NCBI RefSeq assembly: GCF_005502465.1
Contig: NZ_SCOT01000005.1
Span: 62,001 to 126,000, forward strand
Reading direction: 5' to 3'
Length of the DNA: 64,000 nucleotides
Origin: Sphingopyxis sp. L1A2A
GTDB lineage: Bacteria; Pseudomonadota; Alphaproteobacteria; Sphingomonadales; Sphingomonadaceae
This document shows positions 1 to 64,000 of this stretch, one piece after another (position 1 is the stretch's first letter; every line of letters begins with the position of its first letter). The notes beneath the pieces are model-generated. The model did no database searches and had not been told where the DNA came from. It worked only from the letters and a program-made list of their open reading frames with translations. The translations under genes and the position numbers were made by a program.

Positions 1-1
1 G

Positions 2-547
2 ACCGGGCCGCAGGACGCGCTCGACCGGCTGACGGTCGAGGCGCGCGACGGGCGGCTGGTGATCGGCCAGCGCCAGTTCGCCGGCGACGCGGATCGCAAG
101 GCGCCGCGCGGTGCGGTGACGATCCGCATCAACGCCGCGAACCTGCGGTCGGCAACGATGGGCGGCGCCGGATCGCTGCGCATCGACCGGATGAAAGGAA
201 CGCGCGTGAGCATCGGCCTGCGCGGTCCCGGGACGCTGTCGGTCGGGACGATCGCGACCGACCGGCTGTCGGTCACGATGATCGGCAACGGCACGATGAC
301 GCTGGGCGGCACCGCAAAACAGGCGCAGATGACCTTGTCGGGCGCCGGAATGTTCGACGCTGGCGCGCTGGCGGTGGATATGTTGACCTTTGATGGCGAA
401 GGCGCGGGCGACCATATGCTGCGTGCAGTCAAGACCGCCGCGGTGACCGCGCGCGGCGTCGGCAAGACCGTCGTGCTGGGCAAGCCGGTGTGCACGGTGC
501 GCAACATCGGCAACGGATCGGTGCAATGCGGGGCAGCGAAGAAATAG
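2..547 (+). CDS. GIN-domain (DUF2807-like) protein, C-terminal part
   Basis: The frame is open at the left edge of the window, so the N-terminus, where a signal peptide would be expected, is missing. What remains is about 181 residues made of short repeated beta-strand units, each with a Gly-rich turn (GGAGSL, RGPGTL, IGNGTM, SGAGMF, GEGAG). This is the pattern of the head-GIN/DUF2807 beta-helix family of envelope proteins. A late Cys pair (CTVRN...VQCG) could form a disulfide. The molecular function of the family is not settled. An in-frame GTG at 59 could start a shorter product, but the upstream residues fit the same repeat pattern, so I treat the gene as truncated by the window. Confidence 0.75.
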   Translation, partial: TGPQDALDRLTVEARDGRLVIGQRQFAGDADRKAPRGAVTIRINAANLRSATMGGAGSLRIDRMKGTRVSIGLRGPGTLSVGTIATDRLSVTMIGNGTMTLGGTAKQAQMTLSGAGMFDAGALAVDMLTFDGEGAGDHMLRAVKTAAVTARGVGKTVVLGKPVCTVRNIGNGSVQCGAAKK

Positions 548-601
548 TTTTTCGTCTGACGTCGGAATGGCGGGAAGCGACCGATCATAGACCTCCGATT
601 T

Positions 602-692
602 CGTCATCCCGGACTTGATCCGGGATCCATCCGCCCTCGCGGCATAGCGCGGCGCAAGAGGTCATGGACCCCGGATCAAGTCCGGGGTGACG
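602..692. repeat. Palindromic repeat, family B (copy 1)
   Basis: Two inverted arms of about 29 bp (602-630 and 664-692) begin and end with CGTCA/TGACG. Each arm also contains the small hairpin CCGGA-CTTGA-TCCGG, so this is a palindrome of palindromes, like paired REP units. It lies between the GIN-domain gene and the converging SDR gene. Five related copies occur elsewhere in the window. Confidence 0.85.
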
Positions 693-744
693 ACGGCAGG
701 ATGTCCGCTCACCACCCCAAACCTGACTTCCGAGGGCGCGACGC

Positions 745-1548
745 TCAATGCCCCGCCGTTCCCAACCCGTCGACCTTCTTCGACTGGCGCGTGATCAGCC
801 CCGGGAACCAGCGGGCGAGGCGCGCCAGGCGCTTCGCCATCTTGCCGACCGTCACATGGACCTTGTCGCCGTGGACTGCCGCCCAGGCCGCCTCGGCGAC
901 GCGTTCGACCGGGACGATTTCAAACCCGCTGTCGGACAGGCGATCGCGCGCCGGTGCGTTGCTGTCGGCGCTGACCTGATCGAGCAGCGGGGTGTCGATG
1001 AAGCCCGGCATCAGCGAGCGGACCTTGATGCCATGCTTGGCGAACTCGATTTCGAGCGCCTCGGTCAGTCCGCGCACCGCGAACTTGGTCGCCGAATAGA
1101 TGGCGAGCCCGGCGACGCCGTAAAAACCCGATGCCGATCCGGTGTTGAGGATCGCCGATCCCGGCGTTGCGCGCAGCAAGGGCAGCGCCGCATAAATACC
1201 ATTGACGACGCCGCCGAAATTGATCGCGATCAGCCGGTCGGCTTCGGCGGGCGGCATGTCGGCGAACTGGCCGCCGGTGCCGATCCCGGCGTTGTTGAAC
1301 AGCACGTCGAGGCGGCCGCCGCTTTGCAGGGCAAAGGCGTCGAGCGCCGCGGCCCACTGGTCGCGGTCGCGCACGTCCATGACGTGGCGCGACGAAGCGC
1401 CTTCGGGAAGCAAGGCGGCGGTTTCGTCGATTCCGGCGCGGTTGACGTCGGCGATGCCGACGAACCAGCCCTGACCGGCAAAATGGCGCGCGACCGCGCG
1501 ACCGATGCCCGATCCACCGCCGGTGATGAAGATCGCTTTCCGTGCCAT
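745..1548 (-). CDS. Short-chain dehydrogenase/reductase (SDR)
   Basis: Classical SDR of 267 residues with a Rossmann fold. The N-terminal TGGGSGIG motif (about residues 9-16) binds NAD(P), NNAG is at 85-88, and the catalytic Ser lies near 138-140 with Tyr151 and Lys155 in YSATK. The ATG at 1548 is preceded by a GGAGGGAG ribosome site; a longer reading frame to 1614 adds no SDR-like sequence. The substrate cannot be read from the sequence. A palindromic operator-like site (1592-1607) lies 44 bp upstream and is shared with an enoyl-CoA hydratase gene, so a role in acyl or lipid catabolism is plausible but inferred. Confidence 0.9.
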   Translation of the reverse strand: MARKAIFITGGGSGIGRAVARHFAGQGWFVGIADVNRAGIDETAALLPEGASSRHVMDVRDRDQWAAALDAFALQSGGRLDVLFNNAGIGTGGQFADMPPAEADRLIAINFGGVVNGIYAALPLLRATPGSAILNTGSASGFYGVAGLAIYSATKFAVRGLTEALEIEFAKHGIKVRSLMPGFIDTPLLDQVSADSNAPARDRLSDSGFEIVPVERVAEAAWAAVHGDKVHVTVGKMAKRLARLARWFPGLITRQSKKVDGLGTAGH

Positions 1549-1591
1549 AGGCTCCCTCCTGACATTCTTGTCAGTGCGACAAGATGCCAAG

Positions 1592-1607
1592 TTGACGTTT
1601 CCGTCAA
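1592..1607. promoter_or_regulatory. Operator-like palindrome TTGACG-TTTC-CGTCAA
   Basis: Perfect 6-bp inverted arms around a 4-bp spacer, 44 bp upstream of the SDR start. The same 16-bp pattern occurs upstream of the enoyl-CoA hydratase (17209), and looser forms lie upstream of CoxE (55065) and MoxR (57717). Repeated placement just before starts supports a regulator site. In form it resembles LiuR-type operators of branched-chain and fatty-acid catabolism, which is recollection and not a search result. Confidence 0.6.
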
Positions 1608-1658
1608 GCGGCAATGACGGCTTGGCAAGGGGGCGGACCGCTGGTTAAGAGGGCGGCG

Positions 1659-2174
1659 ATGACCCGCGGCCTCCGCCTGATCCTCCTGTCGCTGCTGATG
1701 CTGTGCGCGGGCCTCACCGCTCCTGCGCGCGCCGAGGTGGTCGTGAGTTTTTACAGCCATGATTTCGGCGACCGTTTTCCGCACGCTTTCATCGTGCTGA
1801 AGGGCAAGGTCGATGCGACGGGGGAGGTGATCGACGCCAATTACGGCTTCACCGCGACGTCGGTCAGTCCGGCGATCCTGTTCGGATCGGTGAAGGGCAA
1901 GGTGGAATCGTCCGAGCCCGACTATATTGCCAAGAGCGATCGCCAGTTCGACGTCGCCGTCGATGACGCGACCTACGCGCGGGTGATGGCGAAGGTCGCC
2001 GAATGGCGTGACCGCGAGCAGCCGAGCTATAGTCTGAACAAGCGCAATTGTGTGCATTTCGTCATGGAACTGGCCGAAATTGTCGGGCTGAAGGTCAATC
2101 GCAAGAGCAAATTGTTCAAGAAGCCGAAGAGTTTTTTGATCGAAGTGAAAGAGCTGAATCCGGGGTTGGGTTGA
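1659..2174 (+). CDS. Exported papain-like (permuted NlpC/P60-type) protein
   Basis: 171 residues beginning with a clear signal peptide (hydrophobic LRLILLSLLMLCAGL ending near APARA). The mature part has a His in a FPHAFIVL context early and a Cys in RNCVHFV later. That His-before-Cys order is typical of circularly permuted papain-like folds (LRAT/DUF4105-like). The likely location is the periplasm. The activity could be amidase, peptidase or acyltransferase, and no substrate is evident. The ATG at 1659 is preferred over an upstream start at 1614 because it begins directly at the signal peptide. The gene is divergent from the SDR gene. Confidence 0.6.
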   Translation: MTRGLRLILLSLLMLCAGLTAPARAEVVVSFYSHDFGDRFPHAFIVLKGKVDATGEVIDANYGFTATSVSPAILFGSVKGKVESSEPDYIAKSDRQFDVAVDDATYARVMAKVAEWRDREQPSYSLNKRNCVHFVMELAEIVGLKVNRKSKLFKKPKSFLIEVKELNPGLG

Positions 2175-2214
2175 GGGCCGATTTCGACCGGTTACCGCCG
2201 TTCTCCCTTCACTT

Positions 2215-2275
2215 CGTCATTCCCGCGAAAGCGGGAACCCAGCGAGCCAGCGTTGCAACTGGGTTCCGAATGACG
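2215..2275. repeat. Palindromic repeat, family D (single copy)
   Basis: Starts CGTCATTCCCGCGAAAGCGGGAA and ends with GGGTTCCGAATGACG, giving outer inverted ends CGTCATT/AATGACG and an inner hairpin TTCCCGC-GAAA-GCGGGAA. It lies in the 264-bp gap between the papain-like gene and a small exported protein. Only this copy is in the window. Similar sequences are, from memory, common in proteobacterial genomes. Confidence 0.7.
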
Positions 2276-2438
2276 AGGAGGGTGTGGGGCAGCGCCCCAC
2301 CCCAGAACCGCGTTTCGCGACCGATCCGGATGCCGCCGCGGCAACGCATCCCAGCCCCTAGACGCGACGCCGCTTTCACCCTATGTTCAGGGAACGGGGC
2401 GCAATATCTTGGGCTCCGGACGATAACAGGGGCGATTC

Positions 2439-2711
2439 TTGCGGTTATTGCTGACCCTTTTGGCATTGTTGACCGGTTTGGCGACCGCCGACCGGGCCGT
2501 TGCCGCGCCTGCCGTTCCGGCGGCGATGGGGGCGCTGGTCCTGCTTGCCGAAACCGCGGGACAGGCGGAAACCAGCGATAGCGAACGGCGCCCGACCGCG
2601 ACAACGCCGACCCGGCGCACCAGCGGTGGCGGCACTGGCCGCAAACCGCGCAAAGCCCCGCCGCCGCATCTTCCCGGCCTGCTCACCGGCAGCGACCGCG
2701 CGCTCGAATAG
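2439..2711 (+). CDS. Small predicted exported protein
   Basis: 90 residues from a TTG start preceded by a purine-rich stretch (ACAGGGGCG). The N-terminus (MRLLLTLLALLTGL...ADRAVAAP) is a convincing signal peptide. The rest is low-complexity, rich in Thr, Arg and Pro, with a basic tail (TGRKPRKAPPP). I do not recognise the family. It lies just upstream of secA on the same strand. Overlapping frames on both strands are also open because of the high GC, so the call rests mainly on the signal peptide. Confidence 0.4.
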   Translation: MRLLLTLLALLTGLATADRAVAAPAVPAAMGALVLLAETAGQAETSDSERRPTATTPTRRTSGGGTGRKPRKAPPPHLPGLLTGSDRALE

Positions 2712-2817
2712 AGCGGCGCTTTAGCGCCCGTTTCAAGGCGCCACCCCGCACCGGGGCATATGGCATATTCTTGCGGCCAACGCGCCGCCCTTTCATCTAT
2801 ATCCCAAGGAATCCTCG

Positions 2818-5553
2818 ATGTTTTCTGGCCTTGCCAAGAGCCTGTTCGGCTCGTCCAACGACCGCTATGTCGCCTCGATCCGCAAGATCGTCGACAAGAT
2901 CAACGCCTTTGAACCCGCCATGCAGGCGCTCGATGACGCGGCATTGCAGGCGCAGACGCCGACCTTCCGCGACCGCCTGATCGCCGGCGAAACGCTCGAC
3001 GACATCCTGCCCGAGGCCTTTGCGACGGTGCGCGAAGCCGCGGTCCGCACGCTCGGTATGCGCCATTTCGACGTCCAGATGATCGGCGGCATCGTCATGC
3101 ACCGCGGCGAGATTGCCGAAATGGGTACCGGCGAAGGCAAGACGCTGGTTGCGACGCTCGCCGCCTATCTCAACGCGCTTGAGGGCAAGGGCGTGCATGT
3201 CGTTACCGTCAACGACTATCTTGCCCGCCGCGACGCCGAATGGATGGGGCAGGTCTATGGTTTTCTGGGGCTGACCACCGGGATCATCGTCCCCAACCTG
3301 AACGAATTGCAGCGCCGCGACGCCTATGGCAGCGACATCACCTATGCGACGAACAACGAGCTGGGGTTCGATTATCTGCGCGACAATATGAAGTTCGATC
3401 GCCAGCAGATGGTCCACCGCACTTTCAATTTCGCGATCGTCGATGAGGTCGATTCGATCCTGATCGACGAAGCGCGCACCCCGCTGATCATCTCCGGCCC
3501 GACCGACGACAAATCCGAGCTGTATATTCGCGTCAACGAAATCGTCCATCATCTGGTCGAGGAAGATTTTGAGAAGGACGAAAAGTCCAAGTCGATCAAC
3601 CTGACCGAGGATGGCACCGAGCATGTCGAAAGGCTGCTCGAGGATGCCGGGCTGCTCCAGGGCAGCAACCTTTACGACATCGAGAACACCCAGGTCGTCC
3701 ATCACGTCAATCAGGCGCTGAAGGCGATCCAGATGTTCCGCATCGACACCGACTATATCGTCAAGGACGGCAAGGTCGTGATCATCGACGAATTTACCGG
3801 TCGGATGATGGACGGCCGCCGCTGGTCCGACGGCCTGCACCAGGCGGTCGAGGCGAAGGAAGGCGTCCAGATCGAGCCCGAGAACCAGACGCTGGCATCG
3901 ATCACCTTCCAGAATTATTTCCGCATGTATCCCAAATTGTCGGGGATGACCGGCACCGCGGCGACCGAAGCCGCCGAATTTTTCGACATTTACAAGATGA
4001 ATGTCGTCAACATCCCGACCAACCGCCCGATCGCGCGGGTCGACGACGAGGATGAATTTTACAAGAATATCGCCGACAAGTTCGGCGCCATCGCCAAGAC
4101 GATCCGCGCCGCGAACGAGCGCGGCCAGCCGGTGCTGGTCGGCACCGTGTCGATCGAAAAGTCCGAACTGCTGTCGTCCTATCTGAAAGAGGAAGGCGTC
4201 GCGCACAGCATCCTGAACGCGCGTTTCCACGAAAATGAAGCGCATATCGTCGCGCAGGCCGGGCGCACCGGCGCGGTGACCATCGCGACCAACATGGCGG
4301 GCCGCGGCACCGACATCAAATTGGGCGGCAACGAAGAATTCCGCATCAACGACGAGCTGAGCGACGTCCCGGAGGGTGCCGAGCGCGACGCCGCGATCGC
4401 GCGCATTACCGCCGAAGTCGCCGCCGAGCGCGAAGCGGTGAAGGCGGCCGGCGGGCTGTTCGTTCTGGCCACCGAACGCCACGAAAGCCGCCGCATCGAC
4501 AACCAGCTGCGCGGCCGTTCGGGGCGCCAAGGCGATCCCGGCCTGTCGAAATTCTACCTCTGCCTCGACGATGATTTGCTGCGCATCTTTGGCCCCGACA
4601 CGCTGTTTTCCAAGATGATGAACAAGAATCTGGAGGATGGCGAGGCGATCGGGTCGAAATGGCTGTCGAAGGCGATCGAGACCGCGCAGAAAAAGGTCGA
4701 AGCGCGCAATTATGACATCCGCAAGCAGGTCGTCGAATATGACAACGTCATGAACGACCAGCGCAAGGTGATCTACGAACAGCGCGGCGAAATCATCGAC
4801 AGCGAAACCGTCGACGAGGTGATGGTCGCGATGCGCGCCGAAACGGTCAATGCGATCATCGCCGATGCGTGCCCGCCGGGCAGTTATCCCGAACAGTGGA
4901 ACATCGAGCAGATGAAGGAGCGGACGCTGAACATCCTCGACCTGTCGCCGCCGATCGACGACTGGATGCAGGAAGATGCGGTCGATGCCGAAATCTTTGA
5001 GGAGCGCATCCAGGCCCAGGCCGATGCGGTCGCCGCCGAAAAGGCGGGTCAGGTCGATGCCGAAACGTGGAAGGGCATCGAAAAGTCGGTGCTGCTCCAG
5101 ACCCTCGATCATCATTGGAAAGAGCATCTGGCGACGCTCGATGCGCTGCGTCAGGTCGTCTTTCTGCGCGCCTATGCCCAGAAACAGCCGATCAACGAAT
5201 ATAAGCAGGAAGCCTTTGCGCTGTTCGAACGCATGTTGTCGAACATCCGCGAGGACGTGACGCGCACCGTCGCGCGGATCGACCTGCGCTTTGAAGAGCC
5301 CGAGGCTATGCCGCTCCCCGACCTGCCGGACTTTCTGACCACCCACATCGATCCGTTCACCGGCGATGATAACAGCGCCGACATCGACGGCGGCGAGCTG
5401 GGCGTCATCGCCAACACGCTGCCGCCGATGCAGTCGCCGCGTCCGGACCTGCCGGAGGGGGAAAATCCCTATGCGGCGCTCGACATCAGCCGCAACGCGC
5501 CCTGTCCTTGCGGTTCGGGCCGCAAGTACAAGCATTGCCACGGGGCGATTTGA
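2818..5553 (+). CDS. secA: Protein translocase ATPase SecA
   Basis: SecA drives post-translational export through SecYEG, hydrolysing ATP at the inner membrane. The 911 residues match the family length. Walker A GTGEGKT lies at residues 103-109, followed by a [15 protein letters not shown] segment (DEAD-motor Walker B region), the preprotein cross-linking domain, the second ATPase domain with [11 protein letters not shown] and the [11 protein letters not shown] motif, and a C-terminal SEC-C zinc module ([13 protein letters not shown]) that binds SecB and phospholipid. The ATG follows a CAAGGAATCCTCG leader. The gene is single, followed by a family-B palindrome. Nothing is missing or unusual. 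Confidence 0.98.
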
Positions 5554-5580
5554 CCCCGATCGTCCGGCTCGCTTTCCATT

Positions 5581-5652
5581 CGTCACCCCGGACTTGATCC
5601 GGGGTCCATGCCGCGGCGCCGGGAGGGATGCCGGATCAAGTCCGGCATGACG
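5581..5652. repeat. Palindromic repeat, family B (copy 2)
   Basis: CGTCACCCCGGACTTGATCC-type left arm and an inverted, slightly shorter right arm ending GGCATGACG. It sits 27 bp after the secA stop codon. The remaining 5653-5839 stretch before the ATP-grasp gene has no recognisable gene. Confidence 0.8.
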
Positions 5653-5839
5653 AAGGAAGCGGCGGCCAACCCCTTGATGTTACCGTATCAATCGGCGTCA
5701 CGAGGCCGCTTGCCATCCCGGGCGGGCGCGATTAGCATCGGGTGCATAAGCTCGGCGGCCACGTAGCCGGCGAACGACGCAGCAGCTGGAACAGAACGCG
5801 CCGCGCACGCCGAAGACATCGGGCGCGGCAAGGGGTGGC

Positions 5840-7279
5840 ATGTTGCGTGGAAAGGGCGGACGCATTTCCTTTTTCGATGAAATGAACAGCCAGGAGGGCG
5901 AAACCCGGTCGCCCTATCGAGACTATTGCGGGTGGTTCGAGGCCGAGGATGTGGCGCGCATCCAGCACAAGACGGTGCAGGCCGAGGCACTGTTCCGCAC
6001 CACGGGCATCACCTTTAACGTTTATGGCGCCGCCGATGGCGACGAGCGGCTGATCCCGTTCGATGTTGTGCCGCGGATCATTTCGGCCAGCGAATGGCGC
6101 CGCCTGTCGCGCGGCATCGAACAGCGCGTCCGCGCCCTCAACGCCTTTCTGTACGACATTTACCACCGGCAGGAGATTTTGCGCGCCGGGCGGGTGCCGA
6201 CCGACCTGATTGCCGGCAATGTCGCATTTCTGCCGATGATGATGGGGCTCGATCCGCCCGGCGGCATTTATACCCACATCAGCGGTACCGACATCGTGCG
6301 CACCGGCGCCAACGAATTTTACGTGCTCGAGGATAATGCGCGCACCCCGTCGGGGGTGTCGTACATGCTCGAAAATCGCGAAACGATGCTCCAGATGTTT
6401 CCCGAACTGTTCGCGAAAGTGCCGGTGCGCGAGGTCAGCGATTATCCGATCAACCTGCTCAAATCGCTGGCCGCCTGCGCGCCGCCGGCGTGCGGCGGGA
6501 CGCCGACGGTCGCGGTGCTGACCCCGGGGATCCACAACAGCGCCTATTATGAACATAGCTATCTGGCCGACCATATGGGTGCCGAGCTGGTCGAGGGGCA
6601 CGACCTGCGCGTCGTCGACGGGCGCGTCGCGATGCGCACCACGCAGGGTTATAAGGCGATCGACGTCCTCTATCGCCGCGTCGATGACGACTTCCTCGAT
6701 CCGCTGAACTTTCGCCCCGATTCGATGCTCGGGGTGCCGGGGATCTGGGACGTTTATCGCGCCGGCGGGATCACCATCGCCAATGCGCCGGGCACCGGCA
6801 TCGCCGACGACAAGGCGCTGTACAGCTATATGCCCGACATCATCGAATTTTATACCGGCGAAAAGGCGTTGCTGCCCAATGTGCCGACCTGGCGCTGTTC
6901 GGACCCCGAGCATCTGCGCGAAGTGCTCGACCGACTGCCCGAGCTGGTGGTCAAGGAGGTCCATGGATCGGGCGGTTACGGGATGCTGGTCGGCCCCGCC
7001 GCGAGCAAGAAGGAACTCGCGGCGTTCCGCGCCAAGCTGGAGGCGAACCCGAGCAATTATATCGCGCAGCCGACGCTGTCGCTGTCGACCGTGCCGATCT
7101 TTACCAAAAAGGGACTGGCGCCGCGCCACGTCGACCTGCGGCCGTTCGTGCTGATGTCGCCGCAGGGGATCACGATCACCCCCGGCGGGTTGACGCGCGT
7201 TGCGATGACGCGGGGCTCGCTGGTGGTGAATTCGAGCCAGGGCGGCGGGACCAAAGATACCTGGGTATTGGAAGACTGA
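5840..7279 (+). CDS. Circularly permuted ATP-grasp protein
   Basis: 479 residues of the CP-ATPgrasp family (formerly DUF404/DUF407; COG2308). Recognisable parts are the N-terminal YRDYCGWFE region, the TFNVYG block, YVLEDNARTPSGVSYM with the ATP-grasp Glu/Asp/Asn residues, the central VLTPG...YEHSYLAD segment, and VVKEVHGSGGYGM, a glycine-rich nucleotide loop. Proteins of this type are predicted ATP-dependent carboxylate-amine ligases. The gene is first of four tightly linked genes (alpha-E, transglutaminase-like, proteasome-type protease), the known neighbourhood of the Anbu proteasome homologue. The start at 5840 has AAGGGGTGGC upstream; an internal ATG at 5882 is possible. Confidence 0.9.
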   Translation: MLRGKGGRISFFDEMNSQEGETRSPYRDYCGWFEAEDVARIQHKTVQAEALFRTTGITFNVYGAADGDERLIPFDVVPRIISASEWRRLSRGIEQRVRALNAFLYDIYHRQEILRAGRVPTDLIAGNVAFLPMMMGLDPPGGIYTHISGTDIVRTGANEFYVLEDNARTPSGVSYMLENRETMLQMFPELFAKVPVREVSDYPINLLKSLAACAPPACGGTPTVAVLTPGIHNSAYYEHSYLADHMGAELVEGHDLRVVDGRVAMRTTQGYKAIDVLYRRVDDDFLDPLNFRPDSMLGVPGIWDVYRAGGITIANAPGTGIADDKALYSYMPDIIEFYTGEKALLPNVPTWRCSDPEHLREVLDRLPELVVKEVHGSGGYGMLVGPAASKKELAAFRAKLEANPSNYIAQPTLSLSTVPIFTKKGLAPRHVDLRPFVLMSPQGITITPGGLTRVAMTRGSLVVNSSQGGGTKDTWVLED

Positions 7280-8220
7280 TGCTAGGCAAGACCGCAGGCA
7301 GCCTCTTCTGGATGGCGCGCTATCTTGAGCGCAGCGAGAATAACGCGCGGTTGATCGACGCGGGGTTCCGCATCGCGCTCACCCGTTCATCGACCGCCGC
7401 CGCCGAATGGAAATCGGTGCTGGTGACCGCGGGGGTCAATCAGGCCTTCCAGACCGCGCATGGCGATTACAGCTCGGCCCGGGTGATCGATTTCCTGCTC
7501 CGCGATCCCGCCAACCCGTCGAGCATTTTGTCGGTGATCCGGCAGGCGCGCGACAATGCGCGCACCGCGCGCACCGCGCTGACCCGGGAGACGTGGGAGG
7601 CGGTCAACACCAGCTGGATGACGCTGACCGCGCTGCTCAAACGGCAGGTGCGCGAGGATGATCTGCCCGATGTGCTGACGACGATCCGCCAGCAGAGCGC
7701 GCAGGTGCGCGGCGCCCTCAACGGCACGATGCTGCGCAACGACGGCTATCATTTCGCGCTGCTCGGTACGTATCTTGAACGCGCCGACAACACCGCGCGC
7801 ATCCTCGACGTCAAATATTATCTGCTGCTTCCCTCGGTCGCGCATATCGGCACCTCGATCGACAATGTGCAGTGGGAAACGATCCTGCGCTCGGTGTCGG
7901 CGCACCGCGCCTATCGCTGGCTGTACGGGGCCGAGATCAGCGCACTGAAGATCGCCGAATTCCTGATCCTGTATCCGCAGATGCCGCGCAGCCTGGCCTT
8001 TTGCAGCGAGCGGATGGAGAATCATCTGGCCCAGCTGCAACGTCATTATGGCGAAGAGACCGAGGCGTGGCGGCTGGCGCATGCGCTGAGCCACGAAAAA
8101 CTCAATGCGCCGATCCAGTCGATTTTCGACGGCGGACTCCACCAATATGTGACCGGCTTCCTGCGCGACATCGCCAACCTCGCGCGGCAGGTCGAGCGCG
8201 ACTATCGGTTTGTCGAATGA
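7279..8220 (+). CDS. Alpha-E domain protein (COG2307)
   Basis: 313 residues, nearly all predicted alpha-helical, matching the alpha-E (DUF403) family. It starts with the characteristic LGKTAGSLFWMARYLERSEN segment, and YLERADNTARILD near the middle repeats the N-terminal ERSENNARLID motif. Its ATG overlaps the stop of the ATP-grasp gene by one base (TGATG), so the two are translationally coupled. The family is found fused to, or next to, circularly permuted ATP-grasp proteins and is thought to act with them in making or modifying a peptide. Its precise role is unknown. Confidence 0.9.
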   Translation: MLGKTAGSLFWMARYLERSENNARLIDAGFRIALTRSSTAAAEWKSVLVTAGVNQAFQTAHGDYSSARVIDFLLRDPANPSSILSVIRQARDNARTARTALTRETWEAVNTSWMTLTALLKRQVREDDLPDVLTTIRQQSAQVRGALNGTMLRNDGYHFALLGTYLERADNTARILDVKYYLLLPSVAHIGTSIDNVQWETILRSVSAHRAYRWLYGAEISALKIAEFLILYPQMPRSLAFCSERMENHLAQLQRHYGEETEAWRLAHALSHEKLNAPIQSIFDGGLHQYVTGFLRDIANLARQVERDYRFVE

Positions 8221-9020
8221 AACTGCGCGTCGAACATATCACCCGCTATCACTATGATGCGCCGGTCAAATATGCGCTGCAGCAGCTCAAGCTGACGCCG
8301 AAGGATCGGCCGGGACAGCAGCATATCGTCGACTGGGCGATCGACATCAAGGGCGGCGCGCAGCAGCTTCACTATAGCGACCATCACGGCAATGGCGTCG
8401 ACCTGATCGCGATCGATGGCGGGGTGACCGAACTGACGATCCGTTGCCACGGCACCGTCGAGCTGGAAACCTGGGATGGTGTCATCGGCGCGCACCGCGG
8501 CGCGATGCCGCTATGGACCTTTCTGCGCCCGACGCCGCTCACGCGCGCGGGGCGGCAAGTGCGCGCGCTGACCGCGCAGCTGGGCCGTGATTACGCCAAT
8601 GACATCGAACGCGCCCATGCGCTGTCGGCATTAATCATCGACCGGCTGGCGTACCGGATCGGGTTTACCGACGCGGAAACGACCGCCGAACAGGCGCTCG
8701 GCAGCGAAGGCGGGGTGTGCCAGGACCATGCCCATATCTTCATCGCCGCGATGCGCCATCTGGGGCATCCGGCGCGCTATGTGTCGGGCTATCTGATGAT
8801 GAACGACCGCACCCAGCAGGATGCGACGCACGCGTGGGCGGAGGCGCATTTCGACCATATCGGCTGGATCGGCTTTGACGTCAGCAACGGCCATTCGCCC
8901 GATCAGCGCTATATCCGCGTCGCCACCGGGCTCGATTATCGCGATGCCGCCCCGGTGCGCGGCATGCGCTATGGCGCGGCGCAGGAAAATCTGGTTGTTC
9001 AATTGCAGGTCCAGCAATAA
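8217..9020 (+). CDS. Transglutaminase-like cysteine protease family protein
   Basis: 267 residues with an N-terminal beta-rich domain (MKLRVEHITRYHYD opening) and a transglutaminase-like core. The nucleophile Cys lies in GGVCQDHAHIF, the catalytic His in ATHAWAEAHF, and the Asp in GFDVSNGHS. Proteins of COG1305 hydrolyse or form isopeptide bonds. The start ATG overlaps the previous stop (ATGA), so it is the third gene of the ATP-grasp/alpha-E operon. By context it may process a peptide made or tagged by that ligase and feed the downstream proteasome-like protease. This is inferred from conserved neighbourhood. Confidence 0.92.
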   Translation: MKLRVEHITRYHYDAPVKYALQQLKLTPKDRPGQQHIVDWAIDIKGGAQQLHYSDHHGNGVDLIAIDGGVTELTIRCHGTVELETWDGVIGAHRGAMPLWTFLRPTPLTRAGRQVRALTAQLGRDYANDIERAHALSALIIDRLAYRIGFTDAETTAEQALGSEGGVCQDHAHIFIAAMRHLGHPARYVSGYLMMNDRTQQDATHAWAEAHFDHIGWIGFDVSNGHSPDQRYIRVATGLDYRDAAPVRGMRYGAAQENLVVQLQVQQ

Positions 9021-9068
9021 GCGGACCGGGGGAACACAGGATTATCCGGGGCGGGGATATAGGATTCG

Positions 9069-9800
9069 ATGACTTATTGCGTGGGCATGCGTTTGAACAA
9101 GGGGCTGGTGTTCATGTCGGACACCCGCACCAATGCCGGTGTCGACGACATCGCGCAGGTCCGCAAGATGCGCAGCTGGCACGTGCCGGGCGAGCGTGTC
9201 ATCACATTGATGTCGGCGGGCAATCTGGCGACGACGCAGGCGGTCGTCAGCCTGCTCGACGAGCGCACCAAGGCGCCCGAAGACCGCCACCCGTCGATCC
9301 TGGCGGCGCCGTCGATGTTCCAGATCGCGACGATCGTCGGCGAAACGCTGCGTCAGATCGTCATGCGCCACAATGCCGAGGGACCGGCGGCTGCCTCCCC
9401 CTTTCGCGCCTCGCTGATCGTTGGCGGCCAGATTGCGGGCGCCGAACCGCGATTGTTTCTGGTCTATCCCGAGGGCAATTTCATCGAGGCAGGCGAGGAC
9501 AATCCCTTTTTCCAGATCGGCGAAACCAAATATGGCCGCCCGATCATCGTCCGCTCCTATGATCCGGCGATGTCGTTCGAGGACGCGGTCAAGCTGCTGT
9601 GCGTGTCGTTCGATTCGACGATCCGCGCCAACGCCGGGGTCGATCTGCCGATCGACCTGAAGATCCACGAGCGCGACGATTATACGACGGTGCGCGAACG
9701 GCGGTTCGAGCGCGGCGACCCCTATTTCGACAGCGTCGCCAACGGCTGGGCCGAAGCGCTGGGGATTGCGCTGGCGGAGCTTCCCGACTTTCATTTCTGA
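9069..9800 (+). CDS. Proteasome-type protease, Anbu family
   Basis: 243 residues with a proteasome beta-type Ntn-hydrolase fold. The protein begins MTYCVGM, so removing Met leaves an N-terminal Thr as the expected nucleophile. LVFMSDTRTNAG supplies the conserved Asp region, and GQIAGAEPRLFLVYPEGNFIEA is the central strand pair typical of Anbu (ancestral beta subunit; COG3484). Anbu proteins form ring or lock-washer assemblies; peptidase activity has been hard to show. It lies 48 bp after the transglutaminase gene, completing the well-known four-gene set. No proteasomal ATPase or Pup-system gene is nearby. Confidence 0.92.
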   Translation: MTYCVGMRLNKGLVFMSDTRTNAGVDDIAQVRKMRSWHVPGERVITLMSAGNLATTQAVVSLLDERTKAPEDRHPSILAAPSMFQIATIVGETLRQIVMRHNAEGPAAASPFRASLIVGGQIAGAEPRLFLVYPEGNFIEAGEDNPFFQIGETKYGRPIIVRSYDPAMSFEDAVKLLCVSFDSTIRANAGVDLPIDLKIHERDDYTTVRERRFERGDPYFDSVANGWAEALGIALAELPDFHF

Positions 9801-9846
9801 TCCTGATCGGCCACCGTCCTCCGGCACTGGATCGGGAGGGATTGCC

Positions 9847-11034
9847 ATGATGCGCTGGATTGCCGCCGCGCTTGTCTTGACGGCCACGCCCGCCACCGCC
9901 GACGAGGCGCGCTTCGACAAGGCCCTGGACGATTTTCGCGCGGTGCATCGCGCCGAAATGCGCCGGTCGAATATCGTCGGGAGCAGCTTCTACGTCGTGC
10001 TGCGCGGCCGGACGGTCGTTGCCGATCATCGGGGCGAGCAGGATGCCGAGGCGCATGTCCCGGTCGATGCGCAGACGATCTATCACTGGGCGTCGATCAC
10101 CAAGACGATGACGGGAATCGCGATCATGCAGCTGCGCGATCGCGGCCTGCTGTCGCTCGACGATCCGATTGTCAAATATGTCCCGGAACTTATGGCGGTG
10201 CATAATCCGCATGGCGACACGGGCGCGATCACGCTGCGCCAGCTGATGAGCCACAGCGCGGGCTTTCGGAGCGGAACCTGGCCGTGGCGCGGCCATGACT
10301 GGCAGCCGTTCGAGCCGGCCAGCTGGTCGCAGCTGGCGGCGATGCTGCCCTATACCAAGGTCGAGTTTAAGCCCGGCAGCCGCTTCAGCTACTCCAACCC
10401 CGGCATCGTCTATCTGGGTCAGGTGATCGAGCGGCTGTCGGGCGAGGATTATGAAGTCTATATTGACAAGAATATCCTGAAGCCGCTGGGCATGCACGCC
10501 AGCACGTTCGACCGCACCCCGCCGCACCTGATGCCGCACCGATCGCACAGCTATACTATTCGCGACGGCAAGCGCGTGGCGGCGCCGTTCGATGTCGATA
10601 CCGGGGTGACGGTGTCGAACGGCGGGCTCAACGCGCCAATGCCCGACATGGCAAAATATGCGGCGTTCCTGCTCGGCGATCCGGCGCGGCAATCCGACTA
10701 TGATCTGGTACTGAAACGGTCTTCGCTGGAGGACATGTGGACGCCGCAAATTTCGGCGGGCGAGGACTTCACGCAGGGTCGCATGGCGACGACGACGCAG
10801 AGCGGCTTGGCCTTTTTCATCGATCGCAGCGCGGCGGTGCGGTTTGTCGGGCATAATGGCGACCAGAACGGCTTTCGCGCCTACCTTAGCCTGTGCCCCG
10901 ACCAGCGGGTCGGCAGCCTGCTGGCCTTCAACACCGAGACGCGCGGGGTGCAGAATAGCCCCGCCAATCGCGACACGGCGGAATCGCGCATCGCGCTGGC
11001 GACCGACAGTTTGTGCGAGGCGCTGGCGAAATAG
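9847..11034 (+). CDS. Exported serine hydrolase, class C beta-lactamase family
   Basis: 395 residues with a signal peptide (MMRWIAAALVLTATPATA). The PBP/beta-lactamase serine fold is supported by SITK with Ser83 and Lys86, the Tyr motif YSN around Tyr182, and a late HNGDQNG in place of KTG. The family includes D-aminopeptidases, esterases and penicillin-binding-like proteins as well as true AmpC enzymes; nothing shows resistance activity. The ATG at 9847 is chosen because GGGAGGG precedes it and the signal peptide begins there. An upstream frame to 9766 overlaps the Anbu gene and is unlikely. Periplasmic location expected. Confidence 0.85.
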   Translation: MMRWIAAALVLTATPATADEARFDKALDDFRAVHRAEMRRSNIVGSSFYVVLRGRTVVADHRGEQDAEAHVPVDAQTIYHWASITKTMTGIAIMQLRDRGLLSLDDPIVKYVPELMAVHNPHGDTGAITLRQLMSHSAGFRSGTWPWRGHDWQPFEPASWSQLAAMLPYTKVEFKPGSRFSYSNPGIVYLGQVIERLSGEDYEVYIDKNILKPLGMHASTFDRTPPHLMPHRSHSYTIRDGKRVAAPFDVDTGVTVSNGGLNAPMPDMAKYAAFLLGDPARQSDYDLVLKRSSLEDMWTPQISAGEDFTQGRMATTTQSGLAFFIDRSAAVRFVGHNGDQNGFRAYLSLCPDQRVGSLLAFNTETRGVQNSPANRDTAESRIALATDSLCEALAK

Positions 11035-11056
11035 TCCGACTCTATCGTCACCCCAT

Positions 11057-11128
11057 CGTCACCCCGGACTGGTCCGGGGTCAAAGGGCGCGCCGTCGCGA
11101 TGGATCCCGGATCAAGTCCGGGATGACG
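11057..11128. repeat. Palindromic repeat, family B (copy 3, one shortened arm)
   Basis: The left arm has lost part of its inner stem (CCCCGGACTGGTCCGGGGT) while the right arm keeps the full form (GATCCCGGATCAAGTCCGGG). It fills the gap between the convergent serine-hydrolase and acs genes and could serve as a two-way terminator stem. Confidence 0.8.
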
Positions 11129-11135
11129 ATAGAGG

Positions 11136-13103
<1,968 letters not shown>

Positions 13104-13244
13104 TTGACGACTCTCCCGCTAATGTTCTGACGACGCTCTCCCTATTCGATAGGCTGGATCGCGGCGAGCAAGCAAATCTTGAAACCCCAATATCGGTTCG
13201 CATCGTGCGAAGTCGAGATGCCGCTCGGCAACGCCCGCCTTCAT

Positions 13245-13296
13245 GGTGTCTCGACCCTTCGGCACGCTCAGGACAGGCTTCGCTCGACACGAACGG
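13245..13296. repeat. Palindromic repeat, family A (degenerate copy)
   Basis: GGTGTCTCGACCC at one end and GCTCGACACGAACGG at the other are recognisable family-A arm pieces, but the middle is replaced by a CGGCACGCTCAGGACAGG-type segment. It lies in the 240-bp gap between the divergent acs and aldehyde dehydrogenase genes. The rest of that gap (13104-13345) shows no gene. Confidence 0.6.
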
Positions 13297-13345
13297 GGAG
13301 AGGGGATTAGAGGGCGGCGCAAGGATGAACACGAGAGGAAAAACA

Positions 13346-14845
13346 ATGGCCGGGATCGGCGAAGACGTCGGACTGTTGCTGGACGCGCTGGGTGTTGACC
13401 GCGCGGCATGGACCGACGGGTCGATGCCGTCGGCGACGCCGCTGACCGGCGAGCAGCTGGGCATGGTGCAGGTTGTCGATGGCGCGGCGATCGACGAGCG
13501 GCTCAATGCAGCGACGGCTGCGTTCCGCGCCTGGCGCCAAGTCCCGGCGCCGCGGCGCGGCGAACTGGTGCGATTGTGGGGTGAGGAACTGCGCGCCGCC
13601 AAGGACGATCTGGCGAAGCTGGTGACGATCGAGGCGGGCAAGATTCCGTCGGAGGGTGCGGGCGAAGTGCAGGAGATGATCGACATCTGCGACTTCGCCG
13701 TCGGACTGTCGCGGCAATTATATGGCCTGACCATCGCGACCGAGCGGCCGGGGCACCGGATGATGGAGGTGTGGCACCCGCTGGGCGTCGTGGGCGTCAT
13801 CTCGGCGTTCAATTTTCCGGTGGCGGTGTGGGCGTGGAATGCCGCGCTGGCGCTGGTGTGCGGCAACAGCGTGGTGTGGAAACCGTCCGAAAAGACGCCG
13901 CTCACCGCACTCGCGACGCAGGCGATTTTCGCGCGCGCGGTGGCGCGCTTCGGTGATGCACCCGACGGGTTGGCGCAACTGCTGATCGGCGGGCGCGAGG
14001 CGGGCGAGGCGCTGGTCGACGACAAGCGCGTCGCGCTCGTCTCGGCGACCGGGTCGACGCGGATGGGCCGCGCCGTCGCGCCGCGGCTGGCGGAGCGGTT
14101 CGCGCGCGCGATCCTCGAGCTTGGCGGCAACAATGGCGTGATCGTCGCGCCCTCGGCGGACCTTGATCTGGCGCTGCGCGGCGTTGCCTTCGGGGCGATG
14201 GGGACCGCGGGTCAGCGTTGTACGACGACGCGGCGCCTGTTCCTGCACGATAGCATTTACGACGGTTTCGTTGCCAGGCTGAAGGCGGCTTATGCCAGCG
14301 TCGGCGTCGGCAACCCGCTGGAGGGCGAGGTGCTCGTCGGGCCGCTGATCGACCGCGCGGCGTATGAGATGATGCAGCAGGCGCTGGCCGCCGCCTCAGC
14401 CGCCGGGGGCGTCATCCACGGCGGCACGCGGGTCGGCGAGGGGGCGAGCTATTATGTGAAACCCGCGCTGGTCGAAATGCCGGGGCAGGTCGGTCCGGTG
14501 CTTGAGGAGACGTTCGCGCCGATCCTCTATGTGATGCGCTATTATGACTTGGGCGCGGTGATCGACCTGCACAATGATGTCGCGGCGGGGCTTTCGTCAG
14601 CGATCTTCACCACCGACATGCGCGAGGCCGAGCGGTTTCTGGTCGCGAGTGATTGTGGGATTGCCAACGTCAATCTGGGCACGTCGGGCGCCGAGATAGG
14701 GGGTGCGTTCGGCGGTGAAAAAGAAACCGGCGGCGGGCGCGAGAGCGGGTCGGACGCATGGCGCCAATATATGCGGCGGGCGACGAATACGGTGAATTAT
14801 TCGGATGCGCTGCCGCTGGCGCAGGGGGTTTCGTTCGAGATCTAG
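13346..14845 (+). CDS. amaB: ALDH7-type aldehyde dehydrogenase (likely alpha-aminoadipic semialdehyde dehydrogenase)
   Basis: 499 residues with an NAD(P)-dependent aldehyde dehydrogenase fold. AFNFPVAVWAWNAALALV and WKPSEKTPLTALA are typical of the ALDH7 (antiquitin/AmaB) branch, which oxidises alpha-aminoadipic semialdehyde in lysine breakdown. The general-base Glu lies in ELGGNNG and the nucleophile Cys in GQRCTTTRR. Start: ATG at 13346 with GAGAGG at suitable spacing; an upstream ATG at 13325 would add seven residues. No other lysine-degradation gene is adjacent, so the substrate rests on subfamily resemblance. Confidence 0.85.
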   Translation: MAGIGEDVGLLLDALGVDRAAWTDGSMPSATPLTGEQLGMVQVVDGAAIDERLNAATAAFRAWRQVPAPRRGELVRLWGEELRAAKDDLAKLVTIEAGKIPSEGAGEVQEMIDICDFAVGLSRQLYGLTIATERPGHRMMEVWHPLGVVGVISAFNFPVAVWAWNAALALVCGNSVVWKPSEKTPLTALATQAIFARAVARFGDAPDGLAQLLIGGREAGEALVDDKRVALVSATGSTRMGRAVAPRLAERFARAILELGGNNGVIVAPSADLDLALRGVAFGAMGTAGQRCTTTRRLFLHDSIYDGFVARLKAAYASVGVGNPLEGEVLVGPLIDRAAYEMMQQALAAASAAGGVIHGGTRVGEGASYYVKPALVEMPGQVGPVLEETFAPILYVMRYYDLGAVIDLHNDVAAGLSSAIFTTDMREAERFLVASDCGIANVNLGTSGAEIGGAFGGEKETGGGRESGSDAWRQYMRRATNTVNYSDALPLAQGVSFEI

Positions 14846-14847
14846 TG

Positions 14848-14869
14848 CCCCTCCCGCAAGCGGGAGGGG
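14848..14869. terminator. Bidirectional terminator-like hairpin
   Basis: Perfect 9-bp stem CCCCTCCCG / CGGGAGGGG with a 4-base CAAG loop, between the convergent stop codons of the ALDH (14845) and thiolase-like (14873) genes. There is no real T-tract, so efficiency is uncertain. Confidence 0.55.
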
Positions 14870-14872
14870 AGA

Positions 14873-16375
14873 TTAGACCGCGCGCCAGCCGAAGCCCTCA
14901 TCAAGTGCCACGATCTGCCCCGCCGCACCAACCGGCTCCACCTTTCCATCGGTCAGGAACGCCAGCATCGCCGCATCGCCAATATCGACATGCGCCAGCG
15001 TGCGCTTGTCCTCCGGCGCCCGCGCCACAACAACCCCGGCCTTTGGACCGCCATCGCGGCCATAAAATACCGTATAGCTTTCGATCGTCGCCGGCCCGGC
15101 ATAATCCTCGGCCAAATCGGGCACCGGGCCGCGCCGAGCTTCGGCTTCGGCCTGGTAATCGAAATCCTGCGGGAAGCTCGCCGCCGCGATCGGCTCGCGC
15201 CCCAGCACGATGCAATGATTGTCGGTCGCAAAACCGCCGTTGGCGAACAGAAAGCCATGGCGGCCCTCGGCGCGCAGGCGATCGACCATCGAGACAATGG
15301 CATGGCTCATATAGTTTGCGATCGGGCCGCCGCCAAAGGTCAACCCGCCGAACACCGTCGCGGGCCGATCGACCGGCCAGCCAAGGATGCGCCGCGCCAT
15401 TTTAGGCACGCAGGGGAAGCAGCTGTAGAGTTCGACATGATCGAAATCCCGCGCCGTCATGCCGTTGAGCGCGAGGGTGCGGGTGATCGACGTTTCCATG
15501 CTGACGCTACCGTCATAGCGGTCGCGGTGGAGGATGCTCGCGGGCTCCTTGGCCGCGGCGCCCATGCCGACGTAGATCAGGCGGTCCTCGGGGATGCCGC
15601 GCCGCCACGCTTCGGCGAGGCTGGCGACGATAAATCCGGCGCCCTGGTTCACCGACGAATTGGCGACCATCAGCTTGGAATAGGGAAAGGCGATCGGCCG
15701 GTTGCGTTCATCGACGGTCAGGATGTCCGCAGCCGAGGTGGGCTTGCGGATCCACGCGCCGTCATTGGCGGCGGCGACTTCGGAAAAGCGCGACCAGATT
15801 TCGGCGCTTTCTGTTTGTGCCTCGGTGAGGCTCTGCCCCCACGCGGCGCGGGTCGCATTTTCATAGAGCGGATAAACATCGACCGGCGCGGCCAGCCCGT
15901 GCAACTGGGCGTAGTTCGGTTCGCGCCGCGTCGCGACTTTGCGGATCGCATTATAGCTTTTGTCCTCGCCGCTCGCGGCCTTGGCGGCGCGGCCCGCGGC
16001 GGTACGCAATGCTTCGCCGCCGATGATCGCCGCGAGTTTGATCTCGCCCGCGCCGATGCGGTTCGCGGCCTCGTTGAGCAGGCGCACCGGGGTGTCGCCG
16101 TGCGGCGCGGCGGACTGATAGTTGATCGCGGGCGTCGCCCCGATCGCGGCGGCGAGGGGTTCGCACAGTTTGCCGAGGTGGTGAAAGCTGATCTGATCGA
16201 CGATCGCCAGACTGTCGAGGTCGGCCAGCGGCACGCCAGCGTCCTCGGCAGCGATCCGGAGCGCCGCGACCATCAGCCCGAGCGAATCGAGACCGTCGTC
16301 GGGATCCTCGGGCCGGTCGTTTACCTGTCCGACACCGATGATGACGGGAATGCGCTCGGGATCGGTCATCGTCAT
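14873..16375 (-). CDS. Thiolase-like (SCP-x type) acetyl-CoA acetyltransferase homologue
   Basis: 500 residues: a thiolase-fold N-terminal portion followed by the extra C-terminal OB-like domain found in some acetyl-CoA acetyltransferase homologues. GGLTFGGGPIANYMSHAI corresponds to the late thiolase His region, and YSCFPC may hold the second Cys. Where canonical thiolases carry the acyl-accepting Cys, this protein has a YQSAAPHGDTPVRLLNEA stretch without Cys, so it may not thiolyse acyl-CoA directly. Its ATG is one base after the stop of the upstream enoyl-CoA hydratase gene, so they form an operon under the operator at 17209. A role in fatty-acid, sterol or branched acyl-CoA breakdown is inferred. 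Confidence 0.8.
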   Translation of the reverse strand: MTMTDPERIPVIIGVGQVNDRPEDPDDGLDSLGLMVAALRIAAEDAGVPLADLDSLAIVDQISFHHLGKLCEPLAAAIGATPAINYQSAAPHGDTPVRLLNEAANRIGAGEIKLAAIIGGEALRTAAGRAAKAASGEDKSYNAIRKVATRREPNYAQLHGLAAPVDVYPLYENATRAAWGQSLTEAQTESAEIWSRFSEVAAANDGAWIRKPTSAADILTVDERNRPIAFPYSKLMVANSSVNQGAGFIVASLAEAWRRGIPEDRLIYVGMGAAAKEPASILHRDRYDGSVSMETSITRTLALNGMTARDFDHVELYSCFPCVPKMARRILGWPVDRPATVFGGLTFGGGPIANYMSHAIVSMVDRLRAEGRHGFLFANGGFATDNHCIVLGREPIAAASFPQDFDYQAEAEARRGPVPDLAEDYAGPATIESYTVFYGRDGGPKAGVVVARAPEDKRTLAHVDIGDAAMLAFLTDGKVEPVGAAGQIVALDEGFGWRAV

Positions 16376-16376
16376 T

Positions 16377-17171
16377 TTAGCGCGCCTTCCACTCGGGCTT
16401 GCGCTTTTCGGCAAAGGCGCGCGGGCCTTCGCGCGCGTCTTCGCTGCGCATCAGCGCGGTGCGTTCGAGCGTGTTAGCTTCCCAAAAGGGCGCGTCGGCG
16501 GCGATGCGGCCCTCATGGATGCCGAGCGCGACGCGCTTCGATGCCTGCACCGACAGCGGCGCGTTGGCGGCGATCTTTTCGGCGATCGCGATCGCGGTGG
16601 GCAGCAGCTCGGCAAGCGGCACGACATGGTTGACGAGGCCGAATTCGGCGGCGCGCGCGGCGGGGATCGGGTCGCCGGTCAGCATATATTCCATCGCCAG
16701 CTTGCGCGGCAGCTGCTGCGCCAAGCGGAACGCGCCGCCCGCGGCGGCGAACAGCCCGACCTTGACCTCGGGCAGGCCGAATTGCGCATGATCGGCGGCG
16801 ATGATGATGTCGCTCATCAGCGCGATTTCGCAGCCGCCGCCGAAGGCGAAGCCGTTGACCGCGGCGATGATCGGCTTCGAGATCGGGTGCGACACCATGC
16901 CGGCAAACCCCCACGCCTGCTGCGCCGGATCGTCGGGATAGAGGCTTTCGCCGCGCGACAAGGCAACTAGGTCGGCCCCCGCGCAAAAGCTCTTGTCGCC
17001 TGCGCCGGTGATGACGACGGCGCGGATTTCGGGATCGGTTTCGGCGGTTTCGAGCGCGGTGCCGATGCCGATATGGACCGCGGCGTTGACCGCGTTGCGT
17101 GCTTCGGGGCGGTTGATCGTGACGATCAGGACGTGGCCGCGGCGTTCGGTGAGGATGGTGGTGTCGGTCAT
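16377..17171 (-). CDS. Enoyl-CoA hydratase/isomerase (crotonase) family protein
   Basis: 264 residues, the usual crotonase length. Visible are the CoA-binding oxyanion-hole segment SFCAGADL, the second oxyanion motif NGFAFGGGCEIAL with a catalytic-position Glu, and LPEVKVGLF with the second Glu region. It would hydrate enoyl-CoA in beta-oxidation-type pathways; the exact chain or substrate cannot be assigned. It is the first gene of a two-gene operon with the thiolase homologue and has a perfect palindrome 38 bp upstream. Confidence 0.92.
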   Translation of the reverse strand: MTDTTILTERRGHVLIVTINRPEARNAVNAAVHIGIGTALETAETDPEIRAVVITGAGDKSFCAGADLVALSRGESLYPDDPAQQAWGFAGMVSHPISKPIIAAVNGFAFGGGCEIALMSDIIIAADHAQFGLPEVKVGLFAAAGGAFRLAQQLPRKLAMEYMLTGDPIPAARAAEFGLVNHVVPLAELLPTAIAIAEKIAANAPLSVQASKRVALGIHEGRIAADAPFWEANTLERTALMRSEDAREGPRAFAEKRKPEWKAR

Positions 17172-17208
17172 CGCGAATCTCTCCCTTTGGCGGGAGTATC
17201 GCGGTTGG

Positions 17209-17224
17209 TTGACGTTTACGTCAA
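17209..17224. promoter_or_regulatory. Operator-like palindrome TTGACG-TTTA-CGTCAA
   Basis: Perfect 6-bp inverted arms, 38 bp upstream of the enoyl-CoA hydratase start. It is nearly identical to the site at 1592 (one spacer base differs). Its position before an acyl-CoA catabolic operon fits a LiuR- or FadR-like regulator, which is inferred. Confidence 0.65.
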
Positions 17225-17230
17225 CTGTAA

Positions 17231-17359
17231 TCCTCCCTGTGGCGAAGCCATGGGGAGGGGGACCGTCCGCAGGATGGTGGAGGGGCGGCGACGTCGCGTC
17301 ATGGCCCCTCCGTCAGCGGCTACGCCGCCGCCACCTCCCCATCGCTGCGCGACAGAGAG
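17231..17359. repeat. Long palindromic repeat, family C (copy 1)
   Basis: About 129 bp starting TCCTCCCTGTGGCGAAGCC and ending GCGACAGAGAG. Outer arms (CTCCCTGT.. / ..CATCGCTGCGCGACAG) and inner parts (GGTGGAGGGGC / GCCCCTCCGTC) pair. It lies between the convergent-side end of the transaldolase gene and the operator of the enoyl-CoA hydratase. A second copy is at 57791-57925. Confidence 0.8.
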
Positions 17360-17368
17360 TATGAGTCG

Positions 17369-18019
17369 TTAAATCGACTGGCCGGTCTTCGCCCAATCGG
17401 CGAGGAAGCCTTCGATGCCCTTTTCGGTCAGGATATGCTTGAACAGCCCCTTGATCACCGACGGCGGCGCGGTCATCACGTCGGCGCCGATCTTGGCGGC
17501 TTCGAGCACATGGATGCCGTGGCGCACGCTGGCGACGAGGATTTCGGTCTCATAGCCGTAATTGTCATAGATCAGCCGGATGTCGGAAATCAGCTGCATC
17601 CCGTCGAAGCCATTGTCGTCGTGACGGCCGACGAAGGGCGAGACGAAGGTCGCGCCGGCCTTTGCCGCGAGCAGCGCCTGCGCCGCCGAGAAGCAGAGCG
17701 TGACATTGACCATCGTGCCGTCGCCGGTCAGCGCCTTGCACGTTTTCAGCCCGTCGATCGTCAGCGGCACCTTGATGCAAACGTTAGGAGCGATCTTGCG
17801 GAGAATTTCGGCCTCTTTCATCATCGTTGCATGGTCGAGCGCGACGACTTCGGCCGACACCGGGCCGGTGGTGAGGGCGCAGATTTCGCGCGTCACTTCC
17901 TTGAAATCGCGCCCTGACTTGGCGATCAGCGACGGGTTGGTGGTGACCCCGTCGAGCAGGCCGGTCGCGGCGAGTTCCTGGATGTCGGCGATTTCGGCGG
18001 TGTCGGCGAAGAATTTCAT
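17369..18019 (-). CDS. tal: Transaldolase (short, TalC/Fsa type)
   Basis: 216 residues, characteristic of the short transaldolase/fructose-6-phosphate aldolase group. It starts [10 protein letters not shown] and carries VTTNPSL, the Schiff-base Lys in NVCIKVPLT, and SPFVGRHDD. It works in the non-oxidative pentose phosphate pathway. Fsa and TalC activities differ by a few active-site residues that I cannot judge here. It is a single gene flanked by two different palindromic repeats (families C and B). Confidence 0.93.
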
Positions 18020-18101
18020 GGCGCGGGCTTTCTGTCGGAAGGGCGATTCGGGTGTTGCCGGTCCCCTAGAGCAATGCGCGCGAAATATGAACCGTCACGA
18101 C

Positions 18102-18190
18102 CCCACTTTCGTCATCCCGGACTTGATCCGGGATCCATAGCCGCGGCCGCCGCATGGACCCCGGATCAAGTCCGGGGTGACGAAAGTGGG
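18102..18190. repeat. Palindromic repeat, family B (copy 4, extended arms)
   Basis: The longest-armed copy. Arms of about 37 bp (18102-18138 and 18154-18190) differ at two positions; the pairing continues outside the core as CCCACTTTC/GAAAGTGGG. It lies between the divergent transaldolase and radA genes, ending 44 bp before the radA start, so it occupies their promoter region. Confidence 0.85.
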
Positions 18191-18233
18191 AAAGGGCTAG
18201 CGTTCCACCTTTGTTCCTATTATGCGAAGCCGC

Positions 18234-19595
18234 ATGGCCAAAGCAAAACGTCAATATGTCTGTCAGAATTGCGGCTCCGCCACCTATCGCTGGCAAGGGC
18301 AATGCGCCGATTGCGGCGAGTGGAACACATTGGTCGAAGAGGCCGGCGAGACCGTCTTTTCGGCCAAGCACGACCTGAGCAAAGGCGGGCGGACGATCGC
18401 GCTTGAAACGCTGAATGCCGAAAGCAAGATGCCCGAGCGGATGCTGTGCGGGATCGCTGAATTCGACCGTGCGCTGGGCGGCGGCTTCGTCGCAGGGTCG
18501 GCGACGCTGATCGGCGGCGACCCGGGGATTGGCAAATCGACCTTGCTGCTCCAAGCGGCGGGACGGCTCGCGCAGGCGGGCAAGTCGGTCGTCTATATCA
18601 GCGGCGAGGAAGCCGCGGCGCAGGTGCGGCTGCGCGCGCAGCGGCTGGGGCTGGGCGATGCGCCGGTGGCGCTCGCCAGCGCGACGTCGGTGCGCGACAT
18701 ATTGGCGACGCTCGACCGCCAGACCGCCGATTTCGTCGTCATCGATTCGATCCAGACGATGCACAGCGACCTGATCGACAGCGCGCCGGGGACGGTCAGC
18801 CAGGTGCGCGCGAGCGCGCAGGAGCTGATCCGTTATGCCAAGGACAGCGATGCGGCGATCGTGCTGGTCGGCCATGTCACCAAGGACGGGACGATCGCCG
18901 GGCCGCGCGTGCTCGAACATATGGTCGATACCGTGCTGGCGTTCGAGGGCGAGCGCAGCCACCAGTACCGCATCCTGCGCGCGGTGAAGAACCGTTTCGG
19001 CGGCACCGACGAGATCGGGGTGTTCGCGATGGGCGAGGAGGGGCTGGGCGAGGTGTCGAACCCGTCGAGCCTGTTCCTGACCGACCGCAGCCGCGATGTG
19101 CCGGGATCGGTGGTGTTTCCCGCACTGGAAGGCACGCGCCCAGTGCTGGTCGAGGTGCAGGCGCTTACCGTGCGGCTGGCGAGCGGCGCGACGCCGCGGC
19201 GCGCGGTCGTCGGGTGGGACAGCGGCCGGCTGGCGATGGTGCTCGCGGTCCTGGAGGCGCGCTGCGGGCTGCAAATGGGCGCCGCCGAAGTCTATCTCAA
19301 CATCGCGGGCGGCTACCGGCTGACCGATCCCGCCGCCGACCTCGCGGTCGCCGCGGCGCTGATTTCGGCGTTCAGCGAGCGGCCGGTGCCCGCCGACGCC
19401 ATCGTCTTCGGCGAATTGTCGCTGTCGGGTGAAGTGCGGCAGGTGTCGCACGACGGGCTGCGGCTGCGTGAGGCCGCAAAGCTGGGTTTTTCGCGCGGCT
19501 GGGGGCCGCAGGGCATGAAGCCGGTCGGTGGAATAGCGGTGACCGCTTTCGCACGGCTCGGCGAACTCGTTGACCTGATGCTCGGTCGCGACTAG
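18234..19595 (+). CDS. radA: DNA repair protein RadA
   Basis: 453 residues, family length. An N-terminal C4 zinc finger (CQNCG...CADCG) is followed by a RecA-like ATPase core with Walker A GGDPGIGKST and the RadA-specific KNRFGGTDE (KNRFG motif). A C-terminal Lon-protease-like domain includes LSLSGEVRQV. RadA is a branch-migration helicase acting in recombination and repair. The ATG at 18234 is chosen because MAKAKRQYVC is the normal family beginning; an ATG at 18222 adds four residues. The next gene (cvpA) follows after 10 bp, suggesting one transcript. Confidence 0.96.
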   Translation: MAKAKRQYVCQNCGSATYRWQGQCADCGEWNTLVEEAGETVFSAKHDLSKGGRTIALETLNAESKMPERMLCGIAEFDRALGGGFVAGSATLIGGDPGIGKSTLLLQAAGRLAQAGKSVVYISGEEAAAQVRLRAQRLGLGDAPVALASATSVRDILATLDRQTADFVVIDSIQTMHSDLIDSAPGTVSQVRASAQELIRYAKDSDAAIVLVGHVTKDGTIAGPRVLEHMVDTVLAFEGERSHQYRILRAVKNRFGGTDEIGVFAMGEEGLGEVSNPSSLFLTDRSRDVPGSVVFPALEGTRPVLVEVQALTVRLASGATPRRAVVGWDSGRLAMVLAVLEARCGLQMGAAEVYLNIAGGYRLTDPAADLAVAAALISAFSERPVPADAIVFGELSLSGEVRQVSHDGLRLREAAKLGFSRGWGPQGMKPVGGIAVTAFARLGELVDLMLGRD

Positions 19596-19605
19596 CCACC
19601 CCTGA

Positions 19606-20151
19606 ATGGGAAGTCTGACAGCTCTGGATATCCTCGTACTGACGCTCGTCGGCGGCAGCGCGGTGCTCGGTTTTTCGCGCGGCCTGGTGCAGGAAGTGAC
19701 GACGTTGCTCGCCTGGATCCTGGCGATTGCGGCGGTGCGCTTCTTTCATCCGGCTGTCACCGACCTGCTCACCGGTTGGGTCGGCAGCGGCGGCGGCGCG
19801 GCGATGCTGGCGTTCGTGTTGCTGTTCGGCGGCGTGTTCGCCTTTGCCAAATGGGGATCGCGCGCGATGGGACAGCGCAGCCGTGCCTCGCTCGTCGGCG
19901 GTTTCGACCGCGGGCTGGGGGCGGGATTCGGCGCGGTGAAGGGGCTGATGATCGCGGCGCTGGGCTTCATGGTGCTGACGCTGCTTTACGACATCGGCTA
20001 TGGCAACGCCCAGCGCCCGACGTGGATGACCGACAGCCGCACCTATCCCGCGCTCAACGCGACGAGCCAGGCGCTGAGCCAGGTGATCGCCGAGCGCCGC
20101 GCGGAAGCACGCGAGGCGGAGGCCGGTCAGAAGGACGCGCCGACGCCATGA
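19606..20151 (+). CDS. cvpA: CvpA family membrane protein
   Basis: 181 residues with four predicted membrane segments. The N-terminal LTALDILVLTLVGGSAVLGF, the FSRGLVQEV loop and the second half GFDRGLGAGFGAVKGLM are typical of CvpA, a colicin V production/envelope stress protein. Located in the inner membrane. The cytoplasmic tail is charged (AERRAEAREAEAGQK). Its stop overlaps the next start (ATGA), so radA-cvpA-NifU-like-kef form a compact string on the plus strand. Confidence 0.9.
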   Translation: MGSLTALDILVLTLVGGSAVLGFSRGLVQEVTTLLAWILAIAAVRFFHPAVTDLLTGWVGSGGGAAMLAFVLLFGGVFAFAKWGSRAMGQRSRASLVGGFDRGLGAGFGAVKGLMIAALGFMVLTLLYDIGYGNAQRPTWMTDSRTYPALNATSQALSQVIAERRAEAREAEAGQKDAPTP

Positions 20152-20576
20152 GCGCGCCGCTGTATAACCGCGATATTTTGGCGCTGGCGGTGGCGACCGC
20201 TGACCATCTGCCCAATCCCGACGCGCGCTATCACGCGACCGCGCGGGCGCCGCTGTGCGGCAGCCGCATCCTCCTCGACCTCGACGCCGATGACGCTGGG
20301 CGGGTGACCGGGATCGGCATGCATGTCGAAGCCTGCGCGCTGGGACAGGCCGCCGCGACGCTGCTGGCGCGCCACGTCAAGGGGCGCAGCCGCGACGAGA
20401 TCCGTGATGCGCGCGATGCGATCGCGGGCTGGTTCGGTGGCACCGGCGACGTTCCCGATTGGCCGGGGTTCGATCTGCTCGCTCCGGCGCGGGACTATCC
20501 GGCGCGGCAGGGGGCGATCCTGCTGCCGTTCGACGCCGCGATCCTGGCGCTCGAGAAACAGGGCGTGCGGGTATGA
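20148..20576 (+). CDS. Iron-sulfur cluster assembly scaffold (NifU/IscU-like) protein
   Basis: 142 residues related to the NifU N-terminal/IscU scaffold fold: a LYNRDILALA opening, APLCGSRI with the first Cys, and VEACALGQAAATLL with a second Cys. The third scaffold Cys is not obvious, so this is a divergent member that may carry or trim clusters differently. It overlaps the cvpA stop by four bases, and its own stop overlaps the start of the Kef gene (ATGA), so all are translationally coupled. Cytoplasmic. Confidence 0.75.
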   Translation: MSAPLYNRDILALAVATADHLPNPDARYHATARAPLCGSRILLDLDADDAGRVTGIGMHVEACALGQAAATLLARHVKGRSRDEIRDARDAIAGWFGGTGDVPDWPGFDLLAPARDYPARQGAILLPFDAAILALEKQGVRV

Positions 20577-22453
20577 GCCTGCTTGGGCTGAGCGCGGTGG
20601 CCGCCGAAGTCGCCGCCGAGCAGGCGAGTGACACGGCGCTGATCGAAGGCGCGATCCTGCTGGGGGTTGCGACCTTGTTCGTGCTGCTGTTCCGCCGTCT
20701 CGGGCTGGGCGCGGTGCTGGGCTATCTGATCGCGGGGTCGCTGGTCGGCCCCTATGGCCTGGGCCTGGTCGGCGGCGGCGAATCGAAGCTCGCCTTTGCC
20801 GAAATCGGCATTGCCTTCCTGCTCTTCCTCGTCGGGCTCGAACTGCATCCGCGGCGTTTGTGGGACATGCGCCGCGCGATCTTTGGGCTGGGTCTGGCGC
20901 AGGTCGTGGTGACCGGACTGATCCTCTCCGGGCTGATTTTCCTGATCCTGGGCTTCAGCTGGCAGGCGGCGCTGGCGCTCGGGTTGCCGCTCGCGCTGTC
21001 GTCGACCGCGCAGGTGCTGCCCAGCCTCAAAAGCTCGGGGCGGATCAATTCGCCCTTCGGTGAAAAAGCGTTTTCGATCCTGTTGTTCCAGGATCTGGCG
21101 ATCGTGCCGATGATCACGATCGTCGCCGCGCTGTCGCGCGCGCCCGCCAATCCCGACGCGCCGCCGGGGTGGGAGACCGCGTTTTTCACGGTGTGGGCGA
21201 TCGTCGTCCTGGTGCTCGCGGGGCGCTTTGTCGTCAACCCGCTGCTGCGGATCATCGGCCGCTATGGCGAGCGCGAGCTGTTCGTCGTCGTCGGGCTGCT
21301 CGTCGTCCTTGCCAGCGCCGCGTTCATGCACAGCCTGCACCTGTCGACCGCGCTGGGCGCGTTCATCGCCGGGGTGATGCTCGCCGATTCGCCGTATCGG
21401 CACGAGATCGAGGCCGACGTCGAACCCTTCCGCCTCGTGCTGCTCGGGCTGTTCTTCCTCGCGGTTGGCATGGTGCTCGACCTCAATGTCATCCGCGACG
21501 ATCCGCTGCGCGTCGTGGCGCTCGCCGCCGGGCTGGTCGCGGTCAAGGTCGCGGTGCTGACCGTCATCGTCCGCCTGTTCGGCAAGCCATGGAGCGTCGC
21601 GCTGGGGCTTGGCCTGTTGCTCAGCCAGGGCGGTGAATTCGGCTTTCTGCTGTTCACCCAGGCGACCGAAGCGCAGCTGATCGCGCCCGAGGCCGCGAGC
21701 CTGTTCAGCGCCGTCGTGACGCTGTCGATGATATCGACTCCGTTCCTGATGCTGTTCGCGCGCAACCTGGAATTCGCCCCCGCCAGCGTCGAAGCCGAGC
21801 TCGACGATCCCGAACATGCCCCGCGCGGGTCGGCGATCGTCGTCGGGTACGGGCGGTTCGGGCAGATCGTCACGCAGATGCTGAACGCGGTCGACTGTTC
21901 GGTGACGCTGATCGACAAAAAGGCCAGCCAGATCGAAACGTCGGGGCGCTACGATACCAAGGTCTATTATGGCGACGGGCTGCGCGTCGATGTGCTGCGC
22001 CGCGCCGATGCTGAACAAGCGCGGCTGATCATCTTCTGCACGGACGATCGCAGCATCGATGCCGCGGTGCTGGCGCCCATCGTCAAGGCGTTTCCGAACG
22101 CGAAAATCCTGACCCGGGTGTTCGACCGCCGCCAGCTGATGGCGATCGACGGCGCCGGGGTCGATGGCGCGGTGCGCGAAACCTTTGAAAGCTCGATCGC
22201 GTTGGGGCTGCTGGCGCTCAAACAGATCGACGTCGGCGAGGCCGAGATCGCCGACGTCGAACAGGCGCTGCGTCATCTCGATGCCGAGCGCCTGCATGTG
22301 CAGATCAGCGAAGGCGATGTGACCGCGGGGATGGACCATCGTTTTGTCGCGGGCGGCGGACGGCAGGCGGCGAGCGTGCTGGAAACGCTGCGCGAACGGC
22401 GGCACGCGGCGAAGCTGGCGCGGGAAGAGGGCGACGCGGCGGCTGGCGTTTAA
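20573..22453 (+). CDS. Kef-type K+/H+ antiporter with RCK domain
   Basis: 626 residues. About twelve membrane segments (residues about 25-405) belong to the CPA2 cation/proton antiporter family, with LFLVGLELHPRRLWDMRR, and TALGAFIAGVMLADSPY carrying the ion-site Asp. A cytoplasmic RCK/TrkA-N domain follows from about residue 418 (VVGYGRFGQIV is the nucleotide-binding loop). KefB/KefC proteins protect against electrophiles under glutathione control; the regulatory loop here cannot be assigned with certainty. The start overlaps the preceding stop (ATGA). The tail is basic (ERRHAAKLAREEG). Confidence 0.9.
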   Translation: MSLLGLSAVAAEVAAEQASDTALIEGAILLGVATLFVLLFRRLGLGAVLGYLIAGSLVGPYGLGLVGGGESKLAFAEIGIAFLLFLVGLELHPRRLWDMRRAIFGLGLAQVVVTGLILSGLIFLILGFSWQAALALGLPLALSSTAQVLPSLKSSGRINSPFGEKAFSILLFQDLAIVPMITIVAALSRAPANPDAPPGWETAFFTVWAIVVLVLAGRFVVNPLLRIIGRYGERELFVVVGLLVVLASAAFMHSLHLSTALGAFIAGVMLADSPYRHEIEADVEPFRLVLLGLFFLAVGMVLDLNVIRDDPLRVVALAAGLVAVKVAVLTVIVRLFGKPWSVALGLGLLLSQGGEFGFLLFTQATEAQLIAPEAASLFSAVVTLSMISTPFLMLFARNLEFAPASVEAELDDPEHAPRGSAIVVGYGRFGQIVTQMLNAVDCSVTLIDKKASQIETSGRYDTKVYYGDGLRVDVLRRADAEQARLIIFCTDDRSIDAAVLAPIVKAFPNAKILTRVFDRRQLMAIDGAGVDGAVRETFESSIALGLLALKQIDVGEAEIADVEQALRHLDAERLHVQISEGDVTAGMDHRFVAGGGRQAASVLETLRERRHAAKLAREEGDAAAGV

Positions 22454-22475
22454 CGCTGCGCCGATTCCTTTAAAC

Positions 22476-22538
22476 ATAGCCCTGAGCCTGTCGAAGGGCG
22501 CCTGTCCGAGAAGCGCCCTTCGACAGGCTCAGGGCTAT
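22476..22538. repeat. Palindromic repeat, family E
   Basis: Perfect 26-bp inverted arms (22476-22501 and 22513-22538) built on AGCCCTGAGCCTGTCGAAGG, with an 11-base loop. It lies between the convergent kef and aroB genes and could act as a terminator stem. Only one full copy is in the window; a related piece may be inside the degenerate repeat at 13245. Confidence 0.8.
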
Positions 22539-22570
22539 GGTACAGAAGATCCGCATTAAACGGGGCAAAC

Positions 22571-23677
22571 TTAGCGGTGCTGCTCGCCGTCCAGAAACGC
22601 CGCCACGACATCCAGGCCAAATTCGTCGGTGACAAAGCTCCGACCGATCCCGCGGGTCAGGATCAGCGGCAGCTTGCCGCCGCGCACTTTCTTGTCATGC
22701 GCCATATGCGCCGCGAGGGTTGCGCCGTCGGCATCGACCCCGGCGCTCGCCAGATCGTGCGGCAGGCCGACCACGGCGAGATGCGCGGCGACGCGGTCGG
22801 CGTCCGCCGCCGAACACAGGCCTTGCGCCGCCGAGAAACGATGTGCCAGCGCCATGCCCGCGGCGACCGCTTCGCCGTGGAGCAGTCGGTCCGAATAGCC
22901 GGTCTCGGCCTCGAGCGCATGGCCGAAGCTGTGGCCGAGGTTGAGCAGCGCGCGAATGTCCTGCGTCTCGCGCTCGTCGGCGGCGACGATGCGCGCCTTG
23001 GCAGCGACGCTGTGGGCGATCGCCTTGTGCCGCGCGGCGCTGTCGCCCGCGAGCAGTGCTTCGCCATGCGCCTCGCACCACGCGAAGAAATCGGCGTCGT
23101 CGATCAGGCCATATTTGATGACCTCGGCATAGCCCGCGGCCAGATCGCGGCGCGGCAAGGTGGCGAGTGTTGCCGGGTCGATGACGACCAGCGCCGGCTG
23201 GTGAAAGGCGCCGATCATATTCTTGCCCGCCGCGACGTTGATCGCGGTCTTGCCGCCGACGCTGCTGTCGACCTGCGCCAGCAGGGTGGTCGGCACCTGG
23301 ATGAAATGGCAGCCGCGTTTGACGATGCTGCACGCGAAGCCGACGAGATCGCCGATGACGCCGCCGCCTAAGGCTATGACATGGTCGCTGCGTTCAACGC
23401 CTTCGCCGATCAGCCAGTCGGTCAGGCGCGCGAGCCCGGCCCAGCTTTTGGTGGCTTCGCCGGGCTCGAGGACGAAGGAGGAGAAGGAGATATTCTCCAT
23501 CGCCAGCGCGGTGCCGAGCGGCACCAGATAATGATCGGCGACATGGGTGTCGGTGACGATCATCGTCCGCGGGCGCTTGAGCAGCGGCGCGACATGCTCG
23601 CCGATGCTGCGGATCAGCCCGTCCCCGATCAGGATCGGATAGCTGCGGGCGCCAAGGTCAACGGTCAGCTGTTCCAT
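22571..23677 (-). CDS. aroB: 3-dehydroquinate synthase
   Basis: 368 residues. AroB converts DAHP to 3-dehydroquinate, the second shikimate step, using NAD and a divalent metal. Seen are the DSSVGGKTAIN motif, GGGVIGDLVGF of the NAD site, and the metal-ligand regions AEVIKYGLI and LNLGHSFGHALE. The ATG at 23677 gives the normal MEQLTVDLGARSYPI start; a longer open frame to 23905 overlaps aroK and is not used. aroK ends 13 bp inside this gene, so aroK-aroB are one operon, the usual alphaproteobacterial order. Confidence 0.96.
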   Translation of the reverse strand: MEQLTVDLGARSYPILIGDGLIRSIGEHVAPLLKRPRTMIVTDTHVADHYLVPLGTALAMENISFSSFVLEPGEATKSWAGLARLTDWLIGEGVERSDHVIALGGGVIGDLVGFACSIVKRGCHFIQVPTTLLAQVDSSVGGKTAINVAAGKNMIGAFHQPALVVIDPATLATLPRRDLAAGYAEVIKYGLIDDADFFAWCEAHGEALLAGDSAARHKAIAHSVAAKARIVAADERETQDIRALLNLGHSFGHALEAETGYSDRLLHGEAVAAGMALAHRFSAAQGLCSAADADRVAAHLAVVGLPHDLASAGVDADGATLAAHMAHDKKVRGGKLPLILTRGIGRSFVTDEFGLDVVAAFLDGEQHR

Positions 23678-24255
23678 TTCGGATCTTCCCACTTTGCCAG
23701 GGCTTCCAATATTGCCCGCACGGTCTGGTCGTGCGGGGTGCTTGCCGAGCTGACGCGCAGATGCGCCTCGGCATAGATCGGGTTGCGGACCGCCGCCAGC
23801 TCGCGCAGCACCTCGGCGGGGTCGCGATTTTTGAGCAGCGGGCGGTGGCTGCGGCGCCCGACCCGCTCGACCAGCGTCGCGATGTCGGCGTCGAGCCAGA
23901 CGCACCGGCTATCGCGGAGGATCAGCGCCCGGGTTTCGGCGTTGATGAAGGCGCCGCCGCCGGTCGCCAGTACCATCGGTTTGCCGGCGAGCAGCCGCGC
24001 GATCACACGGCGTTCGCCGTCGCGGAAATGCGCTTCGCCAAAGCGTTCGAAAATATCGGAGATTGTCATGTCGGCGGCGCGTTCGATTTCGTCGTCGGCG
24101 TCGGCGAAGCGCATCCCCAGCCGACCCGCCAGACGGCGGCCGACGGTCGATTTTCCCGACCCCATCAGTCCGACGAGCACGACCGACCGGTCGCGGATCG
24201 CGGCGGGGATCGCGCTGGAGCGGTTTGGCGCCGGGCTTTTCGGGTTTCGCGACAT
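23665..24255 (-). CDS. aroK: Shikimate kinase
   Basis: 196 residues. It phosphorylates shikimate with ATP. Walker A GLMGSGKST, the shikimate-binding DADDEIE, FRDGERRV with an Arg, LATGGGAF (Walker B-like) and RPLL of the lid are present. The N-terminus is about 20 residues longer than E. coli AroK and Pro/Ser-rich (MSRNPKSPAPNRSS). Overlaps aroB by 13 bp. The gene is divergent from a conserved exported protein. Confidence 0.95.
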   Translation of the reverse strand: MSRNPKSPAPNRSSAIPAAIRDRSVVLVGLMGSGKSTVGRRLAGRLGMRFADADDEIERAADMTISDIFERFGEAHFRDGERRVIARLLAGKPMVLATGGGAFINAETRALILRDSRCVWLDADIATLVERVGRRSHRPLLKNRDPAEVLRELAAVRNPIYAEAHLRVSSASTPHDQTVRAILEALAKWEDPKWNS

Positions 24256-24382
24256 GGTGCGCGCGGCTATACCGCCCGGGACGCGCGGAACAACGGTTTT
24301 CGGCGATAGACGAAGGCCCGGCCTGCCGGGCGCGAAGGATTGGGGTGGACGTGGCCGACAAGATTGCCGAAAGCGCAGCGCG

Positions 24383-26200
24383 ATGACGAAAAAACTGCTG
24401 ACGCTGACCCTGGGCCTGTCGGGCACCGCGCTGGCCGCCGCGCTGGTGTTGCCCGCGATCGCGCAGGAATCGCTGCTGCCCGAAGGTTTCGGCAATTCGC
24501 CCGAAACGCCGGCGCCGCGCCCAACGCCGACCCCGTCGCCCGGCACCGCGCCGACTTCGACCCCCAAAAACGGCACGCTTCCGCCGCCCGTCACCGCGAC
24601 CATCGGCGCCACCGATACCGCCGGGACGCCTGCTGAAGCCGCCGATGAAGAGGGCGAGGATGGCGAGGAGGTCGAACCGGGGACGCTGAAATACGACCTG
24701 CCGCCCGGGGCACGGCGCCTGCTCACCCGTATCGGGCCGCTGACCCCTGAAACCGGCGGGCTGGCCCCCGATGCCTTTGGGGTGCGCGGCCAATATGCCG
24801 CCGCGATCATGCGGCGGACCAATGGCCAGTTCGCATCGCGCTGGGGCCAGATACTGCTCCGCCGCTCGCTCGTGTCGGCGATCGACACCCCCGACACGAT
24901 CAACGGCGCCGACCTGGCCGCCGAACGCGCGTCACTCCTGCTACGGATGGGCGAATCGATTGCGGCGCGCTGGATCGTTCAGGCGGTCGATCATGACCGC
25001 GCCAGCCCGCGCCTCGTCGCTGCGGCGCAGCAGGCCTATCTCGCCAATGCCGATCCGGCGGGCATGTGCGCCTATGTGCCCGCGGGGCTCGCGCATGGCG
25101 ACGAGCAGGCGTGGCGGCTGGCGTCGGCGATCTGTTCGGGGCTGTCGGGCGAGGCGGGGCCGGCGGGCTGGGCGATCGGCCGGGTGCGGTCGAGTGGCAA
25201 GATTTCCAATTTCGACATATTGCTCGCCGAACGCGTGCTGGGCGCGACGGGCAGCGGCCGCCGGTCGACAACGATCGAATGGGACAATATCGACCGGCTG
25301 ACCAGCTGGCGTTTCGGCATGGCGACGGCGACCGCGGTTCCCGTTCCCGAAGCGCTGCGCACCGCCGCGCCCGCCAATATCAAGGGCTGGACGGTGCTGG
25401 CGCCGATGACCGACATGGCGAGCCGGGTCGCCGCGGCGCCCGAAGCGGCGGCGCGCGGGGTGCTGTCGAGCGAGGCCTATGTGTCGTTGCTAAGCGCCGC
25501 GGCGAGCGAGGAGGAACCGAGCGAGGCCCTCGCGGCCCAGACCGACCAACTGCGCGGCGCTTTTCGCCTCGCGACCGGGGCCGACCGCTATGCCGCGATG
25601 GAGGGTATCTGGGGCGCCGGGACAACCCCGGTGCAGCGCTATGCCGCGATGGTGTCGACGGCGCGCGCCGCCGCCGCGCTGCCGGTCCGCACCGACGTCG
25701 GCGGCGATCCGTGGCAGCTGCTGGGATCGATGCTGGCGGGCGGGTTTGACGAGAATGCGGTCGCGTGGGTGCCGACAGTAACCGTGGGCAGCCGCGCATG
25801 GGGGGTGCTCGCGGTCGGATCGCCGCGGCCGCTGACCGGCACCACCACGGGCGCCGTCGGACAATTTTCGGGCGATGACGACAGCGCCGACACGCTGCGC
25901 TCCAAATTCCTGCTCGCCGGTCTGGCCGGGCTCGGACGGATCGATGCCGACGCCGCGGCGTCGGCGGCGAGCGACCTCGAGGTCGATCTGGGCAAACAGA
26001 CGCGCTGGTCGCGCGCGATCATGGCGGCGGCCGAGCGCCGCGAACCCGGCATGGTCGCCTTGCTCGCCGCGACCGGGATGCAGGGCGAATGGTCGAAAGT
26101 GCCGCCCTATCATCTCTATTACATCGTCCGCGCGCTGCGCGAGGTGGGGCTGGAGTCCGAAGCGCGGATGATCGCCGCCGAAGCACTAGTGCGTGTCTGA
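24383..26200 (+). CDS. Conserved exported protein, unknown function
   Basis: 605 residues. The signal peptide (MTKKLLTLTLGLSGTALAAALVLPAIAQ) is followed by a Pro/Thr-rich linker (TPAPRPTPTPSPGTAPTS) and an acidic stretch (EEGEDGEEVEPG). A long, mostly helical, Ala-rich region resembles a stack of repeated helix pairs. I recognise no enzyme motif. It is likely periplasmic or outer-membrane associated. Located between aroK (divergent) and xerD (57 bp downstream). The start ATG at 24383 is defined by the signal peptide; the frame is open far upstream because of GC bias. Confidence 0.7.
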   Translation: MTKKLLTLTLGLSGTALAAALVLPAIAQESLLPEGFGNSPETPAPRPTPTPSPGTAPTSTPKNGTLPPPVTATIGATDTAGTPAEAADEEGEDGEEVEPGTLKYDLPPGARRLLTRIGPLTPETGGLAPDAFGVRGQYAAAIMRRTNGQFASRWGQILLRRSLVSAIDTPDTINGADLAAERASLLLRMGESIAARWIVQAVDHDRASPRLVAAAQQAYLANADPAGMCAYVPAGLAHGDEQAWRLASAICSGLSGEAGPAGWAIGRVRSSGKISNFDILLAERVLGATGSGRRSTTIEWDNIDRLTSWRFGMATATAVPVPEALRTAAPANIKGWTVLAPMTDMASRVAAAPEAAARGVLSSEAYVSLLSAAASEEEPSEALAAQTDQLRGAFRLATGADRYAAMEGIWGAGTTPVQRYAAMVSTARAAAALPVRTDVGGDPWQLLGSMLAGGFDENAVAWVPTVTVGSRAWGVLAVGSPRPLTGTTTGAVGQFSGDDDSADTLRSKFLLAGLAGLGRIDADAAASAASDLEVDLGKQTRWSRAIMAAAERREPGMVALLAATGMQGEWSKVPPYHLYYIVRALREVGLESEARMIAAEALVRV

Positions 26201-26249
26201 ACCGGCCCCAGCGTCGGACATCGACCATGTCTGAGCGTTCGACGTTGCG

Positions 26250-26266
26250 GTCAGACCATGTCTGAC
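26250..26266. promoter_or_regulatory. Inverted repeat spanning the xerD start codon
   Basis: GTCAGA-CCATG-TCTGAC is a perfect 6-bp inverted repeat whose spacer contains the xerD ATG. A direct copy of GACCATGTCTGA lies about 30 bp upstream. Such a hairpin could hide the start codon in the mRNA. It could also be chance. Confidence 0.3.
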
Positions 26267-27187
26267 GGGGCGGCGATCGACCGTTTTCTCGAGATGATGG
26301 CCGCCGAGCGCGGCGCCGCGCGCAACACGCTGGCCGCCTATCGCCGCGATCTGGAGCAGGCGGCCGAATTGGTCTCGGGGCGGCTCACCGATGCCGACGT
26401 CGCGGCTTTACGAAAATTGATGGCGGGTTATCAGTCGCTTGCGGCGAGCAGCGCGGCGCGCAAGCTGTCGGCGCTGCGTCAGTTTTTTGCCTTTCTGCTC
26501 GACGAGGGCGACCGCGCCGACAATCCCGCGCTCGACATTGCGCGCCCGACGACCCGGCGCCCGCTGCCGCGCATTTTGACCCACGAGCATGTCGGGCGGC
26601 TGTTCGGGCAAGCCGAGGACGAAGCACATGGCGAGGCGCCGCCCGCCGCGGCCGTGCGGATGCTGCTGCTGCTCGAACTGCTTTACGGGTCGGGGCTGCG
26701 CGCCAGCGAGCTGGTGTCGCTGCCGCGCCGCGCGATCGCCGGGGAGCGCGAATATCTGATCGTGCGGGGAAAGGGCGACAAGGAACGGCTGGTGCCGCTG
26801 TCGGATCGCGCCCGCGGCGCGCTCGATCGCTGGCTTCCGTTGCTCGCCGACGGCGCCCTCTGGCTGTTTCCGTCGGGCAAAAGCCATGTCTCGCGCGTCC
26901 GGCTGTTCCAGATGCTGCGCGACCTGGCGGCCCGCGCCGGGATCGATCCGGCGGCGGTCAGCCCGCATGTCCTGCGCCACGCCTTTGCCACCCATTTGCT
27001 CGAAGGCGGCGCCGATCTGCGCGCCTTGCAGCTGATGCTGGGCCATGCCGACATCGCGACGACCGAAATCTACACCCATGTCGACAGCCGCCGCCTGGTC
27101 GAACTGGTCAACCGCCGCCATCCGCTTGCGACCATGGACATCGGGCCGGGATCAGCAGACGTTGACGTTGCCGCGCCATCGGCTTAG
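26258..27187 (+). CDS. xerD: Tyrosine recombinase XerD
   Basis: 309 residues of the Xer family, which resolves chromosome dimers at dif. The N-terminal SAM-like domain (residues about 1-95: IDRFLEMMAAERGAARNTL) is followed by the catalytic domain with Arg in GSGLRASELVSL, Lys in GKGDKERLVPL, HVLRHAFATHLLEGGADL (His-x-x-Arg), GHADI and the nucleophile Tyr in TTEIYTHV. All catalytic residues are present. Assignment to XerD rather than XerC rests on general resemblance. It lies between the exported protein and accA, 10 bp from accA. Confidence 0.9.
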   Translation: MSDGAAIDRFLEMMAAERGAARNTLAAYRRDLEQAAELVSGRLTDADVAALRKLMAGYQSLAASSAARKLSALRQFFAFLLDEGDRADNPALDIARPTTRRPLPRILTHEHVGRLFGQAEDEAHGEAPPAAAVRMLLLLELLYGSGLRASELVSLPRRAIAGEREYLIVRGKGDKERLVPLSDRARGALDRWLPLLADGALWLFPSGKSHVSRVRLFQMLRDLAARAGIDPAAVSPHVLRHAFATHLLEGGADLRALQLMLGHADIATTEIYTHVDSRRLVELVNRRHPLATMDIGPGSADVDVAAPSA

Positions 27188-27197
27188 CGGTCCGACG

Positions 27198-28145
27198 ATG
27201 ACAGCCTTTCTGGACTTCGAAAAACAGGTCGCCGCGCTCGATCGGCAAATCGCCGAACTGCGCGACATGGGGGACGATCCCACCCTCAACATCGACAATG
27301 ATATTGCACGGCTGGAGGACAAGTCCTCGAAATTGCTGCGCGATATCTATACGAAACTCACCCCGTGGCAAAAGACCCAGGTCGCGCGCCACCCCGACCG
27401 CCCGCATTTCAAACATTATATCGCCGAGATGTTCGACGACTGGATGCCGCTCGCCGGCGACCGCAATTTCGGCGATGATCAGGCGATTTTGGGCGGGCTG
27501 GCGCGCTTTCGTGGTCGCCGCGTGATGGTCATCGGCCATGAAAAAGGCGACGATATTCCGTCGCGCATGAAGCATAATTTCGGGATGGCCAAGCCCGAGG
27601 GCTATCGCAAGGCGATCCGTCTGATGCAGCTGGCCGACCGCTTCGGGCTGCCGGTGGTGACGCTGGTCGATACCTCGGGCGCCTTTCCGGGCATCCAGGC
27701 CGAGGAGCGCGGCCAGGCCGAAGCGATCGCGCGCTCGACCGAACAATGCCTGGCGCTGGGCGTGCCGATGGTCGCGGCGATCGTCGGCGAGGGTGGTTCG
27801 GGCGGCGCGATCGCGCTCGCCGCGGCGAACCGCGTGCTGATGTTCGAACATGCCGTCTATTCGGTGATTTCGCCCGAAGGTTGTGCGTCGATCCTGTGGC
27901 GGACGTCGGACAAGGCGGCCGATGCCGCGGCGGCGATGAAAATGTCGGCGCAGGATCTGCTGGGGTTGAAGATCATCGACCGCATCGTTCCCGAACCCGT
28001 CGGCGGCGCCCACCGCGCCCCCGATGTCGCGATTGCGGCGCTCGGCGATGCGATCGCGCAGGAACTCGACAGCCTGTCGGGCTTGCCGCGCGATGCAATC
28101 CTGGCGGCGCGCGAGGAAAAATTCCTCGCCATGGGCCGCGCCTGA
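27198..28145 (+). CDS. accA: Acetyl-CoA carboxylase carboxyltransferase, alpha subunit
   Basis: 315 residues. With AccD it transfers CO2 from biotin-carboxyl carrier protein to acetyl-CoA, the first step of fatty-acid synthesis. Typical segments are the FLDFEKQVAALDRQI start, HPDRPHFKHYI, GHEKGDD, DTSGAFPGIQAEERGQAEAIA, GEGGSGGAIA and SVISPEGCASILWR. The ATG at 27198 is 10 bp after the xerD stop, so xerD-accA are probably co-transcribed. Nothing unusual. Confidence 0.97.
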   Translation: MTAFLDFEKQVAALDRQIAELRDMGDDPTLNIDNDIARLEDKSSKLLRDIYTKLTPWQKTQVARHPDRPHFKHYIAEMFDDWMPLAGDRNFGDDQAILGGLARFRGRRVMVIGHEKGDDIPSRMKHNFGMAKPEGYRKAIRLMQLADRFGLPVVTLVDTSGAFPGIQAEERGQAEAIARSTEQCLALGVPMVAAIVGEGGSGGAIALAAANRVLMFEHAVYSVISPEGCASILWRTSDKAADAAAAMKMSAQDLLGLKIIDRIVPEPVGGAHRAPDVAIAALGDAIAQELDSLSGLPRDAILAAREEKFLAMGRA

Positions 28146-28285
28146 CCCGCCGCGATCGCGGAACCCGATCGGGGGGATTTGCGTTCACCGTCAAGATGCT
28201 GGCAAGCCGACGTTCAGGCGCGGCTTGCTTAGCCGCGAAGAAGGGATAATCCCGGAACGACGCGCAGTATGTGGGAGGTGTACCG

Positions 28286-29797
28286 ATGACCCGAACGAAG
28301 AAAAAAGGCCTCGCGGTCAAGCTGGCAGCGACCGCGGCGCTCGGCAGCCTTGCCTTCACTGGCGCGGCCGACGCGCAGCTGAAAGCGATCAAGACCGCGA
28401 CCAATATCACGCCGTCCGAACGCAAGCAGGGTGACGAGGCGCATCCGCAGCTGATGGCCGAATTCGGCGGCGCCTACAGCGGTCCGCAGGCGGCCTATGT
28501 CGGCCGCGTCGGCCAGAATATCGCGCTGCAATCGGGGCTGTCGAACGCGCGCAGCGACTTTACCGTCACCTTGCTCAATTCGCCGGTGAACAACGCCTTC
28601 GCGATCCCCGGCGGCTATGTCTATGTCACCCGCCAGCTGATGGCGCTGATGAACGACGAGGCCGAACTGGCCGGCGTGCTGGGGCACGAGGTGGGCCATG
28701 TCGCCGCGCAGCACAGCAAGAAACGCCAGTCAGCGGCGACCCGTAACCAGATTCTCGGCGTCCTCGGCGCGGTGCTGGGCGGTGCGATCGGGGACAGCGG
28801 CGGCGTGCTTGGCGGGCTCGGCGGCCTGCTCCAGAACAATGCAATGCAGGTCGCGCAGCTCGCGACGTTGGGCTTTTCGCGCAGTCAGGAGTTGCAGGCC
28901 GACCAGCTGGGCGTCCAATATCTGCGCAGCGCCGGTTATGATCCGCTCGCGCTGTCGACGATGCTCGCCAGCCTGGCGAACCAGACCAACCTCGACGCGC
29001 GGCTGACCGGCGGCGACGCGCGTTCGCTGCCCGCCTGGGCCAGCACCCACCCCGATCCCGCCTCGCGCGTCCGCAATGCCCAGACGCTGGCGAGCCGTGT
29101 CGGCGGCACCGGCGGCACGCGCAATGCCGATGCCTTTCTGACCGCGATCGACAATGTGCTGTACGGTGACGATCCGGCGCAGGGCGTCGTCGAGGGCAAT
29201 GAGTTCCTGCACCCCGACCTGCGGCTGCGCTTCGCCGTTCCCCGGGGCTATGGGATGCAGAACGGCACCACCGCGGTGACGGTCAGCGGCAATGGCGGTC
29301 AGGCGCAATTTACGACCGGTCCGTACAGCGGCGACATGAACGCCTATATCGCCGCCGCGTTCAAATCGGTCGCGGGCAACACCGCGATCAGCCCCAGCGC
29401 GGTGCAGCGCACCACCGTTAACGGTATCCCCGCCTCCTATTCGACAGCGCGGGTCGCCAGCCAGTCGGGGCAGGTCGATGTGACGGTTTTTGCCTATGAA
29501 TTTTCACGCAGCAGCGCCTTTCACTTTGTCACCCTGACCAAAGCGGGCGGAACGGGCGTTTTCAATTCGATGTTCAACAGCGTCCGGCGCCTGAGCACGG
29601 CCGAAGCGGCGGCGATCAAGCCGCGGCGGATCGATCTGGTGACGGTGGGGCGCGGCGACACGATGGCCAGCCTGGCGCGGCGCATGGCGTACAGCAATTA
29701 TCAGGCCGAACGGTTCCAGGTACTCAACCGGCTGACCGCGTCGAGCCGCTTGACGCCGGGGCAAAAGGTAAAAATCGTCGTTTACGCGAGCCGTTGA
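28286..29797 (+). CDS. Exported M48-family metallopeptidase with C-terminal LysM-like domain
   Basis: 503 residues. A signal peptide (LAVKLAATAALGSLAFTGAADA) is followed by an M48 zinc peptidase domain with HEVGH as the metal-binding HExxH and ELQADQLGVQYL with the third ligand Glu. Residues about 300-440 form a second domain of unknown role, and the last 50 (VGRGDTMASLARRM...LTPGQKVKIV) look like a LysM peptidoglycan-binding module. This layout is that of BepA/YfgC-like periplasmic quality-control proteases. The start follows GTGGGAGGTGTACC. The 140-bp gap before it shows no gene. Confidence 0.9.
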   Translation: MTRTKKKGLAVKLAATAALGSLAFTGAADAQLKAIKTATNITPSERKQGDEAHPQLMAEFGGAYSGPQAAYVGRVGQNIALQSGLSNARSDFTVTLLNSPVNNAFAIPGGYVYVTRQLMALMNDEAELAGVLGHEVGHVAAQHSKKRQSAATRNQILGVLGAVLGGAIGDSGGVLGGLGGLLQNNAMQVAQLATLGFSRSQELQADQLGVQYLRSAGYDPLALSTMLASLANQTNLDARLTGGDARSLPAWASTHPDPASRVRNAQTLASRVGGTGGTRNADAFLTAIDNVLYGDDPAQGVVEGNEFLHPDLRLRFAVPRGYGMQNGTTAVTVSGNGGQAQFTTGPYSGDMNAYIAAAFKSVAGNTAISPSAVQRTTVNGIPASYSTARVASQSGQVDVTVFAYEFSRSSAFHFVTLTKAGGTGVFNSMFNSVRRLSTAEAAAIKPRRIDLVTVGRGDTMASLARRMAYSNYQAERFQVLNRLTASSRLTPGQKVKIVVYASR

Positions 29798-29812
29798 CCG
29801 GCAGGCAGAAAA

Positions 29813-29842
29813 AAAAGGGGCGGTGTCGCCACCGCCCCTTTT
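29813..29842. terminator. Bidirectional intrinsic terminator
   Basis: Perfect 13-bp stem AAAAGGGGCGGTG / CACCGCCCCTTTT with a TCGC loop, A-tract on one side and T-rich sequence (TTTTCTGTTTT) on the other. It sits between the M48 gene (plus) and the first Flp pilin gene (minus) and suits both. Confidence 0.92.
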
Positions 29843-29862
29843 CTGTTTTAGCGACCGAGTAA

Positions 29863-30033
29863 TTACGGTGCGGTGTTCAGGTTGGTGTTCACCTTGTTGA
29901 AGGTGTTGCTGACGCTGTTGCCAACTGCACCCATCGCGGTGATGCCGGCGACGGCGATCAGAGCGGCGATGAGGCCGTATTCGATGGCGGTGGCGGCTTT
30001 GGTGTCGCGGACGAACTTTTTGATGAACTTCAT
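29863..30033 (-). CDS. Flp/Fap-type prepilin
   Basis: 56 residues with the Flp type IVb prepilin pattern: a short basic leader (MKFIKKFVRDTKA), then ATAIEYGLIAALIAVAGITAM, with the conserved Glu and Tyr at mature positions 5 and 6 and a single hydrophobic helix. The residue before the expected cleavage is Ala rather than the usual Gly. It would be the subunit of a Tad pilus at the cell surface. No tad assembly genes are in the window, so the machinery must be elsewhere. It ends just before a strong shared terminator. Confidence 0.9.
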   Translation of the reverse strand: MKFIKKFVRDTKAATAIEYGLIAALIAVAGITAMGAVGNSVSNTFNKVNTNLNTAP

Positions 30034-30060
30034 GACTGGTCTCCTGATTTCACTTACCCT

Positions 30061-30084
30061 GTTGACGGTCTGGTCTGGGTCAAC
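30061..30084. promoter_or_regulatory. Inverted repeat upstream of the first Flp pilin gene
   Basis: GTTGAC and GTCAAC arms separated by 12 bp, 28 bp upstream of the pilin start at 30033. It is a possible operator or overlapping -35 elements. Evidence is limited to the symmetry and position. Confidence 0.3.
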
Positions 30085-30177
30085 ACTGGCTGGTTTAGGA
30101 CGAATAGGTTTTGAAAATCTTAATGGCGGGATGCGGATCGATGAGGATCCAAGTCCCAAAATCGAACAGTCGTCCGG

Positions 30178-30348
30178 CTACATCACGCTGGTCGAGGCGT
30201 TCGAAACATTGTTCCACATCCTGGTGGTGGAGTTGGCGGTGCCGCTGATGGCGGTGACACCCGCGAGAAAGATCAGGGCCAATATCAGCCCATATTCGAC
30301 GGCTGTGGCGGCCCTGGTCGACCGCATCAGCCTGTAAATGTTGCCCAT
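30178..30348 (-). CDS. Second Flp/Fap-type prepilin
   Basis: 56 residues, a paralogue of the pilin 144 bp downstream: leader MGNIYRLMRSTRA, then ATAVEYGLILALIFLAGVTAI, with Glu5 and Tyr6 kept and the same Ala at the cleavage position. The C-terminal part is different (NSTTRMWNNVSNASTSV). It could be a minor pilin or a diverged duplicate. Upstream lies the divergent mutT gene, 66 bp away. No terminator is visible between the two pilin genes, so they may share a transcript. Confidence 0.85.
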   Translation of the reverse strand: MGNIYRLMRSTRAATAVEYGLILALIFLAGVTAISGTANSTTRMWNNVSNASTSVM

Positions 30349-30414
30349 TGTTCCACCCCTGACTGAAATATAGTTCCCCGAGGATGGCCATATTCGCACA
30401 GGAAGGTTAACAAT

Positions 30415-30843
30415 TTGTCCGTGCCTAACCCCGGAAAACCGCCAAAAACTGGGCTTGTCGTCGTCGCGGCGGCGCTGGTCGATCGCGATGGCCGGCTGCT
30501 GGTTCAACAGCGCCCCGACGGTTTGTCGATGGCGGGCTTGTGGGAGTTTCCGGGCGGCAAGATCGAGCCCGGCGAAACGCCGGAGCAGGCGCTGATCCGC
30601 GAACTGAGCGAGGAGCTGGCGATCGACGTCGAACAGGCGTGCCTCGCCCCCGGCTGTTTCGCCAGCGACATGCTGGGCGACCGCCATCTGCTGCTGTTGC
30701 TCTACGTCTGCCGCAAATGGCGCGGTACCCCGGTCGCGCAGCACGCCAGCGCGCTCCGCTGGGTGCGCCCGGTCGAACTGCACAGCCTTGCGATGCCGCC
30801 CGCGGACAAACCGCTGATCGGCTTGCTGGAAGCGTTGATTTAG
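30415..30843 (+). CDS. mutT: MutT-type Nudix hydrolase (8-oxo-dGTP diphosphatase)
   Basis: 142 residues with a complete Nudix box at residues 48-70: Gly48, Glu54, Arg62, Glu63, Glu66 and Glu67 in GGKIEPGETPEQALIREL and the following SEEL. The WEFPGGK context and the QQRP segment fit MutT, which removes oxidised dGTP. The start is TTG at 30415 with AGGAAGG upstream; GTG at 30421 is an alternative. The stop overlaps the stop codon of the convergent methyltransferase gene (30840-30843). Confidence 0.88.
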   Translation: MSVPNPGKPPKTGLVVVAAALVDRDGRLLVQQRPDGLSMAGLWEFPGGKIEPGETPEQALIRELSEELAIDVEQACLAPGCFASDMLGDRHLLLLLYVCRKWRGTPVAQHASALRWVRPVELHSLAMPPADKPLIGLLEALI

Positions 30844-31691
30844 CCGTTCGGTTTCAACGCCGCGGCCAGCGACGCGGTGCCGCTGCCGCGCCGCGCGGGC
30901 TGCGGCTGATCGGGGTGCGGCGCCCAGCCGCTGAAATGGACGAGGCGGACGCTTTCGGCGATGCGACCGTCTGGATCGGCCTGCGCCGCGAAGGCGGCGG
31001 CGATCCGGGCCGCCTCCTCGCGCGTCAAGGGCGGTGGGGCCGGGGCCAAGCGGCTCGCCAGGCCGGCGGCGCGCAGGTCGCGGACCAGCGCGAACCAGTC
31101 GCCATAGCGCACCGTCAGCGCCTCGACATCGACAACCGGCAGGGTGAAACCCACGCGCTGGAGCAGATTGCCCATCGCCGCGAGGTCGATCTGTGGGTGC
31201 AGCCGCGCGATCGGACGCACGCCGTCGGTCATTACCGCGCGGCGCAGGCGCGGCAGGCTGCCGTCACCGACAAAGGCGCCGAGCAGCAACCCGTCGGGCG
31301 CGAGCAGGGCGCGCAGGCGGAGCAGCGCGCCGGGCACGTCATTGATGCTGTCGAGCCCGCCGGGCCAGACGACAAGATCGAAGCTGGCGAAGGGCAGGTC
31401 GATGGCATCGGCTTCGGCGGGCAGCGCCTCGTTCGCCGCCGCCAGACGCGGGCCAGCCTCGACGATCGTCAATGCGGTGCCGGTGCCGCGCAAATGATCG
31501 GCCAGCGCCCTGTCGTGCGCGCCGATCAACAGCGTGCGGGGAAAGTCGCGCGTCACCATCGCCAGCCGGTCGTGCAAAGTTTCGGCGATGATCGGCGCCA
31601 GGAAATTGGCCGATGCGGGCAGGCGGGCCATGCGGTCGCGCTGGGCGCGGTGGCGGGCGGCGGAAAAAAGCGGGCGGGGTGATTGCGACAT
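30840..31691 (-). CDS. SAM-dependent methyltransferase-like protein (BioC/NDUFAF5-like)
   Basis: 283 residues. The class I methyltransferase core is recognisable although the first glycine-rich motif is altered (LLIGAHDRALADHLRG). Asp-Leu in FDLVVWPGGLDSINDVPGAL and LLAPDGLLLGAF follow the family order. The N-terminal LFSAARHRAQRDRMARL segment is like the BioC/NDUFAF5 group, which in alphaproteobacteria and mitochondria includes complex I assembly hydroxylases. The function is therefore either small-molecule methylation or NuoG-related protein modification; I cannot decide. Divergent from comF. Confidence 0.75.
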   Translation of the reverse strand: MSQSPRPLFSAARHRAQRDRMARLPASANFLAPIIAETLHDRLAMVTRDFPRTLLIGAHDRALADHLRGTGTALTIVEAGPRLAAANEALPAEADAIDLPFASFDLVVWPGGLDSINDVPGALLRLRALLAPDGLLLGAFVGDGSLPRLRRAVMTDGVRPIARLHPQIDLAAMGNLLQRVGFTLPVVDVEALTVRYGDWFALVRDLRAAGLASRLAPAPPPLTREEAARIAAAFAAQADPDGRIAESVRLVHFSGWAPHPDQPQPARRGSGTASLAAALKPNG

Positions 31692-31733
31692 GCGCCGCTT
31701 GTGCCGTCCCGGGCGATGCTTCACAAGTCGGTG

Positions 31734-32588
31734 ATGGCGACGACGACGGGGGATGCCAAGGATCAGGGCGCGCCGGGCAGGGCATGGCGCCGCGGCGCGC
31801 GCGCGGCGGTGCGCGCGATCGTCGATTATGCGCTGCCGCCGCGCTGCCCGGGGTGCGGCATCATCGTCGGCGCGGACCGGCAATTCTGTCTGGCGTGCTG
31901 GACGTCGCTTCACTTTCTCGATGGACCGGGTTGCTCGCAATGCTCGGTCCCGCTCCCCACCGCGCTGCCGGGCGGGCAGATGGCGTGCGGGGCGTGCCTG
32001 GCCAATCCGCCCCCCTTTACCGGCGCGCCGGCCGCGGTCGCTTATGGCCCGGTGGCGCGCATCGTCGCGCTGCGACTGAAATATGGACGGCGGACCGGCC
32101 ACGCGCGCTTGATGGCGCAATTGATGGCGCGGCCCCTCGCCGCGCTGGGCGATGGGGGCGACATGCTGTTGGTGGCGGTGCCGCTGCATCGCTGGCGGCT
32201 GTGGTCGCGCGGTTTCAACCAGGCGGCGCTGGTCGCCGACGAATTGGCGCGGACAACCGGCGTGCCGCGCGATCATCACCTGTTGCTTCGGGCCAAGTCC
32301 ACGGCATCGCTGCGCGGCAAGGGGCGGCGCGAGCGCGAGCGGATCGTCGCCGGGGCGTTTGCGCTGGCCGATGATGCCCGGGCGCGGGTCGCGGGGCGCC
32401 ATGTCGTGCTGGTCGACGATGTCCACGCCAGCGGCGCGACATTGCGCGCGGCGGCGCGGGTGCTGCGGCGCAGCGGCGCGGCGCGGGTCTCGGCGCTCAC
32501 CTGGGCGCGGGTCGTCCCCGACGCGCTGATGACGAGCAACATATTTGACTTTGCTTCGTTGGATTCCGATATATCGGACCCGTTGTGA
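31734..32588 (+). CDS. comF: ComF family phosphoribosyltransferase-like protein
   Basis: 284 residues. An N-terminal double zinc ribbon (CPGCG, CLAC, CSQC, CGAC) is joined to a phosphoribosyltransferase domain ending in VVLVDDVHASGATL, the PRPP-binding loop. ComF is needed for natural transformation in several bacteria, probably handling incoming single-stranded DNA. In this genome neighbourhood that link is only by family. Three in-frame ATGs (31683, 31716, 31734) are possible; the last is closest to the usual start. Followed 12 bp later by grxC. Confidence 0.88.
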   Translation: MATTTGDAKDQGAPGRAWRRGARAAVRAIVDYALPPRCPGCGIIVGADRQFCLACWTSLHFLDGPGCSQCSVPLPTALPGGQMACGACLANPPPFTGAPAAVAYGPVARIVALRLKYGRRTGHARLMAQLMARPLAALGDGGDMLLVAVPLHRWRLWSRGFNQAALVADELARTTGVPRDHHLLLRAKSTASLRGKGRRERERIVAGAFALADDARARVAGRHVVLVDDVHASGATLRAAARVLRRSGAARVSALTWARVVPDALMTSNIFDFASLDSDISDPL

Positions 32589-32600
32589 CAGGATAGCCGC

Positions 32601-32861
32601 ATGGCCAAGATCGAAGTGTTTACCAAATTCCTCTGCCCCTATTGTTCGCGGGCCAAGGCGCTGCTCGACCGCAAGGGGGCCGCCTATCAGGAAATCGACG
32701 TCACGATGGACCGCGCCGGGTTCGACGCGATGGTCGCGCGCGCCGGCGGCGCGCGCACCGTGCCGCAGATTTTCATCGACGGGCAGCATATCGGCGGCAG
32801 CGACGATATGGCGGCGCTCGATGCGCGCGGTGGTCTCGACCCGCTGCTCGGCTTGGCCTGA
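32601..32861 (+). CDS. grxC: Glutaredoxin 3
   Basis: 86 residues of dithiol glutaredoxin. The redox motif CPYC is at residues 12-15, the cis-Pro segment TVPQIFIDG follows in the second half, and GGSDDMAALD is the glutathione-binding GG-D. It reduces disulfides and protein-glutathione mixed disulfides in the cytoplasm. Located 12 bp after comF and 13 bp before the DUF1178 gene, so probably one transcript. Confidence 0.96.
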   Translation: MAKIEVFTKFLCPYCSRAKALLDRKGAAYQEIDVTMDRAGFDAMVARAGGARTVPQIFIDGQHIGGSDDMAALDARGGLDPLLGLA

Positions 32862-32874
32862 GCTTGGGCAGAGC

Positions 32875-33348
32875 TTGATCGTTTTCGACCTTTGCTGCGC
32901 CGCCGGCGACCACCGTTTCGAGGCATGGTTCGCGAGCAGCGACAGCTTTGCCGATCAACAGGCGCGCCGACTGATCGCCTGCCCGGTGTGCGGCGACAGC
33001 GATGTCAAAAAGGCGGTGATGGCGCCGCGCGTCGGCGCCAAGTCGAACCAGCTGTCGGTGGTCGCGCCGGCCAGGCCGATCGATGCCCCGGCGCCGGGCG
33101 CCATATCGCCCGAACTGATGCGCCAGGTGATGGCCGACATAGCCGCCAAACAGGCGGAAATTTTGCCGCAATCGCGCTGGGTCGGCCGCGATTTTGCCGA
33201 TGCGGCGCGCGCGATGCACGAAGGCCGCGCAGCCGAAGACCTGATCCACGGTCAGGCCTCGCCGGGCGAGGCGCAGGCGCTGCGCGACGACGGGATCGCA
33301 GCGATGCCGCTGCTGGTACCGATCGTTCCACCCGACGCCGTTAATTGA
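32875..33348 (+). CDS. DUF1178 family protein
   Basis: 157 residues from a TTG start. The family opening IVFDLCCAAGDHRFEAWF, a DSFADQQ block and CPVCGDSDVKKAVMAP are clear, so a small zinc-ribbon domain at the N-terminus is likely. The rest is helical and ends in LLVPIVPPDA. Function unknown. The TTG is chosen because family members begin (M)IVFDL and no ATG or GTG is in range. In alphaproteobacteria this gene is often beside grxC, as here. Confidence 0.85.
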   Translation: MIVFDLCCAAGDHRFEAWFASSDSFADQQARRLIACPVCGDSDVKKAVMAPRVGAKSNQLSVVAPARPIDAPAPGAISPELMRQVMADIAAKQAEILPQSRWVGRDFADAARAMHEGRAAEDLIHGQASPGEAQALRDDGIAAMPLLVPIVPPDAVN

Positions 33349-33397
33349 TCCCGGCCAATTGACGCTGAGCGCCCCGCGCCGCTACACGAACCGCGGC

Positions 33398-33474
33398 GCA
33401 CCCGTAGCTCAGCAGGATAGAGCATCAGATTCCTAATCTGGGGGCCGTGGGTTCGAATCCCGCCGGGTGCACCA
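33398..33474 (+). tRNA. tRNA-Arg (anticodon CCU)
   Basis: 77 bases with encoded CCA. The acceptor stem GCACCCG pairs with CGGGTGC, the D-arm is GCTC/GAGC, the anticodon loop TTCCTAA has anticodon CCU, and the T-arm is GTGGG-TTCGAAT-CCCGC. It reads AGG. Isolated between the DUF1178 and MaoC-like genes. No integrated element is visible at its 3' end. Confidence 0.97.
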
Positions 33475-33491
33475 CTTCGCTTCGCTTCGCT

Positions 33492-34325
33492 TTATGAGGT
33501 CACCTCGGCCCGCATCGTCGGTCGTCCCGCGGGGTCGCGCGCCCATAATCGGGCCCCGCTGCCCTCGCGCGATAGGCAAAGGTCAAAGGGCGCGCCATCG
33601 ATCAACGGGGCTTCGGCGCGGAAGCTGAAGCGGGCGGGCTTCAGGCTGGGCATTTCGCGCCGGGCATGATCGATCAGCAGCGTCGCGATCAGCGGACCCT
33701 GCACCACGAGCCCGGCATAGCCCTCGACATTGCCGGCATAATCGCGGTCGTAATGGATGCGGTGAGCGTTGAAGGTGAGCGCCGAATAGCGGAACAGCAG
33801 CACGGGATCGGGCGTCACGCGGCGGACCGCGGCGGCGGGTTCGGGCTCGACCGGCGACAAAACAGGTGACGCCGTCGGCGCGGCTGCAGACGCGCGATAG
33901 ACCAGATCCTGTTCCTCGCGGATCGCCGCAATACCGTCTGCGGCAATGTCGTGCCGCAAGGTCACGAACAAGAGGTCGCCGCTGGCGCCGCGCTTGGCGC
34001 GGATCGCCGTGATCGTCGTGACGCGGGTCAGCGCCGCGCCGACCGCGATCGGGGCGAGGAATTCGACGCGGCCGCCCGCCCACATCCGGCGGGGGAGGGG
34101 AACGGGTGGCAGCAAGCCGCCATCGTCGCGGCGCGGGTGGCCGTCCTCGCCGAGCGCCGACTGGCGCGCGTCGGGCAGGAAATAGAGCCAGTGGCCGAGC
34201 GGCGGGACGGTCGCGGGCGGCGCTGCGTCCTGGTCGAGCAGCGCGGCAAGGCCGACCAGCGGCGCTGCGACCGCGATGTCGTGGCGCGTCTCGCTGCGAC
34301 CGATCCAGGCGGAAAAATCCTCCAT
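33492..34325 (-). CDS. Hot-dog dehydratase (HTD2/mesaconyl-CoA hydratase-like, MaoC family)
   Basis: 277 residues with two hot-dog halves. The C-terminal half has the hydratase segment SALTFNAHRIHYDRDYA (catalytic His/Asp pair) and GLVVQGPLIATLL. The N-terminal half contains RRMWAGGRVEFLAPI. This is the FAS1-like dehydratase/mesaconyl-C4-CoA hydratase type. It follows an acyl-CoA dehydrogenase gene by 7 bp on the same strand, so the two probably act in sequence: dehydrogenation, then hydration of an acyl-CoA. The substrate is not deducible. The start ATG at 34325 is favoured by operon spacing. Confidence 0.85.
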   Translation of the reverse strand: MEDFSAWIGRSETRHDIAVAAPLVGLAALLDQDAAPPATVPPLGHWLYFLPDARQSALGEDGHPRRDDGGLLPPVPLPRRMWAGGRVEFLAPIAVGAALTRVTTITAIRAKRGASGDLLFVTLRHDIAADGIAAIREEQDLVYRASAAAPTASPVLSPVEPEPAAAVRRVTPDPVLLFRYSALTFNAHRIHYDRDYAGNVEGYAGLVVQGPLIATLLIDHARREMPSLKPARFSFRAEAPLIDGAPFDLCLSREGSGARLWARDPAGRPTMRAEVTS

Positions 34326-34332
34326 GCCGGCC

Positions 34333-35496
34333 TCAGAAACTTTTGGGCAGGCCAAGCGCGTGGGTCGCGACATGGCTCAGGATCAAATTGGTGCTGATCG
34401 GTGCGACCTGATAGAGCCGCGTCTCGCGGAATTTGCGCTCGATGTCATATTCCTCGGCAAAGCCGAAGCCGCCGTGGGTCTGGACGCACATGTCGGCGGC
34501 GTACCAGCTCGCCTCGGACGCCAGCATTTTGGCCATATTCGCTTCGGTGCCGCCATCCTGTCCGGCGTCGAACAGCCGCGCCGCCTTGTCGACCATCTCG
34601 GCGGCGGCGGCGAGCTGGACATAAGCGCGCGCGATCGGGAATTGGACGCCCTGATTTTCGCCGATCGCCCGCCCGAACACCTCGCGTTCCTTGGCATAGG
34701 CGGTGGCGCGGTCGATGAAGAAGCGCCCGTCGCCGATGCATTCGGACGCGATCAGGATGCGTTCGGCGTTCATGCCCGACAGGATGTAGCGAAAGCCCTT
34801 GCCCTCCTCGCCGATCAAATTCGCCGCGGGGACTTTCAGGTCGTCGAAAAACAGCTCGGTCGTCGCGTGGTTGAGCATCGTGCGGACCGGACGGACGGTC
34901 AGCCCGTTGCCCACCGCTTCGCGCATATCGACCAGCAGCACGCTCATCCCGTCGGACGCCTTGGCGCATTCCTCGCGCGGGGTGGTGCGGCACAGCAGGA
35001 TCATCAGGTCCGAATGTTCGGCGCGGCTGATCCAGATTTTCTGGCCGTTGACGATATAATCGTCGCCGACCCGCCGCGCGAAGGTGCGGATGCGGGTGGT
35101 GTCGGTCCCCGCCGTCGGCTCGGTTACCCCGAACGCCTGCAGCCGCAATTCGCCGCGCGCGATCGCGGGCAGATAGTCGGCTTTCTGGGCGGCCGAACCA
35201 TGTTTCAGCAGCGTCCCCATCGTGTACATCTGGGCATGACAGGCACCGCCGTTGCACCCCGAGCGGTGGATTTCCTCGAGCACCGCGGTCGCCGCGCCCA
35301 GCCCCAGCCCCGACCCGCCAAACTCTTCGGGGATCAGCACCGACAGAAACCCCGCGTCGGTCAGGGTGCGGACAAATTCGGTCGGATAAATGCGGTCGCG
35401 GTCGAGCCGTTGCCAATATTCGCCCGGAAAACCGGCACAGAGGCGGCGCACTGCGTCGCGGATTTCGGGATAGCTTTGCGGCTGGGCATCGGACAT
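34333..35496 (-). CDS. Acyl-CoA dehydrogenase
   Basis: 387 residues. FAD-dependent alpha,beta-dehydrogenase fold with FGVTEPTAGTDTTRIRTFA (flavin loop), GQKIWISRAEHSDLMILL, and the late QTHGGFGFAEEYDIERKFRETRLYQVAPIS block where the catalytic Glu normally lies. First gene of the operon with the MaoC-like hydratase. A GTG six bases upstream of the chosen ATG (35496) is possible. Divergent from the autoinducer-domain regulator across a 138-bp gap, so that regulator could act on this promoter; no direct evidence. Confidence 0.95.
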   Translation of the reverse strand: MSDAQPQSYPEIRDAVRRLCAGFPGEYWQRLDRDRIYPTEFVRTLTDAGFLSVLIPEEFGGSGLGLGAATAVLEEIHRSGCNGGACHAQMYTMGTLLKHGSAAQKADYLPAIARGELRLQAFGVTEPTAGTDTTRIRTFARRVGDDYIVNGQKIWISRAEHSDLMILLCRTTPREECAKASDGMSVLLVDMREAVGNGLTVRPVRTMLNHATTELFFDDLKVPAANLIGEEGKGFRYILSGMNAERILIASECIGDGRFFIDRATAYAKEREVFGRAIGENQGVQFPIARAYVQLAAAAEMVDKAARLFDAGQDGGTEANMAKMLASEASWYAADMCVQTHGGFGFAEEYDIERKFRETRLYQVAPISTNLILSHVATHALGLPKSF

Positions 35497-35634
35497 CGGC
35501 ACTCGCTCTCCCTGATCGTCCGCTGAGCCTTAGGACGACCGGACGCAGCGCGCCAAGATGAATCGATAACGACGCGGCTCTTTCAACCCGCTGTCTAATC
35601 GGGCTATGACACCGCCGTCGATCGAGGAGTCGCC

Positions 35635-36432
35635 ATGTCCGAAGTCCAACCATTTTTGTCCGATCGCCGCGGAGCGTTCGGGCGGCATCTGGTGGCGCAC
35701 CGCAAGCGCGATGGCCGGTCGCAACTGGTGCTGGCGCTCGATGCCGGGGTATCCTGCCGCCATCTGGGATTTCTGGAGACCGGCCGCGCTAAACCCAGCG
35801 CCGACATGGTGGCGCGCCTGGCCGGAGCGCTCCGCCTTTCGGGTATGGAGCAGGACCGGCTGTTGCTGGCCGCGGGGCTGGCGCCGCGCTTTGCCGACCG
35901 AATTCGCGACGCCGGGACGCTGGGGACGCGCGCTTTCGACGCGGCGCTCGCGCTGGCCGCGTCGAAATCGGTTGCGTCATCGACACGGATCGCCGCCGAG
36001 TTTTTCGGCGAGATCGGGATTGATCATTTCATCACGGGCACATTGCGGGGCTCGCCCGCGGGGTGGGACATAAGGCGCGATGCGGGCGGTCGGCCCGCAG
36101 CCGGATGGCTTCAGCACAATTATACCAACCGCTATCGCAACACCGATTATCTGGTCCGCGCGACCGCGGCGCGCGACCGCGGATTTTTCTGGAGCGACAT
36201 TCCGCCCGCGGTGATGAACGACGCCCAGCGCCGCATCCTGGCCGAAGCGCGCGATTTCCGGATCAGCGACGGCTTTGTCCTGCCGATCCCGGTCGGCGAC
36301 GGTTCGGTTCGCGCCTTTTCGTCGTGGGGCGAGCGGGTCGAAACCACTGGTGCGACGCGCACCGCGGCGTCGCTGGTCGCCCGGGCGCTAGTGGAAAATC
36401 TGCACGATCTGAATCAGCTACCTGCGGGGTAG
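35635..36432 (+). CDS. XRE-type HTH regulator fused to LuxR-type autoinducer-binding domain
   Basis: 265 residues. Residues about 10-85 form a Cro/C1-type helix-turn-helix like that of MmyB-family regulators (HLGFLETGRAKPS, then LLLAAGLAPRF). Residues about 118-255 resemble the autoinducer-binding domain of LuxR/TraR: Trp158, Asp171 in NTDYL, Trp186 in FFWSD and Gly213 in ISDGFVLPIPV, with Trp-Asp and Asp-Trp spacings of 13 and 15 as in TraR. The Pro usually after the Asp is Tyr here. LuxR proteins have the ligand domain first and a different HTH last, so the layout is reversed. No synthase (LuxI) is near. Followed 53 bp later by an exported hydrolase. Confidence 0.75.
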   Translation: MSEVQPFLSDRRGAFGRHLVAHRKRDGRSQLVLALDAGVSCRHLGFLETGRAKPSADMVARLAGALRLSGMEQDRLLLAAGLAPRFADRIRDAGTLGTRAFDAALALAASKSVASSTRIAAEFFGEIGIDHFITGTLRGSPAGWDIRRDAGGRPAAGWLQHNYTNRYRNTDYLVRATAARDRGFFWSDIPPAVMNDAQRRILAEARDFRISDGFVLPIPVGDGSVRAFSSWGERVETTGATRTAASLVARALVENLHDLNQLPAG

Positions 36433-36485
36433 TCGCGCGGCGAGCCGCTGACTGACATCGTGAGGCTCCACTTATGGGGGAGCAG

Positions 36486-37403
36486 ATGATGAACCGACGG
36501 GATGTTTTTGCCGCCACGCTGGCGGGCGGCGCTGCGCTCTCGCTGGCAGCGAAACCGACGCGCGCCGCCGCCCCGCGCGCGGCGACGGCAAGTCCCGCGT
36601 GGGTCACGGCGGGCGACGGGACGCGGCTGTACGTGCGCAGTTGGGGGACGGGGGCGCCGATCCTGTTCCTGTCGGGCTGGGCGCTGTCGTCGGATATGTG
36701 GGCGTATCAGATGGCGGCGCTGTCGGAACGCGGGTTCCGCTGCATCGCCTTTGACCGGCGCGGGCATGGCGGCTCGGACGATCCGGGCCGCGGCTATGAC
36801 TATGCGACGCTGGCGGGCGATATCGACGCGGTGCTGACCGCGCTCGACGTCAGGGGTGCGACGGTCGTCGCCCATTCGATGAGCGGCGGCGAAATATTGC
36901 GCTATCTTGGCGGCAAGGCGGCGGCGGGCCGAGTTGCGCGTGTCCTGTTCCTTGCGACGACGCTGCCGTGCTTAGCGGCAAAGCCCGACAATCCGGCCGG
37001 CGTTCCCGCCGCCGCCTTCGACCAGATGCGCCAGCAGTTTTATCGCGACTTTCCGCAATGGATCGACGGCAACAGCGACCCGTTCGTGGTTCCCGAAACC
37101 AGCCCGCTGATGCGCCAGTGGATCAAGAATATCATGCTCGGTACTTCGCTGCGCGCGGTGATCGACCTCAACCGGGCGATGACCGCAGCGGATTTCCGCG
37201 CCGACCTTCGCGCTATCACCGTGCCGGCGCTGTTCATCCATGGCGACAAAGATGCCTCGGCGCCGCTCGCGATCACCGGGCTGCTCGCGTCGCAGCTGGT
37301 GAAATCGGCCAAGCTGGTCGTGTACGAAGGCGCACCGCACGGGCTGTTCGTGACGCATATCGACCGGCTCAACCGCGACATCGAGGCTTTTGCGAGGGCA
37401 TAG
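36486..37403 (+). CDS. Tat-exported alpha/beta hydrolase
   Basis: 305 residues. MNRRDVFAATLAGGAALSLAA is a twin-arginine signal (RRDVF). The alpha/beta-hydrolase core has the nucleophile elbow AHSMSGGEILRYLGG, DRRGHGGSD before it, the acid region HGDKDASAP and the late His in GAPHGLF. The elbow context is closest to non-haem chloroperoxidase-like esterases. GGGGGAG precedes the ATG at 36486. The gene follows the autoinducer-domain regulator on the same strand, so a role in degrading or sensing a signal is possible, but no residue proves lactonase activity. Confidence 0.85.
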   Translation: MMNRRDVFAATLAGGAALSLAAKPTRAAAPRAATASPAWVTAGDGTRLYVRSWGTGAPILFLSGWALSSDMWAYQMAALSERGFRCIAFDRRGHGGSDDPGRGYDYATLAGDIDAVLTALDVRGATVVAHSMSGGEILRYLGGKAAAGRVARVLFLATTLPCLAAKPDNPAGVPAAAFDQMRQQFYRDFPQWIDGNSDPFVVPETSPLMRQWIKNIMLGTSLRAVIDLNRAMTAADFRADLRAITVPALFIHGDKDASAPLAITGLLASQLVKSAKLVVYEGAPHGLFVTHIDRLNRDIEAFARA

Positions 37404-37499
37404 CCGACGGCGACGTCGGTTCAGCCCATTGCACGATCGCTTGCCGACGCCGACGCGATACCCCGCGCGGGCGAAATCTCCGCTCCATGTCTGAAGAAA

Positions 37500-37574
37500 T
37501 GGCTCCCCGGGTAGGATTCGAACCTACGACCGATCGATTAACAGTCGATTGCTCTACCGCTGAGCTACCGAGGA
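37500..37574 (-). tRNA. tRNA-Asn (anticodon GUU)
   Basis: 75 bases with encoded CCA. The acceptor stem TCCTCGG pairs with CCGGGGA (one G-T), the D-arm is GCTC/GAGC, the anticodon loop CTGTTAA sits in a five-pair stem, and the T-arm is GTAGG-TTCGAAT-CCTAC. Isolated between the exported hydrolase and nadK. Confidence 0.97.
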
Positions 37575-37657
37575 ACATCCCGCCGATGCGGGCAAGGCGG
37601 CCCCTTTGCCGTGGACCGACAAGATTATCAAGAGGGTTTTGGCGCGACAGGCGCCGC

Positions 37658-38428
37658 TCAGACGATAAATTGTTCCATCGCGATGCGTTCGTCGAGGCCC
37701 TGGTCGGGATCGAACAGCAAAGTCAGCGGTCGGCTGCGGTCGGTGGTGACCAGCACCGTCTTTACATCGCGGATCTCGCGCTGGTCGGCGACCGCGCTGA
37801 CCGGGCGTTTCGCCGCTTCGCGGACGTTGAAGCGGATGCTCGTCGATTCGGGAACCAGCGCGCCGCGCCAGCGGCGCGGGCGGAACGGGCTGATCGGGGT
37901 CAGCGCCAGCATTTCCGATTCGAGCGGCAGGATCGGGCCGTTGGCGCTGAGGTTGTACGCGGTCGATCCGGCGGGGGTCGACACCAGCACGCCGTCGCAT
38001 GCCAATTCCTCGAGCATCGTCTTTTCGTTGATGATCACTTCCAGCTTGGCCGCCTGACGTGTTTCGCGCAGCAATGAAATCTCGTTGATCGCTGGCAGGA
38101 TATGGCGCTCGCCGCTGATCGTCGTAATGTCGCCGCTGAGCGGATGGATCAAAAATGGCCGCGCCGCCGCCAGCCGGTCGATCAGCCCTTCGATCCGAAA
38201 TTCGTTCATCAAAAAGCCGATGGTGCCGCGGTTCATCCCGAATACCGGCATGCTGCGCCGCTGGTCGAGCAACTGGTGCAGCATGTGGAGCAGGAAACCG
38301 TCGCCGCCGAGCGCGATCAGCAAATCGGCGTCGTTCAGATCGACGAAGTCATAAAGCGGGCGCAATTCGGCCTCGGCCTCCATGGCGGCGGGCGCGTTCG
38401 ATGCGACAAGCGCGATCTTGCGATTCAT
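37658..38428 (-). CDS. nadK: NAD kinase
   Basis: 256 residues, the short alphaproteobacterial form. It phosphorylates NAD to NADP. ALGGDGFLLHMLH is the GGDG motif, VFGMNRGTIGFL and LACDGVLVSTPAGSTAYNLSANGPI the nucleotide and substrate loops. The start ATG at 38428 matches the usual MNRKIALVAS opening. The moaA gene lies 43 bp upstream on the same strand, giving a likely two-gene transcript. Confidence 0.96.
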   Translation of the reverse strand: MNRKIALVASNAPAAMEAEAELRPLYDFVDLNDADLLIALGGDGFLLHMLHQLLDQRRSMPVFGMNRGTIGFLMNEFRIEGLIDRLAAARPFLIHPLSGDITTISGERHILPAINEISLLRETRQAAKLEVIINEKTMLEELACDGVLVSTPAGSTAYNLSANGPILPLESEMLALTPISPFRPRRWRGALVPESTSIRFNVREAAKRPVSAVADQREIRDVKTVLVTTDRSRPLTLLFDPDQGLDERIAMEQFIV

Positions 38429-38471
38429 ATTGGTCCGCTTCCCCCGTGCCTTCAAATAACGGGGCGGCCGG

Positions 38472-39488
38472 TCAGCCGCCCGTTGCACTCATATGACGCG
38501 CGACCGCCGGTGTGGACTTTCGTTCGATATGAAAGTCATGCGCACGGGGTTTGCCAGCCAATGCCAGATCAATCAACCCATCGACATCGCCCGCTTCGCG
38601 CAGCGCCGCGCGCAGGTCGACATGATCGTCCTGCCCCAGGCACATATAGACGCGGCCCTCCACGGTCAGGCGGATGCGGTTGCACGTCGCGCAGAAATTG
38701 TCCGACAGCGGGGTGATCAGCCCCAGCGTGACCGGGCTGTCCTCGACCGCGAAATAACGCGCCGGGCCGCCGGTGCGCTTGTCGACCGGATACAGCGCGC
38801 GGACGTCGCGGAGCGGGGCAATGAAATGATGGAGCGGGATATAATGGTCGCTGCGGTCGGCTTCGACCTCGCCCAGCGGCATCGTTTCGATGAGGGTAAG
38901 GTCGCAGCCGGTCGCGGCGCAATAATCGAGCATCGGCAGCAGCTGGTCTTCGTTGAGCCCGGCGAGCGCGACCATGTTGATCTTCACCGCCAGCCCGGCG
39001 GCGCGCGCGGCGGCGATCCCGCCGAGCGCAACCTCGACGTCGCCGACCCGGGTGATGTGCCGGAAAGCCGCGGGATCGAGGGTGTCGAGGCTGACGTTGA
39101 TCCGCCGCACCCCCGCCGCCGCCAGCATCGGCGCATATTCGGCCAGCCGCATCGCATTGGTGGTCAGCGTCAGCTCCTCGAGGCCGTTGCCGATCATCGT
39201 CCCCAGCCGCGCCGCCAGCGTGTCGATGCCGCGCCGCACCAGCGGCTCGCCGCCGGTCAGCCGGATGCGGCGAATCCCGCGCGCGACGAAGCGTTCGGCA
39301 ATTTCTCCCATTTCTTCGATGCTCAGCACCGCCGATTTGGGCAGAAAGATCATGTCTTCGGCCATGCAATAACGGCAGCGCAGGTCGCAGCGGTCGGTGA
39401 CCGACAGGCGCAAGTAACTGATCCGGCGGCCATGTCCGTCGATCAAGGGGGCCGCGGGCGCGGCGGATTGGGAAAATGTGGCAGCCAC
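38472..39488 (-). CDS. moaA: GTP 3',8-cyclase (molybdenum cofactor biosynthesis protein A)
   Basis: 338 residues. Radical-SAM enzyme starting molybdopterin synthesis from GTP. The N-terminal 4Fe-4S ligands lie in RCDLRCRYCMAED, with TGGEPLVRRG for SAM contact. The C-terminal cluster Cys residues are in FCATCNRIRLT and, 14 residues on, CLGQ. The C-terminus ends in Gly-Gly as in MoaA proteins that need this tail for activity. The start is GTG at 39488 with AAGGGGCG just upstream; an in-frame TTG at 39524 has a weaker context. Divergent from the EAL gene. Confidence 0.94.
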   Translation of the reverse strand: MAATFSQSAAPAAPLIDGHGRRISYLRLSVTDRCDLRCRYCMAEDMIFLPKSAVLSIEEMGEIAERFVARGIRRIRLTGGEPLVRRGIDTLAARLGTMIGNGLEELTLTTNAMRLAEYAPMLAAAGVRRINVSLDTLDPAAFRHITRVGDVEVALGGIAAARAAGLAVKINMVALAGLNEDQLLPMLDYCAATGCDLTLIETMPLGEVEADRSDHYIPLHHFIAPLRDVRALYPVDKRTGGPARYFAVEDSPVTLGLITPLSDNFCATCNRIRLTVEGRVYMCLGQDDHVDLRAALREAGDVDGLIDLALAGKPRAHDFHIERKSTPAVARHMSATGG

Positions 39489-39547
39489 GCGCCCCTTGTG
39501 ATGCAAAAGGCAGGAACTTGGCAAGCAAAGCCTGCTAGGGAAACCCG

Positions 39548-40744
39548 ATGAATCGCCTCTCCGAATCCTTGTCCGCCTGCGTCCGCAAACTCGAAGCCCT
39601 GCACGCGCGCCACGACGCCGACGCTGGCGTGATCCTGGTCCAGGTCGACCAGATGGCGCGGATCAACAACAGCGCGGGAACCGCGACGGGCGACGCCGTG
39701 CTCGATGAAATCGGGCGGCGGCTGGAAAATTTTGCCAGCGACGAATTTGGTCAGGGATCGTGCGTCGACCGGCTCGACGGACCGCGTTTTTTGATCGTGC
39801 CCTCGACCCCGATGTCGCTGGGCGCGCTGCGGGCGCAGGAACGTGCGCTGCACGTTGCGCTGGCCGAACCGATCGTCGGAGATCCCAACGGCCGTCTGGC
39901 GATCCGGATCGCCGCGGCGCTGATCACCCGCGACGAATCGGTCGCCGCCCAGCTCCGCAACGCCGGTGATCAACTGTCCCGTCCCGCGTCGGCGCGCGAC
40001 GGGGTGATGGTTCACGCCGCACTGTCGGGCAACGAGGTCATGATCCATTACCAGCCGCAATATGACGTCGGCACCGGCGAAATGATCGGGGTCGAGGCGT
40101 TGCTGCGCTGGCAACACCCTGAGCTCGGCCTGCTCGGCGCCGGGCCGCTGGTCACCGCGGCGCGCGCGGCGCGGCTCGAATGCGAGCTGACCGAACATGC
40201 CCACCGCGTCGCGCTCGCCGAAATGGCGAGCTGGCCCCGGTCGCTGGCGAAACTGCGCGTCTCGCTCAACATCACCGCCGCCGACCTGGGCGATCCCGAA
40301 TTTGCCGGCAGGTTTGCCGCGATGGCGAAAGCGGCAAAGGTCGACCCCGACCGGCTGACGCTCGAGTTGACCGAACAGGCGATGCTCAGCGACCCGGCGA
40401 GCGCGGCCGAACAGCTGGCGCAGATCCGCGCTCTCGGCTGCGCGATCGCGATCGACGATTTCGGCACCGGCTATTCCAGCCTGTCGCTGCTCGCACGGCT
40501 GCCGATCGATTATCTCAAGATCGACAGCGGTTTCACCCGCACCATCGACGGCAGCGACCGCGACCGCATCGTCGTGCGCGCGATCGTCGACCTCGCGCGC
40601 GCGCTGGGGCTACTGGTGGTGGCCGAGGGGATCGAGAATGAACGCCAGCTGGCGCGCCTGTCCGAGCTGGGGGTGGCGACCTGGCAGGGGTTTTTGAAGT
40701 CGGGTCCGGTGCCGGCGGAGCAGTTGCTGGGGCTGATGGCGTAA
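39548..40744 (+). CDS. Cyclic-di-GMP phosphodiesterase (degenerate GGDEF plus EAL)
   Basis: 398 residues. The first 150 have GGDEF-like fold features (VDQMARINNSAG, DRLDGPRFLI) but no GGDEF signature, so no cyclase activity is expected. The EAL domain (from about residue 165) keeps VEALLRW, LELTEQA, DDFGTGYSSL, YLKIDSGF and AEGIENE, so the metal- and base-providing residues seem intact; NITA replaces the common N-L-S. No membrane segments, so cytoplasmic. Followed by a strong hairpin shared with mfd. Confidence 0.9.
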   Translation: MNRLSESLSACVRKLEALHARHDADAGVILVQVDQMARINNSAGTATGDAVLDEIGRRLENFASDEFGQGSCVDRLDGPRFLIVPSTPMSLGALRAQERALHVALAEPIVGDPNGRLAIRIAAALITRDESVAAQLRNAGDQLSRPASARDGVMVHAALSGNEVMIHYQPQYDVGTGEMIGVEALLRWQHPELGLLGAGPLVTAARAARLECELTEHAHRVALAEMASWPRSLAKLRVSLNITAADLGDPEFAGRFAAMAKAAKVDPDRLTLELTEQAMLSDPASAAEQLAQIRALGCAIAIDDFGTGYSSLSLLARLPIDYLKIDSGFTRTIDGSDRDRIVVRAIVDLARALGLLVVAEGIENERQLARLSELGVATWQGFLKSGPVPAEQLLGLMA

Positions 40745-40745
40745 C

Positions 40746-40773
40746 CGTCGCCCCCGCCTTCGCGGGGGCGACG
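40746..40773. terminator. Bidirectional terminator-like hairpin
   Basis: Perfect 12-bp stem CGTCGCCCCCGC / GCGGGGGCGACG with a CTTC loop, exactly filling the gap between the EAL gene stop and the convergent mfd stop. There is no T-tract, but the stem is very stable. Confidence 0.75.
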
Positions 40774-43700
40774 TCAAACGACCTGCTTCGCCAGCTTCGC
40801 CAACCCCTTTGACAATTGCAGCGCGCCGTTCAGCCGCGCTCCGGTGCTCACCCAGTCGCCGCTCACCGACAGCTTGTTGTCGGGGCGAAGGCGGGCGCGG
40901 CCTTTAAGCCGTTCGACATAGGCGATCAGCCCGGGGACATTGGCGAACTGGTCGCTGTGGAACGACACGAGTGCGCCCTTGGTGCCGACGTCGAGCTTGG
41001 CGATGCCCGCGGCGCGGGCGTTCGCCTTGATCTCCATCAGCTGGACCAGGTTCGCGGTTTCGGGCGGCAGCGGGCCGAAACGGTCGATCATCTCGGCCGC
41101 AAAGGCGTCAAGGGCCGGACGGTCGGCGGCGTCGTTGAGGCGGCGATACAGCGCCATCCGCAGCGGCAGGTCGGGGACATAATCCTCGGGGATCAGGATC
41201 GGCGCGTCGACGGTGATCGTCGGTGACAAGGCTTCGCGCGGGGGCAGCTTGCCCGCGCCTTCGGCCTTGGCCATCAGGATCGCCTCTTCCAGCATCGACT
41301 GGTACAGCTCGAATCCGACCTCGCGGATATGGCCCGACTGTTCGTCGCCGACGAGATTGCCCGCGCCGCGAATGTCGAGATCGTGGCTCGCCAGCTGGAA
41401 CCCCGCGCCCAGCGTGTCGAGATCGCCGAGCAGTTTGAGCCGCTTTTCGGCGGTGTCGGTGATCGCACCATGTTCGGGGGTGGTGAGGTAGGCATAGGCG
41501 CGCGTCTTGGCGCGTCCGACGCGCCCGCGCAGCTGATACAGCTGGGCCAGGCCAAAGCGGTCGGCGCGGTGGATGATCAGCGTGTTGGCGCTCGGGATGT
41601 CGAGCCCGGATTCAACGATGGTGGTCGACAGCAGCACGTCATATTTGCGGTCGTAAAAGGCGCTCATCCGGTCCTCGACCTCGGTCGGGGTCATCTGGCC
41701 GTGGGCGACGACATATTTGATCTCGGGCACGCGGTTGCGCAGGAATTCCTCGATATCGGGCAGATCCTTGATCCGCGGGACGACGAAGAAGCTCTGCCCG
41801 CCACGGTCATGTTCGCGCAGCAACGCTTCGCGCAGCACGACGGCATCCCACGGCGCCACATAGGTCCGCACCGCGAGCCGGTCCACGGGAGGCGTCTGGA
41901 TAACGCTGAGTTCGCGGAGGCCCGACATCGCCATTTGCAAGGTGCGCGGGATCGGCGTAGCGGTGAGGGTGAGGACGTGGACGTCGGCCTTGAGCTGCTT
42001 GAGGCGCTCCTTGTGAACGACGCCGAAGCGCTGTTCCTCATCGACGATGACGAGGCCGAGGTTCTTGAACTCGACCGATTTGGCGATCACCGCATGGGTG
42101 CCGACGACGATATCGATGTGGCCGCTGGCCAGTCCGTCGCGCGTCTTTTGCGCTTCACCGGCGGGGACGAGCCGCGACAGGCGGCCGATGTTGACCGGGA
42201 AACCTTTGAAACGCTCGACAAAATTGGTGAAATGCTGGCGCGCGAGCAAAGTCGTCGGCACGACCACTGCGACCTGCACTCCGGCCATCGCCGCGACGAA
42301 GGCGGCGCGCAGCGCAACCTCCGTCTTGCCGAACCCGACGTCGCCGCAGACCAGCCGGTCCATTGGCTTCCCCGACGCCATATCGGCGAGCACATCGCCG
42401 ATCGCGCGGTCCTGATCGTCGGTTTCCTGATAGGGGAAGCGGTCGGCAAAGGCGGGGTAGGCGGCGTCCTGCGCCAGCAATTCGCCCGAGCGCAGCGCGC
42501 GCTGTGCCGCGGTTGCGAGCAGTTCGCCGGCGATCTCGCGGATGCGTTCCTTCATCCGCGCCTTGCGGCGCTGCCATGCCTCGCCGCCGAGCCGGTCGAG
42601 CGCGACGCCGTCGCTCTCGCCGCCATAGCGCGACAGGACGTCGAGATTTTCGACGGGGACATAGAGCTTGTCGCCGCCCGCATAGGTCAGCGCGACGCAA
42701 TCATGCGGGCTGTTGCCGACCGGGATCGAGGTCAGTCCCTCATAGCGCCCGATGCCATGATCGAGATGGACGACCATGTCGCCGACGCTGAGCGTCGCGA
42801 GCTCGGCGAGGAAGGCGTCGGCGCTCTTGCGTCGTTTCTGGCGGCGGACGAGACGTTCGCCAAGAATGTCCTGTTCGGTGAGTAGGCTGATCGCATCGGA
42901 GGCGAAGCCGTGGTCGAGGGGGAGGACGATGAGCGCGACGTTGCCGCTTGGTGAGCCGCCTCCCAACCCGTTCGTGTCGAGCGAAGTCGAGACACCCCTC
43001 GGGGTGGCGCTGTTCTGCGCGGTGTCTCGACTACGCTCGACACGAACGGAACTCGAACCCAGTGCTTCCTGCCAAGTCTCTGCCTGCACTAACCCGGTAA
43101 CGCCATGCTCGCGGAGCAGCCCGGACAGGCGCTCGCGCGCGCCGCCTGAATAGCTGGCGATGATCGTGCGCCGCCCCTTGCGGCGTTCGTCGCTCAGATG
43201 ATCGGCGACCTTCTGATAGACATTGGCGTCGGCGGCGCGCTCGGGGGTGAAATCGCGCGCGGCAAAGGTTTCGAGGTCGATGACCTGCGGCGACGGCGCG
43301 ACATCGAACGGGGTGACGACATGGACTGGGCGGCTGCGCGCAGCGCCCGCCCATTCGGCCTCGGTCAGATACAGCGTCTCGGGCGCCAGCGGGCGATAGC
43401 TGCCGGTCGACTCCTGTTCGGCGGCGACGCGGTTGGCATGATAATCGGCGATCGCGGCAAAGCGCGTCTCGGCGGTCGCCTCGCTGCGGTGGCCGCGCAG
43501 CACCGGGGTTGCGGGGTCGATATGGTCGAACAGCGTCGCCAACCGCTCCTCGAACAGGGGCAGCCAATGGTCCATGCCCGCCTGCCGCCGCCCCTCGCTG
43601 ACCGCCTGATACAGCGGATCACCGGTCGCCTGCGCCCCGAACAGGTCGCGATAGGTCGAGCGGAAACGTTTGATCGTCGCTTCGTCGAGCAGGGTTTCGG

Positions 43701-44358
43701 TGGCGGGGAGCAATTGCAGCGCCTTGGCGGGACCAAGGCTGCGCTGGTCGGCGGGGTCGAAGCGGCGGATGCTTTCGATCTCGTCGCCAAAGAAATCGAT
43801 GCGCAGGCCGTTTTCTTCGCCGGCGGGAAACAGGTCGACGATGCCGCCGCGCACTGCAAACTCGCCCTGGTCGGCGACGGTATCGACGCGGCTGAAGCCA
43901 TTGGCGACGAGCAATTCGGCGAGCGAATCGCGGTCGATCCGCTGCCCCGCCGCCAGCGTGGTCGCGAGCTGGCGGATGCGGAACGGGGTGAGGGTGCGCT
44001 GAGTGATCGCGGCGACGGTGGTCAGGATCAGCTCGCCGCGCTTCGCCGGCTGTTGCAACGCCGACAGCGTCGCCAGCCGGTCGGCGCTGACCCGCATCGA
44101 CGGCCCGGCGCGGTCATAGGGCAGGCAGTCCCACGCCGGGAAGCGGTGGACAATGAGGTCGGGGGCAAAGAAGGGTGCGGCGTCAGCGACCGCCTGCATC
44201 GCCGCATCGTCGGTCGCGACATAAACCAGGCGCCGGTCGCTGGCGCGCGCCAGATCGGCGAGCAGCAGCGGCAGGAAACCGTCGGCGGCGCGCGCCAGCG
44301 TCAGCGGCGCCGCTGCCGATCCGATCGCGGCGAAGATGTCGGCGGCGGGCGTCGTCAT
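40774..44358 (-). CDS. mfd: Transcription-repair coupling factor Mfd
   Basis: 1194 residues. Mfd removes RNA polymerase stalled at lesions and recruits UvrA. The UvrB-like N-terminal region (from residue 1), the RNA-polymerase-interacting CarD-like domain (VGDMVVHLDHGIGRYEGL), RecG-type translocase motifs with Walker A GDVGFGKT near residue 670 and DEEQ near 771, and a C-terminal TRCF domain are all seen. Residues about 437-464 (VRVERSRDT...GVSTSLDTNG) are not Mfd sequence but the translation of a family-A palindrome (42968-43049) lying in frame before the polymerase-binding domain. The frame continues on both sides. The start ATG overlaps the sdhE stop (ATGA). Confidence 0.96.
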   Translation of the reverse strand: MTTPAADIFAAIGSAAAPLTLARAADGFLPLLLADLARASDRRLVYVATDDAAMQAVADAAPFFAPDLIVHRFPAWDCLPYDRAGPSMRVSADRLATLSALQQPAKRGELILTTVAAITQRTLTPFRIRQLATTLAAGQRIDRDSLAELLVANGFSRVDTVADQGEFAVRGGIVDLFPAGEENGLRIDFFGDEIESIRRFDPADQRSLGPAKALQLLPATETLLDEATIKRFRSTYRDLFGAQATGDPLYQAVSEGRRQAGMDHWLPLFEERLATLFDHIDPATPVLRGHRSEATAETRFAAIADYHANRVAAEQESTGSYRPLAPETLYLTEAEWAGAARSRPVHVVTPFDVAPSPQVIDLETFAARDFTPERAADANVYQKVADHLSDERRKGRRTIIASYSGGARERLSGLLREHGVTGLVQAETWQEALGSSSVRVERSRDTAQNSATPRGVSTSLDTNGLGGGSPSGNVALIVLPLDHGFASDAISLLTEQDILGERLVRRQKRRKSADAFLAELATLSVGDMVVHLDHGIGRYEGLTSIPVGNSPHDCVALTYAGGDKLYVPVENLDVLSRYGGESDGVALDRLGGEAWQRRKARMKERIREIAGELLATAAQRALRSGELLAQDAAYPAFADRFPYQETDDQDRAIGDVLADMASGKPMDRLVCGDVGFGKTEVALRAAFVAAMAGVQVAVVVPTTLLARQHFTNFVERFKGFPVNIGRLSRLVPAGEAQKTRDGLASGHIDIVVGTHAVIAKSVEFKNLGLVIVDEEQRFGVVHKERLKQLKADVHVLTLTATPIPRTLQMAMSGLRELSVIQTPPVDRLAVRTYVAPWDAVVLREALLREHDRGGQSFFVVPRIKDLPDIEEFLRNRVPEIKYVVAHGQMTPTEVEDRMSAFYDRKYDVLLSTTIVESGLDIPSANTLIIHRADRFGLAQLYQLRGRVGRAKTRAYAYLTTPEHGAITDTAEKRLKLLGDLDTLGAGFQLASHDLDIRGAGNLVGDEQSGHIREVGFELYQSMLEEAILMAKAEGAGKLPPREALSPTITVDAPILIPEDYVPDLPLRMALYRRLNDAADRPALDAFAAEMIDRFGPLPPETANLVQLMEIKANARAAGIAKLDVGTKGALVSFHSDQFANVPGLIAYVERLKGRARLRPDNKLSVSGDWVSTGARLNGALQLSKGLAKLAKQVV
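42968..43049. repeat. Palindromic repeat, family A, inside mfd
   Basis: 29-bp arms (42968-42996 and 43021-43049) differing at one position, with a 24-bp loop. Same arm sequence as the intergenic copies at 44666, 53717 and 56759. Here it is read through in frame by mfd and adds roughly 28 residues. AAC occurs directly on both sides (42965 and 43050), perhaps by chance. Confidence 0.92.
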
Positions 44359-44615
44359 GGCAGCGGGATATAGTCCAGGCGGCGCATCGCGGCGATCATC
44401 GCAGGACGGTTCAGATGCGCGGGCGGCTCGCCGGTGCCGAGCGCCCACGCCATGATGTCGACATCGTCTTCCTCGACGACGATTTCGTACCAGGCGATCT
44501 CGTCCTCGCTCCACGTCGCGGCATAGCGGTCGAAAAACCCGCCGATCATATAGTCGGCCTCGCGCGTGCCGCGGTGCCAGGCGCGGAATTTCAGGCGTTT
44601 GAGGCGGTCGGTCAT
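44355..44615 (-). CDS. sdhE: Succinate dehydrogenase assembly factor SdhE
   Basis: 86 residues. SdhE/YgfY attaches FAD to the SdhA flavoprotein. The conserved RGTREADYMIGGFFD block contains the RGxxE flavinylation motif, and DDVDIMAWALG lies in the second half. The ATG at 44615 gives the standard MTDRLKRLKFRAWHRG opening; the open frame extends to 44765 only through a family-A repeat and is not used. The stop overlaps the mfd start (ATGA), the familiar alphaproteobacterial order sdhE-mfd with recG divergent. Confidence 0.95.
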   Translation of the reverse strand: MTDRLKRLKFRAWHRGTREADYMIGGFFDRYAATWSEDEIAWYEIVVEEDDVDIMAWALGTGEPPAHLNRPAMIAAMRRLDYIPLP

Positions 44616-44665
44616 GGCGGGCCTTTTAGTCCGATCGAATGATTCAGCAACGAAGATCACCAAGT

Positions 44666-44747
44666 CCGTTCGTGTCGAGCGAAGTCGAGACACCCCGGCG
44701 GACAGCGCTATCCCGCCGGGTGTCTCGACTTCGCTCGACACGAACGG
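44666..44747. repeat. Palindromic repeat, family A (perfect copy)
   Basis: Perfect 30-bp arms (44666-44695 and 44718-44747). It fills most of the 159-bp gap between the divergent sdhE and recG starts, ending 27 bp before recG, so it sits in both promoters. Confidence 0.92.
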
Positions 44748-44774
44748 AATGTGGGGGCTAGACACGCCCTAGCC

Positions 44775-46841
44775 ATGCGACCCGAAATCCTCAATCCGCT
44801 CTTTGCCGCACTCACCGACCTGAAGGGCGTCGGGCCGCAGCTCGCCAAGCCGCTGGCGCGGCTCGGGCTGGAGCGGGTCGTCGATGTGCTGTTCCACCTC
44901 CCGACCGGCCTCGTTCAGCGCTATCCGGTCGATCGCCTCGACGACGCACAGCCGGGTCAGCAGATCATCGTGACGCTTACCGCGCAGGATTACCGGTCGG
45001 GGCGCAGCCCGCGCGCACCGTTCGGCGTCGATGCATTCGACGCCGCGGGCGATCATGTCCGGCTCGTCTATTTCGGGCGCACGTCGGGCCTGGCGAAAAA
45101 GCTGTTCCCGCTCGGTGAACCGCGGCAGGTGTCGGGACGGCTCGATACCTATGGTGAGATGCGCCAGATCGTCCATCCCGACCATGTCAGCGAACCGGAC
45201 AGCGAGGAGGCGATTGCCACGAGCGAGGCGGTCTATCCGCTGACCGAAGGGCTGACCAACACGCGGCTGACGCAGCTGGTCGAGATTGCGCTCGAACGGC
45301 GCCCCGAACTCGCCGAATGGATCGACGGGCCGCTGCTGACCAGCCGCAATTGGCCCGCCTGGCGCGAGGCACTGACGCGCGCGCATGCCAGTCCGCACGA
45401 CGCCGCGGCGCACGACCGGCTCGCCTATGACGAGATTTTCGCGAGCCAGGTCGCGCTGATGCTGATCCGTGAGGGGCTGCGCAAGCGCAAGGGCCGCGCG
45501 GTGGTCGGCGATGGGCGGCTGATCGATGCGCTGCGGCTGCCGTTCGGGCTGACCGGGGCGCAGGAACGGGTGGGGCGCGAGATCGCCGCCGATATGGGCC
45601 GCGAGACCCCGATGCTGCGGATGCTGCAGGGCGATGTCGGGTCGGGCAAGACGCTGGTGGCGCTGCGCGCGATGTTGGCGGCGGTCGAGGCGGGGACGCA
45701 GGCGGCGCTGCTCGCGCCGACTGAAATATTGGCGCGCCAGCATTTCGCGACCTTGCAGGCAATGCTGGCGGGGCTGCCGGTCACCATCGCGATCCTGACC
45801 GGGCGCGACAAGGGCCGCGTGCGCGAATCGACGCTGATAGGGCTCGCCGACGGCAGCATCGACATCCTCGTCGGCACCCATGCGATTTTTCAGGATGCAG
45901 TGGCGTATCGCGATCTGGCGCTGGTGGTGGTCGACGAACAGCATCGCTTTGGCGTCGCGCAGCGGCTGATGCTGACCCAAAAGGCGGCGCGGCCGCCGCA
46001 CCTGCTGGTGATGACCGCGACCCCGATCCCCCGCACCCTGCAACTCGCCAATCACGGCGAGATGGACGTGTCGCGGATCGACGAGATGCCGCCCGGGCGC
46101 ACCCCGGTCGATACTCGCGTCGTGTCGGTCGACCGCCTCGACGAGGTGGTCGGCGGGCTTGAGCGTCATCTGGCGACCGGAGCGCAAGCCTACTGGGTCT
46201 GCCCGCTGGTCGCCGAGAGCGAAATGAGTGAACTCGCCGCCGCTGAAGATCGCGCCGCGCTGCTGCGCGAACGGCTGGGCGCCCATCGTGTCGGGCTGGT
46301 CCATGGCCGGATGAAGGGGCCCGACAAGGATGACGTCATGGCACAGTTTCAGGCGGGCGAAATCGGTGTCCTCGTCGCGACGACGGTGATCGAGGTCGGG
46401 GTCGATGTCCCCGCCGCCAGCCTGATGATCGTCGAACATGCCGATCGCTTTGGCCTGGCGCAGCTGCACCAGCTGCGCGGGCGCGTCGGGCGCGGCGCGG
46501 CGAAATCGGTGTGCCTGCTGCTACGCTCGCAAAATCTGTCCGAAACCGCGCGCGAACGGCTGGCGCTGATGCGCGAGACCAACGACGGGTTCGTGATTGC
46601 GGAAAAGGATCTGGAACTGCGCGGCGGCGGCGAACTGCTCGGGCTCAAGCAGTCGGGCGACGCCGATTATGGTCTGGCGAGCGCCGAGCAGTTGGTGCGG
46701 TTGCTGCCGGTGGCGCACGACGATGCGCGGCTGTTTGTCGAACGCGACGGCGGGATGGACGGCGCGCGCGGCGAGGCGGTGCGGCACTGCCTGTACTTGT
46801 TCGAGCGTGATGCGGCGGTGCCGCTGCTGCGGAGCGGTTAG
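44775..46841 (+). CDS. recG: ATP-dependent DNA helicase RecG
   Basis: 688 residues. RecG remodels stalled forks and Holliday junctions. The N-terminal wedge/OB domain has LKGVGPQLAKPLARLG, Walker A GDVGSGKT lies near residue 287, DEQH near 385, and the motif VI region HQLRGRVGRG precedes the C-terminal LRGGGELLGLKQSG. The ATG at 44775 is used; the frame is open a little further upstream into a repeat. Its stop codon overlaps the stop codon of the convergent PilZ gene by two bases. Confidence 0.97.
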   Translation: MRPEILNPLFAALTDLKGVGPQLAKPLARLGLERVVDVLFHLPTGLVQRYPVDRLDDAQPGQQIIVTLTAQDYRSGRSPRAPFGVDAFDAAGDHVRLVYFGRTSGLAKKLFPLGEPRQVSGRLDTYGEMRQIVHPDHVSEPDSEEAIATSEAVYPLTEGLTNTRLTQLVEIALERRPELAEWIDGPLLTSRNWPAWREALTRAHASPHDAAAHDRLAYDEIFASQVALMLIREGLRKRKGRAVVGDGRLIDALRLPFGLTGAQERVGREIAADMGRETPMLRMLQGDVGSGKTLVALRAMLAAVEAGTQAALLAPTEILARQHFATLQAMLAGLPVTIAILTGRDKGRVRESTLIGLADGSIDILVGTHAIFQDAVAYRDLALVVVDEQHRFGVAQRLMLTQKAARPPHLLVMTATPIPRTLQLANHGEMDVSRIDEMPPGRTPVDTRVVSVDRLDEVVGGLERHLATGAQAYWVCPLVAESEMSELAAAEDRAALLRERLGAHRVGLVHGRMKGPDKDDVMAQFQAGEIGVLVATTVIEVGVDVPAASLMIVEHADRFGLAQLHQLRGRVGRGAAKSVCLLLRSQNLSETARERLALMRETNDGFVIAEKDLELRGGGELLGLKQSGDADYGLASAEQLVRLLPVAHDDARLFVERDGGMDGARGEAVRHCLYLFERDAAVPLLRSG

Positions 46842-47206
46842 TTGACGTCGGCCCGGGCGCCCATGGCGCGGATCATCGGCAGATAATCTTCGACCGCGAT
46901 CGACTTGTCGAACTGGACACCGGTCTTGCCGCCCAATGACCACACCACCTTGGCCGCGGTGCGGCCGATGATCGGCATACGGAAGACGACGAGGTCGCCG
47001 ATCTCGAGCCCGCGCTCGAACCGCATCAGCATGCCGTCGGCGCTGATGTTGACGCAGGTGCACATTTCCTGCCGTCCGTCCGGCATGACGAAGGGCAGGC
47101 GGACATAGACGTCGCTACGCGGAGCAATTCGCTGGTCGAGCCCGACATAATGGGCCTTGCTGGTGTCGATCTTGCGCATTTTTGTGGACCTTGTTGGTTT
47201 GGCCAT
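46838..47206 (-). CDS. PilZ domain protein
   Basis: 122 residues forming a single PilZ domain, a cyclic-di-GMP receptor. The two ligand motifs are present: RxxxR as Arg26-Arg30 in QRIAPR and NxSxxG as NISADG at 53-58, so binding is likely. No other domain is attached. The target is unknown; motility, adhesion or polysaccharide control is usual for the family. The start at 47206 (MAKPTRS) is assumed; ATG at 47179 would remove nine residues. Confidence 0.9.
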   Translation of the reverse strand: MAKPTRSTKMRKIDTSKAHYVGLDQRIAPRSDVYVRLPFVMPDGRQEMCTCVNISADGMLMRFERGLEIGDLVVFRMPIIGRTAAKVVWSLGGKTGVQFDKSIAVEDYLPMIRAMGARADVN

Positions 47207-47254
47207 GGACGATCCACCCGAATGCTGAAGAAGTCGTAAACGCTTTAGCGCGCT

Positions 47255-48481
47255 TTACCGCGATACCAGCCCATGTTTTTTGGACCCGAGGCTGAGCGGG
47301 ACGGGCGCGTCGCCGGGCATGATCAGATGGTGCGGATCGCGGATGACGATGCCGTCGACCTTGACCGCGCCCTCGTCGAGCTTGCGCCGCGCCTCCTTGT
47401 TCGACGCGGCAAAGCCCAGCTCGCGCAGCGCATCGACGACGCTGATCCCTGCGGCGGGCGCTGCCGCCTGCGGCAGGTCGCCACCAATCTGTCCTTTTTC
47501 AAAGGTTTGCGCGGCGGTGTCCGAAGCGGTGCGCGCGGCCTCTTCGCCGCGGCACAGCGCGGTCGCCTCGTTCGCCAGCACCTTCTTCGCCTCGTTGATT
47601 TCGGCGCCGCCCAGCGCTTCCAGCCGCGCGATCTCGTCGAGCGGCAGGTCGGTGAACAGCTTCAGGAAGCGGCCGACGTCGCGGTCGTCGCAATTGCGCC
47701 AGAACTGCCAATAGTCAAAATGGGACAGTTGAGCGGGATTAAGCCACACTGCGCCGGCGGCGGTTTTGCCCATTTTGGCGCCCGCCGCGGTGGTGAGCAG
47801 CGGAGTCGTCAGCCCGTAAAGGTCGGCGCCGTCCATCCGGCGGCCCAGCTCCATGCCGTTGACGATATTGCCCCACTGGTCCGACCCGCCCATCTGGAGC
47901 CGGACCCCCATGTCCTTCGACAAATGGCGGAAATCATAGCCTTGGAGGATCATGTAGTTGAATTCGAGGAAGGTCATCGGCTGTTCGCGTTCGAGCCGCA
48001 ATTTGACCGAATCGAACGTCATCATCCGGTTGATCGTGAAATGGGTGCCGACTTCCTGCAGCAATTCGATGTAACCCAGCTGTCCCAGCCAATCCTGGTT
48101 GTTGACCATCACCGCGTCGGTCGGGCCATCGCCGAAGGATAGGAATTGCTGAAAGATGCTGAAGATCGACGCGATGTTCGCCGCGATCGTTTCGTCGGTC
48201 AGCATCTTGCGGCTTTCGTCGCGCCCGGTCGGGTCGCCGATCCGCGTCGTCCCGCCGCCCATCAGCACGATCGGCTTGTGCCCCGTCTGTTGCAGGCGGC
48301 GCAGCATCATGATCTGGACCAGGCTGCCGACGTGCAGGCTGGGCGCGGTTGCGTCGAAACCGATATATCCGGGGACGACCTGTTTCGCGGCAAGTGTATC
48401 GAGCCCTTCCGCGTCGGTCATCTGGTGGATATAGCCTCGCTGATCGAGGACGCGCAGCAGGTCGGATTGATGGTTGGTCAT
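47255..48481 (-). CDS. tyrS: Tyrosyl-tRNA synthetase
   Basis: 408 residues. Class I synthetase with HVGS (HIGH signature) near residue 50, KMGKT in place of KMSKS near 232, and the C-terminal S4 RNA-binding domain ([18 protein letters not shown]). [16 protein letters not shown] is typical of bacterial TyrRS. Ends before the PilZ gene, with about 50 bp between. Divergent from the DOMON-like gene. Confidence 0.96.
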
Positions 48482-48527
48482 AGCGCCCTCTTTTCAAGCG
48501 GGGCGCGCTTAGCATGGGGTTGAAGTT

Positions 48528-49085
48528 TTGGATAGCATTCGCAAAGCGCTGGTCTGCCACCCCGACACCCCGGCCAAAACGGTCCGGTCGGTGGCGGTCG
48601 AGGTCACGCTCTCGTTCGATGACGGCTTTGCGCTGCGCTATGTCGTCGAGGGCGCGGTGGGCGACATCGTGCTGCCGCCCGGCGACGGCCAACTCGTTAT
48701 CGCCGACAGCGCGACCGACGGATTGTGGCAAGGCACCTGTTTCGAGGCGTTCCTGACCGAAGAGGGCCAGCCCGACTATACCGAATTCAACTATGCTCCC
48801 GACGGCCGCTGGGCCTGTTACCAGTTCGACGATTATCGCTCGCTGCTCCGCCCCGACGAGCTGGCGCCGTGGGACATGGTCGCCGAGCGCGGCGACACGC
48901 ACTATGCGCTGCGCGTCGAACCGGGGATTTTCCCCGATACCGGGTCGAAACTCGCGCTGTGCGCGGTGATCGAAGAGGTCGACGGCACCAAAAGCTATTG
49001 GGCGCTCGCGCATCCGCCGGGCAAACCCGATTTTCATCATCCCGATTGCTTTGCGCTCACGCTTGCGGCACCCGACGCGGCATGA
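48528..49085 (+). CDS. DOMON-like (MurB-like) domain protein
   Basis: 185 residues, beta-rich, resembling the DOMON_murB_like group. FEAFLTEEGQPDYTEFNYAPDGRWACYQFDDY and GRFxxR-like LRVEPGIFPDT segments fit a small sugar- or haem-binding beta-sandwich. No signal peptide. The start is TTG at 48528, assumed because no ATG or GTG fits the frame closely. Its stop overlaps the start of the next gene (ATGA), a NamZ homologue, so both are likely involved in handling cell-wall sugars; that is inference from neighbourhood. Confidence 0.7.
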   Translation: MDSIRKALVCHPDTPAKTVRSVAVEVTLSFDDGFALRYVVEGAVGDIVLPPGDGQLVIADSATDGLWQGTCFEAFLTEEGQPDYTEFNYAPDGRWACYQFDDYRSLLRPDELAPWDMVAERGDTHYALRVEPGIFPDTGSKLALCAVIEEVDGTKSYWALAHPPGKPDFHHPDCFALTLAAPDAA

Positions 49086-50290
49086 CGATGACATTCGGTA
49101 TCGATCGCCTGCTCACCGACCCCGCGCTGCGCGCGCCGCTGGCGGGTCAGCGCGTCGCGCTGCTCGCGCATCCCGCCTCGGTCACCGCCGACCTGACCCA
49201 CAGCTTGGACGCGCTGGTCGCGGCGGGGGTGAATGTCACCGCGGTGTTCGGGCCGCAGCACGGGGTGCGCGGCGACCTGCAGGACAATATGATGGAGTCG
49301 CCCGACTTCACCGATCCGGTGCATGGTGTTCCGTGCTTTAGCCTATATGGCGAAGTGCGCCGCCCGACCGGCCAGTCGATGCACACCTTCGACGTCGTCC
49401 TGATCGACCTTCAGGATCTCGGTTGCCGCATCTACACCTATGTGACGACCTTGCTTTACATGCTCGAAGCCGCGGCGCAGCATGGCAAGGCGGTGTGGGT
49501 GCTCGACCGCCCGAACCCCGCGGGGCGATCCGTTGAGGGCACGCTGCTCCGTCCCGGCTGGGAGAGTTTCGTCGGCGCGGCGCCGATGGTCATGCGCCAT
49601 GGGCTGACGATGGGCGAAATGGGGCATTGGTTCATTCGCCACTTCACCCTCGACGTTGAATATCGCGTGATCGAAATGGACGGGTGGGCGCCCGATGCCG
49701 CGCCCGGCCATGGCTGGCCGGAGGGCCGTGTGTGGATCAACCCCAGCCCGAACGCCGCGAACGTCAACATGGCGCGCGCCTATGCCGGGACCGTAATGGT
49801 CGAGGGCGCGACCCTGAGCGAGGGCCGCGGCACGACGCGCCCGCTCGAAATCTTCGGCGCCCCCGATATCGATGCCAAGGCGGTGATCGCCGAAATGCAC
49901 CGCCTCGCGCCGCACTGGCTGGCGGGGTGCAAGCTGCGCGACATCTGGTTCCAGCCGACCTTTCACAAACATGTGGGGCAGCTGTGCAGCGGCGTCCATG
50001 TCCATGCCGAAGGGCCGTGGTACGATGACACCGCCTTCCAGCCGTGGCGGGTGCAGGCGCTGGGGTTCAAGGCGATCCGCTCGCTCTATCCCGACTATCC
50101 GATCTGGCGCGGCACCGATTTCAAATATGAATATACCGACGATGTGCTGGCGATCGACGTGATCAATGGCGGTCCCGATCTGCGCGAGTGGGTCGACGAT
50201 GCGGGCGCGGATGCGGGCGATCTCGACGCGCTGGCGCTGCCCGACGAAGCGGCGTGGCGCGACGAGATTGCGGACCTTTTGACTTACTGA
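49082..50290 (+). CDS. namZ: Exo-beta-N-acetylmuramidase NamZ-like (DUF1343)
   Basis: 402 residues matching DUF1343, now known as glycoside hydrolase family 171 from NamZ of Bacillus subtilis, which cleaves terminal MurNAc from peptidoglycan fragments. FGPQHGVRGDLQDNM, LYGEVRRPT, LIDLQDLGCRIYTYVTTL, LDRPNPAGR and VEGATLSEGRGTTRP are typical blocks. No signal peptide is visible, so action on recycled fragments in the cytoplasm, or export by other means, must be considered. Coupled to the DOMON-like gene by an ATGA overlap. Confidence 0.85.
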   Translation: MTMTFGIDRLLTDPALRAPLAGQRVALLAHPASVTADLTHSLDALVAAGVNVTAVFGPQHGVRGDLQDNMMESPDFTDPVHGVPCFSLYGEVRRPTGQSMHTFDVVLIDLQDLGCRIYTYVTTLLYMLEAAAQHGKAVWVLDRPNPAGRSVEGTLLRPGWESFVGAAPMVMRHGLTMGEMGHWFIRHFTLDVEYRVIEMDGWAPDAAPGHGWPEGRVWINPSPNAANVNMARAYAGTVMVEGATLSEGRGTTRPLEIFGAPDIDAKAVIAEMHRLAPHWLAGCKLRDIWFQPTFHKHVGQLCSGVHVHAEGPWYDDTAFQPWRVQALGFKAIRSLYPDYPIWRGTDFKYEYTDDVLAIDVINGGPDLREWVDDAGADAGDLDALALPDEAAWRDEIADLLTY

Positions 50291-50306
50291 GCGGGGAAAG
50301 CGGATA

Positions 50307-51554
50307 ATGATCCAACGACGGCAATTTCTTGGCGCCGCGGCGCTGGGCGGACTGGCCGCAACGTTGCCTTTGCCCGCTTGGGCGGCCGACACCGCGGGGC
50401 TTCCCAATCTCGCCGCCAAGGCGGTCCCGATCGGTAAGGCTGAGCGGGTGGCGCGGCTTGCCAAGGCGACGCATTTGCTGCGTGCCAACAATATGGACGC
50501 GCTGCTGATCGAGCCGGGGTCGAGCCTGATCTATTTCACCGGGGTGCGCTGGTCGCGCAGCGAGCGGCTGACCGCGGCGGTGCTGACCCGCGAGGGCGAG
50601 CTGGCGGTCGTCACGCCCTTTTTTGAAGAACCGTCGGTGCGCGAAAGCCTGGCCGTTGCCGCCGACGTGCTGACCTGGAACGAGGATGACAATCCGCTCG
50701 CCGCAGTCGCTGCCTGGCTGGGCAAGCGCGGGCTGACGAAAGGCAAGATCGGCGTCGAGGAAACGGTGCGCTATTTCGCGGTCGACGGGCTGGAAAAGGC
50801 GATGCCGCAGACGACGGTCGTCAACGCCGCGCCCGTCGTCCGGGGTTGCCGGATGCACAAGTCGCCCGCCGAAATCGCGCTGATGCAGATCGCGAGCGAC
50901 ATCACCATCGCCGCCTATCGCCACACCGCCCCGCGCGTCGAGGCGGGGATGACCCCCGACCAGATCGGCGCGATCATGGCCGCGGCGACGACCGCGCTCG
51001 GCGGACGCAGCGAGTTCGAGCTGATCCTGCTCGGCGAGGCGAGCGCCTATCCGCACGGGTCGGGCAAGCCGCAGGCGGTGAAGGATGGCGAGGTCGTGCT
51101 GATGGACTGCGGCGCCACCGTCCATGGCTATCAATCCGACATCTCGCGCAGCTTTGTTTACGGCAAGGCCAGCCCGCGCCAGCGGCAGGTCTGGGACCAG
51201 ATGCGCAAGGGGCAGGACGTCGCCTTTGCCGCCGCGAAACTCGGCACCCCGGCGGGCCAGGTCGACGACGCGGTGCGCGCTTATTATGCCGGCCTTGGCT
51301 GGGGGCCGGATTACAAGCTCCCCGGCACCTCGCACCGCACCGGCCACGGCATCGGCCTCGACGGGCACGAGCCGGTCAATCTGGTGCGCGGCGAAACGAC
51401 GAAACTCGCGCCCGGCATGTGTTTCTCGAACGAACCGGGCATCTATATTCCGGGCGAGTTCGGGATCCGGCTGGAGGATTGTTTCTATATGACCGACAGC
51501 GGGCCGCAGTGGTTCAGCGAACCGCCGCCGTCGATTGATCAGCCGTTCGGTTAA
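50307..51554 (+). CDS. Exported Xaa-Pro dipeptidase-like M24 peptidase
   Basis: 415 residues. MIQRRQFLGAAALGG is a twin-arginine signal, so export is expected. The pita-bread M24 domain has metal ligands in LMDCGATVHGYQSDISRS (two Asp), TGHGIGLDGHEP (His), SNEPGIYI (Glu) and IRLEDCF (Glu). The N-terminal creatinase-like domain covers residues about 40-180. It would cut dipeptides or oligopeptides with Pro in second position. Located 16 bp after namZ, so probably the third gene of the same transcript. Confidence 0.93.
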   Translation: MIQRRQFLGAAALGGLAATLPLPAWAADTAGLPNLAAKAVPIGKAERVARLAKATHLLRANNMDALLIEPGSSLIYFTGVRWSRSERLTAAVLTREGELAVVTPFFEEPSVRESLAVAADVLTWNEDDNPLAAVAAWLGKRGLTKGKIGVEETVRYFAVDGLEKAMPQTTVVNAAPVVRGCRMHKSPAEIALMQIASDITIAAYRHTAPRVEAGMTPDQIGAIMAAATTALGGRSEFELILLGEASAYPHGSGKPQAVKDGEVVLMDCGATVHGYQSDISRSFVYGKASPRQRQVWDQMRKGQDVAFAAAKLGTPAGQVDDAVRAYYAGLGWGPDYKLPGTSHRTGHGIGLDGHEPVNLVRGETTKLAPGMCFSNEPGIYIPGEFGIRLEDCFYMTDSGPQWFSEPPPSIDQPFG

Positions 51555-51557
51555 GTT

Positions 51558-51610
51558 CCCCTCCCTTCTTCAGGGAGGGGTTAGGGGTGGGTTGGCGAGC
51601 GAAGCTCGCC
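51558..51610. repeat. Palindromic repeat, family F, left copy
   Basis: Hairpin CCCCTCCCT-TCTTC-AGGGAGGGG (51558-51580), then TTAGGGGTGGGTTGGCG and a second small hairpin (GGCGAGC-GAA-GCTCGCC). It lies between the M24 gene and the DUF559 gene. The right-hand copy at 51975-52009 is its inverse. Confidence 0.8.
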
Positions 51611-51626
51611 GCTCTACCCATTGATC

Positions 51627-52034
51627 ATGCGCCGCGTGCCGAAAGAGATGACCGATCGTGCGCGCCGGTTGCGCAATGAGGCAACGCCTGCCGAGCGTAT
51701 TATCTGGCGGCGGCTTTCCAATTATCGGCCGTCTTTCACTCGCCAGCTCGTGGTGGGTTCGTACATAGTCGATCTCGCATGCCGCGAAGCAAAGCTGGCG
51801 ATCGAATTCGACGGTAGCCAGCACCTTGAGCAGCAAAACTATGACAACCGTAGGACCAAGTTTCTCGAATCTGAAGGTTGGCGAGTCATGCGGATTTGGA
51901 ACAACGACGCACTCGCTAATCCGGAAGGCGTCGCCCGGCTGATACTCGAACAAGCCGCCGAGTGCCTCGGCGGTACCCACCCCCAACCCCTCCCTTCCAG
52001 GGAGGGGAGAGAAAGGCGGCCGCGCTACGAGTGA
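51627..52034 (+). CDS. DUF559 nuclease-like protein
   Basis: 135 residues of the DUF559 family, a PD-(D/E)XK (Vsr-like) nuclease fold. RARRLRNEATPAERIIW is the family N-terminus, FTRQLVVGSYIVDLAC and LAIEFDGSQH contain the catalytic Asp/Glu region, and RVMRIWNND the last strand. The last 20 residues (GTHPQPLPSREGRERR) are the translation of a family-F repeat. Base composition is visibly less GC-rich than the neighbours, about 55% by eye, which suggests transfer. ATG at 51627; TTG at 51621 is possible. The end overlaps the convergent DUF817 gene by 10 bp. Confidence 0.85.
   Translation: MRRVPKEMTDRARRLRNEATPAERIIWRRLSNYRPSFTRQLVVGSYIVDLACREAKLAIEFDGSQHLEQQNYDNRRTKFLESEGWRVMRIWNNDALANPEGVARLILEQAAECLGGTHPQPLPSREGRERRPRYE
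51975..52009. repeat. Palindromic repeat, family F, right copy (inverted)
   Basis: ACCCACCCCCAACCCC followed by hairpin CCCCTCCCT-TCC-AGGGAGGGG. Read on the other strand it matches the left copy (AGGGGTTGGGGGTGGGT against AGGGGTTAGGGGTGGGT). It forms the 3' coding end of the DUF559 gene. Confidence 0.8.
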
Positions 52035-52891
52035 TCCGGCTCTTTCGGTCGCTGCACCAGACTCACCAGCACGAACGAGATGATCATCAGCAGGTACCAG
52101 CTGCCCAGCTTCTCGACCCCGACCATATGCCATCCGTCATCTTGGCTGGGGTAGGTCCACGCGCGCGCAAACGTCCCGATATTTTCGGCGAACCAGATAA
52201 ACAGCGCGACGAGCCCCCAGCCGACGAGCAAGGGCATGCGGCGGTGGACGTGCAGCGGGCGGAACCACACCTGGCAGCGCCAGAACAGCAGCGCGGTCGC
52301 CGCGAACAGCAACCAGCGAATGTCGTACACCCAATGGTGCGCGAAGAAATTGACATAGATCGCGGCGGCGAGCGCGTAGCTGGTCCAGACCGGGGGGTAG
52401 CCGGTGTAGCGGAAGTCGAAGATCCGCCACACGCGCGCGATATAGCTGCCGACCGCGGCGTACATGAAACCCGAGAACAGCGGCACCGCGCCGATGTGGA
52501 GCAGGCTCGCCTCGGGATATTGCCACGATCCCGCCGCGGTCTTGAACAGCTCCATCACCGTGCCGACGATGTGAAAGATCAGGATGACGAGTGCCTCTTT
52601 CGGCGTTTCCAGCCGGAAGGCGAGCATCCCGAGCTGGATCAGCACCGCGCCGATCGTGATCGCGTCATAGCGGTGGAGCGGTGCGTCGGCGGGCCAGAAC
52701 AGATGCGTGCCAAGCAGCAGCGCGAGCATCAGCGCGCCGAACAGGCACGCCCAACCCTGTTTGAACCCGAACACCAGAAATTCGAGGAACCAGCCGCGCG
52801 GCCCCGGGGTGATCGCCATCGCCTCCAGTCGCATGCGGACGGCGTGGAAACGCGACTGGCTGCGCGGCGTTTCGCTATCGCGGTCAGACAT
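52025..52891 (-). CDS. DUF817 family integral membrane protein
   Basis: 288 residues, with about eight predicted membrane segments. The conserved VGTVMELFKTAAGSWQYPEAS block, GFMYAAVGSYIARVWRIFDFR and HHWVYDIRW identify DUF817. Function unknown. The start ATG overlaps the stop of the upstream Amj-like gene by eight bases, so the two membrane proteins are translationally coupled. Inner-membrane location. Confidence 0.88.
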   Translation of the reverse strand: MSDRDSETPRSQSRFHAVRMRLEAMAITPGPRGWFLEFLVFGFKQGWACLFGALMLALLLGTHLFWPADAPLHRYDAITIGAVLIQLGMLAFRLETPKEALVILIFHIVGTVMELFKTAAGSWQYPEASLLHIGAVPLFSGFMYAAVGSYIARVWRIFDFRYTGYPPVWTSYALAAAIYVNFFAHHWVYDIRWLLFAATALLFWRCQVWFRPLHVHRRMPLLVGWGLVALFIWFAENIGTFARAWTYPSQDDGWHMVGVEKLGSWYLLMIISFVLVSLVQRPKEPDHS

Positions 52892-53690
52892 AGACGGCGA
52901 CGGCGGCGATCAGCAGCGCGGCGGGCAGCAACAGCGCCTGCGCCAGGATGGTGCCGGCGAGGCGGCTTAGCGAAATGAACGTGATCGCGCGGCGGAACTC
53001 CGCCTCGTCGACCTTCCCCTCGACCGCATCGTCGGTCATCACCGACAGCTGCGGGTCGATGAAGGCAAACAGCAAGATCGTTGCGAACCCGTTGATCAGC
53101 GCCGACAACTGCGACGCGGTGACGCGGAACTCGGGCGCGAGATAGCCGGCGTAAAGCGACGCAACGACGCCGACGGCAAGCAGGGACTGCGCCAGGCAAT
53201 TGGCGATCAGCACACCCCAGCTGATCTCCTTGGGCATCCGCCAGCTCTTGAGGTGCGCCAGGCTGGGAAGCGTCAGCGAGCGGCCCAAGGTGCGCAGCCC
53301 GCTCGGGCTCACCGCCTTCACCGCCAGCTTCGTCGTCGACCGGTTGGTCTGGTACCAGCCGATCGCGGCGGCAAACATCCGCTGCCCGGTGGGGACGAGC
53401 AGGATGCCGAGCAAGGTCGCGACGCTCGCCGCGGCGAGCACCAGCTGCATGTCGATGAACAGCGACGCGCCGTTGCCGTCATGCAGCCGCGTTTCGATCC
53501 GTTTGGCCAGAAAGGGGCCGAGGAAGCTGTTCGATGTCCGCGAAAACAGCACGAGGATGTTGAACAGCGCGAACGACATCGCAATCCGCCGCGTCCGCAC
53601 CCCGGCGATCCGCGCCGCATAGGCGAGCGCCCCGATCAGGTTGATAAAGCCGGTGAGCAACAGGATGGTGACGAGGGGAAGGTCGATCAT
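52884..53690 (-). CDS. amj: Amj-like lipid II flippase (DUF2837)
   Basis: 268 residues, about six to seven membrane segments. The N-terminal INLIGALAYAARIAGVRTRR, SFALFNILVLFSRTSNSF and FLAKRIE are characteristic of Amj (YdaH, DUF2837), an alternate lipid II flippase to MurJ. If functional it moves the peptidoglycan precursor across the inner membrane. ATG at 53690; the frame is open upstream only through a family-A repeat 27 bp away, which lies in its promoter region. Precedes DUF817 in an overlapping pair. Confidence 0.82.
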   Translation of the reverse strand: MIDLPLVTILLLTGFINLIGALAYAARIAGVRTRRIAMSFALFNILVLFSRTSNSFLGPFLAKRIETRLHDGNGASLFIDMQLVLAAASVATLLGILLVPTGQRMFAAAIGWYQTNRSTTKLAVKAVSPSGLRTLGRSLTLPSLAHLKSWRMPKEISWGVLIANCLAQSLLAVGVVASLYAGYLAPEFRVTASQLSALINGFATILLFAFIDPQLSVMTDDAVEGKVDEAEFRRAITFISLSRLAGTILAQALLLPAALLIAAVAVYV

Positions 53691-53716
53691 GGCGGGCCTA
53701 GCGGAACTTCTGAAAT

Positions 53717-53796
53717 CCGTTCGTGTCGAGCGAAGTCGAGACACCCCTAAGGCGCGCGCCACCGATGGGTGTCTCGACTTCGCTCGACACGAACGG
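53717..53796. repeat. Palindromic repeat, family A (perfect copy)
   Basis: Perfect 30-bp arms (53717-53746 and 53767-53796) with a 20-bp loop, between the coxE-like gene end and the amj start. Arm sequence identical to the copy at 44666. Confidence 0.92.
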
Positions 53797-53845
53797 GATT
53801 AGGGGATCGGATCGACATCGTCACGGCCTAAGTCGGCCGCCAAAA

Positions 53846-55024
53846 TCAATGCTTTCGCGTCAGTTCGCGCATCGCATCGTCGAGCCCCGACAGACTCAGC
53901 GGATACATGCGGTCGTTCATCAACTGTTTGATCAGCTTGACCGACTGGGTGTAGCCCCAATGCGCCTCGGGCACCGGGTTCAGCCACACCGCGGCAGGGT
54001 AGACTTTGGTGATCCGGCCCAGCCAGACGGCGCCCGATTCCTCGTTGAAATGTTCGACGCTGCCGCCCGGATGGGTAATTTCATAAGCCGACATCGACGC
54101 GTCGCCGACGAATATCACTTTATAGTCATGGCCATATTTGTGGAGGATGTCCCACATCTGGTGGCGTTCGGACCAGCGGCGCTTGTTGTCCTTCCACACC
54201 CCCTCATAGGGGCAATTGTGAAAGTAGAAGAATTCGAGATTCTTGAATTCGGTCGTCGCGGCGCTGAACAATTCCTCGCACAGCTTGATAAAGGGATCCA
54301 TCGATCCGCCGACGTCGAGGAACAGCAGCAACTTGACCGCGTTGCGCCGTTCGGGGCGCATCTTGATGTCGAGCCAGCCCTGGCGGGCGGTACCGTCGAT
54401 CGTCCCCGGAATGTCGAGCTCGTCCGCCGCCCCCTCGCGCGCGAATTTGCGCAGGCGGCGGAGCGCGATCTTGATGTTGCGGGTGCCGAGCTCCTTGGTG
54501 TTGTCAAGATTGGCGAACTCGCGCTTTTCCCACACCTTCAGCGCGCGCTTGTGCTTGCTCTCGCCGCCGATCCGCACGCCCTCGGGGTTGTAACCCGAAT
54601 TGCCAAAGGGCGAAGTGCCGCCGGTGCCGATCCACTTGCTGCCGCCTTCGTGGCGCTTTTGCTGCTCCTCGAGCCGCTCTTTCAGCGTCTCCATGATCTT
54701 GTCCCAGTCGCCGAGCGATTCGATCGCCGCCATTTCCTCGGGGGTCAGGAATTTCTCCGCGACCGCCTTCAGCCAGTCGGCCGGCACGTCGACCGGGTTC
54801 TGGCCATAGTCGGAAATGATGCCCTTGAAGACCTTGTTGAACACCTGGTCAAAGCGGTCGAGCAGGCCTTCGTCCTTGACGTAAATCGCGCGCGACAAAT
54901 AATAGAATTGCTCGGGACTGCGGTCGATCACCTCGCGGTCGAGCGCCTCGAGCAGCATCAGATGCTCTTTCAGACTGGCGGGAATACCCGCGGCGCGAAG
55001 CTCGTCGAGAAAGCCGAAAAACAT
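53846..55024 (-). CDS. CoxE-like VWA-domain protein
   Basis: 392 residues. An N-terminal helical part (MFFGFLDELRAAGIPASLKEH) and a C-terminal von Willebrand A domain with a degenerate metal site, LLLFLDVGGSMD, then FYFHNCPYEGVW and VIFVGDASMSAYEI. Proteins like this work with a MoxR AAA+ ATPase as a metal- or cofactor-insertion chaperone. The partner moxR is 1.8 kb away on the same strand, with a chemoreceptor gene reversed in between. An operator-like site (55065-55080) lies 41 bp upstream. Confidence 0.9.
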   Translation of the reverse strand: MFFGFLDELRAAGIPASLKEHLMLLEALDREVIDRSPEQFYYLSRAIYVKDEGLLDRFDQVFNKVFKGIISDYGQNPVDVPADWLKAVAEKFLTPEEMAAIESLGDWDKIMETLKERLEEQQKRHEGGSKWIGTGGTSPFGNSGYNPEGVRIGGESKHKRALKVWEKREFANLDNTKELGTRNIKIALRRLRKFAREGAADELDIPGTIDGTARQGWLDIKMRPERRNAVKLLLFLDVGGSMDPFIKLCEELFSAATTEFKNLEFFYFHNCPYEGVWKDNKRRWSERHQMWDILHKYGHDYKVIFVGDASMSAYEITHPGGSVEHFNEESGAVWLGRITKVYPAAVWLNPVPEAHWGYTQSVKLIKQLMNDRMYPLSLSGLDDAMRELTRKH

Positions 55025-55064
55025 GGGGGAGGGCGTAACCCGTCGCGACCTACGGTGCAATCCC

Positions 55065-55080
55065 TTTACGTAAACGGAAA
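55065..55080. promoter_or_regulatory. Operator-like palindrome (variant) TTTACG-TAAA-CGGAAA
   Basis: On the minus strand it reads TTTCCGTTTACGTAAA, matching the core CGTTTACG and outer T/A ends of the sites at 1592 and 17209 with a few changes. It is 41 bp upstream of the CoxE start. The shared element with moxR (57717) supports joint control. Confidence 0.45.
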
Positions 55081-55140
55081 GTGAGGCTTGTCGGCGGGGG
55101 CGCAATGTTTGCATTGACCGAAAGCTGCCCTTCCGTTCGT

Positions 55141-55213
55141 CGTCATCCCGGACTTGATCCGGGATCCATGACCGCCGTGCAGCTATGGATCCCGGATCAA
55201 GTCCGGGATGACG
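55141..55213. repeat. Palindromic repeat, family B (copy 5, perfect)
   Basis: Perfect 29-bp arms (55141-55169, 55185-55213) with a 15-bp loop, between the divergent CoxE and chemoreceptor genes. Confidence 0.9.
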
Positions 55214-55344
55214 ACGGTGAGATAGCAAACGGCCGCTCCCCGCCCCAATCCAGCCTTCTACATATTTGCTCGCCCACGATCCATTGACCCCCCGTTAACC
55301 ATTATCCGGCATGACCCGTCGATGATCTTTGGGTGGGTGCGCGC

Positions 55345-56742
55345 ATGAAATATGATCCTATCAATCCGGCAGGGCCGGTGCTCGACCAGTCGGTCGCCAG
55401 CGACTGCGGCGAACTCGCCGTCGGGTGCAGCGAGGCGGCGGGGCGGATCAAGCGGTCGACTGACCAGATGGACCGCCAGATCACCGAACTCGGGCGGCTC
55501 GAAGAATTTGTCGTCAGCCTGGAGGCCGACCAGCGCCAGATCGCTGATTCGACCGACGAGGCGAAATTGCTGTCGGCGCGCGCCTGCGAACAGCTCGATA
55601 CCGGCGCCGAGCGCGTCAACGCCGCGGTCGCCGAATTTCGGTCGGTCATCGACCTCGTCGCGCGGCTGGGCACCCATGTGACCAATTTCGCCGCGGTGAT
55701 GGAACAGGTGCAGCAGGTCAGCCAGTCGATCGAGCAGATCGCCAAGACCACCAACATGCTCGCCTTGAATGCCGCGATCGAGGCCGAGCGCGCCGGCGAT
55801 GCCGGCCGCACCTTCGCCGTCGTCGCCGCCGAAGTGAAGAAACTGGCGCAGAACACGCGCGGCGCGACCGACGAAATCCGCCGCAGCATCGGCAGCCTGG
55901 CCGCCGAGGCGGGGGGGCTGGTCACCGAAATCCAGGCCGGGGTCGAACAATCGAGCCGCGCCGAAGCGCAGTTCGAAACGATCACCGACGCGCTGCACGA
56001 CGCGACGCATCTGGTGGCGCTGCTCGACGACCAGAGCGACCGCATCGCGCAATCGAGCGCAATGGTGCACGCCAATGGTGCGAAAGTCCGCGAGGCGGTC
56101 GACCGCGTCGTCGGATCGGTGCGCGACAATCGCGCGACGCTGGAGGGCACCCGCACCTCGATCCTGTCGATGGAGCATGTGTCGAACCGCATGTTCAACG
56201 CGGTGATCTCGGCCGGGGTCAGCCCACAGGATTCGGCGGTCGTCGATCTCGCCGCCAAGGTGCGCGACAAATTCGTCGCGCTGGCCGAGCGCGCGATCGC
56301 GAACGGCGACCTGACGATGGAGCAATTGTTCGACACCAATTATGTCCGCGTGCCGGGGTCGAACCCCGAACGGTTCCGCACCACCTTGTGCGACTGGGCG
56401 GATGCCCATTGGCGGCCGCTGTTCGACCATGTCGTCGCCAGCCATCCCGAGGTCAAAATGTCGTCGGCGGGCGACATGAACGGCTTTCTGCCGACCCACA
56501 TCACCGAATGTTCGCGCGCCCCGACCGGCGACGTCGCGCACGACACCGCTTATTGCCGCAACGGTCGGGTGCTGTTCGACGACACTGACAAGGCCGCGAA
56601 GCGGAGCAACGCGCCCTTCTTCATGGCCGTCTATCGCCAGGAAGGCGATGGCACCAATTATGTCACGGTGCGCAACGTCTATACGCCGGTGGTGATCAAT
56701 GGTCGCCGCTGGGGTGATGTCGAGGTGGCGTATCAGCTTTAG
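55345..56742 (+). CDS. Soluble methyl-accepting chemotaxis protein
   Basis: 465 residues with no membrane segment. The signalling hairpin [20 protein letters not shown] lies at about residues 135-155, unusually early, inside a long helical region (residues about 20-310). The last 150 residues are a sensor-like domain with [25 protein letters not shown] and [11 protein letters not shown], a C-terminal module known from other chemoreceptors. It would signal through CheA/CheW from the cytoplasm. No che genes are near. It is inserted, on the opposite strand, between the CoxE and MoxR genes. ATG at 55345; GTG at 55333 possible. Confidence 0.9.
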
Positions 56743-56758
56743 CCACCACGCCCCCAAT

Positions 56759-56832
56759 CCGTTCGTGTCGAGCGAAGTCGAGACACGCTAAGGCGGCGCC
56801 AGACGTATCTCGACTTCGCTCGATACGAACGG
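56759..56832. repeat. Palindromic repeat, family A
   Basis: 29-bp arms (56759-56787, 56804-56832) with two G-T style differences and a 16-bp loop, between the convergent chemoreceptor and moxR ends. Confidence 0.9.
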
Positions 56833-56855
56833 GAATTTCAAGCTGATCGCGGCCT

Positions 56856-57701
56856 TCAGCTTCCCTGACGCCGCGCCATGAACGCCAGCTTCTCGAACAG
56901 CATCACGTCCTGCTCATTCTTGAGCAGCGCGCCATGCAGCGGCGGGATCGCTTTGCCGACGTCGCGATTCTGCAAAACTTCGAGCGGCATGTCCTCGTTG
57001 AGCAGCAGCTTGAGCCAGTCGATCAGCTCGCTGGTCGACGGCTTTTTCTTCAAGCCCGGGACGTCGCGGACTTCGTAGAAAATATCCATCGCGCGGCTGA
57101 CCAGCGTCTTCTGGATGCCGGGGAAATGCACGTCGACGATCGCGTGCATCGTGTCGCGGTCGGGGAATTTGATGTAATGGAAGAAACAGCGGCGCAGGAA
57201 GGCGTCGGGCAGTTCCTTTTCATTGTTCGACGTGATGACGACGATCGGGCGTTCCTTTGCGGTCACCGTCTCGTCGGTTTCATAGACATGGAACGCCATG
57301 CGATCGAGCTCCTGGAGCAGATCGTTCGGGAATTCGATGTCGGCCTTGTCGATCTCGTCGATCAGCAGCACGGGCAGTTTGGGCGAGGTGAACGCCTCCC
57401 ACAATTTGCCCTTGCGGATGTAATTGCGAATGTCGTGGACGCGCTCTTCGCCCAGCTGGCCGTCGCGCAAACGGGCGACCGCGTCATATTCATACAGGCC
57501 TTGCTGCGCCTTGGTGGTCGATTTGATGTTCCAGGTGATCAGCGGCGCGTCGAACGCTTTGGCGATTTCCTCGGCCAGCACGGTCTTGCCGGTGCCGGGT
57601 TCGCCCTTCACGAGCAGCGGGCGACGCAACAGCGTCGCGGCATTGACCGCGACCTTCAGGTCGTCGGTGGCGATATAGGCGCTGGTTCCATCGAAACGCA
57701 T
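56856..57701 (-). CDS. moxR: MoxR family AAA+ ATPase
   Basis: 281 residues. Walker A GEPGTGKT near residue 35, Walker B LLIDEIDKAD, sensor 1 in VVITSNNEKELPDAFLRRC and an Arg-finger region. MoxR ATPases with CoxE-like VWA partners activate metalloenzymes, for example CO dehydrogenase or methanol dehydrogenase in other species; the client here is unknown. The start ATG at 57701 is 16 bp from an operator-like palindrome. Confidence 0.94.
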   Translation of the reverse strand: MRFDGTSAYIATDDLKVAVNAATLLRRPLLVKGEPGTGKTVLAEEIAKAFDAPLITWNIKSTTKAQQGLYEYDAVARLRDGQLGEERVHDIRNYIRKGKLWEAFTSPKLPVLLIDEIDKADIEFPNDLLQELDRMAFHVYETDETVTAKERPIVVITSNNEKELPDAFLRRCFFHYIKFPDRDTMHAIVDVHFPGIQKTLVSRAMDIFYEVRDVPGLKKKPSTSELIDWLKLLLNEDMPLEVLQNRDVGKAIPPLHGALLKNEQDVMLFEKLAFMARRQGS

Positions 57702-57716
57702 GGGCTCGTCTTTCCC

Positions 57717-57732
57717 TTAACGTGAACGTCAA
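57717..57732. promoter_or_regulatory. Operator-like palindrome TTAACG-TGAA-CGTCAA
   Basis: Reads TTGACGTTCACGTTAA on the moxR strand, one arm base off perfect symmetry. It is 16 bp before the moxR start. Same family as the sites at 1592, 17209 and 55065. Confidence 0.55.
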
Positions 57733-57790
57733 TCAAGCGCGGGCATAGCGAGCGGCGGGGGAGGGTGCAAGCGGGCAGGCGGACCGATGA

Positions 57791-57925
57791 TCCTCCCTGT
57801 CGCGCAGCGATGGGGAGGGGGACCGCGCCCGAAGGGCGTGGTGGAGGGGCAGCGACGTCGCGCCAAAGCCCCTCCGTCAGTGGCTTCGCCACTGCCACCT
57901 CCCCATTGCTTCGCAACAGGGAGGA
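57791..57925. repeat. Long palindromic repeat, family C (copy 2)
   Basis: About 135 bp, from TCCTCCCTGTCGCGCAGCG to GCTTCGCAACAGGGAGGA. Outer arms pair well (CCTCCCTGT / ACAGGGAGG), and inner elements match the copy at 17231, including GGTGGAGGGGC, CAGCGACGTCGCG and GCCCCTCCGTCAG. Between moxR and the next minus-strand gene. Confidence 0.85.
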
Positions 57926-57931
57926 TCGGCT

Positions 57932-58603
57932 TCAGCTAAGCGCCCGGCTTGCCGCGCGCGCCGCCATCAGATCCCACAGTCCGCTGTGCTGGACGATCAG
58001 CTGCTGGGCACCGAACACCATCGCGCGTTCGACCGCGGGGCTGTCGGCGACGGAGGCGGCCAGCCGCGCGGTATCGCGCAGATCAGGCAGGTTGCAGGTC
58101 GGCGGCGTCATGTCGAGCCGCTGGGCGCTGATGTCGAGCAGGACGCGGATCGTCCGCCAATCGAGCGTCAGCGCGATCGCGGCGCCGACGGCGCAGCCGT
58201 GGCGGTCCGATTCGGACAGCATGTCGATCGCCTTGCGCTGTGCCGCCACGGCCGCTTCGCATTGCGCCTGGCCCTGGGTGCTCGGCACCGGGCCGACCGC
58301 CGAGGCGATTTTCGACAGAAAGGCGCGTTCCTGGACAAAGGCATCGGCGGCCTCGTTCATCCATTGCCGCGATGCGGGATCGACCGCCTTGCGCGCGGCA
58401 TTGTCGATGACCCCGGGGTGGCGGCCGTGGAGGAGACACAGGAAATGGACGGCATCGGCCAAGTTGCGCATCGCTTGCGCGCCGCTCGACAGCGCGCCGG
58501 CGCGGACGTGCGGATGCGCGCCGGTGCCGCCGCTGGCGACCAGCGAATCGAGCATTTCGGCAACGCCGCGCGGCTGCAGCTGGGGCTGGGTCGATTGGCT
58601 CAA
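57932..58603 (-). CDS. Conserved hypothetical protein
   Basis: 223 residues, predicted alpha-helical and cytoplasmic, with no signal or membrane segment. No motif that I can name. HVRAGALSSGAQAMRNLADAVHFLCLLHGRHPG and the paired Cys/His-poor helices suggest a bundle. The start is uncertain: TTG at 58603 has GAGGAAC just upstream; a TTG at 58642 is also open. The coding call rests on a long frame with normal codon bias and position-specific GC, not on homology. The 58604-58764 stretch upstream has no gene. Confidence 0.6.
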   Translation of the reverse strand: MSQSTQPQLQPRGVAEMLDSLVASGGTGAHPHVRAGALSSGAQAMRNLADAVHFLCLLHGRHPGVIDNAARKAVDPASRQWMNEAADAFVQERAFLSKIASAVGPVPSTQGQAQCEAAVAAQRKAIDMLSESDRHGCAVGAAIALTLDWRTIRVLLDISAQRLDMTPPTCNLPDLRDTARLAASVADSPAVERAMVFGAQQLIVQHSGLWDLMAARAASRALS

Positions 58604-58764
58604 CGCATGTTCCTCGCCTGTGGCGCGGGCTGCGGAGCCCAAGCCGATGGAATATCAGCGATCATCCATAGGGCAACGTCGTAAACGTCGCGTTTATAGG
58701 CGCCGCTTGATTTGCATCTTTGCTGTTTCAGTCAGGGACAAAAGCAAGCTGGGGCAAAAGCAAA

Positions 58765-58800
58765 GGGACCGGCAAGCCCCGGGGAGAGCTTGCCGGTCCC
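58765..58800 (-). terminator. Intrinsic terminator of the pspC gene
   Basis: Perfect 12-bp stem GGGACCGGCAAG / CTTGCCGGTCCC with a 12-base loop, 75 bp after the PspC gene stop on the minus strand, followed in that direction by CTTTGCTTTTGCC. Confidence 0.7.
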
Positions 58801-58875
58801 ATCAATGGCGCCCGGGGGACGCCATCAGCACGGACGGCCGGACGCAAGGGAGAGGGAATGTCCGGCCGGGCCGGC

Positions 58876-59172
58876 TCAGGCCGCGAGCGCGAACTCGTCG
58901 GCCTTTTCGGTGGTCGGCGCGGCGCCTTCGACCGCGATCAGCGACGGCGCGGCGGTGGCGGCGGTCCGGGCGGGGAACAGCAGGCGCGAGGCCAGCACGA
59001 CGCCGCCGAGGGCGAAATAGCCGATGAAGGTCTGCACCGGGAAAAAGAACAGCGGCGCGACAAAGGCCAGGCGCAGCCACAGCGGATTAAAGCCAAAATC
59101 CTGGCCAACGGCCTCGCAAATCCCGAAAAAGGTATCGCGGCGGCGGAAGAGGTTGGTGGTTTCGTTTTCCAT
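58876..59172 (-). CDS. PspC domain protein
   Basis: 98 residues. NLFRRRDTFFGICEAVGQDFGFNPLWLRLAF is a PspC domain, part of envelope-stress (phage-shock) systems. A following hydrophobic segment (FIGYFALGGVVLASRLLF) gives one or two membrane passes. No pspA or pspB is near. The C-terminus is Ala- and Glu-rich. Small direct palindrome GATGCA-GGG-TGCATC (59216-59230) lies 44 bp upstream and may be regulatory. Confidence 0.85.
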   Translation of the reverse strand: MENETTNLFRRRDTFFGICEAVGQDFGFNPLWLRLAFVAPLFFFPVQTFIGYFALGGVVLASRLLFPARTAATAAPSLIAVEGAAPTTEKADEFALAA

Positions 59173-59568
59173 CTTTTTGGTCTTTCTCTTGGGCTGCGAG
59201 CACTGCCCCGCGCCGATGCAGGGTGCATCGCAAAGGCCGTGCCAGTTTCAGCAGTCTCCCGAATTTCCGAGCTTTTTGGGGTCGGCCATGATCTGCCGCC
59301 CGCTCTGGATCGCGAATCCATTCCCATCGATTGGGAATGATTGCCATTTGATGGGTGGCGCCTGAACCCGTGATGAAGGCCGCCGCATCGCGTGACGGGC
59401 GCTATCTGGTGCTGAAATACGAAGATTTAAAGAGGACCAGCCCGAATAATTGTGCGGCGCAGCATTGGCGGGGGTTGCGCCAGGCAGTGCTCCGCCCATC
59501 ATTCGCACACGACGCCCGGCCGGTACGACGAATAGCCGCTAACGATCGGAAGCCGACACCTCTTATCT

Positions 59569-59675
59569 CGTCACCCTGAACTTGTTTCAGGGTCCATGGC
59601 CTGCCGTTTCCCTTGGCGCAGCGCTTGATTAGAGATCAGGCCATGGATGCTGAAACAAGTTCAGCATGACGAGGT
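59569..59675. repeat. Palindromic repeat, family B-related (divergent copy 6)
   Basis: CGTCACCCTGAACTTGTTTCAGGGTCCATGG at one end and CCATGGATGCTGAAACAAGTTCAGCATGACG at the other (both quoted in pieces: outer CGTCA/TGACG, inner TGAAC-TTGTT-TCA). Same architecture as family B with TGAACTTGTTTCA replacing CCGGACTTGATCCGG. Confidence 0.75.
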
Positions 59676-59711
59676 TTGAAGCGCCGCTCCCCACCCCAAA
59701 GCGGACAAAAA

Positions 59712-59739
59712 AAGGGCGGCCCGTTGTCGGACCGCCCTT
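59712..59739 (-). terminator. Intrinsic terminator of rpoD
   Basis: On the minus strand a 12-bp stem AAGGGCGGTCCG / CGGGCCGCCCTT (one G-T pair) with an ACAA loop, followed by seven T. It lies 23 bp after the rpoD stop. Confidence 0.95.
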
Positions 59740-59761
59740 GGAATTCTCGCTTTCGATCAGC

Positions 59762-61786
59762 TTACTGGTCGAGGAAGCTACGCATCTTGCGGCTGCGCGA
59801 CGGGTGCTTCAGCTTGCGGAGCGCCTTCGCCTCGATCTGGCGGATACGTTCGCGGGTCACGCTGAACTGCTGGCCGACTTCCTCCAGCGTATGATCTGTG
59901 TTCATCCCGATGCCAAAGCGCATGCGGAGCACACGCTCCTCACGCGGCGTCAGCGACGCCAGGACGCGGGTCACCGTTTCCTTCAGGTTCGACTGCACCG
60001 CGGCGTCGACCGGGATGACCGCATTCTTGTCCTCGATGAAATCGCCCAGATGGCTGTCTTCCTCGTCGCCGATCGGCGTCTCCAGGCTGATCGGCTCCTT
60101 GGCGATCTTCATCACCTTGCGGACCTTTTCCAGCGGCATCGACAGCCGTTCGGCCATCTCTTCCGGGGTCGGTTCGCGGCCGCTTTCGTGCAGGAACTGA
60201 CGGCTGCAGCGGACCAGCTTGTTGATCGTCTCGATCATATGGACCGGGATGCGGATCGTGCGCGCCTGGTCGGCGATGCTGCGGGTTATCGCCTGCCGGA
60301 TCCACCAGGTCGCATAGGTGCTGAACTTGTAACCGCGGCGATACTCGAACTTGTCGACCGCCTTCATCAGGCCGATATTGCCTTCCTGGATCAGGTCGAG
60401 GAACTGCAGGCCGCGGTTCGTGTATTTCTTGGCGATCGAGATGACGAGGCGGAGGTTCGCCTCGACCATTTCCTTCTTGGCGATGCGCGCTTCGCGCTCG
60501 CCCTTCTGGACCATGTTCACGACGCGGCGGAATTCGGTCAGGCTCATGCCCGCGGCTTGTGCGATTTCCGAAATCTCGATGCGGATGCGGTCGACCGCGC
60601 CGGCTTCGTTCTCGGCGAAGGCGGCCCATTTCTTGTCGATCGAGCCCACCGCGTCGAGCCAGGTTTCTTCCAGCTCGCGTCCGACATAATTGTCGAGGAA
60701 CGCCTTGCGCGGCACCTTGTGACGCTCGGCCAGACGCAGCATCTGGCCGCCCAGCGCGGTCAGGCGGCGGTTGTAGCTATAAAGCTGATCGACCAGATAT
60801 TCGATCTTGGTGTTATGGAACTGCACGCCTTCGACCTGCGCGGTGAGGTCCTCGCGCAGCTTGTGATATTTCTTTTCCGACGCCGACGGAAATTCGCCGC
60901 CCGACGACAGCGCTTCGAGCCGCGTTTCCTGCAGCTTCGAGAACGCCTTGAAGCTCTTGGTGATGTTCGCGAATTTCTCGAGCGCGTCGGGCTTGAGCAA
61001 TTCCTCCATCGCCGCAAGGCTCAGCGTATTGTCTTCCTCGTCGTCGTCAAAGGTTTCGCGCTTGCCCGACGTGCCTTCGCCATCCTCTTCGTCGGCATCG
61101 GCGGCGGGTTCTTCCTCGACCTCGTCCTCGTCCTTGAACGAGACGCCGGCGGTTTTTTCGCTGATCTCGCCGTTGTCTTCGGCGCCTTCTTCTTCCAGAT
61201 TCTCGGGCGCCGGGTCTTTCGACAGCATTGCTTCCAGATCGACGATCTCGCGCAGCTGCATGTCGCCATTGTTCAGCGCCGTCGACCAGTCGATGATCGC
61301 GTTAAAGGTCAGCGGGCTTTCGCACAGCCCCAGGATCATCGTGTCGCGGCCCGCCTCGATGCGCTTCGCGATCGCAATTTCGCCCTCGCGCGACAGCAGC
61401 TCGACCGCGCCCATTTCGCGCAGGTACATGCGAACGGGATCGTCGGTGCGATCGACCGTTTCTTTCTTCTTTTCGATCGCGGGGTTCGACACCGATCCGG
61501 TGCCGGCGCTGACATCGACTTCGTCGTCGGGCTCCTGGTCGGCCTCTTCCTGCACATCCTCGTCGCTTTCGACGATGTTGATGCCCATGTCGGAAATCGC
61601 CGACATGATGTCCTCGATCTGCTCGGACGACATTTCGTCCTGCGGCAGCGCCGCATTCAGCTCGTCATAGGTCAGGTAACCGCGCTTCTTGCCGCGCGCG
61701 ATCAGCTTTTTGACATCGGCTTCGTTCAGGTCGATCAGCGGGCCGTCGGTGTCGGTATCGGTTTCGGCGGTGTTCTTGGTGGCCAT
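59762..61786 (-). CDS. rpoD: RNA polymerase primary sigma factor RpoD
   Basis: 674 residues. Region 1.1 ([17 protein letters not shown]), region 1.2 ([21 protein letters not shown]), an acidic non-conserved insert ([17 protein letters not shown]), region 2 ([48 protein letters not shown]), region 3 and region 4 ([37 protein letters not shown]). It directs transcription of housekeeping genes. The ATG at 61786 has AGGAAC upstream; a TTG at 61801 is weaker. dnaG ends 31 bp upstream, the usual dnaG-rpoD operon. Confidence 0.98.
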
Positions 61787-61817
61787 GTTTGTTCCTGCCA
61801 AAGGGGCAATAAGTGGG

Positions 61818-63698
61818 TCAGCCTTGGCTGCTGTCGGACAGCGCAGCGAGGCGGCGGGTCAATTCTTTATCCATCGCGGACAGCTTTTGCTGCCGCGCAA
61901 ATCCTTCGTCGTCCATCGTGCGCTGAAAATCCGCGGTGGCTTCGGCCAGCCGGGCGCGGATTTCGGGCTGGGTGACCAGCACGCCGATATATTCCTCTAG
62001 GTCGCGAAGCGCCGTTTCCCGCGCCGCATCAACCTCTTCGCCGTCAAGCCTGCGATTGAACGAGAAGTGCATTCCGTCGGCTCTGAGCAAGGTCGTCGCC
62101 CTATTATACACTTTCATTGGCTCCAATATGGCAAGCAAGCCCTCGCAATCAAGCCCTTCTTGGCCTCCCGCGTTGTCAAGCATCACCCGGAGCAGTTCGG
62201 CGTCGCCGGAATCGGCGACCGCAAGCCGGGTCAGCGCCTCTTCATGGCGTCGGATAGCGGCAGGGTAACGAAGCAATCCGGCGATCAGCGCGGCGGCATA
62301 ATGGCCGCCGATGCCGATCTGTCCGATCGATCGCGCTTCATTGACCGGAGGTTGCAATCGGGGGTCGGGACCAAAGCGGCGATTGCTGCCGCGCTGGGGC
62401 TGCGGCGCCCACGGAACGCGCGGGCCGCGCTCGGTCTGCCTGCGCGCGAACAGCGTGTCGAGCCGCTCGCGAAATGCCTCGCGATAATGGTGGCGGACGT
62501 CGGCGTCCTCGATCGCGTCGGCGTGGGCGAGCAGCCGGGTCTTGAGCGCGGCGCGTTCCTCGGGGGTGGCGAGCGGTCCGGCGGCGACCTCATGCGCCCA
62601 CAGGCGCTCGACGAGCGGCTGAGCCTCGTCGAGCAAGGCGGTGAATCCTTCGGCACCGCGCGCGCGGACGATATCATCGGGGTCTTGGCCCGGCGGCATC
62701 ACGGCAAAGGCGAGGCTGAAGCCGGGACGGAGGAGGGGGAGCGCGCGCATCGCGGCGCGCATCGCCGCTTTCTGTCCCGCCGCGTCGCCGTCGAAGCAGA
62801 GCACCGGCACCGGCACCATCCGCCAGATCAGCCCGAGCTGCGCCTCGGTCAGCGCGGTGCCGAGCGGCGCGACCGCATCGGCGATCCCCGCCTCGGCCAG
62901 CGCGATGACGTCCATATAGCCTTCGACGACGATGATCCGGTTCGTCTGCCGCGATGCCGGGCTCGCCTTGTCGAGATTATAGAGGACGCGCCCCTTGTCG
63001 AACAACGGCGTGTCGGGCGAGTTCAGATATTTGGGCTCGCCGTCGCCCAGGATGCGTCCCCCAAAGGCTATGACCCGCCCGCGCGCGTCGCGGATCGGGA
63101 TCATCAACCGGCCGCGGAACCGGTCGTAAGGCTCCTTGTCATCAACCGCGATCAGCATCCCTGATTCGACCAGCATCGCAGTCGGGAATTTCTTGAGCGC
63201 CTCCTTCAGCGCGCTGCGGCTGTCAGGGGCGAGGCCGAAGCCGAACGCCCGTCGCGTCGGGTCGGATATGCCGCGCTTGGTCAGGTAATCGCGCGCCGGG
63301 GCGCCGTTGCTGCTGTCGAGTTGCTGGGTGAACCAGTCGGCCGCGCCCTGCACGACATCGCGCAGGCTCGCTTGCTCCTCGGCCTTTTTCGCGGCGCGCG
63401 GATCGGCGGCGGGAACCTCCATCCCGGCCTCGGCGGCTAGCTCCTTGACGGCATCCATGAACGACAGCCCACGCTGGTCGGTCATCCACCGGATCGCATC
63501 GCCATGCGCACTGCAACCGAAGCAATGGTAGAAACCCTTCTCGTCGTTGATCGTGAAGCTGGGGGTCTTTTCGTTATGGAAGGGGCAGCAGGCCTTGTAT
63601 TCGCGGCCCGCGCGGGTGACCTTCACTGTGCGGCCGATGAGGGTCGATAGCGTGACGCGCGCGCGCAGTTCGTCCAGCCATTGCGGGGTGAGGGTCAC
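61818..63698 (-). CDS. dnaG: DNA primase
   Basis: 626 residues. The N-terminal zinc-binding domain ([12 protein letters not shown]...FHCFGC-type: [11 protein letters not shown]), the catalytic TOPRIM core with [10 protein letters not shown] and [10 protein letters not shown], and a C-terminal helicase-interacting domain. It makes RNA primers at replication forks. The start is GTG at 63698 with GGGAGGGGAG upstream, and the GTG overlaps the stop of the upstream GIY-YIG gene (GTGA). First certain gene of the dnaG-rpoD operon. Confidence 0.97.
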
Positions 63699-64000
63699 TT
63701 AGCTCCCCTCCCGTCCCTGCGCGGGGAGGCCATACCCCCACCTCCGTTTGTGTCGAGCGAAGTCGAGACACGTCGGCGCCCAGCTTCACGTCCCTCGACT
63801 TCGCTCGGGACGAACGGAGAGGGTGCGTGTTCCTCAAAACACACTGTGAGGTCCGGGCGTTCGTGAGGTGGCCTGGCAAAATGGCTGACCATTTCCCAGT
63901 CGCCCCGGATCAGCGCCTCTTTTTTCGCGCGCGACCAGGGCTTGATCCGGCGTTCAGCCTCCAGCGCCTCCACGCGCGTCGCAAAATCCTGCGACCAGAC
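63695..64000 (-). CDS. GIY-YIG nuclease, C-terminal part, ending in a repeat
   Basis: Open at the right window edge; about 101 residues seen. VWSQDFATRVEALEAERRI followed by KPWSRAKKEALIRGDWE is the typical end of the small GIY-YIG family (UPF0213/YhbQ-like); the GIY and YIG motifs lie outside the window. After FARPPHERP the remaining 50 residues (PFVPSEVEGREAG, RVSTSLDTNGG) are the translation of a family-A palindrome plus spacer, and the stop overlaps the dnaG GTG. Whether this tail is a functional part is unknown. Confidence 0.85.
   Translation of the reverse strand, partial: VWSQDFATRVEALEAERRIKPWSRAKKEALIRGDWEMVSHFARPPHERPDLTVCFEEHAPSPFVPSEVEGREAGRRRVSTSLDTNGGGGMASPRRDGRGAK
63743..63817. 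repeat. Palindromic repeat, family A (imperfect), inside GIY-YIG gene end
   Basis: Arms CCGTTTGTGTCGAGCGAAG.. (63743-63767) and ..CTTCGCTCGGGACGAACGG (63791-63817) with several mismatches. Its central GTCGAG-CGAA-type parts match the other family-A copies. It is read through by the GIY-YIG frame and lies 45 bp upstream of dnaG. Confidence 0.85.

Follow-up and report, generated by a model that had tools for sequence, protein, structure and literature searches.

REPINs consist of two inverted hairpin units with a spacer between them and are mobilized by RAYT transposases. Palindromes that are translated in frame are already in print: Rickettsia palindromic elements (RPEs; Ogata 2000, 2002, as cited in PMC10969869 and PMC2229807) are characterized in those sources as several families of ~100-150 bp that lie in frame in conserved genes and are tolerated, and gmk bearing an RPE insert is reported to be translated and active (PMC2229807). 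PMC3733652 describes GTAG- and CGTC-tagged REPs and their dimers inside DNA-repair and other genes, many encoding 20-30 residues, and mentions REP inserts in a tRNA synthetase and in truB of S. alaskensis; it proposes flexible linkers or loops and points out that recB of two Xanthomonas species holds different REPs in nearly the same position. Prokaryotic MITEs are depicted in PMC10969869 as small, inverted, non-autonomous and sometimes coding.

The sphingomonad elements considered here, which we labelled as families A to F by eye or by short patterns, resemble RPEs in their mode of insertion, being repeated palindromes in frame in conserved genes and missing from homologues; they differ in having free-living GC-rich hosts, in being shorter and in that one site is filled by unrelated families across species. 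Like MITEs, they are small, inverted, non-autonomous and sometimes coding, but no target-site duplication was found and the parent-element search, which covered Y1_Tnp only, gave no match in the genome holding our sequence. Family A shares with REPINs the arrangement of two inverted hairpin units around a spacer. Neither the GTAG nor the CGTC tag of the REPs in print was visible by eye at the ends of 40 family A copies with 12-nt flanks or of the family B copies, whereas the TCGTCATCCCGG.. repeats of the same region are tagged. The Xanthomonas recB case concerns one gene in two species, whereas the sphingomonad sites comprise four genes in many species. Since RPEs and in-gene REPs have been published, in-frame palindromes as such are known, and the new part is the existence of fixed sites with turnover of unrelated families, for which the remark on Xanthomonas recB is the nearest printed precedent found. 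Our literature search, judged by titles and the starts of abstracts, yielded no report recognized as describing palindromes in Mfd or sphingomonad harbour sites; the nearest was PMC3733652, whose main text does not contain the word mfd, though its supplementary lists of intragenic REPs may include such a case.

The window, meaning the whole stretch of 64,000 nucleotides that was analysed, belongs to a Sphingopyxis genome (G000) and carries mfd, the gene for the transcription-repair coupling factor, on its minus strand. A preliminary description had claimed that a palindrome repeated elsewhere in the window lies inside this gene and that the mfd frame runs through it, and both claims held. The features concerned are as follows.

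40774..44361, minus strand: mfd, 1195 aa from the start taken as real; the frame is open to 44514
42940..43056, minus strand: variable mfd loop between WQEALG and VALIVLPLDHGF, 117 nt in G000 versus 27 nt in six listed uninserted Sphingopyxis loci
42968..43049, no strand assigned: family A palindromic element, 82 nt, a REPIN-like dimer of two inverted hairpin units whose in-frame translation is VRVERSRDT...GVSTSLDTNG
42968..42996, plus strand: element arm 1, itself a hairpin, GTGTCGA-GCGAAG-TCGAGACAC
43021..43049, minus strand: element arm 2, the opposite arm of the family A palindrome
13191..13305, no strand assigned: diverged family A copy, from sequence comparison
44665..44748, no strand assigned: family A copy between recG and a small ORF, on the upstream side of the latter
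53717..53796, no strand assigned: family A copy, from comparison and inverted-repeat scan
56759..56832, no strand assigned: family A copy, from comparison and inverted-repeat scan
63742..63819, no strand assigned: diverged family A copy, from comparison and inverted-repeat scan

The minus-strand ORF at 40774-44514 contains no stop across the palindrome, whose arms pair over 29 nt in the inverted-repeat scan (contig C55, 104968-105049), and the 84 nt at 42968-43051 are 86% identical to 44666-44749, beside a small ORF that we presume to resemble sdhE. At least 40 distinct family A copies were aligned in G000 (40 of 92 candidates scored), each with two inverted hairpins of GTGTCGA-GCGAAG-TCGAGACAC type on either side of a variable spacer, so that all 40 have the two inverted REP units that define a REPIN dimer. 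Several have GCATC/GATGC as the outer stem instead, both sides being altered together. An inverted-repeat scan of 821,130 nt (22%) of G000 detected 83 loci with arms of at least 18 nt, of which family A accounted for 24. A chance palindrome is ruled out by the copy number of family A and the scarcity of inverted-repeat loci in the genome, and a sequencing artefact is ruled out for the phenomenon by its recurrence in many independent assemblies, although it is possible for one genome, G093. Stop-free frames were dropped as a signal of selection: 193 of 228 copy-frames were open in the 38 family A copies outside mfd and coaBC, and missing stops are therefore no evidence of selection, while element length modulo 3 is uninformative because the element ends are uncertain. 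CGTC-tagged palindromes (TCGTCATCCCGGACTTGATCCGGGATCC) were almost as frequent as family A (18 versus 24 of the 83 loci) and occur in the window at 601, 5580, 11056, 18107 and 55138; none was flagged in frame within a gene in the 821 kb of G000 scanned.

Within the protein, the element corresponds to about residues 438-465 and the whole variable loop to residues 436-474, giving 39 residues compared with 9 in uninserted relatives, a net gain of 30. About 28 residues had been anticipated just before the RNA-polymerase-binding domain; the extent of the element stands, but the domain lies ~60 residues farther on (RID, 524-579), between UvrB_inter (136-222) and DEAD (647-809), Helicase_C (845-952) and TRCF (1052-1142) in the Pfam annotation. 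The protein matches E. coli Mfd (2eyq), residue 477 aligning with residue 428 of the 2eyq chain, which presumably places the insert region inside domain D3 of that structure. AlphaFold2 predicts that the insert is a disordered extra loop: model residues 126-157 (Mfd 440-471, most of the insert and its right flank) have pLDDT <50 and no secondary structure, and are flanked by a helix at 116-122 and a strand at 161-165, in a 286-residue model that is modest overall (shallow alignment of 32 sequences, mean pLDDT 65.5, pTM 0.49). Mfd is dispensable in E. coli, and the label 'essential-type' gene was too strong for it; the label fits carA, coaBC and valS, discussed below, better.

Our genus sample comprised 80 Sphingopyxis genomes, of which 77 gave an Mfd match and 76 a loop that was read wholly or partly (G017, G087, G089 and G095 were unread); loop lengths were recorded for all 76 loci. 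Over the whole analysis, loop DNA was tabulated for 32 inserted or remnant and six empty loci. A palindrome occupied the mfd loop at 22 of the 76 loci, remnants were found at three (G083, G073 and G065, which by eye retain A-type flanks) and no palindrome was found at 51. The contents were family A in eight, one of which (G084) was read in part up to a contig end, family B (CTCCCGCTTGCGGGAG) in 13 and, in G082 (L126), a perfect palindrome of 64 nt that has family A outer ends but a different core. Measured from W to F, filled loops spanned 150-189 nt, and empty loops were 81 nt in 47 of 51 cases and 72 nt in the other four. A gap in relatives without the repeat had been predicted and was found, the loop being 90 nt shorter (81 versus 171 nt) in G085, G020, G033 and others, with the adjacent bases differing too. 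The reading of the locus as a coding insertion missing from close relatives, with RPEs as its precedent, is upheld. The empty loop of G085 (ACCGCTTCGGCCGAAAGCGG..), like that of G020, is a small near-palindrome in its own right, possibly an old scar.

The reading frame was kept in 20 of the 21 inserts readable across both flanks. The exception was G093 (L121, Sphingopyxis sp. PET50), in which the mfd frame is lost inside a family B insert, in a run of C; the valS frame of this genome (L384) is also lost inside a B insert, and its assembly is one contig but 87% complete, making homopolymer sequencing error likely for both breaks. Genome G087, scored 100% complete, gave neither an Mfd match nor one at RecG level (best 4e-13), reflecting either a recG-mfd gap or a real loss.

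Outside the genus, at least seven of 289 matched genomes (289 of 291 in the family sample) carried an insert in the mfd loop, with follow-up given to split, several or weak matches (14 genomes outside the genus, then 33, none of the 33 split), the remainder taken as uninserted from a single match and G110 not parsed. These seven spanned six genus codes and held family F, a B-like variant (G193), D (G196, G286 and G340), E (G393) and B (G320 and G328). The loop of Sphingorhabdus profundilacus (L181) also holds B, giving a total of eight non-Sphingopyxis genomes with B, F, D or E, and two relatives have a short SGRGT stretch that we read as a scar. The same residues in distant Mfd proteins would have spoken against an insertion; they were absent, with no insert in 12 loops from other families of the order (13 fetched, one unparsed).

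A tree of the mfd flanks that excluded the loop (89 rows, 1260 columns) required 24 changes of insert state, compared with a least possible 7 and a shuffled mean of 33.2; the tree is of a single gene, its bootstrap had not quite converged and there is evident recombination, and the 24 changes are therefore not counts of insertion events. Sister species carried different contents, including G071 (A) and G097 (B) with support 100/97, G002 (B) and G083 (A remnant) with support 100/95, while G000 (A) grouped with G085 (none) with support 96/80. We then compared insert state with flanking bases in 70 Sphingopyxis rows, of which 23 held an insert or a remnant and 47 held neither (G014, G016, G090, G101, G082 and G084 dropped). 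Mean excess mutual information in four 15-nt bins upstream of the loop was 0.16, 0.34, 0.21 and 0.10 bits, falling to 0.00-0.04 bits beyond 60 nt, and downstream it was 0.44 bits at 1-15 nt and at most 0.05 farther out. Third codon positions gave 0.162 within 60 nt upstream versus 0.012 and 0.010 farther out, and since they carry the signal, it resembles shared descent of a small segment and not only convergent amino acids. On these alignments, the loop segment is mosaic relative to the remaining mfd. Twenty nucleotides upstream of the loop, all 23 insert or remnant rows but none of the 47 empty rows of this main set had C, a pattern not expected if elements landed at random on any allele, although the insert of G082 comes without this C. 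Family A and B flanks differed little (seven versus 13 rows, bin means at most 0.06 bits) and, with no clearly different flanks, in-place replacement and exchange by recombination are indistinguishable.

The mfd loop is not alone. Two of the 40 family A copies of G000, those in mfd and coaBC, are in-frame parts of conserved genes, and the inverted-repeat scan of 83 loci led to mfd, carA and valS as accepted in-gene inserts. The automatic coding test, based on GC at third positions, also flags antisense or doubtful frames and misses inserts near gene ends; it flagged six of the 40 A copies, of which the two were accepted, and six of the 83 loci, of which three were accepted and C69 80658, C11 87141 and C11 246128 were set aside. 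The sites of the three further accepted coding inserts of G000, in coaBC, carA and valS, likewise hold several families in related species. At the coaBC linker, 21 loci contained A (3), B (11), E (1) or none (6), counts that are not frequencies, the loci having been picked by eye, mostly for long gaps. For carA, 23 of the 80 genomes had matches split on one contig, G020 a match split over two contigs, 49 a continuous match and seven no match; 22 of the 24 split loci were read and contained B (17) or A (5), and no palindrome was found in the four continuous loci read. ValS matched in 75 of 80 genomes, nine of them split, and the 17 loci read held B in six cases (one with only a left arm, one frame-broken), E in two, another design in one, a single A unit in three, a decayed single A unit in one and no palindrome in four. 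Here the empty site LELIK-GAIDDETK compares with LELIK-PVSSEVER-GAIDDETK in single-unit inserts, a clean 24-nt addition. The coaBC and carA inserts fall between Pfam domains and the valS insert splits one. Apart from those of G093, the inserts read in the four genes are all open and in frame. The carA locus of G097 (L368) has, in addition, a short imperfect tandem duplication after its A insert (GNHGAAHGNQGAAQ).

Some inserts contain more than one palindrome. Inspection by eye showed a third hairpin within the family B spacer in mfd of G081 and G100, coaBC of G076 and carA of G070, and an E-like stretch inside the hairpin loop of an A arm in carA of G003, which suggests that palindromes may enter palindromes. 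The nested stems of the mfd loops L114 (G081) and L119 (G100) differ yet pair fully (GTGTCACGAG/CTCGTGACAC and GTGACAGGAG/CTCCTGTCAC), and L113 (G097) has a matching change in both B arms; hairpin-templated mutation or separate insertions could be behind this variation.

How the elements move was sought in RAYT genes. G000 had 0 matches to PF01797 (Y1_Tnp), a match was found in 15 of 80 relatives, and no A or B unit, allowing up to 2 mismatches, lay near the 10 RAYT-like loci fetched from relatives; in both respects family A differs from REPIN/RAYT systems, and RAYT was rejected as the mobilizer of A and B. An E-like stretch occurred in four of the 10 fetched loci. Inverted-repeat scans of four loci showed other palindromes within ~1.5 kb at three and none at the fourth. 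The RAYT-like genes of two relatives (L279 and L280) lie near AT-rich palindromes (for example CAATAAATAGGGACTGTCCCTATTTATTG), unlike the GC-rich A and B. No target-site duplication was seen in mfd, where empty and filled alleles are strongly divergent beside the loop, and none was obvious by eye in the valS single-unit inserts.

We consider it probable, at about 0.72, that a non-autonomous family A palindrome landed in frame in a short Mfd loop that is one of a few harbour sites with family turnover. A REP-like hairpin dimer would have landed at one of these sites, mainly short interdomain linkers, where 25-40 additional flexible residues would do little harm; elements would arrive, be lost leaving scars and be replaced by other families, partly by insertion of new palindromes into old ones and partly by interspecies homologous recombination of short loop-bearing tracts. 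Mfd would then be produced carrying an additional disordered loop, with the element gaining persistence and the host remaining nearly indifferent. The entry of an element into mfd, as first described, is in this sense real, but it was not a single entry, given that the loop holds B, F, D and E elsewhere, as do the coaBC, carA and valS sites their own range of families. A few protein linkers seem to be parking places for palindromic repeats.

Occupation of all four sites accepted in G000 by other families elsewhere would also fit host selection in Mfd, CarA, CoaBC and ValS for flexible linkers that are longer, charged or rich in proline, with palindromes supplying them, as would the co-occurrence of inserted Mfd and inserted CarA in 67 genomes (counts 12, 6, 10, 39; Fisher p 8e-4, odds ratio 7.8, uncorrected for ancestry or element load; three Mfd remnants excluded, G020 scored inserted for carA). 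That association may, however, come from shared ancestry or element load, the inserted sequences have no relation to one another and are translated in more than one frame (B giving SPLPLAGG or SPSRLREG), and 51 of 76 species manage without an insert, so that a useful loop is unlikely. We give marginally less credence to one ancient insertion in the family ancestor, inherited ever since, with sequence differences reflecting divergence of a single element. The insert does start a few residues past ALG in most genera read (later in G393), its right flank VALIVLPL is also present in the uninserted outgroup L180, and F is a B-like variant; yet A, B and E have different cores, each repeated in G000, with no graded series, A and B occur in sister species, and the inserts outside the genus were found in at least seven of the 289 matched genomes. 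The family-specific cores count against an ancient insertion as the sole cause, and the form of the idea that survives is a single ancient insertion whose content was later replaced in place.

Bypassing elements have been reported in other systems, and the very stable hairpins predicted for the loop RNA (-60 to -112 kcal/mol for full inserts, as raw values) would suit a palindrome excised from the mRNA or bypassed by the ribosome, leaving a protein without insert residues such as VERSRDTAQNSATPR. The inserts at the four genes are nevertheless in frame, G093 excepted, which counts against excision since an excised element needs no frame, and we judge this explanation highly improbable. Returning to harbour sites with turnover, three accepted sites in 22% of G000 correspond to ~13 per genome by our own arithmetic, and with occupancies of 29% for mfd (22 of 76) and about a third for carA (23 or 24 of 73), very roughly ~50 usable sites are obtained, a figure of arithmetic and not of measurement. 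It is a more tentative suggestion, which we hold to be possible but on balance doubtful, that ~50 fixed harbour sites exist in sphingomonad housekeeping proteins and are occupied in turn by unrelated palindromes, through hairpin-targeted insertion at palindromes or scars or through selection for a longer linker. If true, a protein loop would be a long-lived docking site common to competing selfish elements.

For annotation, the finding carries a warning that ~30 residues of Mfd, CarA, CoaBC and ValS are repeat-derived in some of these bacteria. One Mfd loop that is empty, filled by different palindromes or scarred in close free-living relatives represents a natural experiment with replicates, in which the tolerance of proteins for new segments, the movement of small palindromes with no known transposase and the spread of short mosaic segments from species to species can be tested.
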